A stretch of DNA of 64,000 nucleotides, from contig NZ_CP024845.1 in assembly GCF_002788215.1 (NCBI RefSeq), forward strand, positions 620,001 to 684,000, written 5' to 3'. The notes under the pieces are model-generated. The model worked only from the letters and a program-made list of their open reading frames with translations. It was not told the origin of the DNA and made no database searches. How positions within the stretch are numbered: position 1 is the stretch's first letter; every line of letters starts with the position of its first letter. The position numbers and the translations under genes are program-made. Of this stretch, positions 1-64,000 are shown in pieces. Origin of the DNA: Halohasta litchfieldiae (GTDB lineage: Archaea; Halobacteriota; Halobacteria; Halobacteriales; Haloferacaceae).

Positions 1-1
1 C

Positions 2-106
2 GTACCGGGACTCAGCACGTCAGTTGGCACACTCGTTTCTGCAATTGTCGGAACTGGTCTCACACTGCTGATTGCGGTTGGGACTGGTCGACTGCTCGAA
101 CCGTGA
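2..106 (+). CDS. C-terminal end of an ECF importer membrane component (NikN/NikMN-like), cut by window edge
   Basis: Only the last 34 codons are present. They encode a Val-Pro-Gly-Leu segment followed by one hydrophobic helix and a Gly-Arg-Leu-Leu end, then TGA. The TGA overlaps the GTG start of the next gene (GTGA), so the two are translationally coupled. The layout Pro-Gly-Leu, one membrane helix, Gly-x-Gly-(R/K)-Leu-Leu is what I recall from the C-terminus of NikN-type (PDGK) nickel-importer subunits. Its position just before a CbiQ-type and a CbiO-type gene, with urease next, agrees. With so little sequence, another ECF substrate subunit cannot be excluded. Confidence 0.5.
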   Translation, partial: VPGLSTSVGTLVSAIVGTGLTLLIAVGTGRLLEP

Positions 107-915
107 CCGGAACTGTTGCTGATTCGGCCGAAACTATCTCGGGGCACCTCCGGCGATTTTTCACAGCCGAGCAGATTGCCGCCGAAAATGGCCTGCTTCA
201 GCAGCGCGATCCGCGTGTCTCGCTTTTGTCTATCGCCGGACTCGCACTGGCGGTCATGCTCTCTCGAAGGCTCGCGGTTGTCTGTCTGTTTGCTGGCGTG
301 ACGCTGCTGTTAGCACGGCTCTCGAAAGTTCCACTCCGTCGACTGCTCGGGCGGTCGGCAGTCGTCCCACTTTTTTCGGGGTTGATTGTCCTTCCACAGA
401 TCGTGTTACTCCCTGGCGAAGCGCTCGTCGGGGCATATGGTTTCACGATTACTGATGCCGGTCTCGGCTATCTCCTGTTTTTCACCTTGCGCGTCGGTGT
501 CGGTGTCGCACTGCTGTCGTTGCTCGTGTTGACAACACCGTTTTCAGCGATTGTCGCTGCAATGAGTTCGCTTCGAATTCCAGTTGCCCTCGTCTGGGTG
601 ATCGCCATTACCTATCGATATCTGTTTTTGTTTTTCGACGAACTCCAACGGCTGGTGTTGGCTCGAAACAGCCGGTCGACTGGCTCGAAGAGTTACCGTG
701 CAGGATGGGATGATCTCCGGCGAATCGCCGGGACGTTCCTGCTCCGGACGCTCGATCGTGGAGAGCGTGTTGGTAGAGGGATGCGAGCTCGTGGCGGGGC
801 TCGACCACCGTCGCCCTACAGCCAGTCGACAGCTCTCGACATCTCGGATTATGCCCTCCTCTCGGGAGCCTGCCTCGCGATTGTCGGCTCGGGGGTTGTT
901 CGATGGGGCCTGTAA
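103..915 (+). CDS. ECF transporter transmembrane (T) component, CbiQ/NikQ family; probable nickel/cobalt uptake
   Basis: 270 aa membrane protein that couples the substrate-binding subunit to the ATPase of an energy-coupling-factor importer. It has the N-terminal Asp-Pro-Arg-Val element (36-39) preceding the first membrane helix, several hydrophobic helices between about 40 and 175, and the two cytoplasmic coupling motifs of the family, an Ala-Arg-Asn-Ser-Arg at 187-191 and an Ala-Arg-Gly at 229-231. The start is GTG, inside the stop of the upstream gene. The ATPase gene starts inside its 3' end. The N-terminal extension before Asp-Pro-Arg resembles the NikQ/CbiQ branch rather than the universal EcfT. 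Nickel is inferred mainly from the adjacent urease operon. Confidence 0.8.
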   Translation: MTGTVADSAETISGHLRRFFTAEQIAAENGLLQQRDPRVSLLSIAGLALAVMLSRRLAVVCLFAGVTLLLARLSKVPLRRLLGRSAVVPLFSGLIVLPQIVLLPGEALVGAYGFTITDAGLGYLLFFTLRVGVGVALLSLLVLTTPFSAIVAAMSSLRIPVALVWVIAITYRYLFLFFDELQRLVLARNSRSTGSKSYRAGWDDLRRIAGTFLLRTLDRGERVGRGMRARGGARPPSPYSQSTALDISDYALLSGACLAIVGSGVVRWGL

Positions 916-1697
916 TTGAGGCCCGTGGACTGACACACGAGTATCCTGACGGAACACGAGCACTCTCAGATCTGGATCTGACTGTTGAGACTGGCGAACA
1001 GATCGCGGTAATTGGAGCCAACGGTTCTGGCAAGAGTACACTCCAACTCGTTCTCGGCGGGTTGATCGAACCGACCGCGGGCTCGGTCGAGTACTTCGGT
1101 GAGACGAGCGACGCCGAAGCCGTCCGTGAGCGCCTGGGTGTGCTCCTACAAGATCCCGACGATTACCTGTTTAATACGACCGTTCGCGAGGATATCCAGT
1201 ACGGTCCCGCACAGCTGGGTCTTTCCCAGGCGGTCGCCGAGCGCCGTACCGAGGAGCTTGCCTCAACCCTTGGCCTCGCTGAACTACTGGATCGGCCGCC
1301 GTTCCGGCTTTCGGGCGGGGAAAAACAGCGAGCTGCGGTAGCGAGCGTCCTTTCGTTTGCACCGGAGGTGCTGTTGGTCGACGAGCCACTGGGTGCAGTG
1401 GATGCCCACTATCGGGTGAAAATCCTCGACCTGTTGGCGAACCATGCCGGGACGACACTTGTGTTTACACCGACACTGGAGTACGTTCCCGAGATCGCCA
1501 ACCGAGTCATCTGTATTAGTCGAGAGGGAACAATCGTCGCCGATGGGGACGTTCGGGACGTCCTCACTGACCAGTCATTGTTGGAACGCCACGGCTTGCG
1601 ACCACCACCGACCGTCCAGCTGTTCGACGGAATCGTCGACCGCGAACAGCTCCCACTGACTGTCTCAGAAGCTCGCCAGTATCTAACTGAAAAATAG
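903..1697 (+). CDS. ECF transporter ATP-binding (A) component, CbiO/NikO family
   Basis: 264 aa ABC ATPase. It shows Walker A GANGSGKST at 38-46, a Q-loop Gln near 83, the ABC signature LSGGE at 136-140 and Walker B VLLVDE at 156-161. It energises import by the membrane subunits just upstream and overlaps the T-component gene by 13 nt. It is the last gene of the transport operon; 283 bp of AT-rich DNA separates it from ureB, so urease probably has its own promoter. Substrate assignment (Ni or Co) is inference from neighbours, not from this protein. Confidence 0.85.
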   Translation: MGPVIEARGLTHEYPDGTRALSDLDLTVETGEQIAVIGANGSGKSTLQLVLGGLIEPTAGSVEYFGETSDAEAVRERLGVLLQDPDDYLFNTTVREDIQYGPAQLGLSQAVAERRTEELASTLGLAELLDRPPFRLSGGEKQRAAVASVLSFAPEVLLVDEPLGAVDAHYRVKILDLLANHAGTTLVFTPTLEYVPEIANRVICISREGTIVADGDVRDVLTDQSLLERHGLRPPPTVQLFDGIVDREQLPLTVSEARQYLTEK

Positions 1698-1966
1698 AAC
1701 TCTCTGCTCAAACAGCTATTTTCTCTGCTGGCAGTAGTCATTATAACGAACCTGTTTTCATTATTTGTTGGGTCGGAAGTTATGATTGTCAAAAATAACA
1801 ACAGGATATCCATGGAATCCTATTTTTTATTTTATTACCTGGATTTTTTGCATTGTTTATCTCTTTTTGGAGTACTATTGCAGTAGAAGAAAGGTTTTTA
1901 TCATGTTTGGTTCAACAACGTACTGTTATGGTTGTTTATTCCAAACGAATACACGATACCTTTTTT

Positions 1967-1972
1967 GAGGTG
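1967..1972 (+). promoter_or_regulatory. Shine-Dalgarno-like site for ureB
   Basis: GAGGTG lies 8 nt before the ureB ATG at 1981, after a run of six T. Most starts in this window look leaderless, so a good Shine-Dalgarno here marks ureB as the first cistron of a leadered transcript. The preceding 1698-1966 stretch is AT-rich and holds no gene I can support; a promoter is expected there, but I could not single out one TATA box. Confidence 0.5.
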
Positions 1973-1980
1973 TTGAGCCA

Positions 1981-2364
1981 ATGAGTGGGCTCGTTCCAGG
2001 TGAACTTCTAACTGCAGACGAGCCGGTCGAAATCAACGCTGACCGGGAGACCGCAAGCGTCACCGTCGAGAACACGGGCGACCGACCTTCGCAGGTTGGG
2101 TCACATTTCCACTTTTTCGAGTGCAATCCAGCGCTCGATTTCGACCGCGAGACGGCTTTCGGGATGCGGCTCGATATCCCCGCAGGGACCGCGATCCGGT
2201 TCGAACCGGGCTGTGAGGAGGACGTCGACCTCGTCGCTTATGGCGGGAACCGAATCATGAAGGGGATGGGTGGCTTGGTCGAAGGCGACCTCGACGACGA
2301 GAAGGTTCGAGAGGCGGCCTTCGAACGGGCCCGCGAGGCGGGCTATATGGAGGTCGACGAATGA
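1981..2364 (+). CDS. ureB: urease beta subunit
   Basis: 127 aa. It is the small all-beta subunit of the nickel enzyme that hydrolyses urea to ammonia and carbamate. It starts with the family opening GxxxPGE, followed by the conserved [15 protein letters not shown] block and a PAGTAxRFEPG motif. First gene of ureBCAGDEF. Its 3' end overlaps the start of ureC by four bases (ATGA), indicating coupled translation of structural subunits. The length is near the usual 100-130 aa for separate beta subunits; the C-terminal acidic helix is typical of the family. Confidence 0.96.
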
Positions 2365-4073
2365 GCCGCGAACTCTCCCGAGAGGCCTACACGAGCCTCT
2401 TTGGGGCGACCAAGGGCGACCGGGTTCGACTCGGTGATACGAACCTGTTGGCCGAGATAGAACACGATCATACCACCTACGGCGACGAGGCGGTCTTCGG
2501 TGGTGGCAAGACGATGCGCGATGGGATGGGGATGCAGCCGGGAACCACCCAGGCAGAAGGTGCTCTCGACTACGTCTACACGAACGTCGTCCTCATTGAT
2601 CCGGTCCTCGGCGTTCAGAAGGGCGACCTCGGTGTTCGGAACGGTGAAGTCGCTGGCTTCGGCAAGGCTGGGAATCCCGATACGATGGACGGCGTCGACG
2701 AGAATCTCGTCATCGGTGTGAGCACCGACACCGTCCCGGCTGATGGCCTCATTGCGACGCCCGGTGCGCTCGACATTCACGTTCACTTCAACAGCAAGGA
2801 ACTGTTCGAACACGCGCTGGCAAGCGGTGTCACGACAATGATGGGCGGCGGCTTCGGTGGCGGAGCAACCACCTGTACACCCGGCCCCGAGAACATCAAA
2901 CGGTTCCTCCAGGCCGCAGAGGAGTACCCGATGAACGTCGGCTTCTACGCCAAGGGCAACAGCAGCCAGCCCGAGCCGATCATCGAACAGATCGAGGCCG
3001 GAGCCTGCGGGCTCAAACTCCACGAGGACTGGGGGTCGACGCCTGCAGTGATCGACACCGCACTCACTGTTGCCGATGAGGAAGACGTGCAGGTCTGTAT
3101 CCACACCGACACGCTCAACGAGTCGGGCTTCGTCGAGGACACCTTCGACGCTATTGACGGCCGAACGATCCACACTTTCCACATTGAGGGAGCTGGCGGG
3201 GGCCACGCGCCCGACGTGCTCGAACTGATCGGCCACGAGCATATGCTGCCGTCGTCTACGAATCCCTCGATGCCGTACACCACGAACACGTTCGACGAAC
3301 ACCTCGATATGGTGATGGTGTGTCACCACCTGAACCCCGACGTGCCGGAGGACGTTGCGTTCGCCGAGTCACGGATCCGCTCGGAAACAATCGCCGCCGA
3401 AGACGTGCTCCACGACATGGGCGCAATCAGTATGATGACCTCCGATTCGCAGGCAATGGGACGGATGGCGGAAGTCATCTGTCGGACGTGGCAGACCGCC
3501 CACAAAATGAAAGCCCAGCGCGGCCCGCTGCCGGGCGACGAAGGGATGGGTGCGGACAACAGCCGGATCCAGCGATACATCGCAAAATACACGCTCAACC
3601 CCGCGAAGGTCGCCGGAATCGACCAGTATATCGGCTCGCTCGAAACGGGCAAGATGGCGGACATCGCACTCTGGGAGCCGGCGTTCTTCGGCATCAAACC
3701 CAAGTACGTCATCAAAAACGGGTTCCCGGTTCACTCCGAGATGGGCGAGGCCAACGGCTCGCTGATGACCTGCGAGCCCGTGATGCAGCGCTCGCGCGAA
3801 GGCGCGGTCGGCAAGGCGAAAAACGCCCTGAGCACGACGTTCGTCAGCCAGGCCGCCTACGAGAATGGTATCGGCGAGGAGCTGGATCTCGATTCAACCG
3901 TCCGACCCGTCGAGGGGACCCGCGACGTGGGCAAATCAGATATGCTCCACAACGACTACTGTCCCGACGATATCGAGATCGACGCCCAGACGTTCGAGGT
4001 CGAGGTCGACGGCGAACACGTCACCTGTGAACCGGCCGAGGAACTCCCACTCGCACAGAGGTATACACTATGA
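2361..4073 (+). CDS. ureC: urease alpha (catalytic) subunit
   Basis: 570 aa, full length for UreC. The binuclear nickel centre is complete. It has His140 and His142 in the HVHF motif, Lys219 (the carbamylated lysine) in GLKLHEDWG, His248 in HTDTLNE, His274 in [15 protein letters not shown], the flap Cys-His-His at 321-323, and Asp362 in MTSDSQ. The protein should be active once nickel and CO2 are loaded by UreD-E-F-G, all encoded downstream. Starts inside ureB and ends inside ureA with four-base overlaps. Confidence 0.98.
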
Positions 4074-4396
4074 AACTTTCACCCAAGGACAACGAACGAC
4101 TCACCATCTTTATGGCCGCAGAGCTGGCCAGACGACGGAAAGACCGCGGCATCGAACTCAACCACCCCGAGACGGTCGCCTACATCTCCGATTGGGTCTG
4201 CGAACGCGCCCGCGAAGGGATGAGTGTCGCCGAGATCCGCAAGGAGGCGACGGGCCTACTGAGCCGAGAGGACGTCATGGAGGGCGTCCCCGAGATGGTT
4301 GGGATGATTCAGGTTGAACCGACGTTCCCTGATGGCACCAAACTCGTGACTGTTCACGATCCGATTCGGGCCGACAGTGAGGAGCAACTCAACTGA
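4070..4396 (+). CDS. ureA: urease gamma subunit
   Basis: 108 aa. The N-terminal Met-Lys-Leu-(Ser/Thr)-Pro-Lys opening and the following helix with a (L/I)[10 protein letters not shown] segment are diagnostic for the gamma subunit. The central [13 protein letters not shown] block and the [19 protein letters not shown]-terminus are also typical. The order beta-alpha-gamma differs from the bacterial gamma-beta-alpha order and is, as far as I recall, the arrangement common in haloarchaea. Stop and next start overlap by one base. Confidence 0.97.
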
Positions 4397-5016
4397 TGGG
4401 ATACAGAGACGTCGCCAAAGTCGGCCTCGGTGGGCCGGTCGGCTCGGGCAAAACGGCAATGGTCAAACAGCTAGTGCCACGGCTCGACGACGCCGGCTAC
4501 AACGTCGGCGTGATAGCCAACGATATCATGACCCAGGCCGACGCCGAGCAGCTCCAAGCATCGTTCGCGGGTCGACTCGACGAAGACCTCATCGCAGGTG
4601 TCGAAACAGGAGCCTGTCCACACACGGGCATCCGTGAGGACCCCTCGATGAACCTCGCGAAAATTGACGAGTTCACCGAGGCCCATCCCGAGTTGGATGT
4701 TGTCCTCATCGAATCCGGCGGTGACAACCTCGCGGCGACGTTCAATCCCGAACTCGCCGACTACTTCGTGTTCGTCATCTCGGTGGCCGAGGGTGATGAC
4801 ATCCCAGCCAAGCGCGGGCCAGGCGTCACCCAGGCGGATCTGCTCGTGATCAACAAAAAGGATCTCGCACCCTACGTCGACGCCGATCTCGATCTGATGG
4901 AACGCGATTCCGACAGGGTCCGCGGCGAGGAGCCGACCATCTTCACGAACTGCAAGACCGAAGAGGGAATCGACGAGGTGGTCGACCTGATCGAACGGAG
5001 CGTTCTGTTCGCGTGA
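4396..5016 (+). CDS. ureG: urease accessory GTPase
   Basis: 206 aa GTPase that delivers nickel to apo-urease with UreF and UreD. It has a P-loop at 12-20 (GGPVGSGKT), a conserved Cys-Pro-His nickel-binding triad at 74-76, an ESGGDN motif at 106-111 and an NKKD guanine-specificity motif at 153-156. The bacterial-type His-rich N-terminal tail is absent; the metal reservoir here appears to be the His-rich tail of UreE. The 3' end overlaps ureD. Confidence 0.97.
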
Positions 5017-5936
5017 GCACGAACACCGATTCCGTCGCGGTTCCGCCAGCCTTCCGGGAGTACGGCGAGCAACATCTCCCCCAATCTCCGGCGTTCGGTC
5101 ACGGCAAAAACGGGATCGCTGAACTAGTGGTTGCCCGTGAGGGCGACAACCCGACCCGGTTGCTGTCGGATTACGTGAAGGTTCCGTACCATCTGACCGG
5201 AACCTTAGATAGCGATCCGGCACCGGGACTGACGACGATCTGCTTGCAGGACCCGACCGGGGCGGTTACCCAAGGCGATCGTCACACGCTCTCGGTCGAG
5301 GCGAGATCCGATGCACGCGCACACGTAACGAATCAAAGCGCGACAAAGGTCCAAAGTATGAAGGCCAGCTACGCGCATCTGGATGTCACACTCGTCGCCA
5401 ACTCGGGGGCGTATCTCGAATATCTGCCGGGACCGACGATCCTCAACGAGAACGCCCGGTGTCTCCAGACCACGTCGGTCGAGATGGCCGACGACGCGAC
5501 CGTCATCGTCGGCGACGTGTTCGTGCCGAACGGCCTCACTGACCACGAGCCGTTTAGTTTCGATCACCATCACAGTCGACTGGAGGCCTCGGTCGATGAT
5601 TCGTTAGTCTGTGCAGACGCGGTCGACCTCCGGCCCGGCAAGCGTGACCCACGCGATCCGGCAACTGTCGGCGACTTTGGTGTCATTGGGACGCTCTACG
5701 TTTTCGCACCCAGCTGCGAGGAGATCGACGACCTTGCAGACGCGATTCACGACCGGCTTGCCGAGATTCCGGACGTTCACGGCGGAACATCGCTTTTAAA
5801 AGACGGCGCCGGCCTGACGGTTCGCGTGCTCGGCGACCGGAGCGCCGACGTGACGACAGCAGTCGAGTCGGCGTGGGACGAGAGTCGACGGAGCCTGCTC
5901 GGTGTCGGCGCACCGATTGGAGGCGACAAGCGATGA
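5013..5936 (+). CDS. ureD: urease accessory protein UreD/UreH
   Basis: 307 aa scaffold that binds apo-urease and recruits UreF and UreG. Family features are an N-terminal beta-rich domain, the SATKVQSM-like block (residues about 108-116) after an HVTNQ motif, and the LEYLPGPTI segment near 135. The start (GTG) lies within the UreG stop. It ends in an ATGA overlap with ureE. No transmembrane segment is seen. Assignment rests on these motifs and on its place in the operon. Confidence 0.93.
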
Positions 5937-6592
5937 AACGTGTCGACGGAATCATTGGCAACCAAAACGAGGATCCAGAACTCGCCGAGACAGTCGACGC
6001 CCACGAGGCCAAAGGCACCCTCGAACGGGTCATCCTCGATAACACCGAACGCCGGAAATCGCGGCTTCGCGTCGAGACCGACGTCGGGACGGATCTCGGA
6101 ATCCTCGTCGACCAGCCGGAACTGTCGGCTGGTGACGTGCTTCTCGTTGAGGACGACTTCGCAGTAATCGTCGAGTTCGAAGCCCGCGAAGCGTTCGTAA
6201 TCGAACTCCCGGAGCCGACGGCCGCGACACTGATGACGACGGTCGAACTCGGCCATAGAGTTGGCAACCAACACTGGGATATTGCGGTCGACGGCAGGAC
6301 GATTTATATTCCAGTCGAAGCCGACAAGGCGATCATCGAGGACGTTCTCGGACCATATCTCCCAGCAGACGCCGAGACGCGCTACGAAATTGTCGATGCC
6401 GACCGGTTTGTCGACGGCGACCAGACGGTCGACCACGGCCATGGGGCAGACCACGATCACAACCACAGCCACGATTCAGATCACGGCCACGAGCACGATC
6501 ATGACTCGGACCACAGCCGTGACCACGAATCGGAGTCTGGGCATAGTCACGAGCACAACCACTCTCACGAGGGAGGCCACCAGCATGACTGA
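5933..6592 (+). CDS. ureE: urease accessory nickel metallochaperone with long His/Asp-rich tail
   Basis: 219 aa from the ATG at 5933, chosen because it overlaps the ureD stop by four bases. Residues 1 to about 150 form the UreE peptide- and metal-binding domains, including a GHRVGNQHWDI motif with the dimer-interface His. The last 60 or so residues are almost only His, Asp, Ser, Glu and Gly, with many His-x-His pairs, and should chelate several nickel ions. The tail is encoded by a simple CAC/GAC/CAT repeat-like stretch (6434-6590), a likely site of length variation. The stop overlaps the region of the ureF start. Confidence 0.93.
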   Translation: MKRVDGIIGNQNEDPELAETVDAHEAKGTLERVILDNTERRKSRLRVETDVGTDLGILVDQPELSAGDVLLVEDDFAVIVEFEAREAFVIELPEPTAATLMTTVELGHRVGNQHWDIAVDGRTIYIPVEADKAIIEDVLGPYLPADAETRYEIVDADRFVDGDQTVDHGHGADHDHNHSHDSDHGHEHDHDSDHSRDHESESGHSHEHNHSHEGGHQHD

Positions 6593-7301
6593 GCCTGGGG
6601 CCTTTCTCACTGCCCTGCGGCTCTCAGATTCGATGCTTCCTGTCGGAACCTATACCGCCTCCTACGGTGTCGAGCAGTACATCAACGAGGGGTATGTCGA
6701 CACGGCCGACGAGCTCGGCGAGCTTATCGAAGGCTATCTTCGAGGCGTCATCGGCCCAGCTGAGATCGTTGCACTTGGCCACGCCCACCGTTCTGCGGCA
6801 GCCGGAGATCTCGATGGGATTCTCGCGGCTGACGAACGACTCGGGGCCGCGACTCTCCCTGCCGAGTTTCGAGAGAGCTCGGAGAAGGCTGGGGCGAAAC
6901 TACTCGATCTGTTGGCCCACACCGACGATGGGCCGTTTTCCGAGGCTAGTCTAGATGGCATCGTCGAAGAGTACAACACGGCACTCGACAACAATCGAAC
7001 GGCTGGCCACTACCCGGTCATCCTCGGGATGGTTTGTCAGCGTGCCGGAATCAGCTGTACGGAGGCGGCGTTGGTCAGCGCCTACTCGACGGTGACTGGG
7101 CTGCTTGGGGCCGCCCAGCGACTCGGTCGGTTTGGCCATACAGACATCCAGTCGGAACTCGCATCGCTGTTTCCGGTAATCGAGGAGATCTGCGAGCAGT
7201 ATCACAATGCCGACCTTGGGGCGATGTATTCGTTCGCTCCACTGGCTGACGTGATGGGAATGACCCACGAGCGGGCAGACCGTCGACTCTTTATGAGTTA
7301 A
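6585..7301 (+). CDS. ureF: urease accessory protein UreF
   Basis: 238 aa from the ATG at 6585, which overlaps the end of ureE by 8 nt. It has the typical opening LRLSDSMLPVGTYTASYGVE (family consensus is S-x-x-P-(I/V)-G-x-(Y/F)-x-x-S-x-G-(L/V)-E). It is all-helical, with a conserved acidic middle and the C-terminal (M)-x-H-E-x-x-x-x-R-L-F-M-S end. It acts with UreD as gatekeeper for UreG during nickel insertion. It is the last gene of the operon; the next gene is convergent. Confidence 0.94.
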   Translation: MTEPGAFLTALRLSDSMLPVGTYTASYGVEQYINEGYVDTADELGELIEGYLRGVIGPAEIVALGHAHRSAAAGDLDGILAADERLGAATLPAEFRESSEKAGAKLLDLLAHTDDGPFSEASLDGIVEEYNTALDNNRTAGHYPVILGMVCQRAGISCTEAALVSAYSTVTGLLGAAQRLGRFGHTDIQSELASLFPVIEEICEQYHNADLGAMYSFAPLADVMGMTHERADRRLFMS

Positions 7302-7351
7302 GCAGTCTGTTTCGGCTGCTTTTCGACATACAGATTTTCGACATACAGATA

Positions 7352-8092
7352 CTACTCCGCGGTCGCATACGCCCGCGTGACGTCGACCAATGTTTTCCGG
7401 TACTCGCTTTCGGAGGGATCTTCGCCGAGCGATTTGAATCGGGTTTTGAACGCCGCCAGGTCGACTGCCGGGGCGTCGTCGCCTGCAGCGTGGGCCAAAT
7501 CGTAGAGCCGGTGGCTCTTGTCGATGAGACTGTGGCGTTCGACGAGTGCCAGCGCAAAGGCTGCGTTGACCGCGGTGATCTCGGGATCTGAACCCGCCGT
7601 TTCAAGCTGGGATCCGGGGCGACTATCTTCGATTGGTCGGTCGGCGAGTGCCGAGGCGAGTTGGGCCGCAAAGAAATCGATGAGTTTCGTTGCCGGAGCG
7701 ATATCCAACGTGATATCGTCGGCGTAGATGTCTTTCATGTGGTTGGCGATCTGATAGCAGTGGCTGAGTTTGCGGCGTTCGACCGACTTGCCAGCCAATG
7801 CGAGAAACAGCGCCTCCTCGGTCGACTGCATATGCGAGGCATGCTGCTGTTCGTACCGGGCCATATGGGCGTACTCGTGTAAGGCCAGTTCTCGGGCCAT
7901 CACGCTGGTTGCGGCCTGCCGAGAAATGTTGAGGACGTGTCGGTCGGGATAGTGGGCCGCCCAGGTACGCTGGTCGGGGTCCTCGCGGATATCGACGTCG
8001 ACCGGCCGAGAGAGATCGTATTCGGTTTCGAGGAGTTCGGCCGCACTCAAAAACGGATCGGGGGCGACAGCACCCTGCACGCGAACATCCAT
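7352..8092 (-). CDS. haloarchaeal conserved protein with HExxH motif (DUF5781-like), putative metallopeptidase
   Basis: 246 aa from the ATG at 8092. The alternative upstream ATG at 8137 would add 15 non-conserved residues. A His-Glu-Tyr-Ala-His motif (HExxH) stands in an amphipathic helix after an ALxL segment, about one third into the protein. This is the zinc-binding signature of metallopeptidases, although no protease activity is established for the family. A second conserved block, CYQIANHMKDIYADD, follows. The family is, from memory, DUF5781 and restricted to haloarchaea. No signal peptide, so probably cytoplasmic. Convergent with ureF. Confidence 0.7.
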   Translation of the reverse strand: MDVRVQGAVAPDPFLSAAELLETEYDLSRPVDVDIREDPDQRTWAAHYPDRHVLNISRQAATSVMARELALHEYAHMARYEQQHASHMQSTEEALFLALAGKSVERRKLSHCYQIANHMKDIYADDITLDIAPATKLIDFFAAQLASALADRPIEDSRPGSQLETAGSDPEITAVNAAFALALVERHSLIDKSHRLYDLAHAAGDDAPAVDLAAFKTRFKSLGEDPSESEYRKTLVDVTRAYATAE

Positions 8093-8170
8093 GTGTATTA
8101 CTACCACGGGAGCGAGGCATATGGCTTTTTCGCGCAAAGGGGTCTTCGTCTCGAACTGTCGACGAGTCGC

Positions 8171-10348
8171 TCAGAACAGCACTCGTTCGAGGAGTCGGCG
8201 CACGAGTGGTGGACGCTGAGACTCATGAGGATAGACAGTAACAGCCGTACAGCCTGGACTCGGGACCGTCGGTCGGTCATCGAACAGGGCGTCTCGAAGT
8301 CTGTGGTCGCTGCCGCGACGAACAAGGAGATCGGGACGCTGTGTCTGTCCACCATCGGTTCGGATCGGCTCTGCGGTGACTGGGACCGACAGTAGCTCCG
8401 AGAGCTCCGACTGGTAGTCATCGATGGTTTGTGTGTACTGGTCAGTATTTGCGTTGCCAGCCGGATACCACAGCGAAATCGCGCCGTCGTTTGCAGCCGC
8501 GACAGCCTCACCAACTGTCACTGCGAGTGGAGCGTATGGGCCACCATCGCCCGAAAGAATAACGCGCTTTGGACGGCCGTAGCCGAGGTTATCTATGAGC
8601 AGGACATCACACGGGGCGTGCCGAACAACCCAATCGATCGGGTCGCCGACCAGCCGCGACCGAAGCCGAAGTGGCTCGTGTTCGGCTAGTATTGTGTCTA
8701 CCCCACGATGGTCGGCGAAGTTAACAATCGCGTGTTTCGTGTCGTGGCTGACGATCTCGTCGGCCTCGATGTCGACACCGTACTCGGCTTCGAGCTCGGT
8801 GATCCGTGTTTCGAAGGAGCGATCAGATGACGACTGAATAGTTGCATTTTCCGTGAGTGGTGCCTGGTCAGGAATCTCCTCGAACCGAACGACGACGACA
8901 CGACCGTCGTTCGGACGAACGATGTCTGCGGCCAGCGCGACCAGTGATCGCTCGCGTGTCTCGTCGACGTCCTTCGTGAGCGCAACGAGGACCTCTTGGG
9001 TGTCGTCTTCGGTGACCGCGGCAACGTCCGTCAGTGCGTTTCGACCGACCTGTCGACGGATTGCATCGCTTGCGGCACCGTCCCGATTAACTCGGGCACG
9101 AACGTAGACGAAGTACCAAAGAATACTCCCAAGAATGATAACAAGCGCGCCAACGAGTGCGACCGCCCCCATCTGTGTCAGGAGGAGCGCCCCCGTGATT
9201 GCACCGAAAATCTGCATCCAGGGATACAACGGCGAGGTGAACTCCGGTTCGTACTCCATGCTCCCCTCGCGGAAGGCGATGAGTGCGATATTGATTAGGC
9301 CGAACACCATAATCTGGAACGCACTCGCCAGTTTTGCGATTTCTAAGATCGGGACGAACGCGATGAGGACCAGCAGTACCGCACCCGTGAGCGTAATCGA
9401 GGTGACAGGGGTTCCGAACCGCTCGCTGACCGTCGACAACGATGGCGGTGCCAGCTGATCCCGACTCATCGCAAACGGATACCGCGACGACGAGAGGATT
9501 CCAGCATTCGCCGTCGAGATAAGTGCGAGAATGGCCGCTATAATAACCGCAGCAACACCAACCTGTCCGAGTGTTGCTTCGGCAGCGACTGCAACCGGTG
9601 TCAGCGAACCGGCGACGCTTCCGGGGTCCGTGACACCAACCAGGACGGCAACGATTGCGACATACAGGACAGTGGTAAATGCCAGCGAGCCCAGGATCCC
9701 AAGGGGGATGTTTCGGCCCGGATCTTCGATCTCCTCGGCGACGCTTGCGACCTTCGTCACGCCAGCATAGGAGACGAATACGAGCCCGGTTGCAGCCAGT
9801 AGGCCACCGAGACCGTCAGCGAAGAAGTTCGCGTAGTTGGTCGACTGGACACTGGGTGCGCTCCCGGCGGCAAACCAGCCGAGTGCTGCCAGCATGACGA
9901 CGACGATGACAAGTTGGAGTCGACCGGTCTGTTTGGCTCCGAAGATGTTCACTAAAATGAGGACCGTTGCAAGGCCCAGTGCGACTGGCTTCAGTGGGAG
10001 ATCAAAAATCAAAAGCAGATAGGGAACACCGCCAACGAGTGCGAGTGCCCCTTTGAACGAGAGCGAAAACCACGTCCCAACGCCAGCAATAGTTCCAAGC
10101 AGGGGACCCATGCCACGTTCGATGTAAATGTAGGTACCTCCGGCCTCCGGCATCGCGGTCGCCATCTCTGATTTCGAGAGCGCTGCTGGAACCACGAGGA
10201 GTCCCGCGAGGAGATAGGCGACGATGACAGCTGGCCCGGCGATTTCGAGCGCCAATGCCGGCAGGATGAAAATACCACTACCGATCATTGCACCGATACT
10301 GATCGCGAGGACCGAGGGGAGACCGAGGTCTCGTTCGAGTTCTTTCAT
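8171..10348 (-). CDS. APC-superfamily amino-acid permease with C-terminal universal-stress-type domains
   Basis: 725 aa from the ATG at 10348. An upstream ATG at 10552 would add 68 non-homologous residues lying over the promoter. Residues about 5-430 form the 12-helix transporter, with the GAMIGSGIF unwound-helix motif of APC carriers close to the N-terminus. After about 460, two Usp-like Rossmann domains follow in tandem, the second containing a RPKRVILSGDGGPYAP segment. Such fusions are common in haloarchaeal cationic amino-acid transporters. Upstream lie a TATA-like box (10403-10409) and a palindrome (10423-10437). An Lrp regulator is divergent. Confidence 0.88.
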   Translation of the reverse strand: MKELERDLGLPSVLAISIGAMIGSGIFILPALALEIAGPAVIVAYLLAGLLVVPAALSKSEMATAMPEAGGTYIYIERGMGPLLGTIAGVGTWFSLSFKGALALVGGVPYLLLIFDLPLKPVALGLATVLILVNIFGAKQTGRLQLVIVVVMLAALGWFAAGSAPSVQSTNYANFFADGLGGLLAATGLVFVSYAGVTKVASVAEEIEDPGRNIPLGILGSLAFTTVLYVAIVAVLVGVTDPGSVAGSLTPVAVAAEATLGQVGVAAVIIAAILALISTANAGILSSSRYPFAMSRDQLAPPSLSTVSERFGTPVTSITLTGAVLLVLIAFVPILEIAKLASAFQIMVFGLINIALIAFREGSMEYEPEFTSPLYPWMQIFGAITGALLLTQMGAVALVGALVIILGSILWYFVYVRARVNRDGAASDAIRRQVGRNALTDVAAVTEDDTQEVLVALTKDVDETRERSLVALAADIVRPNDGRVVVVRFEEIPDQAPLTENATIQSSSDRSFETRITELEAEYGVDIEADEIVSHDTKHAIVNFADHRGVDTILAEHEPLRLRSRLVGDPIDWVVRHAPCDVLLIDNLGYGRPKRVILSGDGGPYAPLAVTVGEAVAAANDGAISLWYPAGNANTDQYTQTIDDYQSELSELLSVPVTAEPIRTDGGQTQRPDLLVRRGSDHRLRDALFDDRPTVPSPGCTAVTVYPHESQRPPLVRRLLERVLF

Positions 10349-10402
10349 TGTATGAGTGGTCTGGCAGAGACTGCGTTCGTGAGCAAGTTGTATGACGGAA
10401 CA

Positions 10403-10437
10403 ATATAAAGTAGCTGATTCAATTGACGATCCGTCAA
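10403..10437 (-). promoter_or_regulatory. promoter of the amino-acid permease with palindromic operator candidate
   Basis: On the minus strand the box CTTTATATTG (10401-10410) would place the transcript start near 10380, about 30 nt before the ATG. Directly upstream of it, where an archaeal activator or Lrp-type protein often binds, is a perfect 15-bp palindrome, TTGACG-ATC-CGTCAA at 10423-10437. The divergent neighbour is an Lrp-family gene, making it the first candidate ligand. No binding data; inference from position and symmetry. Confidence 0.45.
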
Positions 10438-10999
10438 AATATAACGCATATATATCGCCTAGTGTCATCAATAGTGGTCGGTAGCTCTCGGTAACTCTGT
10501 GTCCAAATCCAGTCAACACGGAAATGACGCTGTCGACGGTTGGTGTCGACAAGGTGTTGGCTCAATCCAGACAGAAGAAGACTGATAGTTCCGCCAGATG
10601 CTATAGATATACAATATGAAAAACGGCACTTTGGATGCGATCGATAAGCATATTCTGTACTATCTCCAGCAGGACGCCAGAGGAACCTCTTCGAGCGATA
10701 TTGCAGAGAAACTCGATCTCTCAGCAAGTACCGTTCGGACACGGCTCAACAAACTGGAGTCCAGCGGCATCATTCGCGGATACCATCTCGATATCGACTA
10801 TGATCTAGCGGGCTATCCCCTCTATACAAAGATTATCTGTACGGCACCCATCCCAGATCGGGATAGCCTCGCGAATCGGGCTCGAAAGATCCATGGGGTC
10901 ACTGCTGTCCGCGAGATCATGACCGGCGAGAATAACGTCTATGTGAACGCGATCGGCAAAAATCACGATGACCTCAACCGAATCACCGAAGATCTAGAT

Positions 11000-12400
11000 T
11001 CAGTACTTCACAAAGCCGCTTAGTTAGAACGTCTGCTTGCTGAAGGTGTGTCTAAAACCAAACAAGCAGACGGTGAGATCCACGAGGACCAGCTTCTTAA
11101 CTTTCTCGTCAACCGCCTTGACGAGGAAGTTTCGCTCTCGTTAGCCAATAACGCTGAAATCACTGCTGAAGACATCTATGAGGTCCTCGTCGGCGCTTGC
11201 GCCGACGGGACCTCTGTCTCTACGCTCTGTGCGTCGAGCCAGAACTCACCCGCTGGGAACACGGTCCTCTACCATCTTCGGACGAAGTTCGAGCCGGAAC
11301 GGCTCGAACGAGTCGCTAACACGCTCCTGCGAAAGGATCTCGATGAATTGCTCCCCGAACAGGTGGAGGTCTGCGCAGACCTCCACCTGCGGCCCTACTA
11401 CGGTGACGAAGACGACACAGACGGCCTCTATCACTCGGTAGCGAAGCGTGGAACCACTGCGTTCCACGCCTATGCCACACTCTACGCGCGTGTGAAGAAC
11501 AAACGCTACACGCTGGCGGTACGCCGTCTCAAAGACGGCGATACCGCAAGTAGTGTCCTCGCTGAGTTCTTCGGTGTCCTCGACGGCCTTGACGCCGGGG
11601 TCAAGGCCGTCTACCTTGATCGCGGATTCTACGACAGTAAGTGTCTCACGCTGCTTCAGGCGCACAATTACGCGTACGTGATCCCGATCATCCGGTGGGG
11701 TGAGGCGATTCAGCAAGAGCTCTCGGAAGGATGGAGTCGCGTCATTCAGCATGATCTGACGGGGAAACTCGACGGTCACAGCTGGACCGTCGATTTTCCC
11801 GTCTACATCGACTGTACGTACCTAAATGGGAAGTATGACGAGAACGGTGTGGCGCGTCACGGCTACGCCGCTGACGCGCCGTTCATCGACTCACCACGGG
11901 ACGCTCGATACCACTACTCGAAACGCTTCGGTATCGAGTCAAGCTATCGCTTGTTTGAGCAAGCGATAGCGACAACGACAACACGAGATCCAACGGTACG
12001 GCTGCTGTACGTGGTGGTGAGTCTCCTCTTACAGAACGTCTGGCGGTACCTTCACTACGAGTATGTGGCGACGCCCCGCCGAGGCGGGCGTCGCCTCTGG
12101 TGGTGGCCGTACAAGGAGTTCGTCAATATGATTCGACGAGCTGCGTGGACGGCCCTCGCGGTGCGTCGGGCCGTCCCCGCGAATCGGCCACCTGACGACC
12201 GATTCCACCGCTAACCACCGACCGAGCAAGCCAGCGGAGTGAGTGGCGACGCTGTCGCGTCGGCGGCTGACCGCCGCCGACAGCGACAGCTCTCCGTCGA
12301 TCCGTCCGTAATTCTCTCGTCGAGACCGTCAGTACAACCGCTTCGACACAGAACTCAGGCCGCAGAAACAGCTAGCCGAGGATGCTTTGTGAGGTACTGA
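11000..12400 (+). mobile_element. ISH3-family insertion sequence, 1401 bp, complete
   Basis: Terminal inverted repeats of 17 bp with one mismatch: left TCAGTACTTCACAAAGC (11000-11016), right end reads TCAGTACCTCACAAAGC on the minus strand (12384-12400). It is flanked by a 3-bp direct repeat GAT (10997-10999 and 12401-12403); a 5-bp GATTC duplication is an alternative if the ends are set 2 bp inward. It carries one intact transposase gene. The noncoding 3' part (12215-12383) contains a strong GC-rich stem around 12250-12290. The insertion is inside an lrp-like gene. Confidence 0.9.
11048..12214 (+). CDS. ISH3-family transposase
   Basis: 388 aa, starting at GTG. The sequence has the ISH3-type layout: an acidic N-terminal helical domain, a GTTAFHAYATLYARVKNKRY segment, an Asp in the VYLDRGFYDSK block, and a C-terminal FGIESSYRLFEQ block carrying the Glu of the DDE triad. 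The length is that expected for ISH3/ISH27/ISH51 relatives. The frame is intact and the element has both ends, so it may still be mobile. Confidence 0.92.
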   Translation: MSKTKQADGEIHEDQLLNFLVNRLDEEVSLSLANNAEITAEDIYEVLVGACADGTSVSTLCASSQNSPAGNTVLYHLRTKFEPERLERVANTLLRKDLDELLPEQVEVCADLHLRPYYGDEDDTDGLYHSVAKRGTTAFHAYATLYARVKNKRYTLAVRRLKDGDTASSVLAEFFGVLDGLDAGVKAVYLDRGFYDSKCLTLLQAHNYAYVIPIIRWGEAIQQELSEGWSRVIQHDLTGKLDGHSWTVDFPVYIDCTYLNGKYDENGVARHGYAADAPFIDSPRDARYHYSKRFGIESSYRLFEQAIATTTTRDPTVRLLYVVVSLLLQNVWRYLHYEYVATPRRGGRRLWWWPYKEFVNMIRRAAWTALAVRRAVPANRPPDDRFHR

Positions 12401-12570
12401 GATTCGCTTGGATTGGATATTGTCGACGAAAAGCTCATTCGAGACGAGTATGTCTGTCCGTATCATGGCTTTCTTGACGAAGGAAAAGAACCTGAGCCAG
12501 AGACCGACAAGAGTCATACTGACTGATAGTATATAGAAATACATACATTACTCGATGGTGACATTAAAAT

Positions 12571-13059
12571 ATGACATTAGTTGTTCCATACGATAACAGT
12601 GAGCTATCCAAGACAGCACTTATTCGTGCAGCACAGTTCAGTACGGTGTTCGATCAACGTGTTGTTGCGGTGAGTGTCGTTCCGAGAAACAATACAACAT
12701 ATGCCAGGGAGCGTGACTGGATCGGTTCGAACGAGCGTTTCGATACCGAGGCGGTCGTCACAACGCTTCGAGAGTCCGTTGCAAAGATCGCTCCTGAGGC
12801 AACATTCGATCACATCTCTGTTGGTCGAGATGCTCCCTCTGGGACGATTGCGAACAAAATCCGCCGCTTTGCACGCCAGAACGATGCAAGTATCGTATTT
12901 GTTGGTAGTGAAAACGCAGGGCGAATTGTCGGCACACTCACTGTCGGTTCTTCGGTAACCACCGACCGATCCTACGAAACGATGATCATTCCACATGCCA
13001 AACCAGTCAAAATCAAAGAGCTCGAAACTGCACTGCCGACGCCACCCGAAATCCAGTAG
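12571..13059 (+). CDS. universal stress protein (UspA family)
   Basis: 162 aa, single Usp domain. It opens with the beta-strand/loop LVVPYDNSELSKTAL that is typical of Usp proteins (V-P-x-D-x-S). The usual C-terminal ATP-binding G-x-x-G-x(9)-G-S signature is altered to GSENAGRIVGTLTVGSS, so nucleotide binding is uncertain. It lies just after the split lrp gene and may once have been in its regulatory neighbourhood. Separate transcript assumed. Confidence 0.75.
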   Translation: MTLVVPYDNSELSKTALIRAAQFSTVFDQRVVAVSVVPRNNTTYARERDWIGSNERFDTEAVVTTLRESVAKIAPEATFDHISVGRDAPSGTIANKIRRFARQNDASIVFVGSENAGRIVGTLTVGSSVTTDRSYETMIIPHAKPVKIKELETALPTPPEIQ

Positions 13060-13234
13060 GTGTCGACTGTCGTTATATTGACGCTCAGTACACCCTTTCG
13101 ATACGACTCTGTAGTGTGTCATACTGTTTCACAGTGAGTTGTCGGTATTCAGCCGTTGTGCGGTCATACTCGGCCGAATCACTGCAGGCCGAAACACTAT
13201 GCTTTTCACCCTCCTACCGGTAGCACCCTGTATA

Positions 13235-15421
13235 ATGGGCCGACGAAAAAAGATCGTTCAAGAATGTGAACGGCTGATGGACAACCCGGAGCACATCCGG
13301 AACATCGCCATTGCCGCTCACGTCGACCACGGCAAGACAACGCTTTCTGACAATCTCCTCGCAGGCGCAGGCATGATCTCCAACGAGACAGCCGGCCAGC
13401 AGCTCGCGATGGATACCAAAGAGGACGAACAGGAACGTGGGATCACCATCGATGCAGCAAACGTTTCGATGACCCACGAGTACGAGGACACCAACCACCT
13501 CATCAACCTGATCGATACCCCGGGCCACGTCGACTTCGGCGGCGACGTAACCCGAGCCATGCGCGCAGTTGACGGCGCGCTCGTGGTTGTCGACGCAGTC
13601 GAAGGCGCAATGCCACAGACAGAAACTGTCCTTCGACAGGCACTCCGAGAGGGTGTCAAACCAGCACTGTTCATCAACAAGGTCGACCGCCTCATCAACG
13701 AGCTTCAGGAAGGACCTGAAGAGATGCAGGAACGACTGATGTCGGTTATCCACGACGTGAACGAACTCATCCGTGGGATGACCGAAGAGAAGGATTACGA
13801 CTGGACCGTCTCGGTCGAAGGCGGCACCGTCGGCTTCGGTTCGGCGCTCTACAAATGGGGTGTCTCGATGCCGTCGATGCAGCGCACCGGCATCGACTTC
13901 GGCGACATCATGGAGCTCGAACGCAGTGGCGAGGAAGGCCGCGATGAGCTGCAGGAACGAACTCCATTGTCGAACGTCGTCCTCGACATGGTCGCCGAGC
14001 ACTTCCCGAACCCTGTGGACGCCCAGCCCCGTCGTATCCCGACGGTATGGCGTGGCGACGCCGACTCGGAGATTGCCAAAACAATGCGATTTGTCGACGA
14101 AGACGGCGAAGTCGTCTTCATGTCGACCGATATCTCGATGGACCCACACGCTGGCGAAATCGCTACGGGTCGACTGTTCTCCGGAACGATTGAAAAAGGT
14201 CAGAATCTCTATGTCTCCGGGACGGCGGGCACCAACCGTGTCCAGTCGGTCGGGATCTTCATGGGTGGCGAACGCGAGGAAGTCGAAAAGGTACCCGCAG
14301 GCAACATCGCCGCGGTCACCGGCCTCAAGGACGCCATCGCTGGCTCTACTGTCTCCTCCGTCGAGATGACACCGTTCGAGTCCATCGAACACATCTCCGA
14401 GCCGGTCATTACGAAATCCGTCGAGGCAAAGAGCATGGACGACCTGCCGAAGCTCATCAAGACGCTCCAGCAGGTCGCCAAAGAGGACCCAACCATTCGC
14501 ATCGAGATCAACGAGGACACTGGCGAGCACCTGATCAGCGGACAGGGTGAACTCCACCTCGAAGTCATCACCCACCGTATCCGCGACAACCAGGGTATTC
14601 AGGTCCACACCGGTGAGCCGATTGTCGTGTTCCGCGAGCAGCCTCAGGAGAAATCCCGCGAAGTCGAGGGTGTCTCGCCGAACAACCACAACAAGTTCTA
14701 CATCACCGCCGAACCCCTTGACCAAGACATCGTCGACTCGATCAAGCTCGGCGAGGCCTCGATGGATATGCCCGAACTGGAACGCCGTGAGGCACTTCAG
14801 GAGGCAGGGATGGACAAAGACGACTCCCAGCTTGTCGAACACATGTTCAAAACGAACATCCTGCTCGACGAGACAAAGGGTATCCAGCACCTCAACGAGA
14901 CGATGGAACTGGTCATCGAGGGGCTCGAAGATGCCCTCGAAGACGGTCCACTCGCGGCCGAACCCGTTCAGGGTGCCCTGTTCCGACTCCACGACGCCAA
15001 ACTCCACGAGGATACGATCCACCGTGGTCCCGCACAGGTCATTCCGGCAACGCGGGATGCAGTCCACCGCTCGCTGATCGACGCCGAGATTAGGCTGCTC
15101 GAACCGATCCAGAACGTCCGTATCGACGTTCCATCCGAGTACATGGGCTCGGCTTCCGGCGAGATTCAGGGCCGCCGTGGCACTGTCGACGACATGTTCC
15201 AGGAGGGCGACCTCATGGTGATCGAAGGCATCGCGCCTGTCGAAGAGATGATCGGTTTCTCCTCGGACGTTCGATCCGCGACCGAGGGCCGTGCGTCGTG
15301 GAACACCGAGAACGCTGGCTTCCGTGTGCTGGTGGACAACCTCCAGACCGAGAAGATCGGCGAGATCCGCGAGCGCAAAGGGATGAAGCAGGAACTGCCG
15401 CCGAGCATCGACTACATCTAA
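13235..15421 (+). CDS. fusA: translation elongation factor 2 (aEF-2)
   Basis: 728 aa GTPase for ribosomal translocation. The start is set at 13235 ([10 protein letters not shown]); it fits a TATA-like GCTTTTCAC about 30 nt upstream. An in-frame ATG further upstream is not conserved. Features: P-loop AHVDHGKT 28-35, DTPGHVDF and NKVD G motifs, and the diphthamide site His596 in IHRGPAQ. In many archaea EF-2 follows rpsL/rpsG; here it follows a Usp gene and an IS-disrupted regulator, so that linkage is absent or lies outside the window. Confidence 0.98.
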
Positions 15422-15575
15422 CTCGACGCTCGCGGTTCACGGTCTGCAGTCCAGCACTGACTGGCAGTAGTCAGTGCCTACCTGTCGGTAGGCGGTATTT
15501 TCTGGTTTTATAAGTTGATTCACATCAGCAGTCGCTCTGGATGCCGTCGACAGCCCGAGTCGGGCCTTCGATGAA

Positions 15576-15610
15576 CTCTTATACCTGCTGAAACAGGGTC
15601 AATATATATG
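15576..15610 (+). promoter_or_regulatory. promoter producing a leaderless transcript at 15608
   Basis: CTTATACC (15578-15585) is a good archaeal TATA box. Its centre lies about 27 nt before the ATG at 15608, the normal distance to the transcription start, so the mRNA should begin at or next to that ATG. This places the 36-codon ORF at 15608, not the ACT-domain gene, as the first translated unit. Confidence 0.6.
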
Positions 15611-15718
15611 CGGACGGGAACGATAGCCGAAGTCCGACGGGACAGCATCGCACGACAGAGCACCTGCTGTCGGTCGGACACAACACGACGCTCGTCCCGC
15701 TCGGAGGTGGCTCTATGA
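15608..15718 (+). CDS. short leaderless ORF (36 aa) overlapping the ACT-domain gene; possible leader peptide
   Basis: ATG at 15608, TGA at 15716-15718. The TGA overlaps the ATG of the next gene (ATGA at 15715-15718). The peptide is basic and Arg/Ser/Thr rich, with adjacent Cys residues near position 20. Five Thr and two Ile among 36 codons are notable in front of the homoserine/threonine pathway, but not enough to call a classic attenuator. With the TATA box in place, ribosomes would load here first and reach the ACT gene by termination-reinitiation. Its existence as a stable protein is unproven. Confidence 0.5.
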   Translation: MRTGTIAEVRRDSIARQSTCCRSDTTRRSSRSEVAL

Positions 15719-16245
15719 GCGACACCGGCGGCGAGGTCCAGACCCACACGGTTCGGCTCGAACTCGTCGACGAGCCGGGCGAGCTGCTCCGCGCGCTCCA
15801 ACCGATCTCCGAGGCGGGTGGCAATCTGCTGTCGATCTACCACGAACGCGGGAACCTCACGCCGCGGGGTCATATCCCGGTCGAGGTCGACATCTCGTGT
15901 GCCCCCAATCGGTTCGACAATATCGTCGACTCGCTACGGGATGCCGGTGTCAACGTCATTCAAGCCGGTACCGAGCGGTACGACGAGGAACTGGTCGTGG
16001 TTCTGGTCGGCCATCTCGTCGACACTGATCTCTCGGACACGCTCAGACAGATCGAATCCTGCGCCAACGCCTCGCTGACCGATCTCTCATTGTCGGCTCC
16101 GCGGGGTCGCGACGAGACATCCAGTGCTCGAATCCGACTCAAGACGCGGTCGGGGACCAACGGCGACGCGCTGGCAAAACTCCGGGAGATTGCTGAGGAC
16201 AAGGAGCTGCAGGTCATCGAACCACTCACGGAGGCAAGCCAATGA
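15715..16245 (+). CDS. ACT-domain protein paired with homoserine dehydrogenase
   Basis: 176 aa. Two ACT-like beta-alpha-beta-beta-alpha-beta units: residues about 8-80 (VRLELVDEPGELLRALQPI opening with the ligand-contact Gly) and about 85-170. No catalytic domain. ACT domains sense amino acids, and the gene overlaps hom by four bases, so it most likely supplies feedback regulation (by Thr or Met) to the dehydrogenase, which lacks its own C-terminal ACT domain. Translationally coupled to the short ORF upstream. Confidence 0.8.
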   Translation: MSDTGGEVQTHTVRLELVDEPGELLRALQPISEAGGNLLSIYHERGNLTPRGHIPVEVDISCAPNRFDNIVDSLRDAGVNVIQAGTERYDEELVVVLVGHLVDTDLSDTLRQIESCANASLTDLSLSAPRGRDETSSARIRLKTRSGTNGDALAKLREIAEDKELQVIEPLTEASQ

Positions 16246-17201
16246 GCGGCGCTCGACTCGCCGTGTTGGGTGCTGGTGCGGTCGGCCGCTCGGTGGTCGA
16301 ACTCGCCGAGGAGTACGGCCACACCGTTACCGCGGTTGCGGACTCCTCGTCGGCCATCGTCGACCCAGAAGGTGTCGACGCCGAGGCCGTCCTCCAGCGC
16401 AAATCCGACGAGGGCGTCGTTGGTGACAACGACCCATCCGAGGCGTTAGGCGCTGCCTACGACGTGTTAGTCGAGGTCACACCGACGACACTCGGTGACG
16501 CCGAACCCGGCTTCTCGCACGTCAAGCATGGGCTCGAACGCGACAAACACGTCGTGCTGGCCAACAAGGGACCGGTTGCCGAGCGGTACGGCGAGCTGCG
16601 GGAGCTTGAGGCCGACAGCGAAGGGAAGATTCGATTCGAGGCGACCGTCGGCGGTGCGATTCCGATCCTCTCTACTATCGAGGATTTCGGACCGACCCAT
16701 ATTACCGCCGCACGTGGCGTCCTCAACGGGACGGCCAACTTCATCCTCTCGCGGATGGCCGCCGAGGGACTCGACTACGAACACGTGCTGGCCGAAGCCC
16801 AGGATCTCGGCGTCGCCGAGGCCGATCCGACGTTCGACGTCGAGGGGATCGACGCCGCGCTCAAGTTCGTCATTCTCTCGAACGTTCTAGCCGACGGCGA
16901 TCAGGAGTTCACCCTCGAAGATGCAGCCGTCGACGGAATCACGGAGATTCCGGGAACCGCACTCGATCTCGCCGCCGAGGACGGCCGGACGATCCGCCTC
17001 ATCGGTGAGTCGACGCCTGAGGGCGTCAGCGTCGCTCCACGGCTCGTTCCCGCCGACGGGCCACTGTCAGTGACGGGAACGCTCAACATCGTCCAACTGG
17101 AGACCACCCACGCCGGCCGACTGAACATCAGTGGTCGAGGTGCGGGCGGTCCCGAGACGGCGACCGCGGTACTGTCGGATGTGAGTCGACTGGTCGAGTA
17201 A
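16242..17201 (+). CDS. hom: homoserine dehydrogenase
   Basis: 319 aa; NAD(P)-dependent reduction of aspartate semialdehyde to homoserine, the branch to Thr, Met and Ile. N-terminal Rossmann motif GAGAVG at 9-14, a VVLANKGPVA segment near 105, the FEATVGGAIPIL active-site block near 130-142 and the EADPTFDVEGIDAALK catalytic helix near 195. The length matches forms without a C-terminal ACT domain; that function appears to be supplied by the overlapping upstream gene. Confidence 0.93.
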   Translation: MSGARLAVLGAGAVGRSVVELAEEYGHTVTAVADSSSAIVDPEGVDAEAVLQRKSDEGVVGDNDPSEALGAAYDVLVEVTPTTLGDAEPGFSHVKHGLERDKHVVLANKGPVAERYGELRELEADSEGKIRFEATVGGAIPILSTIEDFGPTHITAARGVLNGTANFILSRMAAEGLDYEHVLAEAQDLGVAEADPTFDVEGIDAALKFVILSNVLADGDQEFTLEDAAVDGITEIPGTALDLAAEDGRTIRLIGESTPEGVSVAPRLVPADGPLSVTGTLNIVQLETTHAGRLNISGRGAGGPETATAVLSDVSRLVE

Positions 17202-17321
17202 GCTGCGGTTCGAAGCGTGGCGTCGACTGTTTTCCGTTCGGACGCTACTGTAGATGACTGGCTCTGTCGCTATCGTGTTGACTTGTATTGGACGTACTTT
17301 CGCTCTGATGAGGTGGAGAAA

Positions 17322-18341
17322 TCAGTTCCCGGCGGACTGGCTGTCACTGTTTGGGCTGTCACTATTTGGGTTGTCACTGTTTGGGCTATCACTGCTTGGG
17401 CTGTCACTGTTGGGGCCGTCTCGGTTCCCACCGTTCTGCTGGCTGTCGCGGTCGGTACCACGCTCGGGGTTGTTCGTTTGGGAATCGCTGGGAGAGCGAT
17501 CACCGGTGGATGCTCCATTATTGCTGGATGTTCTCTCATCGCTAGGTGACCCATCATCGCTTGGAGCCCCGGTGTCGCTTGCCGCTCGGTCACCGTTCGC
17601 GTTTCCCTCCGATATCGTCTCTCCCGTGTCGTCGACTGTGCTTGCCCCGGGACGGTCCTCACTGTCAGGTTCGTCTCCAGCGGGGCGTTCGTCAGGCACG
17701 CCTCCGGGACGGTCACCGGCAGCTGCACCGCCATTGGCGACTGTACCCCCACCGGCGGCCGCACCGTTCCCGTTTCGACCGCCGATCTCTCGTGCGATTT
17801 CGGCGGTCTCCGGGCCACCGAGTTCGCTGGCATCGGTGCGGAGCTCATCGAGGGCCGTCACGCTGATGTCGCGTTCGTTGAGGACGGCATCGGGAAGCTG
17901 GCGGGCGGTCGCTCCGGCTTGTGCTGCCGACCGTTCAGTACCTGATTTTTCGGCCGCGACCGTTGCCACCCTCGCACGGTAGGTTCCCTCGCTGATGTTT
18001 CCGGCATCTCGGGCCGCTCGGAGCTCATCGAGCTCGGCTCTGTGTTCCGAGAGCCGGCGTTCGATCTCGTCGCGTCGATCGGCGACGATATCGGCCCGCT
18101 GTTCGTCACTGTCGGCGTTTCGGAGTCGCACCTCGTAGGTCCGCTCCGAGAGATTGCCGTCGACGGCCGCCTGTTGGACGCCGACTGTCCCCGCCAGCCG
18201 TTCACCGGGGGCGATTGAACTGTTCGCCCCGGTGGTCGTCTCGGTCTGTGCGGCGGTGGCTGCCGAGACTCCAAGCGGCACTGCCAGTAGCGCGCCGGCA
18301 ACTGCAACCGTCATGAGTATCGCCCCGATCCGTTTCATCAT
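17322..18341 (-). CDS. secreted haloarchaeal protein with coiled region and Pro-Asn-Ser-Asp repeat tail
   Basis: 339 aa from the ATG at 18341; a TATATA box centred 29 nt upstream supports a leaderless start here rather than at 18365 or 18413. It has an N-terminal signal peptide (hydrophobic 5-22, Ala-rich end). Residues about 45-165 are helical and charged, probably coiled coil. From about 200 the chain is low complexity (Gly, Asp, Ser, Pro, Asn), ending in pentapeptide repeats of Pro-Asn-Ser-Asp-Ser. Exported, probably by Sec. Function unknown; related proteins are common in haloarchaea. Confidence 0.65.
   Translation of the reverse strand: MMKRIGAILMTVAVAGALLAVPLGVSAATAAQTETTTGANSSIAPGERLAGTVGVQQAAVDGNLSERTYEVRLRNADSDEQRADIVADRRDEIERRLSEHRAELDELRAARDAGNISEGTYRARVATVAAEKSGTERSAAQAGATARQLPDAVLNERDISVTALDELRTDASELGGPETAEIAREIGGRNGNGAAAGGGTVANGGAAAGDRPGGVPDERPAGDEPDSEDRPGASTVDDTGETISEGNANGDRAASDTGAPSDDGSPSDERTSSNNGASTGDRSPSDSQTNNPERGTDRDSQQNGGNRDGPNSDSPSSDSPNSDNPNSDSPNSDSQSAGN
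17341..17415 (+). repeat. five tandem 15-bp units inside a coding region
   Basis: Five consecutive 15-bp units with consensus CTGTCACTGTTTGGG on the plus strand (17341-17355, then every 15 bp to 17415). On the minus strand each unit encodes one Pro-Asn-Ser-Asp-Ser pentapeptide at the C-terminal tail of the secreted protein. Units differ by one to three bases, mostly at third codon positions, so the peptide is conserved better than the DNA. Confidence 0.85.
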
Positions 18342-18460
18342 AGCTCCACGTTTGTCCTGTATCATGATATATACTGGCAGTGTTATCGTCCATTTTCCCC
18401 GTTTTTCGATCACTTTTTATCCCGCCGCAGTCTGCCGATTAGCCGCCTGTTACCTGTCGC

Positions 18461-19621
18461 TCACTCGTTGATCTCGCCCAAATCGTCTTCGGGCGTTGTG
18501 AGAACGTTTTCGCGGCCGATCCGGAACGACTCGATGGTTCCCGCTTCGCGCATCCCGCTTACCACCTTGCTGGTCTTGGCGTCTGTCCAGTCGAGTTCCT
18601 CGACAGCCGTTTGCTGTTTCATCCGGCCGCCGTTGGCTTCGAGCAGCTGCATGACCTGCTCCTCGTTGCTCAACAGCGACGTGTCCGGTTCGGAATCTGC
18701 CGACTCAGTCTCCGATGACTGGTCGGTCTCTGCTGACTCAGTCGACTCCAGCTCGGCTGTATCGTCCGTCTCCTCGGGGGCATCGGCCGCGTCAGTCGTC
18801 GATGCGGCCGCCGACTTGGTCGCCGTCGCGTCGGCGTTGGGGGTCGGTGTGCCGTCCGCCGAATCGGTCGTGGTCGCAGTCGACCGTCGACGGTAGAGCC
18901 AGCCACCGAGGCCCGCGAGGACGACAAGGATGCCTAACACACCGGCAATCGGTCCGAGACCGATTCCGGCTGGGGCGACGACGACGCGTGGTTCGCCGTC
19001 GACGAACTCGGTGTTGGCACCCTGCCAGATGACTGCGGTATCGCGTCGGTCGTCAGGCTCCGGGGTTACTGACTGCGGCTCGTACTCCGCGGGCCAACTG
19101 ACGAGGAGCCGGGTTCCGTCATCGAGATACAGCCCCTCGATGGCATCGCCGGCGTGGAGTTTCTCGCCCTCGACGCGGGCGAAGCCGGTCCACTCGAAGG
19201 AGTAGCTGACGACCCCGTACTCGCGGCCGAGGGTCTGTCGCTCGGTGGCGACGGTGAAATTCGAGGCCGTCATTTCTCTGCCGGTCGACGCGCGGGCGGC
19301 GTCGACTGTGCCGTTGATACTGTCGGCGAACGATCCCGTGAAGTTGGCCGGATTTGCTTGAATATCGTCCTGTAACGACTCGAAGGCCGCCGTTCGGTCG
19401 TCGGTTTCGAGCGCACTCCAGAACTCGATGGTCCACGTCGCCGAACCGTCTTCGTAGAGATCGATCCCGATCCGCACGGTATCGGTTTCGAGATCTATCT
19501 GTTGGAGGAGCGGCGACTCCGATTGGGCGTCGACGGGGTCGGCGAGGAGTGTCATCCCGCCGAGAGCCGTGACTGCAACCACGAGACAGATGACCAGCAG
19601 TCCGCGACGGCCAGCGTTCAT
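18461..19621 (-). CDS. membrane-anchored protein with extracellular domain and cytoplasmic winged helix
   Basis: 386 aa from the ATG at 19621, 27 nt from a TTTTAA box; the ATG at 19639 would lie inside the promoter. Order: signal peptide (4-32), extracellular beta-rich domain (about 40-215, with a RIGIDLYEDGSATWTIEF opening), one membrane helix (about 218-240), a Thr/Ala/Glu/Asp-rich linker (245-310), then a winged helix-turn-helix of about 65 residues (EEQVMQLLEANGGRMKQQT onward). The architecture suggests a one-component sensor whose DNA-binding part stays at the membrane. The ligand is unknown. Confidence 0.75.
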   Translation of the reverse strand: MNAGRRGLLVICLVVAVTALGGMTLLADPVDAQSESPLLQQIDLETDTVRIGIDLYEDGSATWTIEFWSALETDDRTAAFESLQDDIQANPANFTGSFADSINGTVDAARASTGREMTASNFTVATERQTLGREYGVVSYSFEWTGFARVEGEKLHAGDAIEGLYLDDGTRLLVSWPAEYEPQSVTPEPDDRRDTAVIWQGANTEFVDGEPRVVVAPAGIGLGPIAGVLGILVVLAGLGGWLYRRRSTATTTDSADGTPTPNADATATKSAAASTTDAADAPEETDDTAELESTESAETDQSSETESADSEPDTSLLSNEEQVMQLLEANGGRMKQQTAVEELDWTDAKTSKVVSGMREAGTIESFRIGRENVLTTPEDDLGEINE

Positions 19622-19845
19622 TACACAGGCTACATTCACGGAGGGTTAAAAGTAGTCCGTGGTAGGGTGGCGGGGAGCTACCGGCGATTCAGTTGGTGTC
19701 GACCAGCAGGATACTCGTGCTGTGTGTGTCACTTGCTCGCACAAACCGCAAGAGGGCGCGGGGCTTGTTGGGCAGACGTATCGAAATGGTTTTACGGCAA
19801 TCAGTCAAAAGAATCCCCACAGAGCGCCTTAGCGCGTTACTTACC

Positions 19846-21111
19846 ATGAGTGAGAAACCGCACCAGAACTTGGCCATCATTGGCCACGTCGACCACGGCA
19901 AAAGCACGCTCGTCGGACGCCTCCTGTACGAGACAGGATCCGTCCCCGAGCACGTGATTGAACAGCACAAAGAAGAAGCCGAAGAGAAAGGCAAGGGTGG
20001 ATTCGAGTTCGCCTACGTGATGGACAACCTCGCAGAGGAGCGAGAGCGTGGTGTCACCATCGACATCGCCCATCAGGAATTCGACACGGACAAATACTAC
20101 TTCACGATTGTAGACTGTCCAGGCCACCGGGACTTCGTCAAGAACATGATCACCGGTGCCTCGCAGGCTGACAACGCGGTGCTCGTCGTCGCAGCCGACG
20201 ACGGTGTCGCCCCGCAGACCCGCGAGCACGTGTTCCTCGCCCGAACGCTCGGTATCAACGAGCTCATCATCGGTGTCAACAAGATGGACCTTGTTGATTA
20301 CAAAGAAGACAGCTACAACGATGTCAAAGAGGAGGTCACGCAGCTCCTCAAACAGGTCCGTTTCCAGACCGACAACGCAGAGTTCATCCCGATCTCGGCG
20401 TTCGAGGGTGACAACATCTCGGAGCGCTCCGAGGAAACTGACTGGTACGACGGTCACACCCTCCTCGAAGCACTGAACGACCTGCCGGAAGTCGAGCCGC
20501 CGACAGACGCGCCGCTCCGACTCCCAATTCAGGACGTTTACACGATCTCCGGCATCGGTACGGTCCCAGTGGGACGTATCGAGACCGGAACGCTCGAAGC
20601 AGGTAACAACGTCTCCTTCCAGCCATCGGACGTCGGTGGCGAAGTCAAGACCGTCGAGATGCACCACGAAGAGGTGCCAAGCGCCGGTCCCGGTGACAAC
20701 GTCGGATTCAACGTCCGTGGCATCGGCAAGGACGACATCCGCCGCGGTGACGTCTGTGGGCCGGCCGACGACCCACCAAGCGTTGCCGAGACGTTCCAGG
20801 CTCAGCTCGTCGTGATGCAGCACCCATCGGTGATTACGGCTGGCTACACGCCTGTCTTCCACGCCCACACCGCACAGGTCGCCTGTACGATCGAGTCCAT
20901 CGATCAGAAGCTCGACCCCGCCACGGGTGAGGTCGCAGAAGAAGAGCCTGACTTCATCAAGTCCGGCGACGCCGCAATCGTGACCGTTCGGCCACAGAAA
21001 CCGCTCAGCATCGAGCCATCCGGCGAGATCCCTGAACTCGGCAGCTTCGCTGTCCGTGACATGGGTCAGACCATCGCAGCAGGCAAAGTGCTCGAAGTCA
21101 ACGAGCGATAA
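19846..21111 (+). CDS. tuf: translation elongation factor 1-alpha (aEF-1A)
   Basis: 421 aa GTPase bringing aminoacyl-tRNA to the ribosome. The start at 19846 (MSEKPHQN) places the P-loop GHVDHGKS at 13-20. An upstream in-frame start at 19693 would add 51 non-homologous residues. DCPGHRDF and NKMD motifs are present. A GGTTTTAC box near 19790 fits a transcript with a short leader. Stop and the next start share a base (TAATG), so it is co-transcribed with uS10, the usual archaeal arrangement. Confidence 0.98.
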
Positions 21112-21419
21112 TGCAGCAAGCACGCGTCCGCCTCGCTGGCACGCACCCCGAGGATCTCGACAACATCTGTGACGATGTCCGAGAGATCGCAGACAAGACC
21201 GGTGTCACGCTGAGTGGCCCGATCCCTCTGCCGACCAAGAAGCTCAACATCCCATCGCGGAAGTCGCCAGACGGCGAAGGGACCGCCACGTGGGAGCACT
21301 GGGAGATGCGCGTTCACAAACGGCTCATCGATCTGGATGCCGACGAACGTGCGCTCCGTCAGCTCATGCGTGTGCAGGTTCCGAACGACGTGAGCATCGA
21401 GATCGTCCTCGAAGACTAA
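21111..21419 (+). CDS. rps10: 30S ribosomal protein uS10
   Basis: 102 aa. It carries the family core [20 protein letters not shown], the [13 protein letters not shown] loop and the HKRLIDL segment. It follows tuf with a one-base overlap. The start ATG at 21111 is fixed by this overlap and by the normal length. Confidence 0.97.
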
Positions 21420-21801
21420 GACGGATCGTCTATTCGGGACTGATCTCCCGTACCGAGCGGTCGCGGCTCGTTCGTCGATCTGCGACCGAACTCCGCGGCG
21501 CTAAGGCGTCCCGCGCCTCACTATTCCGTTTTGTTTTGATACTCGTGAGCTGCTGGTGTATACGAGGTCGGTGTGTCGATTGGTGATTCTTGATTTGGAG
21601 TGTCGACTGTAAACGACCAGAAAGCCCTCGATGCTCTCGCCGTTTCATCCGCCAGGAATGCAGTTTATCAGCCGCCATCGGGCGGGATTGAAAGGGTCGA
21701 CTGGGTCCGGGCTTTCTGGGCGTTTACGTTCACATGCCTAGAGTAGGTACTTTCTCCTGAGCCACAGGGTTGTTTTTGAGGCTGGTCGACCAACCCAGTG
21801 T
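21420..21801. other. intergenic 380 bp; holds one palindromic repeat element
   Basis: No gene is supported between uS10 and the rhomboid gene. The only structure is the inverted repeat at 21617-21719. T-rich DNA around 21520-21545 (TTCCGTTTTGTTTTG) could end the tuf-rps10 transcript. Confidence 0.6.
21617..21719. repeat. palindromic intergenic repeat, CCAGAAAGCCC ends, copy 1
   Basis: The element begins CCAGAAAGCCC (21617-21627) and ends GGGCTTTCTGG (21709-21719), an exact 11-bp inverted repeat enclosing about 80 bp of weaker symmetry. The same ends bound a second element at 39276-39428. This looks like a dispersed REP- or MITE-like sequence; such elements are frequent in haloarchaeal genomes from what I recall. 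Confidence 0.6.
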
Positions 21802-22365
21802 ATGACGCGGAGTCCTACGCTGGAGACGCTTGGTCTCTTCCTGATCGTCTTTGCCCTCCAAGGTGTCGCTGCGCTCGTCGGCCTTGTCGGGCTGTTCGTG
21901 CTCGCGCCGCCGCTGACCACCAGCCCGTGGACCATCGTGACGAGTGTGTACGCCCACGCCTCAATTGGCCATCTGCTTTCGAACAGCCTCGCGCTGCTGC
22001 TCGGCGGGCTGCTGGTCGAGCGCCGGACCACTCGCTGGCAGTTCCACCTGTTTTTCCTCACGGTTGGTGCGCTGGCGGGGATCACACAGGTCGTGCTGAG
22101 TGGCGTGATCGGTCCGGCCACGGCGGTGCTGGGCGCGAGCGGGGCGGTGTTCGGGCTGTTCGGCTACCTGCTGGCCGGGAACGTCGTGACGGCGTCGCTG
22201 TTGGATCGTGTGCGACTCTCGCCGCGGGCGCAGTTCGGGTTGTTCGCGCTGGCGGCGCTTGTGGTGACAGTGGCGACTGGTCGACCGGGCGTCGCGCTGG
22301 TGGCCCACTTTACCGGACTCCTGCTCGGGTTGCTGGCTGGCGCGGCTGGCGTGTTGGACCGGTAG
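21802..22365 (+). CDS. rhomboid-family intramembrane serine protease
   Basis: 187 aa, about six membrane helices, near the minimal rhomboid core. The catalytic Ser113 is in GASG (111-114) and the catalytic His169 in AHFTG. The N-terminal YAHASIGHLLSN segment (50-61) provides the conserved His-x(4)-His-x(3)-Asn oxyanion element. It cleaves membrane-anchored substrates within the bilayer; substrates unknown. Single gene ahead of tRNA-Ala. Confidence 0.88.
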   Translation: MTRSPTLETLGLFLIVFALQGVAALVGLVGLFVLAPPLTTSPWTIVTSVYAHASIGHLLSNSLALLLGGLLVERRTTRWQFHLFFLTVGALAGITQVVLSGVIGPATAVLGASGAVFGLFGYLLAGNVVTASLLDRVRLSPRAQFGLFALAALVVTVATGRPGVALVAHFTGLLLGLLAGAAGVLDR

Positions 22366-22411
22366 GGCGAAACAGAAACTACAAGTGCGGGAGTCGACTT
22401 CTTTCGGGTGC

Positions 22412-22483
22412 GGGCTCGTAGATCAGCGGTAGATCGCTTCCTTCGCAAGGAAGAGGCCCTGGGTTCAAATCCCAGCGAGTCCA
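22412..22483 (+). tRNA. tRNA-Ala (anticodon CGC)
   Basis: Acceptor arm GGGCTCG pairs with CGAGTCC (one G-U). The D-arm contains AGCGGT, the anticodon stem CTTCC/GGAAG has loop TTCGCAA with anticodon CGC, and the T-arm is CTGGG-TTCAAAT-CCCAG. Discriminator A at 22483. No CCA encoded and no intron seen. AT-rich DNA begins immediately downstream. Confidence 0.95.
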
Positions 22484-22719
22484 TCTAAATTCTATCCGAC
22501 TCCATAGAATCAGAGGACGACGGCTTGACATTGCTATCTACGTTTCTGATAGTTAGTATCGTAATTTTGGCCGTCTATTAGTGACTTTTTGTCGGAATCG
22601 CCCCAGAAGTCGGTCGCACACTACGGCTGTGGCTGAGGACATAGATTCTAAGATACTACACTCTTATGCAGGATTACTAACCAAATTTCTAATAGGTGGT
22701 CTGATGGTATTATCTTTAA

Positions 22720-23439
22720 TTAATTGTTTTTATCATGATTATTTGAATTATCGTTGTTTTCTTTTCCATTCTCTTCAATAATGTTTGATATTCTCACATT
22801 TACATACTCTGGAACCCAATCGTTTGACGCCTCTGTACCAATAGAAAATATTGATGGAGCAAACGATCTAGTAAATGTTAAAATAATTATGCATAATAAC
22901 GAACTATTGTTAGTCAAGATACTGTTCCATCGACGATATGCTCTGATATTTTCTACAGACGTCTCATCCTCTATTCTCTGGTCAGAATATCGTATGCGCT
23001 TATTAATATTCTGAATAGCTTTCCTATTGTAACGCAGTAAGAGAATATAAAAATTCCAAATTACATACAATATGACTCCCGAGATCCCCAGAATAAAAAT
23101 TGGAGAGGATATTGTAGAAATGGTAGTTACTATGTTTTCTTCAGATACTCCTAGACCAAAATGTGCAATAAGTCCTGCTGTTGCAACAATCAACATAACA
23201 GCCCTTTTTCTAACCGAAATCCAGTCTATCAGATTGAAAATCAAACTGTGAGGATCAAATCTTTCGGCTCTTCGACCGGCTTCTTTAGCATTTTTTCGTT
23301 CTTGTTCAATAGACTCTTTGGAACTTAAGCGATCTAAAGTGGCCATATTAAATGATTTCTTTGATACTTCTAAAATAGCGGTACGCACCGCTAAGAAGTC
23401 AGATATATCCAATTCACCCCACAGTCTTGGAGTTGTCAC
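22720..23439 (-). CDS. AT-rich hypothetical membrane protein next to tRNA-Ala
   Basis: 239 aa. It has a hydrophilic N-terminal helical part with many Lys/Glu (about 1-75), membrane helices near 80-97, 105-135 (long, probably two) and 180-200, then a soluble Asn-rich tail. Codon use is AT-rich (AAT, ATA, TTA), unlike the high-GC core genes, which points to recent acquisition. No family recognised. Its position straight after a tRNA gene fits an integrated element, but no integrase or clear attachment-site duplication is seen. A small pore-forming or effector role is possible but speculative. Confidence 0.55.
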   Translation of the reverse strand: MTTPRLWGELDISDFLAVRTAILEVSKKSFNMATLDRLSSKESIEQERKNAKEAGRRAERFDPHSLIFNLIDWISVRKRAVMLIVATAGLIAHFGLGVSEENIVTTISTISSPIFILGISGVILYVIWNFYILLLRYNRKAIQNINKRIRYSDQRIEDETSVENIRAYRRWNSILTNNSSLLCIIILTFTRSFAPSIFSIGTEASNDWVPEYVNVRISNIIEENGKENNDNSNNHDKNN

Positions 23440-23563
23440 AACTTGGAATAATGTAGTTCTTCATTAAGAGGGTTTGGGGCTTTTGGGATTAGATTATATG
23501 GTCGTTACAAAATATAGCAACTCGTTTCTATTTCAGTCTATAGTTAGTAACCTGTTTGGGAGT

Positions 23564-23785
23564 GCTATCCTCTCACGATTGAAAGCCCGCGGGCTCATGC
23601 GACACAAACAGCCATTCTGGGTAATCACCGACGTCGACGACCGGATCCGGAGCGCGTACGAACGCCATCGATACCACGAAACTGCAGACGAGCAGTACGG
23701 TGCGGAAGCCCTCGAAACCCTCAGCCCGACGAGATGGAGTCCGTGCAGTGACGGCGGTCGACGACCCGAAACAGCGCTGACCTGA
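23564..23785 (+). pseudogene. remnant of a haloarchaeal winged-helix (phage repressor-like) gene
   Basis: An open frame from 23474 has an AT-rich, unconserved start. From 23564 it turns GC-rich and encodes LSRLKARGLMRHKQPFWVITD followed by an Arg/Tyr/His-rich helix. This resembles the wing and C-terminal part of small haloarchaeal wHTH proteins (recognition helix end, then ...W-x-I-T-D). The N-terminal helices are missing, replaced by the AT-rich island. Read as a truncated gene at an insertion boundary. Confidence 0.4.
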
Positions 23786-23787
23786 TT

Positions 23788-24348
23788 CTACTCAGAAAGA
23801 AATGCCCGCCGCAACTGATCGATGTACCCCGGTTCCCACCCCTTCGTCTCACAGTAGTACGTCAACACAGCGTCGACATACTCACGACTCACAACCTCGT
23901 AGTCGGCCAGCACACACAGTAGATGCGGCGTCGTAAACAGCCGGTTCCGGTCTGCAAGTGCCAGCGAGACGAACAGGTAGTTGGTCGTGTTGAACTCGTC
24001 GGTCACGAACATCGCCGCCTCCAGTTCGTTCGCAAGCCAGATGCCATGTGATTCGCCCTGATCCAACCCGTAGTTGAGGGGCTCTGCGATGGCTCCGTCG
24101 ACATCGTGGGTCGTCAGATAGTTAGCGGCCTGCAACACCAGCTCCGCGGCCGCCGCGAGGAGATCATCACCACCAGTCGCGTCGGTCACCTCGCCGAGTA
24201 CGCTGTCCGGAACGTGGACATCGTATACGGACAGCACTGTCTTCAACGGATCTGCGCCAGTTGGGGCCATCGGGCGGCTGTCGACGACTGGCGTCGCAAG
24301 GTTCAGCAGGACGTTCGTGTCGACGACGATGGTGGCCTGCTTATCCAT
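23788..24348 (-). CDS. PIN-domain toxin (putative VapC-like ribonuclease)
   Basis: 186 aa from the ATG at 24348, which overlaps the end of the antitoxin gene by 8 nt. It has an N-terminal VVDTNVLLNL with Asp10, a central Glu in the VPDSVLGEV block, and DQGESHGIWLANEL followed by MFVTDEFN, giving the acidic cluster of a PIN nuclease. Longer than typical VapC (about 130 aa), with an extra C-terminal helical part. Pair order antitoxin-toxin with overlap is standard for type II modules. Confidence 0.75.
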   Translation of the reverse strand: MDKQATIVVDTNVLLNLATPVVDSRPMAPTGADPLKTVLSVYDVHVPDSVLGEVTDATGGDDLLAAAAELVLQAANYLTTHDVDGAIAEPLNYGLDQGESHGIWLANELEAAMFVTDEFNTTNYLFVSLALADRNRLFTTPHLLCVLADYEVVSREYVDAVLTYYCETKGWEPGYIDQLRRAFLSE

Positions 24349-24730
24349 GCGTCTCTGCGTCCGTCGACTCCTCGGGTGTCCACTCCGGAACGTCACCCTC
24401 GTAGAACTCCTTGTCGGTCGGCAGCGAGCCCGCCAACTGCGGCTCTGGCGGCTCCCGGTCCAGCGACTCTCGAAGGAGCTTCATCCGCATTGCTGCCTCG
24501 GTGCCGAGCACCGATTCGACGACATCGAACGCGACCTCCTCGGCGTAGTAGGCGTCAGCCAGTCGACCGCGGAATGTCCGATCACTCGCCACCTCCTCGA
24601 TCTCGCTTTGCAACGCCTCGGTGAGGAGTTGCGTCCTAGAAACGCCACGAAGGTCGGCGATGGTGTCGGCCTGCTCAACCAGCGACGATGGCGCATTGAA
24701 GTCGACGCGGGTTTTGTCCTCTGCAACCAT
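24341..24730 (-). CDS. antitoxin of the PIN module, ribbon-helix-helix-like N-terminus
   Basis: About 129 aa (ATG at 24730; one at 24736 is equally possible). Residues about 6-45 (TRVDFNAPSSLVEQADTIA and the next helix) have the strand-helix-helix pattern of CopG/RHH DNA-binding proteins. The acidic remainder would wrap and block the toxin. It probably represses its own operon. It ends inside the toxin gene. Confidence 0.65.
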   Translation of the reverse strand: MVAEDKTRVDFNAPSSLVEQADTIADLRGVSRTQLLTEALQSEIEEVASDRTFRGRLADAYYAEEVAFDVVESVLGTEAAMRMKLLRESLDREPPEPQLAGSLPTDKEFYEGDVPEWTPEESTDAETHG

Positions 24731-24861
24731 AGTCATGTGTAGATCTTACACACAAATAGCTCTGGTGGTGAGAATCGGTCGGAAGCATTGGGCCGATACA
24801 CCCCATCTCACCGACACGATTACCTGCTGATTGCAGACGAAAACTGCTTAAAAAGACGTAG

Positions 24862-25455
24862 CTACCCATCCAGTCGACCAGCCAAGAAGACCCACTCCTC
24901 ATTGCCATCCAAATTCACAGTACCGGTCCAGTTGTCGGTGATCGTGAACCCAGCAGCCGCCAACTGCCCTCGCGTCGCGCCCGCACCAGCGATCTGCCAC
25001 TGCATTTCGACACCGGTATCGAGCCAGTCCGGATTCGTCCCACGCCAGTCGACAGTCCCCGCTGTGACGAGCACCCGCCCGCCGGGACGCAACACACGCG
25101 CGAACTCATCAATGACCGCCTGCTGCTCCGCGGCTAGAATATGAATCAGCGAATGGTACGCCGTCACCGCATCGAACCCACCAGCACTGAACGGGAGCGC
25201 CGCCATATCACCCTGCACGACTGCCGCAGGCGGGGCGATGTCGACTGCCCCGCGGAGCTGTCCCCGCGAGAAATCAACCCCAACGGTGCGCACCTCGCGG
25301 CCCACTGGCAGGCCCTACCCGGCATCCAGAACCTGCGCTGATTCCCCGACCGAATCGAGACACTGGGCGCAGATGTCGAGTCTCGGACCCTCCGTCGACC
25401 GTGCGGCGGTATACGCCGCCGCGACCTCGTCGTACCCCCGACGAACAGCGTCCGA
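24862..25455 (-). pseudogene. class I SAM-dependent methyltransferase with internal stop
   Basis: Reading from about 25455: conserved N-terminus VRRGYDEVAAAYTAARST, then the SAM-binding strand VLDAG, then TAG at 25315-25317, and the same frame continues (GLPVGREVRTVGVDFSRGQL, GDMAALPFSAGGFDAVTAYHS, FARVLRPGGRVLV) to TGA at 24862. The stop falls in the glycine-rich loop that should read D-x-G-x-G, so readthrough would not rescue function simply. The start codon region is AT-rich and unrelated, so the true 5' end is lost. A second N-terminal fragment of the same family lies at 26595-26711. Confidence 0.75.
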
Positions 25456-25643
25456 TAGAAACGACGGGCACGAATTGACTATTCTGAGAGACAATTGTAT
25501 CGGTAGAATATATCCCTTCCAAAATTCGACGACAAGAATCGTGTCCGAGATCATCTCGGGAACCAGCCCAAAGTACACCGTGATCCGGGAAGGTAATTAT
25601 TCAATAACTTATTAAGCCTCGTAGAACATCACTCTAGTATACC

Positions 25644-25778
25644 ATGAGCCAGAAAGCCCGCGAAATAATGCTTGAAGACGAGCGTGAGAATTACGACGCA
25701 TACGTCGCAATGGGCGAAGTCCAGCTCATCGAGGACGAACTCGACGGCTCGGCTGACTCAATCCAGCTTTCCCAATAA
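25644..25778 (+). CDS. 44-aa acidic small protein, possibly antitoxin-like
   Basis: ATG at 25644, TAA at 25776-25778. Strongly acidic, two predicted helices, no hydrophobic segment. A TATA-like ACTTATTAAG at about 25603-25612 lies upstream. It converges with the Fic/Doc-like gene and their 3' ends overlap by 21 bp. The small acidic form beside a toxin-type gene suggests an antitoxin role, but convergent orientation is unusual and I do not recognise the family. Confidence 0.45.
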   Translation: MSQKAREIMLEDERENYDAYVAMGEVQLIEDELDGSADSIQLSQ

Positions 25779-26531
25779 TTCTTCGAACCGTTTGTGGCTC
25801 GGCTGTTTGTACTCGTAGTTAGAGACGCCGTAGAACACCTCCACAAAATAGCGCTGCCAGTTCTGAAACAGCTCGTCGCGTCTCCACAGCGTATCAAACC
25901 GAACGTCGACAATAAACCGCCGGAGTAGCTTCGAGCGAAAAATAGCGATCTGATACCGATCTCCGGACCATTCAATTCGATTAATTCCATTTAGAACGAG
26001 TGCTGTATTGAGCGTCGACATCGCTGTACGATGATTTGCATCAGGAAAGAAATGAAGGCCAGCAATCGCTCGGACCCAATGTGCACATTGGTCGACTAAC
26101 GGTTCTGCATCCGGAAATTCGGTCATAACGCGGTTCAGATCACCGTTTCGAACACTACTAATCGAGTTGTTCACCGCCTGTCGAGATCCGTTGTTGAGAT
26201 CATATCGATGATCACGATTCGTCAAATAGCGACGATTTCTCCATTTGATATCCTCTGGATCGATTTCTTGAAAATTAGAGAGGTGCTTCTGGGTTGCAGG
26301 TAAGTGTCCAACGAATCCAGAAACACCGTATTTCGACTCAGTATAGCTGACGCCCGTCTCAGAGAGGGCAAAGATATCTTCAGTACAGCTGAATAACAGA
26401 TCGTTGCGTTCCAACTCCCAGCAGTTGGTACGGATCACATTTTCACGGTATTGGTTTTGACTGATGTCTTTCGGAGAGGAGGCACCGTGGCGAAATAACC
26501 AGAGAAGAATTGTCTGTTCGTGTGAGCTCAT
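25758..26531 (-). CDS. Fic/Doc-family protein with N-terminal winged-helix region
   Basis: 257 aa from the ATG at 26531 (an in-frame ATG at 26579 is less likely). The motif HFFPDANHRTA (160-170) matches the Fic/Doc active-site loop H-x-F-x-(D/E)-(A/G)-N-x-R-(T). Doc-type DAN is present, with His in place of the usual Lys or Gly. Residues 1 to about 70 look like a winged-helix domain (SSHEQTILLWLFRHGASSP). Fic enzymes AMPylate, Doc phosphorylates EF-Tu; which applies here is unknown. Base composition is AT-richer than neighbours. It sits between two fragments of the same methyltransferase family. Confidence 0.7.
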   Translation of the reverse strand: MSSHEQTILLWLFRHGASSPKDISQNQYRENVIRTNCWELERNDLLFSCTEDIFALSETGVSYTESKYGVSGFVGHLPATQKHLSNFQEIDPEDIKWRNRRYLTNRDHRYDLNNGSRQAVNNSISSVRNGDLNRVMTEFPDAEPLVDQCAHWVRAIAGLHFFPDANHRTAMSTLNTALVLNGINRIEWSGDRYQIAIFRSKLLRRFIVDVRFDTLWRRDELFQNWQRYFVEVFYGVSNYEYKQPSHKRFEELLGKLD

Positions 26532-26594
26532 ACTGTAGTCAACCAAACTCGGCGAGAAAATGGTTCTTTCGTCCACCACATCTAGGACCCACCC

Positions 26595-26711
26595 TCACGC
26601 GAAGCGAGACCCATGGGCGCAGGTAGTCCGTCCCAGACACTTGGTCGACCGTGCGGCGGCATATGCCTCGGCCATATCGCCGTATCCCCGGCGAACGGTG
26701 TCTTTGTCGAC
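26595..26711 (-). pseudogene. N-terminal fragment of a methyltransferase related to 24862-25455
   Basis: Reading from about 26711: DKDTVRRGYGDMAEAYAAARST, then unrelated residues and TGA at 26595-26597. The core VRRGY-x(5)-A-x-AYxAARST is the same as at the N-terminus of the broken methyltransferase at 25455. The rest of that gene is absent. The frame is open for some way upstream without a clear start. Confidence 0.55.
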
Positions 26712-26882
26712 CAGTGGCGATTCGTACAGCAATAGTGGTCCCGTATTGAGTACCGACGGCAGCTCACAGTCGACTGGCTCTCACGGAGAGACTCCACCCT
26801 CAACGCGCACTCGGAACACTGGTTCGGGCGTCGACTCCTCGGAGACCGTCTACCGAGAGCCATACCGGAACCCCAGCACCTC

Positions 26883-27101
26883 TCACTCCGAGGGAGTCTG
26901 CTGGTCCACAAGCGCCTCGACAGCCACGACCAGCCGATACAGTAGATACACCACCCACATGCCAATCACGAACTTCCAGAAGCCGATTATCAGCGCCACC
27001 GATCGGCTGATCACCACTAGCCCCGTGGCAATGCACAGCAACCCCACCGCCACCATACCGGGGACCGTCGACACGTCCTCCCGAAATCGTTCAGAGACCA
27101 T
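26883..27101 (-). CDS. small membrane protein (72 aa)
   Basis: ATG at 27101. Two hydrophobic segments (about 16-32 and 40-62) joined by a short loop, with an N-terminal helix MVSERFREDV and a short acidic tail. No recognisable family. Divergent from the DUF389 gene. Longer upstream starts are possible but not supported. Confidence 0.5.
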   Translation of the reverse strand: MVSERFREDVSTVPGMVAVGLLCIATGLVVISRSVALIIGFWKFVIGMWVVYLLYRLVVAVEALVDQQTPSE

Positions 27102-27250
27102 TGCCCGAAGACATTCGTAGCCTAACAAATAACCACGGTATACTGACCGTCGACACTCCCACCACCAACGACTCACCGATACTCTGGGTCAGTCGACCAC
27201 TCATCGAATCCGAATTAGCATTACCCCGCTCCTCGCCGACAGCCCACGTA

Positions 27251-28585
27251 ATGCGCTATCTCGAAATCACGATCCCGGAGGGTCGACGGGACGCGGTCCT
27301 CGGCGTTCTCGACGACGCGGGAATCAACTACGTGATGAGCGACGAGACTAGCAATGAGAACTACAGCGACGTGGTCCGGTTCCCACTGCCGAACCGTGCG
27401 GTCGAGCCGATCTTGGACAAACTGGCAGCCGCCGACATCCCCGAGTCGCGCGTGATCATCATCAACGCCGAAACCGTCATTTCCGAGGAGTTCGGCGCGG
27501 TCCGCGAGCAGTACAGCCAAGGCGGAGCCAAGGGCGAACGCACCTCGCGGCAGGTCCTCCGAGCGAAGGCCGACGAGTTCACCCCATCGCTGTCGATCTA
27601 CGTCATCATGCTCCTCATCAGCGCCGCGGTCGCCACCGCAGGGCTCTTGGGAGACTCCCCGGCAGTCGTCGTCGGCTCGATGGTGATCGCACCCCTGCTC
27701 GGCCCCGCGCTGGCAGCCAGCATCGGCATTGTCACCGGCGACGACGAGCTCCGGCGGGAGGGGTTCCAGTACCAGATCCTCGGCGTCGCGGTCGTCATCG
27801 GTGCCTCCATCGGTCTCGGCCTGCTGGCCCGACTCGCCGGCCTCGAACCGGGTGGCGTCGACATCGTGCTGGTCGCGGAACTCGAAGAACGCGTCTCGCC
27901 GACGCTGTTCTCGGTTCTCGTCGCCCTCGGCGCTGGCGTCGCGGGCATCCTGAGTCTGACCCGTGGCTTCTCGGAGGCGATTGTTGGTGTCATGATCGCG
28001 GCGGCGCTCATCCCACCCTCCGCAGCCGTCGGCATCACGGCGGCATGGGGGGAGTACGGCGCGGCACTCGGCGCGTTCATGCTCGTGATCATCAACCTGC
28101 TATCGATCAACGCCGCCGCGCTCGTCACCCTCTGGATCGCGGGCTACCGACCGCAGGGACTGTTTGACGTCTCACCCACGCGCCGGTCGACCTACACCTA
28201 TGCGACGATCTTCGGTGTTGGCCTCCTCTTGCTTTCGGTGCCGCTGGTCGGGATCACGCTCAACGAGTTCGAGACGACCCAGTTGGAAGCCTCCGCGGAG
28301 GGGGCGGTCGCTGGCGTGATTTCGGGGCCAGCCTACGACGCGGTGATCGAATACGAAGTGGAGATCATCCGTGAGGACGGTTACCCGATCCGGTCGGTCG
28401 ACCGGGTGGTCGTCACGATCCGCGGGCTCGATCCCGGACCGGACGCGGAACTCACAGATCGGATCTACGAGTCGATGGCCGCCGAACTCGACGAACCGGT
28501 ACTGGTCGAAGTCCAGTACATCGTCGCTGAGGAACGCGGCCAGCGTTCGACTGAGGAGGTCATTCCGGAGCCGCCGACCGGCTAA
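27251..28585 (+). CDS. DUF389 / TIGR00341 membrane protein
   Basis: 444 aa from the ATG at 27251 (MRYLEITIPE). Cytosolic N-terminal domain of about 110 residues with ferredoxin-like pattern, then six or so membrane helices (about 115-320), including the conserved MVIAPLLGPALAASIGIVTGD and AAALIPPSAAVGI segments, then a soluble C-terminal domain. Function of the family is not established. Common in haloarchaea, usually a single gene. Confidence 0.85.
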   Translation: MRYLEITIPEGRRDAVLGVLDDAGINYVMSDETSNENYSDVVRFPLPNRAVEPILDKLAAADIPESRVIIINAETVISEEFGAVREQYSQGGAKGERTSRQVLRAKADEFTPSLSIYVIMLLISAAVATAGLLGDSPAVVVGSMVIAPLLGPALAASIGIVTGDDELRREGFQYQILGVAVVIGASIGLGLLARLAGLEPGGVDIVLVAELEERVSPTLFSVLVALGAGVAGILSLTRGFSEAIVGVMIAAALIPPSAAVGITAAWGEYGAALGAFMLVIINLLSINAAALVTLWIAGYRPQGLFDVSPTRRSTYTYATIFGVGLLLLSVPLVGITLNEFETTQLEASAEGAVAGVISGPAYDAVIEYEVEIIREDGYPIRSVDRVVVTIRGLDPGPDAELTDRIYESMAAELDEPVLVEVQYIVAEERGQRSTEEVIPEPPTG

Positions 28586-28588
28586 TCG

Positions 28589-28720
28589 TTACTTCCCCAA
28601 CAGTCGAAGCACGACCGATGCGAGCAGGACGACGATTGAGGCGATCATCGCAAACGGCGGTATGGGAATAAAAAACAGGACGATGCCGAGCAGAAAGCCA
28701 ATCGTGCTGGGTCTGACCAT
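28589..28720 (-). CDS. 43-aa hydrophobic small protein
   Basis: ATG at 28720, TAA at 28589-28591. One long or two short membrane helices: a GFLLGIVLFFIPIPPF segment and an MIASIVVLLASVVL segment, then LRLLGK. Reading frame, start and basic C-terminus look genuine for a small membrane protein. It converges with the DUF389 gene and ends 4 bp after its stop. Confidence 0.5.
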   Translation of the reverse strand: MVRPSTIGFLLGIVLFFIPIPPFAMIASIVVLLASVVLRLLGK

Positions 28721-28782
28721 GGAGAGTCGACCGCGAGCAGCCCCCTAACGACTGTGGCCCACAGGTCGACAGTCTCGATTTC

Positions 28783-30114
28783 TTAGGCGTCGACGCCGTG
28801 AACTCGCTCGCGGTCGTCGTCGTCAAGTTCCGCGATTTCGGCCTCCGAGAGCACCTCCAGGCCGCGGTTGTTGATCGCGTGGGGATCGAGATGGGTCTCC
28901 TGCATGAACTGCTTGTAAAGCCGTTCGACAGTCTCGCCGTCTTTCTGTTTGTCCGAGGCTCGATCACAGAGTTCCAGCAGGGTTTCGGGCACCTCGTTTT
29001 CGGCGACGATCCAGTGGTTGATCAGGTCCGAGAGTCGACGGATCGGACTGGTGAAATGCCCATAAATATCGAAGTTCAGCGCGTGATGGCCACCGAATGG
29101 GTCGTTCATGTAGCGGGCCCGTGGCATTACCTTGAGAACGGCGCGCTGGATCTTGTTGAGCATCCGCCCGGGTGACTCTTCGAGGGCGGCGTTGACCGCC
29201 TTCCGTGGGTCGTCCCACGAGCCACCGGGGATGGAGACGCTGTCGAGTTCTTGAATCTCCCGAAGGGCCTTGTTCCACTGTTCGGGCGTCGGCTGTGGGT
29301 GGACACGGTACATCGCTTCGACACCACGGCCCCACATCAGTTCGTGGGTGACGGCCTTGTTGGCCTTCAGCATACACTCCTCGACGATGGTGTGGGCCCG
29401 ATCCCGTGCCGGATTGAGCACGAGCGAACCGTCTTCCTTCCGCTGTTGGTGGAGCTGTTCGGCCAACTCGAAGACCAGCGAACACTCCTCGTGGAGCGGC
29501 GTGCCTTCCTCCTCAAGACGGTTCTCGGCCTGCGTGTAGGTCATTCGTTCGTCGCTGTGGATCACCGATTTGTAGATGTCGACCTCCTCGAACGAGAGCG
29601 TCTCGCGGTCGATTGTCATCTCGACGGTGTGGGCCAGTCGGTCTTCGTTGGGAACCAGTGAACAGACTGTCTCGGCCAAAATGGGAGGCAGCATATGAAC
29701 CGTATAGGCTGGGAGATAGATGGTATTACAGCGTTTGAGTGCCTCGGCCCACATCTCCGAGCCGGGATGGACGTAGTGACTCACGTCGGCAATGTGAACC
29801 CACAGCGTGTAGTGTTCCTCGTCTTCGTCGATGCTGATCGCATCGTCGAAGTCCTGGGCGTCGGCGGGATCGGTCGTCCATGTCGTCAGCTCGCGTAGGT
29901 CTCGCCGCTCGTCGAGTTCGGATTCGATCTCATCGTAGACGTCCTCGGTTCGCTTGCGGGCCTCGACCAACACGTCGCTGGGGAACTCGTCGCGGAGTTC
30001 GAACTCTTCGAAGAGGTCCTCGCGTTTGGCGGCTAACTGATCGGCAATATCCTCGGTCACCCGGACCGGGCCTTGATCCTCGGCAGTCCCGGTTTGGACG
30101 GTGTCATCTGACAT
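28783..30114 (-). CDS. RNase R/RNase II-family exoribonuclease (RNB domain)
   Basis: 443 aa. The RNB catalytic core starts near 80 with DPADAQDFDDAIS, carrying the Asp residues that bind Mg2+, followed by HIADVSHYV and the LSLVPNE-like and FGGHHALNFDIYGHFTSPIRR segments typical of 3'-5' exoribonucleases. It lacks the cold-shock and S1 RNA-binding domains of bacterial RNase R, as is usual for haloarchaeal members. Probable role: RNA turnover. Confidence 0.9.
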   Translation of the reverse strand: MSDDTVQTGTAEDQGPVRVTEDIADQLAAKREDLFEEFELRDEFPSDVLVEARKRTEDVYDEIESELDERRDLRELTTWTTDPADAQDFDDAISIDEDEEHYTLWVHIADVSHYVHPGSEMWAEALKRCNTIYLPAYTVHMLPPILAETVCSLVPNEDRLAHTVEMTIDRETLSFEEVDIYKSVIHSDERMTYTQAENRLEEEGTPLHEECSLVFELAEQLHQQRKEDGSLVLNPARDRAHTIVEECMLKANKAVTHELMWGRGVEAMYRVHPQPTPEQWNKALREIQELDSVSIPGGSWDDPRKAVNAALEESPGRMLNKIQRAVLKVMPRARYMNDPFGGHHALNFDIYGHFTSPIRRLSDLINHWIVAENEVPETLLELCDRASDKQKDGETVERLYKQFMQETHLDPHAINNRGLEVLSEAEIAELDDDDRERVHGVDA

Positions 30115-30186
30115 GTGTTGGCTAATGAGGGTTGGATAGAAAGACGTGTCGGGCCGGTGTCGGTGGCCGCGGTTCGGCTGTCGACC

Positions 30187-30504
30187 TCAGGTCTCAGATT
30201 CGTCGGTCGAACTGGGGTCGTCGGCGGAGCCGGGATCGTCGACGGCCTGGAGATAGCGTGTGAGGAACTCCGTTCGTGAGAGTCCGTCGGCCTCGATGTT
30301 CGCAAGCGTCGATTCGAGATCGCCGCGGGGTTGGTGACAGAGCTCCCGAAAACAGTCTTTGCAGAAATGCTCGAACTCCTTGTCGTGGCGCTCCCAGCGG
30401 TTGCCCTCTTTGTCGTACTCACGCGCCTCCGAGCGTGGCACAGCGTCTCCACAGGCCGGACAGGTGACCGTGTTACCACCCCGGTTACTCCGGGTACTCC
30501 ACAT
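30187..30504 (-). CDS. small zinc-ribbon protein
   Basis: 105 aa from the ATG at 30504. Two Cys pairs, CPAC (about 15-18) and CKDC (about 48-51), followed by Cys in RELC, form a probable zinc ribbon; a helical acidic C-terminus follows. No catalytic motif. It lies directly upstream of the RNB nuclease on the same strand and may be co-transcribed. Family of unknown role in haloarchaea. Confidence 0.65.
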   Translation of the reverse strand: MWSTRSNRGGNTVTCPACGDAVPRSEAREYDKEGNRWERHDKEFEHFCKDCFRELCHQPRGDLESTLANIEADGLSRTEFLTRYLQAVDDPGSADDPSSTDESET

Positions 30505-30686
30505 AATAGTTAGCCTAATGGCACCGACCCACTTAGCGTTTGTTCCCCGCGTCTGACGGGTGTACGACGGCGCTTTCGGCGATTCGTCTCGTCGACTGAC
30601 CATTTCTAAACGATTAATACTAATTGAACCCCACGACCCACAGCGAGAACGGTCACTTTATTCAGTGGGCGGGCTTCGAGTTGCGT

Positions 30687-31166
30687 ATGCAGGTCAAATC
30701 GAGACACCACCTCCGCAGCGACGCCATCTCCGCGTTGCAGGAGTCGCTGGCCGACTCGTTCGGCTCCGAACTCGCAGGCGACAGCTACGAACTGGTCGAA
30801 TTAAGCGAGACGAAATTCGATGTCGTCCTCGTCGACGGCGAGCAACTCGTCGCCTATCTCGACGACGAACCGTTCCTCACCGTACAGGGCGCAAACGAGT
30901 ACCCGCCCACGAAATCGGTCGTCACCGTCGACGCCGGTGCCGTTTCGTTTGTCTCTAACGGCGCGGACGTGATGCGGCCCGGCATCGTCGAAGCCGACGA
31001 CGAGATCGAAGCCGGCGATCTGGTCGCAATCGCTGAAGAAACCCACGGCAAAATCCTCGGTATCGGTCGCGCGCTCGAAGACAGCGACGCAATGGTCGGC
31101 GACTCGGGGAAAGTCGTCGACTCGATCCACCACGTCGGCGACGATCTCTATACCTTTTCAGTCTAG
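30687..31166 (+). CDS. PUA-domain RNA-binding protein
   Basis: 159 aa from the ATG at 30687; ACTTTATT centred 28 nt upstream indicates a leaderless start, ruling out the ATG at 30624. The C-terminal half (about 75-159) is a PUA domain, seen in the VVTVDAGAVSFVSNGADVMRPGI stretch and the GDLVAIAEETHGKILGIGRA block. The N-terminal half resembles the pre-PUA domain of MCT-1/Tma20-like proteins. A role in translation or rRNA/tRNA handling is inferred. Confidence 0.8.
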   Translation: MQVKSRHHLRSDAISALQESLADSFGSELAGDSYELVELSETKFDVVLVDGEQLVAYLDDEPFLTVQGANEYPPTKSVVTVDAGAVSFVSNGADVMRPGIVEADDEIEAGDLVAIAEETHGKILGIGRALEDSDAMVGDSGKVVDSIHHVGDDLYTFSV

Positions 31167-31188
31167 TTTTCTAGCGACTCGGTTTCGT

Positions 31189-31896
31189 CTATTCGGGCCC
31201 CAGCGATTCGATTTCGTCGGCTGTCGCATACTCGTCTAAACTCTGTTCATAGCCCAGCAGTGCGGCCTCGTAGGTCGTCCGAAGATCCGCGACGGGAGTT
31301 TCGCTGGCGTCGACGCGCAGATCGTTGTAAAACCGCCGGTAACCCTGCTCCTCGGTCGTCACGACCTTCAGTGCGGCACTACCGACCGACAGCGATTCGC
31401 GTTTGTCGCCGCCCGCCTCAATACCAGCCGCGAGCGCGTCGACCAGTCGCTCGGCAAGTGGGGCCTCGCCGAAGGCATCCGACTCGTAGGTTGAGGCCGT
31501 TGCATCGAGCACCGCTTCGTCAGTCAGCAGGTTGCCAGCGACAGTACACTGGCCCGTGTCGCGGTGGCCCGCGTGGTCGTTGCACTGGCTGCCGGTGAAG
31601 ACGACGCTTCCCTCGGTGTCGACGCCGTGGACCTGCCGGTTTCGGCGGTTGTCATCGGCGTTGAGCAGGGCCTCAACTGCGTCATCAATGGCGAGGCCGT
31701 CATCGAGATACGACAGCGTGCGCTCGCCGAGGGTCTCGCTGACGTGGCTCTGGACCGCGACCGCACCGGCTTCGGAGACGAACGGACAGAGCGCGCCGAC
31801 CCCCGGCAGGCGAGTCGTGACGGCAACGCCGAACCGATACTGTCGACTGTCGTCGGCGTCTTGGTAGGGCTCGCGCACGCAGAGACTGAACGTCAT
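31189..31896 (-). CDS. DUF1028-family (Ntn-hydrolase-like) protein
   Basis: 235 aa. Typical blocks are VAVTTRLPGVGALCPFV (family: V-A-S-x-x-x-A-V-G-x-x-V-P), GAVAVQSHVSETLGERTL, and HAGHRDTGQCTVAGNLLTDEAVL. The family resembles Ntn hydrolases. Function unknown; often associated with amide or peptide metabolism. Convergent with the PUA gene. Confidence 0.82.
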   Translation of the reverse strand: MTFSLCVREPYQDADDSRQYRFGVAVTTRLPGVGALCPFVSEAGAVAVQSHVSETLGERTLSYLDDGLAIDDAVEALLNADDNRRNRQVHGVDTEGSVVFTGSQCNDHAGHRDTGQCTVAGNLLTDEAVLDATASTYESDAFGEAPLAERLVDALAAGIEAGGDKRESLSVGSAALKVVTTEEQGYRRFYNDLRVDASETPVADLRTTYEAALLGYEQSLDEYATADEIESLGPE

Positions 31897-31993
31897 ACTG
31901 AGACCATTCGGTTACGTGGTGAAACCCCTTTGGTAGCCCGAACAGCAAACGTCTGACGTAAGAACTAATGTTCGACCCCTCTGCACACAGTGT

Positions 31994-32347
31994 ATGGGTA
32001 TCATGAGTAAGATTCTCGGCGGCACCGACCAGCGAAACGCCGAGGATTACGTCGAACTGGATCTCGATAGTTTCGAAACCGCGGCCGCAGACAGCGCAGG
32101 CCCCGCCCTCCGCATCGCCGAAGTCGCGGGTCGACAGGACGTGATTCCGATCAAAGACGCCGTCTATGACGGTGATCTCGTCATCGCGGACATCACGCGA
32201 CACAGCACCAAAGACCGCACTGTCGAGCAGATCATCGACGAACTCCGACAGGTCGCCGAAGAGGTCAACGGGGACATCGTCCAGAAAGGCGACGACCAGC
32301 TTATTATCACGCCGACCGGGATCAAGATCTCCCGCGAAAAACTCTAA
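31994..32347 (+). CDS. sepF: SepF cell-division protein (FtsZ membrane anchor)
   Basis: 117 aa. N-terminal amphipathic membrane-targeting helix MGIMSKILGG, then the compact alpha/beta SepF domain with VIPIKDAVYDGDLVIADITR and the dimer helix EQIIDELRQVAEEVNGDIVQKGDDQL. In archaea without FtsA, SepF tethers FtsZ to the membrane. The ATG at 31994 keeps the targeting helix complete; a start at the second Met would trim it. Confidence 0.93.
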   Translation: MGIMSKILGGTDQRNAEDYVELDLDSFETAAADSAGPALRIAEVAGRQDVIPIKDAVYDGDLVIADITRHSTKDRTVEQIIDELRQVAEEVNGDIVQKGDDQLIITPTGIKISREKL

Positions 32348-33360
32348 GGCTCGTTAGGGCCGCCGTCAGCGAGTTCCGCTGACTGGGCCTGCTTTCCGGC
32401 GTCGACGGCGCGGTACTCCGAGCGGTAGGTCCAGATTTTCCGGAGCAAAAAGAGGCCGAAGATCCCGTCGAAGATGATAACGAAGACGAAAAACGAGGCG
32501 AGCTGTGGGAGACCACTCAGCGAGATAATATACGAGCCGATTCCGACCGTCGAGTTGTAGGTCGCGTGGATGAGTGCTGCAAGGAGGAGTCCCTTGACAA
32601 TAATTGGCCCACGATTTTCGGGGTTGAACTTGGCCAAGCCGAGATAGTAGCCGGCGATAGCCGAGTAGATGACGTGGCCGGGGCCTGCGAGTGCCCGCAC
32701 GGCCGTGATATCGCCCCCGGCGAGGATCGCGCCAAACCCAATCGAGAGCTCGGCCAGCTCACCGGCTTCTTCGAGTTGAGTGACGATATACAGCGCGTTT
32801 TCGATGGTGGCGAATCCGAGCCCGGAGATCGCGCCGTACACAGCACCGTCGACGACCGAGTCGAATCGGTCGTCATTGTAGGCATATAGCCGGACGGCCA
32901 GCAGTTTCACCGTCTCCTCGCCGGGACCGACGATGAGGAAATAAAACAGGATGAGTCCGACGAACCCCAGCGGGGCGAACAGGTCCCGGGCGTAGGTGTT
33001 GATGACGGCAGCGAACGTCGCAAACAGGATCGAGAGGATGAATGTCGTCACCAAAAGCGATAGCGGCTCCCGTGTCGTCACGTCGGAGCGATAGACATAG
33101 ATCGTCAGTCCGAGGGCCGGAATAACCGACAGCAGTGTCAGGAGGCCGATTGCGGGATCGGTGAAGGCCGCCAGTCCACCAATCGCCACGAGAATCCCCA
33201 GCGCGAGCAGGATAACGAACCATTTGGCCGTCCGTGTCAACAGCCAGTAGAGCGCGACCGCCACGCCGTCGACTGAGGTTCGCTCCTCCCAGGTCGCCAC
33301 GTCGTAGAGATCGCGGCTCTCGTCGGCCGCGGACTCGACCGGATCCCGTTGGTCGCTCAT
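32344..33360 (-). CDS. PrsW-family membrane metalloprotease homologue
   Basis: 338 aa with an acidic cytosolic N-terminus and about eight membrane helices. The signature Glu-Glu pair occurs in GPGEETVKLLAVRLY, a second motif in SGLGFATIENALYIV, and the His motifs in GPGHVIYSAIAGYY and ALIHATYN, as in PrsW and other CPBP-like membrane proteases. Substrate unknown. Its 3' end overlaps that of sepF by four bases. Confidence 0.82.
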   Translation of the reverse strand: MSDQRDPVESAADESRDLYDVATWEERTSVDGVAVALYWLLTRTAKWFVILLALGILVAIGGLAAFTDPAIGLLTLLSVIPALGLTIYVYRSDVTTREPLSLLVTTFILSILFATFAAVINTYARDLFAPLGFVGLILFYFLIVGPGEETVKLLAVRLYAYNDDRFDSVVDGAVYGAISGLGFATIENALYIVTQLEEAGELAELSIGFGAILAGGDITAVRALAGPGHVIYSAIAGYYLGLAKFNPENRGPIIVKGLLLAALIHATYNSTVGIGSYIISLSGLPQLASFFVFVIIFDGIFGLFLLRKIWTYRSEYRAVDAGKQAQSAELADGGPNEP

Positions 33361-33455
33361 GGAGGCGATTCAACGGCCGGTAACTAAGCTTTTCTCGATG
33401 CGAGATCCGGCTCGAACAGTGAGCTTTCAAAAGCACCGGGCCCGAACCCACAGCC

Positions 33456-33833
33456 ATGCATTTCGATCCACGAACACAGCAGGCACTCCGGGCGGTCGGG
33501 CTCGACACCGACGAGATCCGAGACGCCTCCGAGCGCGTCGTCGAAGCGGTCGCAGCCGATGCCGACCGACTCGAAGCGTTCTTCGAAGGGACCGATACCA
33601 TCTACTCGGATATGGATACCGCCCACAGCGCCAGCGAAATCCAAACACACACCGTCGACTTCATCGACCTTTACACTCACGCGGCTGATCTCCGGGGCTA
33701 CCTTCGATTTGACTCGTGGGGCGTCCCAATCGAGGGCGGTCGCGTGCTGAACGACGCGGTCGTGGAACTCAGTCTCGGCGACACGGTCAACAGTCGGGTT
33801 CGGTTCGCCCACGACGAGTCGGAGCTTCAGTGA
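33456..33833 (+). CDS. haloarchaeal conserved hypothetical protein
   Basis: 125 aa, acidic, no membrane helix. N-terminal helical half (HFDPRTQQALRAVGLDTDEI), then a segment IYSDMDTAHSASEIQTHTVDF and a C-terminal beta-rich part. It is 10 bp ahead of the FAU-1-like gene on the same strand and likely in one operon, hinting at an RNA-related role. I do not know a function. Confidence 0.65.
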   Translation: MHFDPRTQQALRAVGLDTDEIRDASERVVEAVAADADRLEAFFEGTDTIYSDMDTAHSASEIQTHTVDFIDLYTHAADLRGYLRFDSWGVPIEGGRVLNDAVVELSLGDTVNSRVRFAHDESELQ

Positions 33834-33843
33834 GGGGTCGACG

Positions 33844-35322
33844 ATGAGCGACGACGCTCCCACTACCGCCGACAGCACCGATGCCAGCGACAGCGAGGAC
33901 CACCGTGTTCGACTCCGCGGGATCTACACGACTGCACTCACCCAGCGCTGTCTCTCGGCTGGCTGGACGGTCGTTCAGGCCTCAGATCCGATCAAACGCC
34001 GCTTCGAGGCATCCTTCGAGACGGATGCCCACGACGTAGAGATCGCCACGACCGACGACCGCCAAGGGGTCGGTATCCACGGTCGACCCGACGTAGTTGC
34101 GGCCGCTACCGACCTGATCGACTCAGTCGGTATCGACACCCTCTCGTGGTCCGATCCGGCTCCGGAGGGAGCGATCTTCGATGGCCGAGTCACCGAAACT
34201 CGCGGCCGTGGGGCGGTCGTCGACCTCGGCAATTGCGAGGGATTTCTCCCGTTTCGAGGGGTCGACGCCCGCGTCGATACCGGCGACATGGTCCGCGTTC
34301 GCGTCACAGACACTGCCCCGCCGTGGGATGATGATCGACCCCTGCTGTCGACGACTATCGAGATCTCGGGAAGCCTCGTGACACTGATTCCCGAATCCGG
34401 CGATCCGACCGTCGACACACGCGACGAATCCGCCGCCCGCGAACTCATCGGGATGACCGACCTGCTGGGCGTCGAGGCCCCGGATGGCTGGCGAATCCGC
34501 TGGGATCACGCCGCCACCGAAGCCGCGATGGAGGCGCTCGAACCCGCCTTGGATCGCACCGCCAGCCGCGCGGCCGAGATCACGACTGCACTCGACAGCG
34601 CGGAGATCGAGGGCGGTGTCGACGCCGCGGGCGAGACCTCCGGACAGCTTGCCGCCCCTGCTGGCGGCGCGTGGCTCTGGTTCGGCCGCGAGTCCCGGTT
34701 TGCCCTCGACGAGATCAGGAGTGAAGTCACGACGACGATGCCGGGCCACCACCGGATCAAGGCCGGATCGTCGACTGCGAGTTCGGGCGTCGACTTCGTC
34801 GAAGCCCTCTGTGCGCTGGATGAAGCGGCGTTCCCGTTCGAAACTGTCGTCGACATCTTTGGGCCAGCAGTTGGCGACGCGGTCGAAATCGCCCATGGCA
34901 AACCGGCTGGCCACTGTATCAGTCTCGGCAAGGGGACTGTCACCGACCGCGACGCCGACAGCATCACGCTCCGCCGGGAGCTATCGGGTGGTGGCCAGTA
35001 TGACGGACTGGGAGTCCCCCGAGAGCGAGGTGATACGGCCACCACGACGTTCCGCGAGGGTCGCTGGTGGTATCCGACGGTGTACCGCGACAGTGAGGGG
35101 TCGGTGAAGGGGACCTACGTCAACATCTGTACGCCGGTCGAATGTTTCCCCCGCTCGGTTCGGTACGTCGACCTCCACGTCGACGTGCTCAAACACGCCG
35201 ATGGGACGGTCGAACGAGTTGATGACGACGAACTGGATGCGGCGGTCGACGAGGGCAATCTGAGCGAGCCACTCGCCGAGAAAGCGCGGTCGGTGGCTTC
35301 GGCGCTGGAAAACGCGTTCTGA
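33844..35322 (+). CDS. FAU-1-like RNA-binding protein/ribonuclease (RNase E/G-related N-terminus plus DUF402)
   Basis: 492 aa. Residues about 105-180 form an S1-like domain (GAIFDGRVTETRGRGAVVDLG) as in RNase E/G. The C-terminal part from about 330 is a DUF402 domain with the KGTYVNICTPVECFPRSVRYVDLHVDV block. The archaeal family founder FAU-1 binds AU-rich RNA and has been linked to rRNA processing. Start ATG at 33844 follows a Ser/Thr/Asp-rich tail typical of halophiles. Co-transcribed with the preceding small gene. Confidence 0.85.
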   Translation: MSDDAPTTADSTDASDSEDHRVRLRGIYTTALTQRCLSAGWTVVQASDPIKRRFEASFETDAHDVEIATTDDRQGVGIHGRPDVVAAATDLIDSVGIDTLSWSDPAPEGAIFDGRVTETRGRGAVVDLGNCEGFLPFRGVDARVDTGDMVRVRVTDTAPPWDDDRPLLSTTIEISGSLVTLIPESGDPTVDTRDESAARELIGMTDLLGVEAPDGWRIRWDHAATEAAMEALEPALDRTASRAAEITTALDSAEIEGGVDAAGETSGQLAAPAGGAWLWFGRESRFALDEIRSEVTTTMPGHHRIKAGSSTASSGVDFVEALCALDEAAFPFETVVDIFGPAVGDAVEIAHGKPAGHCISLGKGTVTDRDADSITLRRELSGGGQYDGLGVPRERGDTATTTFREGRWWYPTVYRDSEGSVKGTYVNICTPVECFPRSVRYVDLHVDVLKHADGTVERVDDDELDAAVDEGNLSEPLAEKARSVASALENAF

Positions 35323-35433
35323 GTGAGTTGGCCGTCCAACTCTAGGAGCACTGGGAGTTCGAGCCAGCGACATCTGATCTTCATCGATTGAGTGTTACCG
35401 CTTCACCGGGGCCGGTGAGAGCGAGATGTCGAC

Positions 35434-35982
35434 GTGAAAACGTCGAGAGACATTTCGGCGTTTGCACCTGAAAAGCTAATTGAGAACGATTCAGAAGACG
35501 ATATTATCGTGATGGTGTGGCACCGAGATAACGAGGATGCACTGATTCTGTTAGGCTGGGAGTGGGTTCGGAGTCTATCGACGAAAGTCGAGATGGAGGA
35601 GAAGTATTCCGGTGAAACGCCTGCGAAGTTGGAACCAATCTCGGTGAATCCGATGAACGAACTGATCGACATTGGACCGAACACGGCCCACCTGAATCAG
35701 ATGCCGGAAAATCCGTTCACGCCGGGTGATCGAGTAGTGAAGAAGGAGGGTCACAGTGGAGATCCCGCGGTCGTGATCGAGGTGCTTCCCCCGGAGGCAG
35801 AAGCGAACATCTACGGGAATGCAATGGAAGATGAGGGAGTGAATGTTGCATTCCCCTCGCATTTAGATGAGGGGCCGGGCGATTGGGAGTCAATTCATGT
35901 CGCTAAATTGGCCTCGTACTGCGACGATCAGGACATCAAACAGTACACGTACAAACACTCGAATTTAGAATTTGCAGAGTAG
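35434..35982 (+). CDS. unknown protein, accessory region, two-part
   Basis: 182 aa, GTG start at 35434 (no in-frame ATG before codon 26). N-terminal part about 1-85 contains VMVWHRDNEDALILLGWEW; C-terminal part from about 92 begins NPFTPGDRVVKKEGHSGDPAVVIEVLPP, a small beta-barrel-like segment seen in haloarchaeal plasmid or virus-associated proteins. No catalytic motif. Followed 3 bp later by a 46-aa gene. Lies between core genes and an IS, which suggests mobile origin. Confidence 0.5.
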   Translation: MKTSRDISAFAPEKLIENDSEDDIIVMVWHRDNEDALILLGWEWVRSLSTKVEMEEKYSGETPAKLEPISVNPMNELIDIGPNTAHLNQMPENPFTPGDRVVKKEGHSGDPAVVIEVLPPEAEANIYGNAMEDEGVNVAFPSHLDEGPGDWESIHVAKLASYCDDQDIKQYTYKHSNLEFAE

Positions 35983-35985
35983 ACG

Positions 35986-36126
35986 ATGGCATCGCACTAC
36001 CAATTCCAGCAGTTGGACGTCGACGCCGGGTACATCGAACAGCGCTGCGAGCAGCTAGTCGAGCGGGAATTAATTGAGCCGGTCGTCGAGGGCAGAGATA
36101 TGTACGTGATTATGAGTGGGTGCTGA
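35986..36126 (+). CDS. 46-aa protein resembling half a winged helix
   Basis: ATG at 35986, TGA at 36124-36126. The sequence GYIEQRCEQLVERELIEPVV followed by EGRDMYVIMSG has the recognition-helix and wing pattern of archaeal wHTH proteins (x-x-R-C-x-x-L-(V/E)-x-x-x-L-I-E). Helix 1 is missing, so either it is a minimal DNA-binding partner of the gene just upstream or a truncated remnant. Confidence 0.4.
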   Translation: MASHYQFQQLDVDAGYIEQRCEQLVERELIEPVVEGRDMYVIMSGC

Positions 36127-36319
36127 CGTACATCGGGTGGAGATCTCGATGCAGTCTATCTGCAACGGTACCAAAGTTGATTAAATTCAATTCTCATGCA
36201 TATGTTGATATATCTCAGATATGGTCCCTTCGATTCTATATAACATCCTCTCAGCTTCTCTCTTGTTAGGATCATCTTCTGGGTGACTGACTGAATTTCT
36301 TTTAGCTTTTAGATAGTCT

Positions 36320-36324
36320 AAATT
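36320..36324. repeat. 5-bp target-site duplication of the IS5-type element, left copy
   Basis: AAATT at 36320-36324, repeated at 37396-37400 on the other side of the element. The reconstructed empty site reads GTCTAAATTAGAC, a perfect 13-bp palindrome. Confidence 0.8.
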
Positions 36325-37395
36325 AGAGGGTGTCATAGAAAGCGTCACACACGAAGACGCAGGATGTTGGAACTGTGTCTACGAGCGCCAGCATCCTGCA
36401 AGAGGAGACTTCTATCGACGAGTTCTTCAATGTAATGGCGACCGAGACGCTCGCGTTGTTCGAGCATCTTGAGTTCGACTTTCTCGAAGAATTCGATGTG
36501 TTCGCCCCCGCTCGCCGGGGGCGAACACGAGATCATCACCCACCAGCACTCTTCCGAGCGTTCCTGCACTGCTACTACAAGAACGTCTACGGCATCCGTC
36601 CAGTCACGCGAGAACTCCAGAACACGGTCGTCTGGCTCAGCTGTGGCTTCGATCGACCGCCGTCGAGAGACGCGGTCGATCGCTTCCTCACCGACCTCGA
36701 ACACGTCGTCGACGAGGTCTTCGACCGCCTCGTCGAGCAGGCCGCCTGCCGCGGCCTGCTCGACTTGACCTACTCCATCGATTCCACCGACGTGAGGACG
36801 ATGCCCGCCGACCAAGACGCGTCGAAAGGCTACGATCCAACCGCCGAAGAGTACTACCACGGCTACGGCTGTACGATCGTCTCGACCGGGCAAAAGATCC
36901 CGATTGCCGCGGAGTTCACCGAGAGCAAGCAAGCGCCAGAGGAGACGGCGATGCGCGTCACGTGTGACGCGCTCGCCGTCGAGAAACCGATCTGGATGCT
37001 TGGAGACAGCGCCTACGACACGCTCGGCTGGCACGACCACCTGCTGGCCGCAGGGGTCGTGCCAGTCGCTCCGTACAACGCACGAAACACCGACGATCCG
37101 AAAGACATCGAGTACAGGGTCGAAGCCCGCATCGACGAACACAGCGAGGACGTTCAGCTGAAGCAATCGACGCTAGACGAGACGTACAACCGCCGGAGTG
37201 GAGTCGAACGAACCAACGACGCCGTCAAGGACTGCGGCCTCGGGCACGTTCGCGCCCGAGGCCGCGTCCACGCACGAGCACAAGTGTTCCTCGCGCTGTG
37301 CCTTCGTCTCGTTATTGCGATCACCAACGACGAACGCGGAGACAATCCAGGAAGCACCGTCATCACGCTATGAGAACTATTCTATGACACCCTCT
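36325..37395 (+). mobile_element. IS5/IS4-superfamily insertion sequence, 1071 bp, complete
   Basis: Perfect 16-bp terminal inverted repeats AGAGGGTGTCATAGAA (36325-36340) and TTCTATGACACCCTCT (37380-37395), flanked by AAATT direct repeats. One intact transposase fills the element. The insertion disrupts an AT-rich HEPN-like gene on the opposite strand. Intact ends, frame and exact target duplication indicate a recent event. Confidence 0.92.
36375..37373 (+). CDS. DDE transposase of the IS5-type element
   Basis: 332 aa from GTG. DDE triad seen as Asp in TYSIDSTDVRTM, Asp in MLGDSAYDTLG and Glu in RRSGVERTNDAVKD. An N-terminal helical domain with HHPPALFRAFLHCYYKNVYG probably binds the ends. 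Matches the size of haloarchaeal IS5-group transposases; exact subgroup not assigned. Confidence 0.88.
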   Translation: MSTSASILQEETSIDEFFNVMATETLALFEHLEFDFLEEFDVFAPARRGRTRDHHPPALFRAFLHCYYKNVYGIRPVTRELQNTVVWLSCGFDRPPSRDAVDRFLTDLEHVVDEVFDRLVEQAACRGLLDLTYSIDSTDVRTMPADQDASKGYDPTAEEYYHGYGCTIVSTGQKIPIAAEFTESKQAPEETAMRVTCDALAVEKPIWMLGDSAYDTLGWHDHLLAAGVVPVAPYNARNTDDPKDIEYRVEARIDEHSEDVQLKQSTLDETYNRRSGVERTNDAVKDCGLGHVRARGRVHARAQVFLALCLRLVIAITNDERGDNPGSTVITL

Positions 37396-38350
37396 AAATT
37401 AGACAATAACACTGGCCTATCTGAGGAATCTTGATAATGATCCTCAAGTTCGCTAATTACTTGCCCCCATGTTCTATCTTTTATTTGTCTGTCTGTATCA
37501 TATTCGTACCAGTCGCGGAGACAGTATTCTACGGCTCGCAGCGAAAGCATTACTGAGGCGGTTGTTGAATTAACAGATAGACAAACACACGATTGTTTAA
37601 AGTCATTTTTAGGCCGATCATCTAACCATGACCAGACATCATCTCGAAAGAACGAGCTAGGATTTTGAATAACCTTCTCAAGATTAATCCGAGATGTTCC
37701 ATTTTCATGATATGTAAATTTATTTTTAAATTCTTTTGATAAGATGTATAACCAATCCACTGATTTATCTATTATCTTTTCTGTATCTAAAAGTGAAAAA
37801 TTATCAAATGATTCGTGATGAAATGGTGTTCTTTCGTCAGAACCTATTTCATCTTCCTTTATATATTTCTCTGCGAACCTCTGTCGTTGTTGTTTTATTT
37901 GAGTATGAACATTTGGTGCGAGATTATGAGCAGCTAGCGTGACTTCGACAATGAATAAGTCTGCTATCAAGAAGTGTGTATCATAATTATAATCATCGTC
38001 TATTTCTCCATCTGATTCAAGCAGATGTTTACGATGACTACAAGATACCCTGATATTTTCTAACTTTCTTCCAACACTATAAGCAGTAGCGAATGATAAG
38101 GGCCATTGTTCATTATTTGAATATTTAGTAGTATCAATTTCTATCATTTCTTTTGCTGATATATGTTCGTCGTGTTCTCCAAATTCGTGTACATCAGCTA
38201 CTACGTCATCATAGACTTCCGTAAAATCATAATTCATATACGATTGTTTTTATTAACCGAACTTAATTCCCCACTATAATTTTTAGAGTGGCCCACATTT
38301 TCAGATTGGCATATGTTCTTCAAAATGAAGAATGAACTTAGTACAACTGA

Positions 38351-38569
38351 CTAATCTGGTCTGGTTTCGTCATCCAGTGCTGCGGGTAAGTGTTCTTCCG
38401 ACTGTTCTACGAAGTCGACGGGATCATCGAAGCCGTGCATCGCCGCGATCTCGGCTTGCAGCTCGCGGGCTCGGTATGCGCGAGCGTCGTCGGTATCTCG
38501 CAGCACGTCTCACTGGGAGATCGCCTCGACGATCAGTATCCAATCCTGTGGATGCCAGTCTGAGTGCAT
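38351..38569 (-). pseudogene. small haloarchaeal protein gene with in-frame TGA
   Basis: From the ATG at 38569 the frame encodes HSDWHPQDWILIVEAISQ, then TGA at 38510-38512, then continues in the same frame with DVLRDTDDARAYRARELQAE and HLPAALDDE to TAG at 38351. The N-terminus (M-x-(S/T)-D-W-x-x-x-x-W-x-L-I-V) resembles a small haloarchaeal family in which Trp follows at the stop position, so TGG to TGA is likely. Function unknown. Confidence 0.5.
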
Positions 38570-38837
38570 ACCGGCAGTCGATTCGTTATATTTTATAAAA
38601 TTCGTGAGCCGTCGACGATGATACATCAATCTAAAAAATGAGTCAACGGGGGAATTGACTTCTTGTGGAGGGCCGGGGGCAAGCGGGCACCGAGTTCATA
38701 GGGGCCAATGAACCAGATGTGAGCTTACCCAAAGGATGGCAACAGACCAGACAAACTTAAATGTAATTTCTAGTGATCTATGGATATACACATTCGGTCA
38801 AACACATACATCAATAATGTAGTGAAGTAGGGAATTC
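38570..38837. other. AT-rich spacer, nothing recognised
   Basis: About 270 bp with no supported gene, RNA or repeat. It separates two gene remnants in the decayed patch before tRNA-Met. Confidence 0.5.
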
Positions 38838-39089
38838 TTAGTTTGCTGGCCCTCGATTACGGAGCAGTTGACCTAACTCCTCCCAGTCGACATCCCAAGC
38901 GAAGAGACCGACCTCCAGATTCCACGCCCACGGTGCAGCGTCGTCGGGATCAGGCTCTTCGAGGGCAGGTTCGAGTTCGTCGACCATCCCGCCGAACAGC
39001 CGATCAGTCGTGACGTCACTGTCAGCAGGCCAGTTCTCGAAAAAGTCGACTTCCGTTTGTAAGCAGTTGAAGACCGAGCGTCGGAGAAA
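38838..39089 (-). pseudogene. C-terminal coding fragment abutting the 3' end of tRNA-Met
   Basis: On the minus strand an open frame without any start codon runs from the tRNA boundary to TAA at 38838-38840. It encodes about 80 residues: EVDFFENWPADSDVTTDRLFG, then LEPALEEPDPDDAAPWAWNL and GLFAWDVDWEELGQLLRNRG. Composition is haloarchaeal (acidic, high GC). It looks like the tail of a gene truncated exactly at the tRNA, as left by integration or excision of an element. The family is not recognised. Confidence 0.4.
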
Positions 39090-39164
39090 TGGGCCCTACC
39101 GGATTTGAACCAGTGACCACCGAGTTATGAGCTCGGCGCTCTAACCAGACTAAGCTAAGGGCCC
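39090..39164 (-). tRNA. tRNA with CAT anticodon, probably elongator tRNA-Met
   Basis: Minus strand: acceptor GGGCCCT pairs with AGGGCCC, discriminator A at 39090. The anticodon stem CGAGC/(G)CTCG-like arm has loop CTCATAA with anticodon CAT, and the T-arm has GGTTCAAATC. No intron in this copy. CAT is also used by tRNA-Ile2 (wobble-modified) in archaea; the GGGCCC acceptor stem is shared by both, so Ile2 is the alternative. Confidence 0.85.
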
Positions 39165-39550
39165 TCTGGCGTTGATACCGGCCGGTCCCATATGAGAGTG
39201 TCGAGTTCTTGTGGTGTCGACGCTCGTAATTGTGGTTCGTTGGTGGTGTTTAGGTGGCTAGAATTATTTTAAGAACCAGAAAGCCCCCGAGCTATCGACT
39301 CTCGCGGCTCGCTGTCGTTGGAGAGAGCTTTGCTCTCTCGTGATCACGAAAGACCGGGGCTCTTTCGAACGACAACGAAGTGAGGAGCGCAGCGAGGTCC
39401 TCGACAGGAGCGAGTCGGGGCTTTCTGGTTGTTCACAGCCACAATCTCTCAGCTAAACACAGTCGACTATCTGGTACGGATATGCTTCGTGTAGTGTTCT
39501 GAAAGGCTACTCGGAGCAGACGCTCTTCAAAAGCTATCGCAATAGAATGA
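39165..39550. other. spacer between two tRNA genes, holds a large palindromic repeat
   Basis: No protein-coding gene is supported. The inverted-repeat element 39276-39428 occupies the middle. The remaining flanks should contain the promoter of the tRNA-Met gene. Confidence 0.55.
39276..39428. repeat. palindromic intergenic repeat, CCAGAAAGCCC ends, copy 2
   Basis: It begins CCAGAAAGCCCC (39276-39287) and ends GGGGCTTTCTGG (39417-39428); extending outward by AA/TT the match continues. Inside are further stems (GAGAGAGC-TTT-GCTCTCTC at about 39321-39339) and a stretch GACAACGAAGTGAGGAGCGCAG. The same ends are at 21617-21719. The size differs (about 153 vs 103 bp), so only the ends and the general hairpin form are conserved. 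Confidence 0.6.
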
Positions 39551-39623
39551 CGCCATCGCCAGGGCTCGAACCTGGGACCACCTCGTTAACAGCGAGGTGC
39601 TCTACCAACTGAGCTACGACGGC
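39551..39623 (-). tRNA. tRNA-Asn (anticodon GTT)
   Basis: Minus strand: acceptor GCCGTCG pairs with CGATGGC (one G-U), discriminator G at 39551. D-arm TAGCTCAGTTGGTAGAG; anticodon stem CCTCG/CGAGG with loop CTGTTAA, anticodon GTT; T-arm CCAGG-TTCGAGC-CCTGG. No intron. The gene is divergent from the CCA-adding enzyme gene, sharing a 100-bp intergenic region with an ATTAAAT-type box. Confidence 0.96.
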
Positions 39624-39722
39624 TTTGCGCAATTACGTGTAGTGGAATGGATTTAATAGGGCTTTCGCTTTTCGCCCAACGGAAGCGACATGCTTTCACA
39701 CGGCGTCTTCCAATTCCGCTGT

Positions 39723-41084
39723 ATGACTACACTCGATGACGTGCTCACGACGGTCTCCGAGCGCGTCACGCCGACCGCCGAGGAACGCCAGCGGCTCTCG
39801 ACGGCCGCGGCAACCCTCACCGACCGCGCTCGGGCGGCCATCGATGACCGCGGACTCGATGCCGACGTGATCCAAGTCGGCAGCACCGCCCGCGGCACCT
39901 GGCTCGCTGGCGACCGCGATATCGACCTGTTCATCCGATTTCCCCCAGACCTCCCCCGCGAAGACCTCGAAACCTACGGTCTCGACATCGGCCACGAAGT
40001 GCTCCCGGATGGCCACCAAGAGTACGCCGAACACCCCTACGTCAAAGGCGACGTCGACGGCTTCGACGTCGACTGCGTTCCCTGTTACCGCGTCGAATCG
40101 GCCACAGACATTCGCTCGGCGGTCGACCGCACGCCGTTTCACACCCAGTATCTCGAAGCCCGAATCGACGAGGACCTCGCGGGCGACGTCCGCGTCTTCA
40201 AGCGATTCTTAAAAGGAATCGGTGCCTACGGGAGCGATCTCAAGACCCGCGGCTTTTCGGGCTATCTATCGGAACTGCTCGTGGTCGAACACGGCGGCGT
40301 GATTCCACTGCTGAAGGCCGCAGTCGACTGGCACCCGCCGGTCGAGTTCGATCCCGAGGGCCACGGGACGACGACGTTCGATGATCCACTGGTCGTGATC
40401 GACCCCACCGATCCCGACCGTAACGTGGCGGCGGTCTGTTCGGCCGAAAACGTCGCGCGTCTCCAGCATTACGCCCGCGAACTACTGGCCAACCCGCAGC
40501 TTGGGCTATTTTTCCCAGCCGAGCCGGAGCCACTGAGTGCCGATGAGATCCGCGAGCGACTGGCGCGCCGAGAGACGGCCCCCCTCGCACTGGCCTTCGA
40601 AACGCCGGATATCGTCGACGATCAACTGTACCCACAACTCCAAAAATCGCTTGCTGGCATCGAGTCCGGGCTGGAAGGTCACGACTTTGATGTCTTTCGA
40701 TCAGACCTATTTGTCGACGAAGACAGCGACACCACAGTCCTCCTGTTTGAACTGTCGACTGCCCAGCTCCCGGCGGTCGAACGCCACGAGGGACCGCCCG
40801 TGGCAGTCCGTGACCACGCGACCGGATTCTTCGAGGCGTATGCCGATGACGACTCCTGTTTCGGGCCGTTCCTCGATGGCGACCGCTACGTGGTCGAACG
40901 TCCCCGAGAGTGGACCGACGCCACCGACTATCTCGAAAGCGACGCCCTCCTAGAGGTCGGTCTCGGCGTCCGGATCGAGGAGGCACTCGGGGATGACTAC
41001 GAGCTACTGGTCGACGAGGAGATCGTCGAACTGGTCGAAACCATCGGAATGGGTCTCACCGAATACCTGACCCCGCAGCCCTGA
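39723..41084 (+). CDS. cca: archaeal (class I) CCA-adding tRNA nucleotidyltransferase
   Basis: 453 aa from the ATG at 39723. It adds CCA to tRNA 3' ends, needed since tRNA genes here do not encode CCA. Nucleotidyltransferase motif GSTARGTW (53-60) and catalytic Asp66 and Asp68 in DRDIDLF. Archaeal middle domain with RVFKRFLKGIGAYGSDLKTRGFSGYL. Length is typical for the class I archaeal enzyme. Placed beside two tRNA genes. Confidence 0.95.
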   Translation: MTTLDDVLTTVSERVTPTAEERQRLSTAAATLTDRARAAIDDRGLDADVIQVGSTARGTWLAGDRDIDLFIRFPPDLPREDLETYGLDIGHEVLPDGHQEYAEHPYVKGDVDGFDVDCVPCYRVESATDIRSAVDRTPFHTQYLEARIDEDLAGDVRVFKRFLKGIGAYGSDLKTRGFSGYLSELLVVEHGGVIPLLKAAVDWHPPVEFDPEGHGTTTFDDPLVVIDPTDPDRNVAAVCSAENVARLQHYARELLANPQLGLFFPAEPEPLSADEIRERLARRETAPLALAFETPDIVDDQLYPQLQKSLAGIESGLEGHDFDVFRSDLFVDEDSDTTVLLFELSTAQLPAVERHEGPPVAVRDHATGFFEAYADDDSCFGPFLDGDRYVVERPREWTDATDYLESDALLEVGLGVRIEEALGDDYELLVDEEIVELVETIGMGLTEYLTPQP

Positions 41085-41174
41085 CTACGGACTCCCGACG
41101 ATCCACAGTCTCGCATCTCACTAACACTCTGTGTCGGCGATACGTTTTAGCCGCCAGTTACCCGAGTAGTAGCT

Positions 41175-42524
41175 ATGGACCGCGAGACGGCCACGCCAAC
41201 GGTCGACGGGATTCCGGGCGAGCGGGCACAGCAGTGGGTCGACCACCACCACGGAACCGCGGCCCCGAGTACCTACGTCTACGAGTTCGTCTGGGATCTC
41301 TCGGGGCCAGCCGAGGGACCCTTTTGTACCGACGTCGACGGCAACGTGCTCATGGATTTCACGAGCCACGTCGCCGCCGCACCGCTGGGCTACAACAACC
41401 CGAAGATCATGGAGCCGCTCGCCGAGTTCGATCTGGTCGACCCCTTAAAAATCGCCGGGCAGGATTTCTACGTTTCCAGCGGTCAAGATCCGACAGACGA
41501 CTCACTGCCCGGACCCACCGGGTTGATGGATCGACTCGTCGACATCACCGACGAATACGGGATGTCGACGGTGTTTCTCTCCAATTCGGGCGCTGAAGCG
41601 GTCGAAAACGCGATCAAAATCGCCTACGACCACAGCGAGGGCAGCCAGTACGGGATTACCTTCGACGGCGCGTTTCACGGACGGACGTTGGGCACACTCT
41701 CGCTGAATCGCTCGAAGGCAGTGCATCGTCGACACTACCCCGAACTCCCCTCGATTCACGACGTCCCGTTCTGTACGGATCGGAGCTGTAGCCCAGCCGG
41801 TTGTGATTGTGGGTTTTTAAATGAGGATGGCTCTCAGCTCCGCCGGATGGTCGACCCCGACCGTGGCTACCTCAATCCCGACGAAGTCGCCTTTATTATT
41901 CTCGAACCGGTGCAGGGCGAGGGCGGCTATCGAATTCCGAGCCAAGCCTTTGGCGACGAACTCGCGGCAGTCTCCGAGGAACACGATATCACACTGATTG
42001 CCGACGAGATCCAAAGCGGGCTGGGCCGCACCGGCAAAATATGGGGATCGGACCACTACAGTTTCGAACCGGATGTGATCAGCGCTGCCAAGGCGCTCCG
42101 GGTCGGGGCAACGGTCGCCCGCGAGGAGATGTTCCCGGACGAAACGAGTCGACTCTCCTCGACGTGGGGCGCGGGCGACATCCTCGCCTCCCTACAGGGC
42201 GCACTCACGATTGATGCAATCGAGGAGTACGATCTGCTGTCGAACGCAACCCAGCGTGGCCAGCAGTGTCTCGAACTGCTGGCTGATGGACTTGGCGACG
42301 AGGACTGTGTTGTCGACATCCGTGGATTGGGACTGATGCTCGCCGTCGAGTTCGACACCAAGGCCCACCGAAACGCGATTCAAAAGGCAGCCCTCCAGCG
42401 CGGCCTCCTCACGCTCGGCTGTGGCCACAGCGTCCTCCGACTCCTCCCACCCCTCGATGTCTCCGAACGGGAGATCGAACTCGGCGCGGATCTACTTATA
42501 AAATCCGTCGACGACGTGGTCTGA
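41175..42524 (+). CDS. class III PLP-dependent aminotransferase (GABA/acetylornithine aminotransferase-like)
   Basis: 449 aa; CGTTTTAG box 28 nt before the ATG at 41175. LSNSGAEAVENAIKIA (substrate/PLP phosphate site), FDGAFHGRTLGTLSLN, a LIADEIQSGLGRTGKIW block with the cofactor-contact Asp and the SAAKALRVGATVA block with the Schiff-base Lys. A Cys-rich insertion (CTDRSCSPAGCDCGF) in the middle is a trait of a subgroup found in archaea. Substrate not predictable from sequence alone. Confidence 0.85.
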   Translation: MDRETATPTVDGIPGERAQQWVDHHHGTAAPSTYVYEFVWDLSGPAEGPFCTDVDGNVLMDFTSHVAAAPLGYNNPKIMEPLAEFDLVDPLKIAGQDFYVSSGQDPTDDSLPGPTGLMDRLVDITDEYGMSTVFLSNSGAEAVENAIKIAYDHSEGSQYGITFDGAFHGRTLGTLSLNRSKAVHRRHYPELPSIHDVPFCTDRSCSPAGCDCGFLNEDGSQLRRMVDPDRGYLNPDEVAFIILEPVQGEGGYRIPSQAFGDELAAVSEEHDITLIADEIQSGLGRTGKIWGSDHYSFEPDVISAAKALRVGATVAREEMFPDETSRLSSTWGAGDILASLQGALTIDAIEEYDLLSNATQRGQQCLELLADGLGDEDCVVDIRGLGLMLAVEFDTKAHRNAIQKAALQRGLLTLGCGHSVLRLLPPLDVSEREIELGADLLIKSVDDVV

Positions 42525-42533
42525 CTCCGTTCG

Positions 42534-42857
42534 CTACATTCGGTAGCGGTTCGAGTCGTCGAGCGACGGGAGGCTGTCGCCACCGGTCATCTCCTCGAAG
42601 GTCATCCCCGAGAGATACTCGTCGTAGGTTACGTCGTACCCCGAGCGGAGATGGAAATCCAGATCGCCGGAGTCGACGGTCTGGCGGTAGAGCACATGCA
42701 CGCCGCGGCGAAGGAGTTCCTCGGGGTCATCAGTGTCGAAGGCCGCAGCCAGCATCGCAAGCTCGTTTTTGGTTTCACGATCTAGTGAGACGGTAAACTC
42801 GTCGTCGAGGTCGCTGTACTCGTCGGTAATATCCTCGGTCAGCTCATCCAGACTCAT
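42534..42857 (-). CDS. haloarchaeal conserved small acidic protein
   Basis: 107 aa from the ATG at 42857. Helical, starting MSLDELTEDITDEYSDLDDEFTV, then a helical FDTDDPEELLRRGVHVLYRQT segment that resembles the region following RHH domains. No catalytic motif. Convergent with the aminotransferase. A DNA-binding or antitoxin-like role is possible but not shown. Confidence 0.5.
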   Translation of the reverse strand: MSLDELTEDITDEYSDLDDEFTVSLDRETKNELAMLAAAFDTDDPEELLRRGVHVLYRQTVDSGDLDFHLRSGYDVTYDEYLSGMTFEEMTGGDSLPSLDDSNRYRM

Positions 42858-42952
42858 ACGGAAGCCTCGCACAGCAGACGGAAACGCGTTGCTGTTCAGA
42901 TACACCTCTCACCTATATGTAAATAAAATGAACGCGGTGGCTGTGAGACGGA

Positions 42953-44485
42953 TTACTCGTCGCGGGCCCAGTCGGTCGAGCGCTCGACGGCGTCCTTCCA
43001 TCGGTCGTAGTTGACTTCGATGTTAGCGTCTTCGTCGACTTCGAACGAGCGGTCGATCTGCCAGTTGTTACGGAGTTCGTCAACTGTGTCCCAGTAGCCG
43101 ACCGCGAGGCCAGCGGCGTAGGCCGAACCGAGCGCGGTGGTCTCGTCGACGACTGGTCGGACGATTTCGGTCCCGATGATGTTGGACTGCAGCTGACAGA
43201 GGAAGTTGTTCTTGACGGCTCCACCGTCGACACGGAGGCTGGCCAGGTCGATGTCTGCGTCCTCGACCATTGCCTCGGCGACGTCTTTGGTCTGGTAGGC
43301 GATGGATTCAAGGGTTGCACGAACGACGTGCTCGCGTCGGGTACCACGTGTCATACCAACGATGGTACCGCGTGCGCGCTGATCCCAGTGGGGTGCACCG
43401 AGACCGGCGAAGGCGGGTACGACGTAGACACCGTCCGTCGAGTCCACGCTGCGTGCGAGGGACTCGGATTCGGCGGCATCCTCGATAAGGGTCATGTCTT
43501 CGAGCCACTCGATGGCGGCACCAGTGATGAAGATCGAGCCTTCGAGGGCGTACTGAACTGGCTCACCCGAGCGCTGGAAGCCAATCGTGGTGAGGAGGCC
43601 GTGTTCGGATGGAACGGCCTCGTTGCCGGTGTTCATCAGCATGAACGAACCGGTACCGTAGGTGTTCTTGGCGTCGCCTGCGTCGAAACAGGTCTGACCG
43701 AACAGCGCGGCCTGCTGGTCACCGAGCGCGCCTGCGACAGGCACTTCGGCACCGAGGAAGCCGTCTGCGTCGGTCGAACCGTAGGTCTCGTCGTCCGACG
43801 AGGGTCGGACTTCCGGGACCATCGCCTTGGGCACGTTGAACAGGTCGAGCAGTTCGTCGTCCCATTCGAGCTCGCGGATGTTGTACAGCATCGTCCGCGA
43901 GGCGTTCGAAACGTCGGTGATGTGGTTCCCGGTGAGGTTGTAAATGACCCACGTGTCGATGGTCCCCATCAGGAGTTCGCCTTCCTCGGCGCGCTCGCGG
44001 ACGTCCTGCGGTCGGGATCGCTGCAGTTTGATCGGGTCGGCGTTGTCGAGGATCCACTCGGTTTTGGTCGCCGAGAAGTAGGCGTCACATTCGAGACCCG
44101 TTTTCTCACGGATGTCCTCGACTTTGCCCATCTCCTGAATCTCTTCGACGCGGTCGGTGGTTCGGCGATCCTGCCAGACCAGCGCGTTGTGGACTGGTTT
44201 GCCAGTTTCGGCATCCCACACAATCGTAGTTTCACGCTGGTTGGTGATGCCAATCGCCTCAAGCTGTTCTGCGTCGAGACCAGCATCATCAAGCGCCGTG
44301 TTGATTACGGACTTCGTGTTCTCCCAGATCTCCATCGGGTCGTGTTCGACCCAGCCGGGCTCCGGATAGATCTGCTCGTGTTTCTCGTAGGCGTTTGCAA
44401 CGACGTTACCACCATGGTCAAAGACCATGAACCGCGTTCCTGTGGTTCCTTGGTCGACGGAACCAACGTATGTATCCTGTGACAT
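42953..44485 (-). CDS. glpK: glycerol kinase
   Basis: 510 aa FGGY-family kinase converting glycerol to glycerol-3-phosphate, the main entry of Dunaliella-derived glycerol in hypersaline ponds. SVDQGTTGTRFMVFDHGG phosphate loop at the start, HNALVWQDRRT substrate block, YALEGSIFITGAAIEWL, and RVDGGAVKNNFLCQLQ near the C-terminus. No glycerol-3-phosphate dehydrogenase or facilitator gene adjoins it in this window. A palindrome CTAGGCCCTAG lies in its promoter. Confidence 0.96.
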   Translation of the reverse strand: MSQDTYVGSVDQGTTGTRFMVFDHGGNVVANAYEKHEQIYPEPGWVEHDPMEIWENTKSVINTALDDAGLDAEQLEAIGITNQRETTIVWDAETGKPVHNALVWQDRRTTDRVEEIQEMGKVEDIREKTGLECDAYFSATKTEWILDNADPIKLQRSRPQDVRERAEEGELLMGTIDTWVIYNLTGNHITDVSNASRTMLYNIRELEWDDELLDLFNVPKAMVPEVRPSSDDETYGSTDADGFLGAEVPVAGALGDQQAALFGQTCFDAGDAKNTYGTGSFMLMNTGNEAVPSEHGLLTTIGFQRSGEPVQYALEGSIFITGAAIEWLEDMTLIEDAAESESLARSVDSTDGVYVVPAFAGLGAPHWDQRARGTIVGMTRGTRREHVVRATLESIAYQTKDVAEAMVEDADIDLASLRVDGGAVKNNFLCQLQSNIIGTEIVRPVVDETTALGSAYAAGLAVGYWDTVDELRNNWQIDRSFEVDEDANIEVNYDRWKDAVERSTDWARDE

Positions 44486-44528
44486 TTTGATATACCGAAC
44501 TGCATTGGGGGGAGCCGTTCTCCGTCAG

Positions 44529-44548
44529 CTAGGCCCTAGTCGATATGA
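44529..44548 (-). promoter_or_regulatory. glpK promoter candidate with palindrome
   Basis: On the minus strand a TCATATCG box (about 44541-44548) is followed by the perfect palindrome CTAGG-G-CCTAG (44529-44539; read on the plus strand CTAGGCCCTAG). The expected start would be near 44517, leaving a leader of about 30 nt. The palindrome between TATA box and start site is a repressor position. CTAG is a rare tetramer in many archaeal genomes, so two in 11 bp stand out. Confidence 0.35.
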
Positions 44549-44559
44549 CGAGCGCCCAA

Positions 44560-45170
44560 GCTGTATATGAAATGGACAAACAGAATGATAAACCATTTGG
44601 AACCGGTGAAATGCCTGAATATACACAAAGATTCAAAAATGGATCTTGGCTCGTGATATATCTCGCTTATTAGTCAACGTGTGAAATGACATTGAAAACT
44701 ACAAGCGTCCTCATGGACGGGGCTTCATGCCTGATTATGTATTTCACCAGCATCGGGGCAGTTCCCAGCCCTCCGGGTCGACCTTTCAACTCGCCTCCAC
44801 TCCTTGGAGCAGGACTGCGACCGCTTTCACTCCGAAAAGTGTCGCTTTCCATTGAGATCTATACTGAGCTGGAGCGACTGTGGCTGAAGCAAACAAGCCG
44901 GTTGGTTCACCGCTACTAGTTGTAGTCTGGAGCAGATGAGTCGATCAGTTCCGGTGCCGGGGCTATACTGAAATTTGATATAGCAGCATACAATTTATAT
45001 CATAACCCCCCGGCGATTGAACGACTGTTTCGATACGGTTGTGGGCCTGCGTATCCGCATTTAGCATATCAAAAATACTCATTGGTTGCTTGGAACATAA
45101 CTAATTATGTCGTTATTGATTACACTCCCAATCCCACACAATATATTTAAGCAAGTTACTACGTTTGATA
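44560..45170. other. 600-bp intergenic region; possible IS200/IS605 remnant
   Basis: No intact gene. A GC-richer patch at about 44695-44920 is embedded in AT-rich DNA. It includes GTCCTCATGGACGGGGCTTC (44706-44725) with a small stem TCCTCATGGA-type, similar to the conserved end structure of haloarchaeal IS1341/TnpB elements as I recall it. On the minus strand it can be read as a 60-codon open frame ending in THVD-like residues without family support. The remainder, 44920-45140, holds nothing recognised. Confidence 0.3.
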
Positions 45171-45176
45171 CTACTG

Positions 45177-46004
45177 ATGAGTGCAACAGATACATCAATC
45201 CATCTCTACTGGGCAACCGGCTGTACGAGCTGTCTTCGAATTAAGGAGTTCTTAGAGCGCAATAACACGTCGTTTGTCTCGCACAACGTCATTCAAAAGG
45301 ACGGATCGACGGACGCGGACGCCGAATCAACCGTTGGTATTCAGGGTGTCGACCCGGAGATCATGGACGAGATGGCCGAGCTCGGACTCCCACAACACGT
45401 CCCAATCGTGCGACGCGGTGAGGAGTGGGCCGATGGCAAGGATTTGGAGAACGTCGCCGAGCTGGTCGGCATCGACTACGACGCCGAGCCGCTGCCGGTC
45501 GAGGAGCTGTACCGTCGACTCACTGTCCTCTTGGAGACCACACAGGAGTATCTCGAACTCCTGCCGGACGACGAACTGGAGACCCATATCCCAAACCGCC
45601 CCCGGAGTTACGCCGATCTCGTCCAGCACATCTACAGCCTTCCCGATGTGTTCATGATGCATGAGGCGGGCGTCCCGATGACAGGTGTCCCCCGAATGGA
45701 ACATCACTGGGACCACAACTCGAAGATCGCCCTTCGGACCTACGGCTCATCGGTCCAGGGACGGTTAGATGACTGGTTTGAGAGTGCGGGACAAACCTGT
45801 GATTGGTCCGAAACAGCAGATGTGTTCTGGGGCCAGCCGACAAAACACGCCTTTTTCGAGCGGACGACGTGGCACACCGGCCAACACGTCCGGCAACTGG
45901 AGTGGGTGCTCGAAGAGGTCCTCAACATCGAGCTTGAAGAGCCACTAGACTCGGCGTTGTGGGAGGATCTACCGATGCCCGAAAAGGTCTGGAACGACAA
46001 CTAG
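45177..46004 (+). CDS. glutaredoxin-like domain fused to a DinB-like domain
   Basis: 275 aa from the ATG at 45177; ATATATTTAA box about 30 nt upstream. Residues 1 to about 85 form a thioredoxin-fold domain with CTSC (Cys16, Cys19) after HLYWATG and a second VPIVRRGEEW strand with the cis-Pro. Residues about 110-270 are DinB-like helices with candidate metal His residues in LVQHIYSLP and in WHTGQHVRQLEWV. DinB-fold proteins include bacillithiol- and mycothiol-type transferases, so a thiol-linked reaction is plausible. Activity untested. Confidence 0.75.
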   Translation: MSATDTSIHLYWATGCTSCLRIKEFLERNNTSFVSHNVIQKDGSTDADAESTVGIQGVDPEIMDEMAELGLPQHVPIVRRGEEWADGKDLENVAELVGIDYDAEPLPVEELYRRLTVLLETTQEYLELLPDDELETHIPNRPRSYADLVQHIYSLPDVFMMHEAGVPMTGVPRMEHHWDHNSKIALRTYGSSVQGRLDDWFESAGQTCDWSETADVFWGQPTKHAFFERTTWHTGQHVRQLEWVLEEVLNIELEEPLDSALWEDLPMPEKVWNDN

Positions 46005-46043
46005 ACCATCGAACTTTGGACGGCAACCGGCTGCAGCTACTGT

Positions 46044-48293
46044 CTACTGATTTTGTGCGTCGACAACGGCCACACCGGCGAGGTTGACGATGTCTTTGAC
46101 TTCGTCGCCGCGCTGGAGGACGTGAATCGGCTTATCCATGCCAACGAGCATTGGGCCGATGGCCTCCGCGCCACCGAGTCGCTGGAGCAGTTTGTAGACG
46201 ATGTTGCCGGCTTCGAGGTTCGGGAAGATCAGTACGTTCGCCGGACCGTTGAGGTCCGAAAAGTCGTAGGTGCTGTCGACGATGTCCTCGACAACCGCCG
46301 TATCTGCTTGCATCTCTCCGTCGACGGGGAAATCAACGGTCGAATCGGAATGGAGCTGGTCGACGGCGTCTCGAATCTTGGCTGTCCCCTCGTTGCGAAC
46401 GCTGCCGAAGTTCGAGTACGACAGCATTGCGGCCCGTGGCTCGACGTTGAAGCTCCGGGCGAGTTCGGCGGTGTGTTTCGTGACTTCGGCCAACACATCC
46501 GCATCCGGATTCTGGTTGACCGTCGTATCCGCACAGAAGACGACCCGGTTTTTGAACGTTAGCAGGTAGACGCCCGCCGCGTAGTTAGCATCCTCGGCGG
46601 TGCCGATCACTTGGAGCGGCGGTCGCAGTGCCGAGGGGTAGTGATGTGTGAGTCCGGTCAGCATGGCGTCGGCATCGCCCATTTCGACCATCACGCTGCC
46701 GAGGTAGTTGGTATCCCGTTCGACGAGATCGGCCGCCTCACCGCGCGTGATCCCTTTGCGTCGACGCAATTCGTGGAGGCGGTCGGCATACTCGTCGAGT
46801 GACTGGGCTTGGGGGTCGACGACTTCGGGCTCGAAAGAGAGGCCGAGTTGATCCGCGATCCGCGTAATTTCGCCTTCGTCGCCCAACAGCACGGGTTCGG
46901 CGATTCCTTCTTCCTCAAGCTGGTAGGCCGCCCGAATCATCTTTTCATCCGTCCCCTCGGCGAGAGCCACCCGTTTGGGATCGCTTTTGGCCTTGTTGAG
47001 CACGATCCGCATCATCTCGCGGGATTTGCCGAGTCGGGCTTCGAGCGTTTCGGTGTAGCTCTCGATGTCAATCTCCGTGCGCGCGACGCCGCTGTCGACG
47101 GCGGCTTGAGCAACGGCCGGGGCCACCTCGAACAGCACGCGGGGATCGAGCGGTTTCGGAATTACGTAGTCGGGACCAAACTGGAGCGGCTGGTCGCCGT
47201 AGGCTTTGACGACTGCGTCAGGGACATCCTGACGGGCCAACTCGGCCAGTGCCATCGCCGCTGCGCGCTTCATCTCCTCGTTGATATCGGTCGCCCGCAC
47301 GTCGAGTGCGCCGCGGAAAATAAAGGGAAAGCCCAGCACGTTGTTGACCATGTTCGGGTAGTCGGAGCGACCGGTCGCCATGATCACGTCGTCATCACGG
47401 GCGGATTTGGCGTCATCGTAGGTGATCTCGGGGTCGGGGTTCGCCATGGCGAAGATGATCGGGTTGTCGTTCATCGATTGGACCATCTCCTGAGAAACGA
47501 TGCCGCCGACAGAGAGGCCGACGAACACGTCAGCGCCCGCTACTGCGTCGGCAAGCGAGCCCTCGGGCACATCACGAGCGAATTCCTGTTTGAACTCGTT
47601 GATTTCGTCGCTCCGAGAGGTCGTGATGATCCCCGAGGAGTCGCACATCGTAATGTTCGACTTGGTGGCCCCAAGCGAGAGGTAGAACCTCGCGGTGGCG
47701 ATGGCCGACGCGCCGGCCCCCGAAAAGACGATGTTGAGATCTTCGAGTTCTTTGTCCGCGATCTCGCAGGCGTTGAGCAGTGCTGCGCCCGAAATGATGG
47801 CTGTCCCGTGTTGGTCATCGTGGAAGACGGGGATATCCATCTGCTCGCCGAGTCGACGCTCGATCTCGAAGCATTCGGGTGATTTGATGTCTTCGAGATT
47901 GATTCCCCCAAAGGTTGGCTCCATCGGTGCGACTGCGTCGACGATCTCGTCGGCGGTGTCGAGATCGAGTTCGATGTCGAAGACGTCGATATCAGCGAAC
48001 CGTTTGAACAGGACGCCTTTCCCCTCCATCACCGGTTTGGAGGCCTGTGCTCCGATATCGCCGAGGCCGAGAACCGCCGACCCGTTGGAGACGACGCCGA
48101 CGAGATTGCCTTTCGCCGTGTACTGAAAGGCATCTCCCGGCTCGTCGGCAATATCCAGACACGGCGCGGCAACGCCCGGCGAGTAGGCCAAACTGAGGTC
48201 CCGCTGTGTGTTGGTCGGTTTGGTTGTCGCGATCTCTATCTTGCCCGGCGGATCTTGGCGGTGGTACTCCCTTGCATCGTCATCCATTCCCAT
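46044..48293 (-). CDS. maeB: NADP-dependent malic enzyme with C-terminal phosphotransacetylase-like domain
   Basis: 749 aa, the usual MaeB fusion. Residues 1 to about 425 are malic enzyme: Tyr in [28 protein letters not shown] with metal-binding residues, [13 protein letters not shown], and a [14 protein letters not shown] Rossmann loop. Residues about 430-749 are a phosphate acetyl/butyryl transferase domain, regulatory in homologues. It decarboxylates malate to pyruvate, feeding gluconeogenesis and giving NADPH. Convergent with the glutaredoxin/DinB gene. Confidence 0.93.
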
Positions 48294-48454
48294 ACTACTC
48301 CGTTCGGTTCACGAGTCAAAAAGGTATGTATGAAGGTATCATGCTAAAATTGACATAGATCGAAGCACGTCGCTGTCGGTCGACTAACTGGCCACAGTTA
48401 GGTTTCACAGCCACGAGATACACCTCTCTGCTGGCTGATTAGATCGCTCTGTGG

Positions 48455-49522
48455 TTAGTCATCTGCAGGCTGTGGACTGCCGTGCTGGTGTGATCTCGTG
48501 TATTGTTGGGTCGTGTTCAGTCCGAGTCGGTCGTTGGTGAGTGCGATACTTTCGGCGGCGGTTTTGTGGCCGACGAGCGCGCGGATCGCATCGATGTTTT
48601 CGGGCACAACGTTCGCCTCTTGGTGGATCGATTGGAACAGGTACAGGTCGTTGCCCTCCATCGCAATCGACTCCTCCCAGAGACAGTTCTCCCACAGATC
48701 CCCCCTCGGTCGACCGGCGTCTTTGGCGAACTCTTTGAGTTTGGCAGTGCCGTCGATGCTCAGCTCCGGTGGCACGACAAAGAGCCGCGACTGTCTCGAC
48801 AGCAGATCAGCAATTGCCGCAACCGACGGCGCGGACTCAAGTGTGAGGTTCACACTGTGCAAGTGCATGAGCGTTGCTGGAACGGTCACTCCGAGGGTGT
48901 CGATATCCACATCGGGGAAGATCGTCTGGACGTCAGGCCCGTGGTGTGAGGGAAGGGTCACCGGGTCCGGGAGAATGTCGTTGATCGGCCCGCGGTCAGT
49001 TTCGCCGGGGTCGCCACCACGCCGAATGAGTGTCGCCCGCGCTTTGTCGACGCCATACTCCCGGTCAATCGGCTCTAGGAGCCGCGAGAGTCCGGTCGTG
49101 TTGCAGGAGACGACACGAAGCAGGTCCGCGCCCACAGCGTCGTCGTAGTTTGCCTGAGCGACGAAACTTTCGTCGACAGTGTCCGGGGATTCACCGCCCT
49201 GAAGGATCGCTGGCGTGTCGTGTGCCTCGTAGAGCGAGCAGTTCTCCGCACCGACGCCCGACGGGGTGGCGTCGACGATTACGTCGCTTTCGTCGACGAG
49301 ATCTGTAACCTCTCCGTGGAGATCAAGTCCGGCCTCAGTGAACTGGTGGGACCGCTCCGGGATCGCACTGTACAGCGGGTATCCCTTTTGAGCCGCCGTC
49401 TCGGCTTCGAAGTTTGGACGGGTTTTCGCCACGCCGATGAGTTGCATGTCGGGCTGGAGACGGATTCCGTCGGCAACACGTTTACCGATGGTTCCGTATC
49501 CATTCACCCCCACACGTATCAT
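48455..49522 (-). CDS. gapB: archaeal type II glyceraldehyde-3-phosphate dehydrogenase
   Basis: 355 aa from the ATG at 49522, 30 nt after an AATATTA box (leaderless). Rossmann start [16 protein letters not shown], catalytic Cys140 in [29 protein letters not shown], and a C-terminal [17 protein letters not shown]. This is the archaeal class, which in haloarchaea serves gluconeogenesis while a bacterial-type GAPDH serves glycolysis. A TrmB-like motif overlaps the start site. Confidence 0.92.
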
Positions 49523-49538
49523 ACTCCTATCTGCAGTG
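49522..49538 (-). promoter_or_regulatory. TrmB (XGM)-like motif at the gapB start
   Basis: Minus strand: CACT-N8-GAGTA at 49538-49522, one mismatch from TACT-N7/8-GAGTA, the motif reported for the sugar-responsive regulator TrmB in Halobacterium. It lies between the TATA-like box and the start codon, a position that would suit repression. Confidence 0.4.
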
Positions 49539-49665
49539 GCCGCACACATAATATTTCCGGTAAGTTTCAATGAGAAATTAACTCTGCGCCGAGTAACTCG
49601 TTGCGTATCGATTATGAGAGTACTAGCTATCGAATAAGATTGGTCGCCCGAACAATCACACGTTG

Positions 49666-50631
49666 CTAGGAATCCAGAACCTCCGGATTCGCGATATACT
49701 GCCGGTCGACGGCTTCTCCATTCAGAATTCGGAGCATATTTTTCGCGGTGGTTTCGAGCATCTCGGTTCGCGTTTCGACTGTTGCGCCCGCCAAGTGCGG
49801 TGTTACCGAGGCCGTCTCACAGTCGAAGATCGGATCGGTCGACTCCGGGGGTTCGCTGGGATAGACATCGATCACTGCACCGCCGATGGTCCCTGTTGTG
49901 AGTGCCTCGACCAGTGCGTCGTGGTCGACAACCCGACCACGGGCAGTGTTGATCAGCACGGCCGTCTCTTTCATCCGGTCGAAGGCCGCCGCGTCAATCA
50001 TGTGGGTCGTCTCCTCAGTCAGTCGGACGTGGAGGCTCACGAAATCCGACTCCGACAACAAGTCATCCAGTTCAACTCTTTGCCCGCCGATTTCGTCGAT
50101 TCGCTCTTGGTCGACGTAGGGATCGGCGACGAGGAAGTCGACATCGAACGGTTTGAGCCGTTTTGCGGTTTCGTAGCCTGCGGCCCCAAGGCCGACGATA
50201 CCCACCGTCTTGTTTCGGAGTTCGGTTCCCCACCAGTCGGGCGACCGCCAGCCACCCGACCGGACGTGATCGCTGGCGTCCTGAAGATCACGAATATGCG
50301 AGATCACCGAGCCGACGACGAACTCCGAGACTGCAACCGCGTTCATTCCGGGCGTGAAAGCGATGACAACGTCGTTTTCGGTTGCAGCATCGAGATCGAT
50401 GTTGTCGAGTCCGGAGCCGGGTCGACCGATCACACGCAACTCCGGGGAGGCCTCGAACAGCGTCGACGTATACTGGTTTTCCGAGTGGACGAACAGCCCG
50501 CTGGCACCCTCGGCGTACTCGATCAGCTCGGCATCGGTGTACTTGGTTTTCGGGACCACATCGAGATCGACATCGTCAAATGCGGATTCGATACGATCAA
50601 CTGATCGAAAACTCACGATTTTCTCAGTCAT
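49666..50631 (-). CDS. D-isomer-specific 2-hydroxyacid dehydrogenase
   Basis: 321 aa. NAD-binding loop [16 protein letters not shown], catalytic Arg in [14 protein letters not shown], Glu in [10 protein letters not shown], and His in VTPHLAGAT. The [14 protein letters not shown] segment is typical of this family. Members include phosphoglycerate, glyoxylate and lactate dehydrogenases; the substrate is not clear. No ACT domain, so it is not the usual haloarchaeal SerA. Same strand as its neighbours. Confidence 0.85.
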
Positions 50632-50807
50632 CGACTGATTGTTCGCAACGACGGTATGTGACTTATTCGCCTCCTGATATACGATTGTCGACTATATCTT
50701 TCAGTTATGAATCTCTCCAGTATACCTGTCGTCACTCTGACTAATGTATGACTGAACTGGCGTGTTGGGCAGTTGGGGCTCTCGGTCACAAAGGCAGATC
50801 GCGTACG

Positions 50808-51944
50808 TTATCGCTCGTCGAGCGGCGTGACTGTCTTGCCGTGCTCGCCGACGTAGTCGCCCAGCGGGCGGATCAGTCGGTTGTCCTCGTACTGTTCGAA
50901 CAGGTGGGCCAGCCAGCCGGCCATCCGCGAGATGGCGAAGATTGGTGTATAAATATCGATTGGGATGTCCATCACGTAGTACATGCTTGACGAGTAGAAG
51001 TCGACGTTCGGTTTGATGCCTTTCTCCTCGGCGAGATAACCCTCGATCTCGGTGCTGTACTCGTACCATTTGGTCTCGCCGGCGGCCTCGGCGAGTGCCT
51101 TGGATCGCTCCTGAAGCACAATCGCGCGGGGATCTTTGACTTGGTAGACGCGGTGGCCGAAGCCGGGAATCCGGTCGCCGCGGGCGATTGCATCGTCGAC
51201 CCACTCGGTCGGGCTTTTATCGCTCGCGTCGACCGCCTGAAGCATTCGCATCACGTCGGCGTTTGCGCCACCGTGAAGCGGTCCGGAGAGCGCGGCCAGC
51301 GAGCCAGTCACGGAGCTATAGACCGTCGCAAGCGTGCTCGCGTTGACCTTGCCGGAGAACGTCGAGGCGTTGATCCCGTGGTCGAGATGGAGGACGAGCG
51401 CCATATCCAGCGTGTCGGCAACGACAGGCTCCGGCTCCTCACCGGTGAGCATGTAGAGGAAGTTCGCGGCGTGGCCCAGATCATCACGTGGGTCGACCGG
51501 CTCGTCGCCGTCACGGAGTCGAACGTAGGTTGCGATGATCGTCGGCAGCACAGCCGTTAACCGGATCGCTGCGCCCTCGGTATCGTCTCTGCTTCCGGCG
51601 GCCTCGCCTGCGTCCGGATCGCTTGCGGTGAGTGCCGAGACGGCGGTGCGAACCGCATCCATCGGGTCGTCGTTCGATTTGACCAACTCCGCTAGCAGTG
51701 TCGGGAGGGGCTCGGGCAGCGCTCGGTTGGCAGTCAGTTTCTCCGAGAAGGCATCGAGTTCCGCGGTTGTCGGCAGTTCGCCGTACCAGAGCAGATAGAC
51801 GGTCTCCTCATAGCTCACCGTTCCGGCGAGCTCCTCGATTGGGTAGCCACGGTAGGTGAGCACCCCGGCCTCGCCGTCGACACCGCTCAGCTCAGTCGGG
51901 CCAAGAACGATCCCATCCAGTCCTGGATTGTAGTCCGCAGTCAT
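50808..51944 (-). CDS. citrate synthase (or 2-methylcitrate synthase)
   Basis: 378 aa. VLTYRGYPIEELA opening, His in HLDHGINASTF, GPLHGGANADVMRML, and the IPGFGHRVYQVKDPRA block with the catalytic His; Asp in the NVDFYSSSMYYVMDIP segment. The archaeal size is typical. Citrate and methylcitrate synthases are too similar to separate by eye; an MmgE/PrpD gene lies 8.5 kb away, which leaves the methylcitrate option open. Confidence 0.92.
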   Translation of the reverse strand: MTADYNPGLDGIVLGPTELSGVDGEAGVLTYRGYPIEELAGTVSYEETVYLLWYGELPTTAELDAFSEKLTANRALPEPLPTLLAELVKSNDDPMDAVRTAVSALTASDPDAGEAAGSRDDTEGAAIRLTAVLPTIIATYVRLRDGDEPVDPRDDLGHAANFLYMLTGEEPEPVVADTLDMALVLHLDHGINASTFSGKVNASTLATVYSSVTGSLAALSGPLHGGANADVMRMLQAVDASDKSPTEWVDDAIARGDRIPGFGHRVYQVKDPRAIVLQERSKALAEAAGETKWYEYSTEIEGYLAEEKGIKPNVDFYSSSMYYVMDIPIDIYTPIFAISRMAGWLAHLFEQYEDNRLIRPLGDYVGEHGKTVTPLDER

Positions 51945-52114
51945 ACGTATTGATACCAGTCAATCGTGAAAAACATAGCGTTCGGTCAGCCAGTCAGCCG
52001 GGTCGACTGTCCTCACGGTTCAGTCGTTCGGCATGATAAATAGGGTGACAGCAACCGGGTCAGTGTCGACGGTGGCTGCGAGCGTCCGTTGTGGGGTGCC
52101 CCATGAGTGGACTC

Positions 52115-52321
52115 TCAGTCAGTTCCGTCACTGGTGGTGTTGTCCGCGTTGTCCGCGTTGTACTGCGCGAGTGCCCGCATCAGAAAGAACAGCCCGACTG
52201 CAAAGAACAGCCCGGACCGAACGAGATCCCCACTGATGAGCACCACGCCGATCCCGGTCGCGGCCAGAAAGATGCCTGCAAAGGCGTTGATCGGCAGTTG
52301 TTCGGCGGTGATATCTCCCAT
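52115..52321 (-). CDS. small membrane protein downstream of tctA
   Basis: 68 aa. Two membrane helices (about 10-30 and 36-52), a short Asn/Asp-rich tail (NADNADNTTSDGTD). It lies 96 bp after tctA on the same strand. No family recognised; perhaps an accessory of the transporter, or an independent gene. Confidence 0.6.
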   Translation of the reverse strand: MGDITAEQLPINAFAGIFLAATGIGVVLISGDLVRSGLFFAVGLFFLMRALAQYNADNADNTTSDGTD

Positions 52322-52417
52322 GTGTGTCTCGTGGTTCGGCCTGCGTGTTGATATGTCGTTCCGTTTGCTGTGAGGCGAGCGGTCGACCCACCTGCCCGGG
52401 TGAGTCGACTCCCTCGT

Positions 52418-53938
52418 TCAGTTCAGGAGGTCCGTTCTGCTTTCGATCACCCCGCGGACGACGTTCGAGATCGGCTGGATGAACAGCACCAACACGATCA
52501 GGACCCAGAGGATGATCGCAATCGTACTTCCGAAGAAGTAGCCGAAATCATTGCTGCTGATCAGCATGCTCCGGAGGAACGAGCCCTCGATGATGGGGCC
52601 AAGGATGACACCCAAGATCAGCGGGATCAACGAGTAGTCGTTTTCCCGCATGACGAAGCCGATGATCCCGAAGATGAACATCAGCCAGACGTCGAACATA
52701 CTGCTCCGCATCGCAAACGCACCGATCACTGTCAACGCTAAGATGGCCGGGACGATCAGGTTCGCCGGCATCGTCACCACCCGAACGAGATACTTCGAGA
52801 CCGCCAGCGCGGAGATCAACAGGAACACGTTGGCGACAAGCAGCGAGAGGATGATCACGTTCGCTTCAAGCGCGAAGTTCTGCATCAGCTGTGGGCCCGG
52901 CCGAAGCCCGTGGAGCAGCAGTGCCGCAAGCATCACGGCAGTCGTCCCGCTGCCCGGAATCCCGAGTGCAAGTGTGGGCACCAGCGAACCAGCCGTCACC
53001 GCACTGTTCGAGGCCTCGGACGCGATCACACCGTTGGGATTCCCTTCACCGAACGATTCGGGCTTGTTGGAGAGCGATTTCGCCGCGGCCCAGCTCACGA
53101 AGTTGGCCACGGACGTCCCTGCGCCGGGCATCGAACCGATGATGAGGCCGATCCCCATCGCCCGGAACAGCGCCACCGGTCGACTGATGACATATTTGAC
53201 GCCGCTGAAGATGTCGGCGTAGGAGGTCTCTATCGAGTTGTCCTCACTGATAGCGGATTTGTTGATCAGGTAAAACAGCTCCGAGATGGCGAACAGGCCG
53301 ACGACGACGGGGACGAACGGCACCTCGTCGTAGAGGCCGAAGTAGCCGAAGTCGAGTCGACGCTGGCCGGTCGTCGGGTCGACGGGCATCGCGGCGATCA
53401 ACAGTCCGATGAAGCCGCCGATCAGGCCCTTGCGGATGTTGTCACCGATGGCAACCGCGACGGCTGCCAGCCCGAATATCCCGAGGACGAAGATCTCCCG
53501 GTTCGTGAAGAGGAACGCGATTTCGCCAATCGGCTGGAGCATGAAGAGGATAATAATCGCCGACACGAACCCGCCAACCACGCTCGCGAAGATCGAGATC
53601 CCGAGTGCTTTCGAGGCATCTCCCTGCTGGGACATCGGGTAGGCATCCAGCACGGTCGCTGTCGCGCCGGCTGTCCCGGGCGTGTTGATCAGCACCGCGG
53701 GGATCGCCCCACCGTAGTTTGCCCCGACGTAGATCGCCGACAGCGTGACAAGCGCGATCTCCGGGGTCATCGGCAGCGTAAACGGCAGCGCGATTGCGAC
53801 CGTGTTCGTCCCCGTAAAGCCGGGGATCGAGCCAGCCAGCATACCGAAGGTCACACCGACCGCAATGAACACGAGGTTTTCGAGCGTCAACAGCACCCCC
53901 AGCGCCTCGCCGATAAGCTCGACCTGAAGCGGTATCAT
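52418..53938 (-). CDS. tctA: tripartite tricarboxylate transporter, large permease TctA
   Basis: 506 aa with about 12 membrane helices. GMLAGSIPGFTGTNTVAIALPFT, IPAVLINTPGTAGATATVLDAYP, and GSMPGAGTSVANFVSWAAAKSL are the family signatures. Imports carboxylates with TctB and the binding protein TctC, using an ion gradient. Third gene of tctCBA on the minus strand; 88 bp after tctB. Confidence 0.95.
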   Translation of the reverse strand: MIPLQVELIGEALGVLLTLENLVFIAVGVTFGMLAGSIPGFTGTNTVAIALPFTLPMTPEIALVTLSAIYVGANYGGAIPAVLINTPGTAGATATVLDAYPMSQQGDASKALGISIFASVVGGFVSAIIILFMLQPIGEIAFLFTNREIFVLGIFGLAAVAVAIGDNIRKGLIGGFIGLLIAAMPVDPTTGQRRLDFGYFGLYDEVPFVPVVVGLFAISELFYLINKSAISEDNSIETSYADIFSGVKYVISRPVALFRAMGIGLIIGSMPGAGTSVANFVSWAAAKSLSNKPESFGEGNPNGVIASEASNSAVTAGSLVPTLALGIPGSGTTAVMLAALLLHGLRPGPQLMQNFALEANVIILSLLVANVFLLISALAVSKYLVRVVTMPANLIVPAILALTVIGAFAMRSSMFDVWLMFIFGIIGFVMRENDYSLIPLILGVILGPIIEGSFLRSMLISSNDFGYFFGSTIAIILWVLIVLVLFIQPISNVVRGVIESRTDLLN

Positions 53939-54026
53939 TGTGTCACCCCTCTCTGGGTCGTTGTTGAGCTCCCGCCAGCGGGGTTACAGTGCTGTCGTGT
54001 CGATTGTCGACGTAGTGAGTAGGTCG

Positions 54027-54545
54027 TCATAGTCCGAGTGGTCCCTGTGGTGGCCGCAACCCCATTAGCTGAACGAACATCAGGTAGACGAACACGAGGA
54101 TCAGTGCCGTCGAGATGGAGATCCAGATCGGGTCTCGGCGTCCGCCAACAACCATCACACTGACCAGCCCGATGGCTGTCGCGATGAAGAAGCCAACAGG
54201 TTCGATCAGCCAAATGTAGATGATTGCGACGACCGTAAACCCAATCGAGCGCTTCCACTCGATGACTGCCTCACGGACGGATTCTTTGAATCCGAGATCG
54301 CTCTGATGGCCGAGCAGTTCCCGAATCTCGGTCGCGAACACGGTAACCGTCAGGACTCCGAGGATGCCGATCACGAAGTACGGGTAGTACAGGTTATCTA
54401 ATCGGATTCGCCCGTAGGTGTTTTGGATGTACAGTATCGCTAAGATCACGCCGGCAATCGGAAATGCCAGCCTGAACAGGGCAATCGCACTCGTCGACCG
54501 AGCTGGACGATTCGTGGCCTCTTCTTCGGCCTCTGTTGATGTCAT
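54027..54545 (-). CDS. tctB: tripartite tricarboxylate transporter, small subunit TctB
   Basis: 172 aa. Four membrane helices with the usual DNLYYPYFVIGILGVLTV and KRSIGFTVVAIIYIWLIEPVGFFIATAIG blocks. The acidic N-terminus is cytosolic. It partners TctA. Located between tctC and tctA. Confidence 0.88.
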   Translation of the reverse strand: MTSTEAEEEATNRPARSTSAIALFRLAFPIAGVILAILYIQNTYGRIRLDNLYYPYFVIGILGVLTVTVFATEIRELLGHQSDLGFKESVREAVIEWKRSIGFTVVAIIYIWLIEPVGFFIATAIGLVSVMVVGGRRDPIWISISTALILVFVYLMFVQLMGLRPPQGPLGL

Positions 54546-54608
54546 TGTGGGGTGTGTATCTTGTGGTCAGTATTCAAATAGAAGTGCAGACTACCGAAAC
54601 CGTACCGT

Positions 54609-55658
54609 TTAGGACTGCACGTACTCGTCGAACAGTGGTGCGAAATCCCGGTAGGTTTCGTACGCACTCTGGAGGATGGCGTCGGTCTCCTCAGGTGTGT
54701 TCCAGACGAGTTTCCCTTCCTCGTCGATCTCTGCGAGGTCGGCTCGGTACTCTTCGTTCTCGTGGGCCGTTTTGAACGCTTGCTGGACCTGCTCGTAGCG
54801 GTCTGGGTACTCCTCGGCGGCCGCAGCCGAGACGTAGTAGAACTGGGTCCCGTTCGACGGCGCGTAGTTGATATCCGTGCCGAGCTCGTCGTTGATCGGT
54901 GGGGCGTCGTTAGTGAGGCCGGGCTCTGGGTTCTCTTCGGCGTAAATACAGAGACAGTGCGAGTCCTCCGCGATACTCGCACTGTTGTACACACTGCGTG
55001 CTGCAACGTCGATCTCGCCCTGGAGGAGCGCGGTTTGGGTGGCACCGCCACCGTCGAACGGAACGATGGTGAAGTCCGCCTCGGTCTGCTCCATCAGCTG
55101 AATGATCGACAGCACATTCCGGTTGGTCGGGCCGGATGCGCCGACCGTGATGTTGTTGTCGACCGAGTAGTCGACGAGTTCTTGGACCGTTCGGAATCGC
55201 TCTTCGTCGTCCCGCACACGGATGATCGCTGCCTCACCCGAAAGCGTGCCGAGCGGCTGGAGATCGTCGAGTGTGTACTGCGGTTCGGTGCCCTCGACCT
55301 CGTCGACGGCGACTGCCGCCGGTGTTGCTGGCGAGAGCGTGCCACCGATTCGCATCAGTTCCTCGTCTTGGGCGACGGTCGTCGCTGCGGTTCGTGTTCC
55401 GGCACCGGCACGGTACTCCGGAGAGAGGTTCGCGCCGAGAGCGTCCTCGAAATACTCCTGAATCTGTCGGAAATTAGTGTCGACGCCGCCACCTTCGGAG
55501 TACGCATTCACGAAGGTGAGCGAACTCGGTGGGTAGTCATCTCCGCCACCACCACCCCCGCCATTGCCTCCGTCTCCACCGAGACATCCTGCGAGACCAG
55601 CCATTCCAATCCCTGCACCAGTCAACTTCACAAACTGCCGTCTATTGGTATCAACCAT
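54609..55658 (-). CDS. tctC: tripartite tricarboxylate transporter binding protein TctC (Tat lipoprotein)
   Basis: 349 aa from the ATG at 55658; the ATATATAT box centred about 26 nt upstream makes this a leaderless start and rejects the ATGs at 55688 and 55700. N-terminal twin Arg in TNRRQFVK (6-7), then a hydrophobic stretch and lipobox LAGC with Cys25, so it is exported folded and lipid-anchored. Then a Gly-rich linker and the periplasmic-binding-like domain with NITVGASGPTNRNVL and VVPFDGGGATQTALLQGEID-type blocks. The ligand is probably an organic acid. Confidence 0.9.
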   Translation of the reverse strand: MVDTNRRQFVKLTGAGIGMAGLAGCLGGDGGNGGGGGGGDDYPPSSLTFVNAYSEGGGVDTNFRQIQEYFEDALGANLSPEYRAGAGTRTAATTVAQDEELMRIGGTLSPATPAAVAVDEVEGTEPQYTLDDLQPLGTLSGEAAIIRVRDDEERFRTVQELVDYSVDNNITVGASGPTNRNVLSIIQLMEQTEADFTIVPFDGGGATQTALLQGEIDVAARSVYNSASIAEDSHCLCIYAEENPEPGLTNDAPPINDELGTDINYAPSNGTQFYYVSAAAAEEYPDRYEQVQQAFKTAHENEEYRADLAEIDEEGKLVWNTPEETDAILQSAYETYRDFAPLFDEYVQS

Positions 55659-55773
55659 TACAGACTCATCAAATAGCCCACCATACATATATATTTCCAT
55701 TAATGGTGATATATATCTGACCTAACATTACGGTCAAAAAGGGTGACTCGGTCCGCAAACCGCCAGTCGGGAG

Positions 55774-56901
55774 TTAGTCGACGCGGTACTCTTCGAACAC
55801 GTCCTCGTCGATGCGGACGCCGAGGCCCGGTTCTTCGGGTGGATCGATTGTGCCACCGTCGTCGACGTGGATCGCATCCTGGTTTTCGATGTACTGCCCC
55901 GCGATGTAGGTGCCGGGATCCTCGAGATCGTCGTCCAGCACGGCGAACTCGATCAGTCGACACTGTCTGCTCGCGGCGGCGACGTGGAGACTGGCCGCGT
56001 AGTTGATCGCCGGACCGAGTGCGTGGGGGACGAGTTCCTTGTCGAAGGCTTCGACGAGCCCTGCGACACGCATTGCGCCGGTGATCCCGCCGACGTAGTC
56101 GACCGATGGCTGGTAGATGTCCAACGACCGGGCCTTGAGGTGATCGAGTGCCGGGTAGTGTGGCGTGTGGGTCTGGTAGCCCGAGATCGGGACGGTGAAC
56201 TTCCGGTTAAGTTCGGCTTGGCCGTCGAGATCGGTGTGAGAGATCGGCTCCTCGAACCACTCGACCTCGTACTCGCTGGCGGTTTTGGCGACTTTCGCCG
56301 CGTCGTTGTAGCTGTAGGAAGTGTTGGCGTCGATTGCCAGCCCGAAGTCGTCGGGGATGTTGTTCATGATCGTCTTGATGCGGTGACGATCCTCCTCGAC
56401 ACCGAACCCTGCGCCGATCTTCATTGCTTGGAACCCTTTCTCCGAGAGCCAGTCGGCGTAGTCGATCAGCTCTTCGGCGGTTTTGTCCGCCGGGAACGTC
56501 GCGTAGGCCTTCACTTCGTTTGTCTGGCCACCAAGCAGCTGGTAGAGCGGCTTGCCCGCGTCTTTGCCCTTGATATCCCAGAGCGCCTCGTCGATTGCCG
56601 ACAGTGCGCCGTAGGCTCCGGCCCGCTTGACGTGGAGATACAGTTCGTGCCAGATCGCTTTGACGTCCTGTGGATCTTTGCCGACAATGTGGCGGGACAT
56701 CGCATCGATACTCTCGGCGAGGAACTTGTTGTTCTCCTCCGAGCGGTAGAACGATTCCCCGAATCCGGTGATTCCTTCATCCGTGTGAACACGGACAACG
56801 ACTGAGCTGATATCCAGCTCCCGAGCACCGACTTGGGCCGGCAACGAGGCGGCCTCGACAGCGCTGCCTAATACTGCTGTTTCTACGTTCGTGATTTCCA
56901 T
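55774..56901 (-). CDS. enolase-superfamily enzyme (mandelate racemase/muconate lactonizing type)
   Basis: 375 aa. N-terminal capping domain with GESFYRSEENN, then the barrel. Metal ligands Asp191 (DANTSY) and Glu217 (FEEP) are present. The third position, normally Glu in a Gly-Glu motif, reads Gly241-Tyr242. A single Lys161 stands in QAMKIG where the family has Lys-x-Lys. A His293/Asp261 dyad (VPHALG, LDIYQPS) is kept, as in acid-sugar dehydratases. So probably a dehydratase or racemase with a modified metal site. It lies in the organic-acid cluster between tctC and the alcohol dehydrogenase. Confidence 0.85.
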   Translation of the reverse strand: MEITNVETAVLGSAVEAASLPAQVGARELDISSVVVRVHTDEGITGFGESFYRSEENNKFLAESIDAMSRHIVGKDPQDVKAIWHELYLHVKRAGAYGALSAIDEALWDIKGKDAGKPLYQLLGGQTNEVKAYATFPADKTAEELIDYADWLSEKGFQAMKIGAGFGVEEDRHRIKTIMNNIPDDFGLAIDANTSYSYNDAAKVAKTASEYEVEWFEEPISHTDLDGQAELNRKFTVPISGYQTHTPHYPALDHLKARSLDIYQPSVDYVGGITGAMRVAGLVEAFDKELVPHALGPAINYAASLHVAAASRQCRLIEFAVLDDDLEDPGTYIAGQYIENQDAIHVDDGGTIDPPEEPGLGVRIDEDVFEEYRVD

Positions 56902-56975
56902 CCTACTCAGTTCGCAATCGGCGAGGGTAAAATAATTATCGATTATTAGGGATGTGTTCCCGATCTGTCCCGATG

Positions 56976-58073
56976 TCAGATACTCAGCTGTGCAGGTCCT
57001 TTCGCTCCGTATTTTGCCTTATTTGTGGTGATGTCGACGATCTCTTCGAACGAATCGAGCCCGGATCGTTCATGGGTCGTGTACTCCGAGATGGAGACGC
57101 GACCGCTGGCAACGAGTTCGGCCGCGAAGTTCCCCGTATCGCGTCCGGGGCCGGTCGGCGCGATTCCAGTCACCGGATTCTGCCATGTGACGCTCTTCTT
57201 GCGAACCGCTCGCGCGGAGAACGTCACGTCGCCGATGATGTAGCCGACCTGAACGACTGTTCCGCCGGCTTTGACCGCGCCCATCGCCTGTGCGATTGGA
57301 TCGCTTCCATCGGTTGCGTGGGACTGATCGCCGCCGACAGCCTCAAAAACGACATCCGCACCGACTCCATCGGTGCGGGCCATGATTTCGTCGACCGGGT
57401 CACACTCGGTTCCGTTGATCGGGTGAAGTCCTCGGTCGGCTGCGAGTTCGAGTTTCTCGGCGTCGATGTCGACGACCAACACCTGCTGGGCTCCCTCCGC
57501 GAGCGCGAGTTGCGCACACTGGTATCCCATCACGCCGGTGCCGATCACTGCGACGATGTCGCCGGACAGAATCCCGCTGTCCCGCACACAGAGCACCGAA
57601 CTCGCCAACGGCTGGAGCGCCGCGACCTCCGAATCGGTGAGTGAATCAGGCACGGGCCGCAACGCCTCGGCTGGCAGTGCGGCGTACTCCGCGAGCGCGC
57701 CGGGGATATCGTAGCCGATGTAGGTTTTCGAGGGACAGTAGCGTTTGAACCCCGACTCGCAGTAGCCACACTCGTTGCAGGGGATCTTGCCCGGCGCGTA
57801 CACTCGGTCCCCGACAGCTAGCTGGTCGACCTCCGAGCCGCAGTCGACAACTGTGCCACAGAACTCGTGGCCGAACAGTCGGGCCGGGCCATCTGCCAGT
57901 CGCTCGGCGATCACCTCGGCGTGGGCAATCGACTCGCCCTGATAGAGGGCGCACTCGGTCACGCTGAGTTGGACGCGCTGGATTTCGAGGAGGACTTCAT
58001 TTGCGGCAGGAGTGGGTCGGTCGACCTCCTCGACGCTGGCCTCGCCGAAATCGTGACAAACGACCGCTCGCAT
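56976..58073 (-). CDS. zinc-dependent alcohol/polyol dehydrogenase (MDR family)
   Basis: 365 aa. GHEFCGTVVDCG catalytic-zinc motif, structural zinc cluster CNECGYCESGFKRYC, cofactor loop VIGTGVMGYQCAQLA. Likely oxidises a hydroxyl on a sugar acid or polyol with NAD(P). Its start codon directly follows the stop of the SDR gene with no gap, so the two are one operon. Confidence 0.88.
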   Translation of the reverse strand: MRAVVCHDFGEASVEEVDRPTPAANEVLLEIQRVQLSVTECALYQGESIAHAEVIAERLADGPARLFGHEFCGTVVDCGSEVDQLAVGDRVYAPGKIPCNECGYCESGFKRYCPSKTYIGYDIPGALAEYAALPAEALRPVPDSLTDSEVAALQPLASSVLCVRDSGILSGDIVAVIGTGVMGYQCAQLALAEGAQQVLVVDIDAEKLELAADRGLHPINGTECDPVDEIMARTDGVGADVVFEAVGGDQSHATDGSDPIAQAMGAVKAGGTVVQVGYIIGDVTFSARAVRKKSVTWQNPVTGIAPTGPGRDTGNFAAELVASGRVSISEYTTHERSGLDSFEEIVDITTNKAKYGAKGPAQLSI

Positions 58074-58874
58074 CTAGATCACGCCTTCGAGCCAGCCGCC
58101 GTCGATGCGGAACACTTCGCCGGTGACGTAGCTCGCGCGCGGCGAGGCGAGGAACGCAACCGCGTCGGCGAACTCCTCGGGCTGGCCCGGTCGGTCGAGC
58201 AGCACTTCGTCAGTTCGGCTCTGAAGGGCCTCCTCGATGGAGATGCCGCGGTGTTCGGCGCGGCGTTCGACCTTGTACTCGATTCGCTCGGTCATGATGA
58301 ACCGCGGCGTGACGCAGTTGGCTCGCACGTCGGGAGCGTACTCCTTGGCAATCGTTTTGCTGAGGCCATAGAGCCCAAGCCGGAACACGTTCGAGATGGC
58401 GTGGTTCTCCGGCGGCTCGCGGGCCGACGCGCTCGTGACGGTGATCAGCGAGCCGATATCGCTGTCGACCAGCTCCGGCAGTGCGGCCTGCGAGAGCATC
58501 ACGTTGCTCTTGATCACGCCCTCGTAGGAGTCGTCCCACTGCTCCTCGGTGGCCTCGTCGAGGGTGACTGCCGGTGGGCCGCCGTGGTTGTTGACCATGA
58601 TGTCGAGACTGCCGAAGGTGTCGACCGTCTGCTCGATTGCGGCCTCGATTTCGGCTTGGTCGGTGATGTCGCAGGGGAGCGCGAGCACTTGGTCGTCGTC
58701 GACCGCTGGCTGCTCCTCACAGAGTCGGTCCTTCGCCTCGTCGGCTCGCTCGGCGCTCCGAGAGGTGACGACGACGTTTGCGCCTTCGGCGGCGAGTCGG
58801 GCCGCACTCGCAAAGCCGAGGCCCTGGCTTGAGGCTGCAACGAACGCTGTTCTGTCGACTAAGTCGAGGTCCAT
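58074..58874 (-). CDS. short-chain dehydrogenase/reductase
   Basis: 266 aa. Cofactor motif FVAASSQGLGFASA (T-G-x-x-x-G-x-G variant with Ala-Ser), NNHGGPP, catalytic Ser in VTSASAR and Tyr-x-x-x-Lys in YGLSKT. NADP preference is likely from the TSRS after strand 2. First gene of the minus-strand operon that continues to ADH and the enolase-type gene. TTTATGG box about 30 nt upstream. Confidence 0.9.
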   Translation of the reverse strand: MDLDLVDRTAFVAASSQGLGFASAARLAAEGANVVVTSRSAERADEAKDRLCEEQPAVDDDQVLALPCDITDQAEIEAAIEQTVDTFGSLDIMVNNHGGPPAVTLDEATEEQWDDSYEGVIKSNVMLSQAALPELVDSDIGSLITVTSASAREPPENHAISNVFRLGLYGLSKTIAKEYAPDVRANCVTPRFIMTERIEYKVERRAEHRGISIEEALQSRTDEVLLDRPGQPEEFADAVAFLASPRASYVTGEVFRIDGGWLEGVI

Positions 58875-58911
58875 ACACTCTGCTGTAGCGAGGTACCCAT
58901 AAATGTACGCC

Positions 58912-58926
58912 TCGACAGACTGTCGA
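58912..58926. promoter_or_regulatory. perfect 15-bp palindrome in the divergent SDR/MFS promoter
   Basis: TCGACAG-A-CTGTCGA at 58912-58926, a perfect 7-1-7 inverted repeat. It lies upstream of the TATA-like boxes of both divergent genes. The same cluster encodes an IclR regulator, whose family binds short palindromes. A weaker ACGAC-A-GTCGT palindrome at 60350-60360 precedes the MmgE/PrpD gene. Confidence 0.45.
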
Positions 58927-59054
58927 AAATGCGTTTATTTTCCTGAATTCGCCTACGTTCGATCCTGTCGACCGAGGTTGGTCTCTATTGGCGATGAGGT
59001 TTCGCGGCGAATCCCAACTGAAACGCATAAATCAGTGGACTGAATTCTGGGAGT

Positions 59055-60338
59055 ATGTCCCTCTCACTGTCTCGTCCATCTCTCGGCTCAGTTCGTCGGT
59101 TCCTCAGAACCTACGATCTCGTTTTTCTGGTCGCGTTTCTCTGGTTTATGGTGCAGTTTCTCCGATTCATCTTCCCACCGCTGTTCGGGACGTTTCAGGA
59201 TGTCTACGGCGTTTCGAACACCCAAACCGGGTTGTTGTTCACCCTGTTGATGTTCGGCTACTCGGCCATGCAGTTCCCCGGCGGTTGGCTTGGGGACCGC
59301 TTTCACGAGGTTTCTGTGATGGCCGGTGGCGCGCTCCTGTTTGCGCTGGCCGCGGTGTTTGCTGGCTTTGCACCGACATTCACCCTCATTATGGTCGCCG
59401 CAGTCGGGATCGGTATCGGCACTGGGATTCACAAAACGGTCGCCATCGCCTATCTCTCGCGTGTGTATCCCGAGCGAACCGGACTCAGCCTCGGGATCAT
59501 GGACACCATCGGGCAGTTCGGCGGCATGCTCGCGCCGATTGTCGTCGTCGGATTGCTTGCGAGTGTGCTCCCGTGGGAGAGCGTGTTTTTCATCGGCGCT
59601 GCGGTGAGTGTCGTTCTCGCTGCCGCGTTGTTCTACCGTGCCCATCCGAACAAGGGGTACGAACGACGCGACCAGCAGGGCGCTGTCGACCACCCTCCCG
59701 ACGACGATGTCGACCAGCCTACTTCTGAGACCCCTGACACCTCAAGCGAGACCGAGACAGTCGACGATCCGGATGACGCGACATCGTACCTCGCGATTTT
59801 CTCGGACCGAAAAATCCTGTTGTTTCTGGCGGTCACGATGTTGTTTACGTTTTCGTGGAACGGACTCTCGGCGTTCTTCCCGCTGTTTTTGGCCGACGAA
59901 AAGGGGCTGTCGCCGAGCGTTGCGGGGATCGCGTACAGTCTGCTGTTTGCAGCCAGCGTCAGCCAGACGGTGACCGGCGGCGCAAGCGACAGGGTCGGCA
60001 AACTCGCCATCTCGCTGCTCCTGTTCGGCGTCATGATCGGCGGGCTGATTGCGCTGCTGGTCACTGATTCGGTCGTCCTCATTCTCGGGTTAACTGTGAT
60101 CACCGGAATCGGCTTCCACGGCTTCCGGCCGGTGCGTGATTCCTACCTGATGGATCTCATCCCGCCAGAAATCGGCGGTGGCACGCTCGGCATCGTCAGA
60201 ACGGGGATGACCGCTATCGGTGGCGTTGCGCCGGTCGTTATCGGCTATCTGTCCGATGTCTTCGGCTTCGTCGTCGCCTTTGGACTGATCGTCTGTGTCC
60301 TCGCTTGCGGCGGGCTCCTCATCGTCGTCCTGCGATAA
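59055..60338 (+). CDS. MFS transporter
   Basis: 427 aa, 12 membrane helices. GYSAMQFPGGWLGDRF between helices 2 and 3 is the MFS G-x-x-x-D-R motif. A long acidic cytosolic loop, about 200-235, separates the halves as usual in halophiles. GCATAAATC box about 28 nt upstream (leaderless). It resembles anion/cation symporters for sugar or organic acids; substrate unknown. Divergent from the dehydrogenase operon. Confidence 0.88.
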   Translation: MSLSLSRPSLGSVRRFLRTYDLVFLVAFLWFMVQFLRFIFPPLFGTFQDVYGVSNTQTGLLFTLLMFGYSAMQFPGGWLGDRFHEVSVMAGGALLFALAAVFAGFAPTFTLIMVAAVGIGIGTGIHKTVAIAYLSRVYPERTGLSLGIMDTIGQFGGMLAPIVVVGLLASVLPWESVFFIGAAVSVVLAAALFYRAHPNKGYERRDQQGAVDHPPDDDVDQPTSETPDTSSETETVDDPDDATSYLAIFSDRKILLFLAVTMLFTFSWNGLSAFFPLFLADEKGLSPSVAGIAYSLLFAASVSQTVTGGASDRVGKLAISLLLFGVMIGGLIALLVTDSVVLILGLTVITGIGFHGFRPVRDSYLMDLIPPEIGGGTLGIVRTGMTAIGGVAPVVIGYLSDVFGFVVAFGLIVCVLACGGLLIVVLR

Positions 60339-60417
60339 GCTGGTTTTCACGACAGTCGTTTTATGCTTTCACAGTCGTACACGTATATTTATGTATGTCT
60401 CCACGTAGAGTAGCTGT

Positions 60418-61770
60418 ATGGGCGAGACAGCAGCGCTTGCAGAGTACACCGTTAGTATCGAATACGAAGACATTCCGACAGAAACAGTCGACCACGCCAA
60501 GAAGGGGATTCGAGATTTCCTCGGTGTCGCCGTCTACGGCTCGCATCACGAGGTCGGCGACCAGATCATGGGCTACGTCGACCGCTGTATGAGCGGCGAG
60601 GAGTCGACGGTCATCGGGCGAGGGACGGCGAGTCCGACGGGGGCCGCACTCGCCAACGGGGCCTTCGGGCATGCCATCGACTACGACGACACGTTCGAAT
60701 CCATTGTCATCCATCCAAGCTCACCCGTTTTCGGCGCAACGCTCGCGGCTGGCGAGGTCGCTGACGCCGATGGCAAGGATCTGATCACCGCCTACACCGT
60801 GGGCCTTGAGGCGGCGTTCCGTGTCGGTCACAGCCAGTATCCGAATCACTACCAGAACGGCTGGCACAGCACCGGGACGGCTGGTTCATTCGGCGCGGCC
60901 GCATCCGCAGCCCATCTGCTCGATCTCTCGGTCGACGAAACGATTGCGGCGTTCGGCATCGTCGCTTCCGGCTCCTCGGCACTCAAAAAGAACTTCGGGA
61001 CGATGACCAAGCCACTGCATGCGGGCCATGCGGCCGAGATCGGTGTTCGGTCGGCACTGCTGGCGGCTGAGGGCTTTACGTCGGATGACGCAATCTTGGA
61101 GGGGCCGATTGGCTACGGCGAAGTGATGACTACCGATGGTTCCTACGATCCGAGCGAGATCACTGAGGATCTCGGCGAAGAGTGGGCTGTCCTCGATCTC
61201 GGCTTCAAACCGCACCCATCCGGCGTCATTACCCACGCCGCGATGGATGCGCTCCGAACGCTCGTGATCGACCACGATCTCACGCCCGAGTCGGTCGACG
61301 GGATCACGGTCGCACTCGACGATGCGGCCTCCGAAATGCTCCACCACGCTGATCCGGGCGACGCGCTCCAAGCTAAGTTCTCCATCGAGTTCTGTCTCGC
61401 GGCAATCCTCCGCGAGCAGAAGGCGGGCATCCACGAGTTCACCGATGAGTACGTGAACCAGCCCGAAACGAAGGAGGTCATCGCCAAAATCGACCGTTCG
61501 TTCGAGGAGAACCTCTTCGATGCCCACTACGCGAGCTACGGGGCCCGCGTCACCGTCGAAACGGCAGACGGTGAGACGCTTGTCAAAGAAGTCAAACACC
61601 ATCCGGGCAGTCCGAACAACCCGGTCAGCGAGGACCGACTGCAGGCGAAGTTCGACGAATGCGTGCTGACCGTGCTGAGCGACGACGAGACCGCGGAGCT
61701 TGCGGACGTCATCGCTTCGCTCGAAACCGATGGGTCGGCCGACGACCTCATCGGTCTCCTGCGTCCGTAG
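60418..61770 (+). CDS. MmgE/PrpD family protein
   Basis: 450 aa. The helical domain includes KKGIRDFLGVAVYGS, FGHAIDYDDTFESIVIHPSSPVFGATLA and the GWHSTGTAGSFGAAASAAHLL block of the active-site region. The family covers 2-methylcitrate dehydratase, cis-aconitate decarboxylase and iminodisuccinate epimerase, so a tri- or dicarboxylate is the likely substrate. TATATTTA box 30 nt upstream. It follows the MFS gene by 79 bp. Confidence 0.87.
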   Translation: MGETAALAEYTVSIEYEDIPTETVDHAKKGIRDFLGVAVYGSHHEVGDQIMGYVDRCMSGEESTVIGRGTASPTGAALANGAFGHAIDYDDTFESIVIHPSSPVFGATLAAGEVADADGKDLITAYTVGLEAAFRVGHSQYPNHYQNGWHSTGTAGSFGAAASAAHLLDLSVDETIAAFGIVASGSSALKKNFGTMTKPLHAGHAAEIGVRSALLAAEGFTSDDAILEGPIGYGEVMTTDGSYDPSEITEDLGEEWAVLDLGFKPHPSGVITHAAMDALRTLVIDHDLTPESVDGITVALDDAASEMLHHADPGDALQAKFSIEFCLAAILREQKAGIHEFTDEYVNQPETKEVIAKIDRSFEENLFDAHYASYGARVTVETADGETLVKEVKHHPGSPNNPVSEDRLQAKFDECVLTVLSDDETAELADVIASLETDGSADDLIGLLRP

Positions 61771-61828
61771 GTCGCTGCAACTCGAACTCGGGGAACCCTT
61801 TTTATTATTCGCTTACAACGAACAGTGT

Positions 61829-62596
61829 ATGAGCGACCCCACGAAGGATCGGTCGGTGAAGTCGACGCGGACGACATTCAGAATCATCGAGGCACTGGAA
61901 GCCAGCGACGGGGCACGCCTCACTGATCTCGCTGCTGATCTCGACTTAGCGAAGAGCACGGTCCATCAGCAGCTGTCGGCACTCGGTGAGATTGGGTATG
62001 TCGTCCAAGAGGGTACGGAGTACCAGTTGGGGCTCAAGTTCCTTGACCTAAAAGAGTATGTCCGCGCGCGCAAGCCCGCGTACAAACTCGCCGAACCGCT
62101 GGTCGAAGAACTCGCCGACGAAACTGGCGAACGCGCCCAGTTTTTCGCCGAAGAACACGGCCGTGCCGTCTACGTCCATACGAAACAGGGCGAACACGCC
62201 GTTCAGGCCGACCGCCGCGTCGGCAAACAGCGGTATCTCCATTCGAGTGCCGGTGGGAAAGCGATCTTGGCGCATCTACCGGAAGAGCGAATCGAGGCCG
62301 TCATCGAACAGTGGGGGCTGCCACAGGAGACCGACAACACACATGCGACGCGCGAATCGTTGTTCGAGGATCTGGCTGAAATCCGCAACCGTGGCTACAG
62401 CCTGAACAAGGCCGAATCGATTAGTGGGCTCTGGTCGGTTGGTGTGCCAGTGATGGGGCCGGACGGACTCCCGGTCGGCGCGTTTAGTATCTCCGGACCC
62501 CGACACCGCATGAAAGCCGACCGAATCCATGACAGTATGGTCGACCTCCTGCTTGGCACCGCAAACGAACTCGAACTGAACATTGCATACTCCTAA
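61829..62596 (+). CDS. IclR-family transcriptional regulator
   Basis: 255 aa from the ATG at 61829 with a TTTTATTATT box 26 nt upstream (leaderless); the earlier ATG at 61700 lies inside the PrpD-like gene. N-terminal wHTH about 12-75 (IIEALEASDGARLTDLAADLDLAKSTVHQQL), C-terminal ligand-binding domain with the LHSSAGGKAILAHLPEERIEAV signature. Probably controls the surrounding organic-acid genes in response to a pathway intermediate. Confidence 0.9.
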   Translation: MSDPTKDRSVKSTRTTFRIIEALEASDGARLTDLAADLDLAKSTVHQQLSALGEIGYVVQEGTEYQLGLKFLDLKEYVRARKPAYKLAEPLVEELADETGERAQFFAEEHGRAVYVHTKQGEHAVQADRRVGKQRYLHSSAGGKAILAHLPEERIEAVIEQWGLPQETDNTHATRESLFEDLAEIRNRGYSLNKAESISGLWSVGVPVMGPDGLPVGAFSISGPRHRMKADRIHDSMVDLLLGTANELELNIAYS

Positions 62597-62647
62597 CATT
62601 TCAACCATCATATACACTTATTTCAACGCACCACATCTACAGTATGT

Positions 62648-63049
62648 ATGGTAGTACTCGCAGCTATTAGTGATGCAGACACGGACGAACAGATTTTGGC
62701 AGAGGCAGTAAAACTCGCCGACGCGTTCGACGACGAACTGCATGTCGTCCACGTCCGATCCTATGATTCGCTTTCGGACACAGAGCAGGATGCAACCGAC
62801 AAGACCGTCAAACAACAGACGAAGGCTATCGCAGCCGCCGCAGTCGAAGACGTCGACAGATCGGTCGTTCCAGTCGGTCTCATTGGTCAGCCAGCAGCCG
62901 AGATCCTGGAGTATGCCGAGGAGATCGACACACGGTATCTCGTGATCGGCGGCCAAAAGCGCTCGCCGGTCGGGAAGGCACTGTTTGGCAGCACGACACA
63001 GAAGGTACTGTTGGGTGCAGAACGGCCCGTTGTCACCGTCATGGGCTGA
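62648..63049 (+). CDS. universal stress protein
   Basis: 133 aa, a single Usp domain lacking the long first strand-loop insertion. The start ATG at 62648 lies 27 nt after CACTTATTT. The C-terminal ATP-binding signature G-(G)-x-x-x-x-P-V-G-x(9)-(T/S) is present in IGGQKRSPVGKALFGSTT. Follows the IclR gene. Confidence 0.85.
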   Translation: MVVLAAISDADTDEQILAEAVKLADAFDDELHVVHVRSYDSLSDTEQDATDKTVKQQTKAIAAAAVEDVDRSVVPVGLIGQPAAEILEYAEEIDTRYLVIGGQKRSPVGKALFGSTTQKVLLGAERPVVTVMG

Positions 63050-63360
63050 GTGTACCCTCATATCGTCGACCGCGAAATTGGCCCATTTTATACGACGCAG
63101 TACACCGCCAGCCCCGGAGTGTCCACGAGAGCGATCCGGAGACGAGAGAACCGTTCAGTCGACTGTTGACCCTGTTCGTTGATAACGAACCCTGTTGTGG
63201 CCCAAAGACAGAAAGGATTCAAATCATACAGGATAAATCATGATAGATTTGAAACGGGCTGAGGCATCGAGATCGATTCCTCCGAATCAATCTGTTCGAA
63301 CCCGGTCACAGAGCAGATATTCGCGAATTCGTTCCTGACGAATTATTCCCCAGAGATCTT

Positions 63361-63521
63361 ATTACATACATATGGTTGTAATACATTCTGCGGAGGCACA
63401 CAGTGGAATATGTCAATAATATCAATTCCATACATAGACGTATATTAGCACAAAACAGAACTCGGGATTAGATGTAGATAGTAATTTATTGCGCTAATCT
63501 TTACAACCGTATGTGTGTAAT
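63361..63521. repeat. 161-bp element with 22-bp imperfect terminal inverted repeats (MITE-like)
   Basis: ATTACATACATATGGTTGTAAT (63361-63382) and the inverted copy TTTACAACCGTATGTGTGTAAT (63500-63521) match at 19 of 22 positions. The interior is AT-rich with no open frame. It could be a small non-autonomous mobile element, or two regulator sites; no clear target duplication is visible. Confidence 0.45.
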
Positions 63522-63657
63522 ATTAGTTCGGAATGAAACAGCTGGCAGTGTTCGACAGTGATCGAGTCTGGAGAGAGCAGCCGTGGCTGCGATACGAAAA
63601 CGGCTTCACGGTTCGTTGTGAACGAAATTTTCGTGGCAGACATCCACATAGGCATCT

Positions 63658-63683
63658 TACTCGGAACTGAGTGTCGTTTTATT
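63658..63683 (+). promoter_or_regulatory. ppsA promoter with TrmB (XGM)-like motif
   Basis: TACT-N7-GAGTG at 63658-63673 differs at one base from the TrmB motif TACT-N7/8-GAGTA. It sits directly upstream of a TTTTATTC box (63676-63683), the position expected for activation. TrmB is known to activate ppsA in Halobacterium when sugar is scarce. The leader to the ATG at 63743 would be about 35 nt. Confidence 0.5.
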
Positions 63684-63742
63684 CAACATTATTGTTAACA
63701 ATAGATTCATTACCCAGCCCCTGAACAGGGTTCATACAGTCA

Positions 63743-64000
63743 ATGAGTATCCAATGGCTCGACAACGTACGGTCGACCGATCTCGAAACGGTCGGCGGAA
63801 AGGCAGCCTCGCTGGGCGAGTTGACCGACGCCGGACTCCCCGTTCCACCGGGGTTCGTCGTGACCGCCGACACCTACCGGACGTTCCTCGAGGCCTCCGA
63901 GATCGACGAGGAACTGTTTGCCGGTCTCGACGTTGATCCCGACGATGACGCCGGGCTCGCGGCCGCCGCGTCGGCTGGGCGTGAGCTGATCAGAGAGACA
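63743..64000 (+). CDS. ppsA: phosphoenolpyruvate synthase, N-terminal part (cut by window edge)
   Basis: 86 codons present, no stop. WLDNVRSTDLETVGGKAASLGEL and LPVPPGFVVTADTYRTFL are the opening of the ATP-binding domain of PEP synthase (pyruvate, water dikinase). It converts pyruvate to PEP in gluconeogenesis. Upstream lies a TrmB-like site. Confidence 0.92.
   Translation, partial: MSIQWLDNVRSTDLETVGGKAASLGELTDAGLPVPPGFVVTADTYRTFLEASEIDEELFAGLDVDPDDDAGLAAAASAGRELIRET

Follow-up and report, generated by a model that had tools for sequence, protein, structure and literature searches.

The window studied here, a stretch of 64,000 nucleotides from the genome of Halohasta litchfieldiae (NZ_CP024845.1, positions 620,001 to 684,000), carries at 25644–26531 a Fic/Doc-like gene and a small acidic gene that meet tail to tail. 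The question raised by this locus is whether the two genes form a toxin–antitoxin module and, if so, whether the small gene acts as a protein or as an antisense RNA. Comparative sequence analysis and structure prediction suggest that the pair is very probably a type II toxin–antitoxin module in convergent orientation, with a flipped antitoxin gene.

The putative toxin gene lies on the minus strand at 25758–26531 and encodes 257 amino acids from its ATG start, an in-frame GTG at 26579 being an alternative start that is also open. The protein was matched by Pfam Fic (E 0.0023, under the curated cut-off) and by NCBIfam TIGR01550 DOC_P1 (E 4.5e-5, 23.6 bits, under the cut-off of 38.65 bits); the short Fic paralogue of the same genome likewise stayed under that cut-off at 27 bits. 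PHROGs returned a Doc-like toxin (E 7.9e-6) and a transcriptional regulator (E 3.3e-5), and the Fic sequence profile matched Doc 3k33 at E 0.0017. In the AlphaFold model, for which 47 homologues were given as input and which reached a mean pLDDT of 90.4, residues 85–235 adopt the Doc fold and align with 121 of the 124 residues of P1 Doc 3kh2 (VIA-align, rmsd 2.7) at a Z of 10.5, a value that helical proteins can reach through common arrangement alone. Foldseek with the same model gave nothing at E up to 0.001, Doc surfacing later by VIA-align; PADLOC matched neither the Fic protein nor its partner, the window Fic protein as a lone query found no relative in the genome and viral contigs, and the A2 query found none in the viral contigs. 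Judged by the predicted model and the profiles together, the protein belongs to the Fic/Doc (Fido) fold superfamily.

The Fic motif HFFPDANHR (residues 160–168; 26028–26054, minus strand) extends to HFFPDANHRTA at residue 170. Compared with the published Fic/Doc signature HxFx(D/E)(A/G)N(G/K)R (PMC11065993), every position fits save the Gly/Lys place, which is occupied by His167, and since this is the only deviation the protein was filed under a Doc-like subfamily, outside the standard members. All 47 aligned relatives carry His167 and, with it, the whole N-H-R-T stretch, and Phe162, Asp164, Asn166 and Arg168 are unchanged among them as well. The assignment as a Fic/Doc-like gene with a His in its motif, made in the earlier note, is borne out. 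In canonical haloarchaeal Docs this place is held by Lys at all 27 loci, of 30, in which the motif was found. The first, catalytic His of the motif is present in 46 of the 47 relatives, the exception being L098 (G283:C4), which reads QFFPDANHRT with Gln for the catalytic His, though a convergent partner persists there, 45 bp away from the stop codon of Fic. The His at the Gly/Lys place, with which another chemistry may go, and L098 both count against reading the protein as an enzymatic toxin; the family offers a natural test of the role of this His.

About residues 1–72 of the Fic protein (26316–26531, minus strand) constitute an N-terminal winged-helix domain, delimited by sequence profiles and structure comparison. 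Its sequence profile matched the haloarchaeal PhiH1 repressor-like structure 3b73 at E 4.3e-7, model residues 1–76 aligned with the same structure at Z 10.9, and MarR-type structures aligned with residues 1–72 at Z up to 11.7, which upholds the proposal of a winged helix fused to the start of the gene. Among 51 readable pairs, 24 have a long Fic protein (≥230 aa) with the winged helix, 26 a short one (<200 aa) without it and one falls between. Of 14 long-form Fic genes scanned upstream, 12 showed no inverted repeat; of the exceptions, L072 has one inverted repeat and L074 is a masked-base artefact.

The putative antitoxin gene (25644–25778, plus strand) encodes 44 residues with a pI of 4.05, and its reading frame overlaps that of the Fic gene by 21 bp at 25758–25778, a segment that contains both stop codons; the convergent acidic partner and its overlap had thus been described accurately. 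AlphaFold predicts helices at residues 3–15 and 17–24 with a break at Asn16, followed by a disordered acidic tail (pLDDT 96–97 over residues 1–20, pTM 0.46). Across the family the partners measure 29–44 aa with a median pI of 4.24, and in 51 of 60 the pI is below 5.5. A BRE/TATA-like stretch, placed by eye, occupies 25604–25615 (plus strand), about 29–40 bp 5' of the partner ATG, and over 60 partner starts A+T reaches 80–83% at −34/−33 and 82/78% at −28/−27, with a rich region around −28 to −24. By the spacing rule that we take to apply, this A+T-rich signal would fit a BRE/TATA promoter giving a leaderless haloarchaeal mRNA.

BLAST with the small protein had suggested an orphan gene: over 170 family genomes it returned the 44-aa protein itself and one match at E 0.077, with nothing convincing in the other 169. 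Pfam gave no match for the three partners tried, and PHROGs left the partner unmatched. The orphan reading was overturned by clustering of neighbouring genes and by profiles, and it is by profiles only that conservation of the partner becomes visible. Clustering of the open reading frames around 62 Fic loci, which are not independent since some nearly duplicate each other and one sequence is shared by L004 and L100, revealed a small acidic opposite-strand reading frame at the Fic 3' end. A profile built from a seed of 14 such partners and run against 14,077 six-frame peptides from these loci gave 58 matches at E<1, one per locus and all 58 on the opposite strand. In 57 cases the 3' end of the match falls within −33 to +78 bp of the stop of Fic; in the remaining one, L067, where the Fic gene is broken, it falls at −189. 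A convergent small reading frame at L075 was seen by eye, that at L109 matched at E 2.7 at +98, and both were recovered by a larger profile. Overall, a partner-like convergent reading frame is present at 60 of the 62 loci, the exceptions being L070, at a contig end, and L091, with a masked stretch; absence of the partner wherever the Fic gene is intact, the outcome that the earlier note had named as decisive against its proposal, was thus not what these loci gave.

Because the seed had been chosen by position, two further profile checks were made. A profile that left out the window's own sequence and the two relatives closest to it placed the 44-aa frame first among 1587 six-frame window peptides (E 3.5e-7; runner-up E 2.2). 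A profile of 24 short-form partners, run on 31 loci (the window and L051–L080), gave matches with E no higher than 1 at 18 of them, all 18 at the convergent position and with no match at any other.

Counting the genome of the window itself, a Fic relative was found in 25 of 170 family genomes and, among 392 genomes sampled from the order, in 52, with Natrinema, Halococcus, Haloferax, Halorussus and Halorubrum among the named carriers, a patchy distribution that fits a mobile module. In the 392 genomes, co-occurrence over the haloarchaea held up, 61 of 69 Fic places being paired with a partner, convergently in every case. The eight unpaired places comprise four divergent genes, one masked stretch, two fragments and one further piece of a gene already counted as paired; the four divergent genes, one of them frame-broken, face an abutting small reading frame, to which the partner profile gave E 5.8e-4, 0.43 and, for two, no match. 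From the other side, 25 of 85 partner places (matches to E 3.5e-5, the weaker ones from 3.9e-4 being uncounted) have no Fic match within reach, and at L148 and L152, among the solo-partner loci fetched, Fic remnants occupy the expected place. Fic places with internal stops keep the partner frame in 10 of 11 cases by hand count, G115 being weak. Such one-way loss, in which the partner is found without Fic and not the reverse, is what toxin–antitoxin logic predicts. No other toxin was recognised beside the solo partners among the matches listed, save at L157 (G376:C4:132400-138500), where a solo partner of the window's clade converges with a different Fic protein 73 bp away (Fic_N E 3.8e-20, Fic E 1.4e-18); either one Fic was replaced there by another or the arrangement is due to chance.

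Canonical Docs (TIGR01550), present in 124 of 234 genomes of the order, provide a comparison within the haloarchaea. At all 27 loci with the motif, among the 30 best-scoring, a small same-strand reading frame stands just downstream, with a tail resembling DSNRDIYDALENE, the frames having been selected by a Y/F-x-x-L tail. The profile of the convergent partners is related to that of these frames (hhalign P 1.7e-5 over 21 columns, with the conserved Tyr aligned), a value reached by none of 60 column shuffles. As in the window pair, a Doc-like enzyme has a small frame at its 3' end and the partner profiles are related; unlike it, the canonical Docs have the partner on the same strand, carry an NKR motif and sit on a separate branch of the Fic tree. 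In a quick, unrooted tree with long branches, one branch (97*) sets apart the 53 haloarchaeal NHRT sequences and another (94) sets apart 28 canonical Docs. Given the profile relation, we regard the convergent partner most readily as akin to a haloarchaeal Doc antitoxin, with its gene flipped, the antitoxin role of the same-strand frames being itself putative. These frames (L241–L270), 39–74 aa long, look like an undescribed antitoxin family in toxin-first order; five of them gave weak matches only in two libraries, and one matched the C-terminal half of TIGR02609 doc_partner weakly (E 0.022).

Convergent small frames also accompany other NHRT proteins. At Methanoperedens-type loci such a frame, different in sequence from the haloarchaeal one, abuts or overlaps in nine of nine cases (L216, L217, L219–L225), the motif there being given by the search since the FPDANHRT pattern was the query, and it is absent at L218, from a groundwater archaeon. 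A second haloarchaeal group, with LPNANHRT, has it at three of three loci, in the third case next to a Fic gene that is broken. The Y-x-x-L cores of the window partner and the Methanoperedens partners look alike by eye, but homology between them stays unproven, P 0.19 being no better than with shuffled columns.

Whether the small gene would work as RNA or as protein can be approached through its pattern of change. Over 20 pairs with no member in common, selected by Fic identity, pN/pS was 0.24 for the partner against 0.32 for Fic, and the partners differed at codon positions 1, 2 and 3 by 19, 12 and 42%, a pattern that shows selection on the partner at the protein level; judged by these substitutions, it evolves as a protein-coding gene. 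The idea that antisense RNA acts over the 21-bp overlap, by a type I-like mechanism in which the partner transcript enters the Fic gene and silences the toxin mRNA, alone or with the protein, is not supported and quite improbable. A type I antisense system would be expected to have a conserved overlap and no need of a protein, and the pair, judged on coding overlap and on selection of the partner, does not fit this: coding overlap exists in only 5 of 60 pairs, one of which has a broken Fic gene (L067), and the 21-bp coding overlap is a peculiarity of the window. The available part of PMC11065993 reports, moreover, that an early stop or nonsense mutations in the antitoxin of a Sulfolobales Doc pair abolish protection. 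In favour of an RNA contribution, stops lie 1–25 bp apart in 51 of the 60 pairs, so that the two transcripts are likely to run into each other at their 3' ends and RNA may contribute alongside the protein, and convergent type I modules are described in Bacillus in the portions of that literature available, as in yonT/SR6, with 3'-end overlap and an RNA as antitoxin. There the antitoxin is RNA, whereas here a conserved protein partner is present.

The partner could also be a substrate of Fic, modified for instance on its invariant Tyr, in which case the pair would be a regulatory or signalling unit and no addiction module. The Tyr is indeed present in all 51 aligned partners and in every one of 53 distinct partner segments, in which comparison it also served to set the register, yet Phe replaces it in 2 of 27 of the related frames behind canonical Docs (L241, L250), partners persist without Fic in the proportion given above, and the patchy distribution suits a mobile module, so that we hold this reading to be quite improbable. 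Still less credence is due to the proposal that the winged-helix protein is a regulator with an enzymatically dead Fic domain and the small gene an anti-regulator: the PhiH1-like winged helix speaks for it, but the 26 of 51 pairs devoid of that domain retain both motif and partner, and the motif residues listed above stay invariant. Two adjacent protein-coding genes that are inherited together characterise type II toxin–antitoxin systems, and such are found here, Fic and partner co-varying in a tree-like manner (r 0.86; reached in 0 of 1000 permutations), to which shared ancestry alone supplies part.

The type II reading has an experimentally validated parallel. In the Sulfolobales, SiL_0731/SiL_0730 form a convergent pair of Doc and arCOG10132 antitoxin, for which the available text of PMC11065993 gives toxicity, protein-level neutralisation and co-purification, together with a model in which antitoxin Asp39 contacts toxin K81/R82; convergent Doc modules are hence already known. 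The likeness lies in a Doc-family toxin with a small antitoxin, convergently arranged and archaeal; the Sulfolobales toxin differs in keeping the motif Lys (K81/R82), and that text describes no winged helix for it. Our literature search for haloarchaeal or convergent Fic/Doc antitoxins, which covered subscription papers and preprints poorly, found convergent Doc pairs described in PMC11065993 only. Against that precedent, what appears new is the invariance of the motif His, the placing of a DNA-binding domain on the toxin and the wide spread among haloarchaea. That the partner is homologous to the antitoxins of the Sulfolobales is at most a candidate relation: their Y-x-x-L cores are alike by eye, while hhalign with these short profiles gave P 0.32, which 26 of 60 shuffles reached. 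The query for that family was viral SMV1 gp44, taken as the 44th CDS of HG322870; its homologues fall in virus groups named in PMC11065993, and this Sulfolobus virus antitoxin found no match among plasmids.

P1 Phd/Doc shares the toxin fold; Phd, however, binds DNA through its N-terminal domain and is encoded in the same operon, whereas the window partner belongs to a convergent family of 29–44 aa in which Pfam recognised no such domain in three partners. A segment of Phd is helical on the toxin Doc (PMC4803016), and the kink predicted in the helix of the window partner has its parallel in EcFicA and Phd, whose helices PMC5033356 reports to be kinked. Class I FicTA systems (VbhTA, EcFicTA) resemble the pair in joining a Fic enzyme with a small helical partner, kinked in EcFicA; they differ in gene order and in the second motif Arg, absent from the window Fic (Met171), and their antitoxin motif [S/T]xxxE[G/N] has a counterpart, Ser or Thr four residues before the Glu of Glu-Asn, in 1 of 53 distinct partners.

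On the type II reading, we infer that the Doc-like Fic protein is toxic and probably arrests growth by moving phosphate or a nucleotide from ATP onto a cell protein, which might be a translation factor or another protein. EF-Tu is the target of P1 Doc. The 44-aa partner, transcribed from its own promoter, would fold onto the toxin as a kinked helix and block the active (nucleotide) site, its acidic end being placed near His167 and Arg168 of the toxin; loss or degradation of the partner would set the toxin free. Since the winged helix is on the toxin, autoregulation, if any, would run through the toxin, and half of the family does without that domain. The partner is accordingly a putative Doc inhibitor of about 30 residues, the layout lets antitoxin and toxin be transcribed separately, and roughly half of the family carries its DNA-binding domain on the toxin, against the textbook scheme, a feature testable in model haloarchaea.

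More tentatively, the convergent order might be an old and stable archaeal design, occurring in the Sulfolobales Docs and in at least three NHRT groups, in which the antitoxin has its own promoter and lacks a DNA-binding domain, control would come from the toxin winged helix and the meeting of transcripts, and the motif His would denote a chemistry unlike AMP transfer or Doc phosphorylation; as a whole this remains a speculative proposal. Operon-based toxin–antitoxin searches, and gene callers that skip reading frames of 30–45 codons, would miss such a class. In four plasmid records the Fic gene is annotated as a hypothetical protein in all four and the partner is listed in one, that gene table being incomplete.

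The genome of the window holds a second, short Fic copy (G000:C1:1933393), which matches a plasmid gene of Halobacterium sp. DL1 without a difference over 166 aa, an identity implying that the module moves between lineages. At that copy (L004; G000:C1:1930500-1936500), whose counterpart is L226 on the DL1 plasmid CP007061 of another family, Orc1/Cdc6 genes adjoin, and an ISH3 transposase lies near the module on CP007061.

Elsewhere in the window, two overlapping reading frames at 23788–24736 (minus strand) resemble a VapB/VapC-type pair, the upstream one with a weak PSK_trans_fac match (E 0.027) and the downstream one PIN-like by eye, with no Pfam match. An 89-bp direct repeat, 74% identical between its copies at 25364–25452 and 26614–26702, flanks the module. 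Both copies fall within reading frames that resemble the 5' ends of one SAM-methyltransferase, one of these frames being followed by a frame-broken methyltransferase domain at 24862–25305 (Pfam Methyltransf_11, E 1.4e-13), and the module may lie in or beside a duplicated methyltransferase gene.
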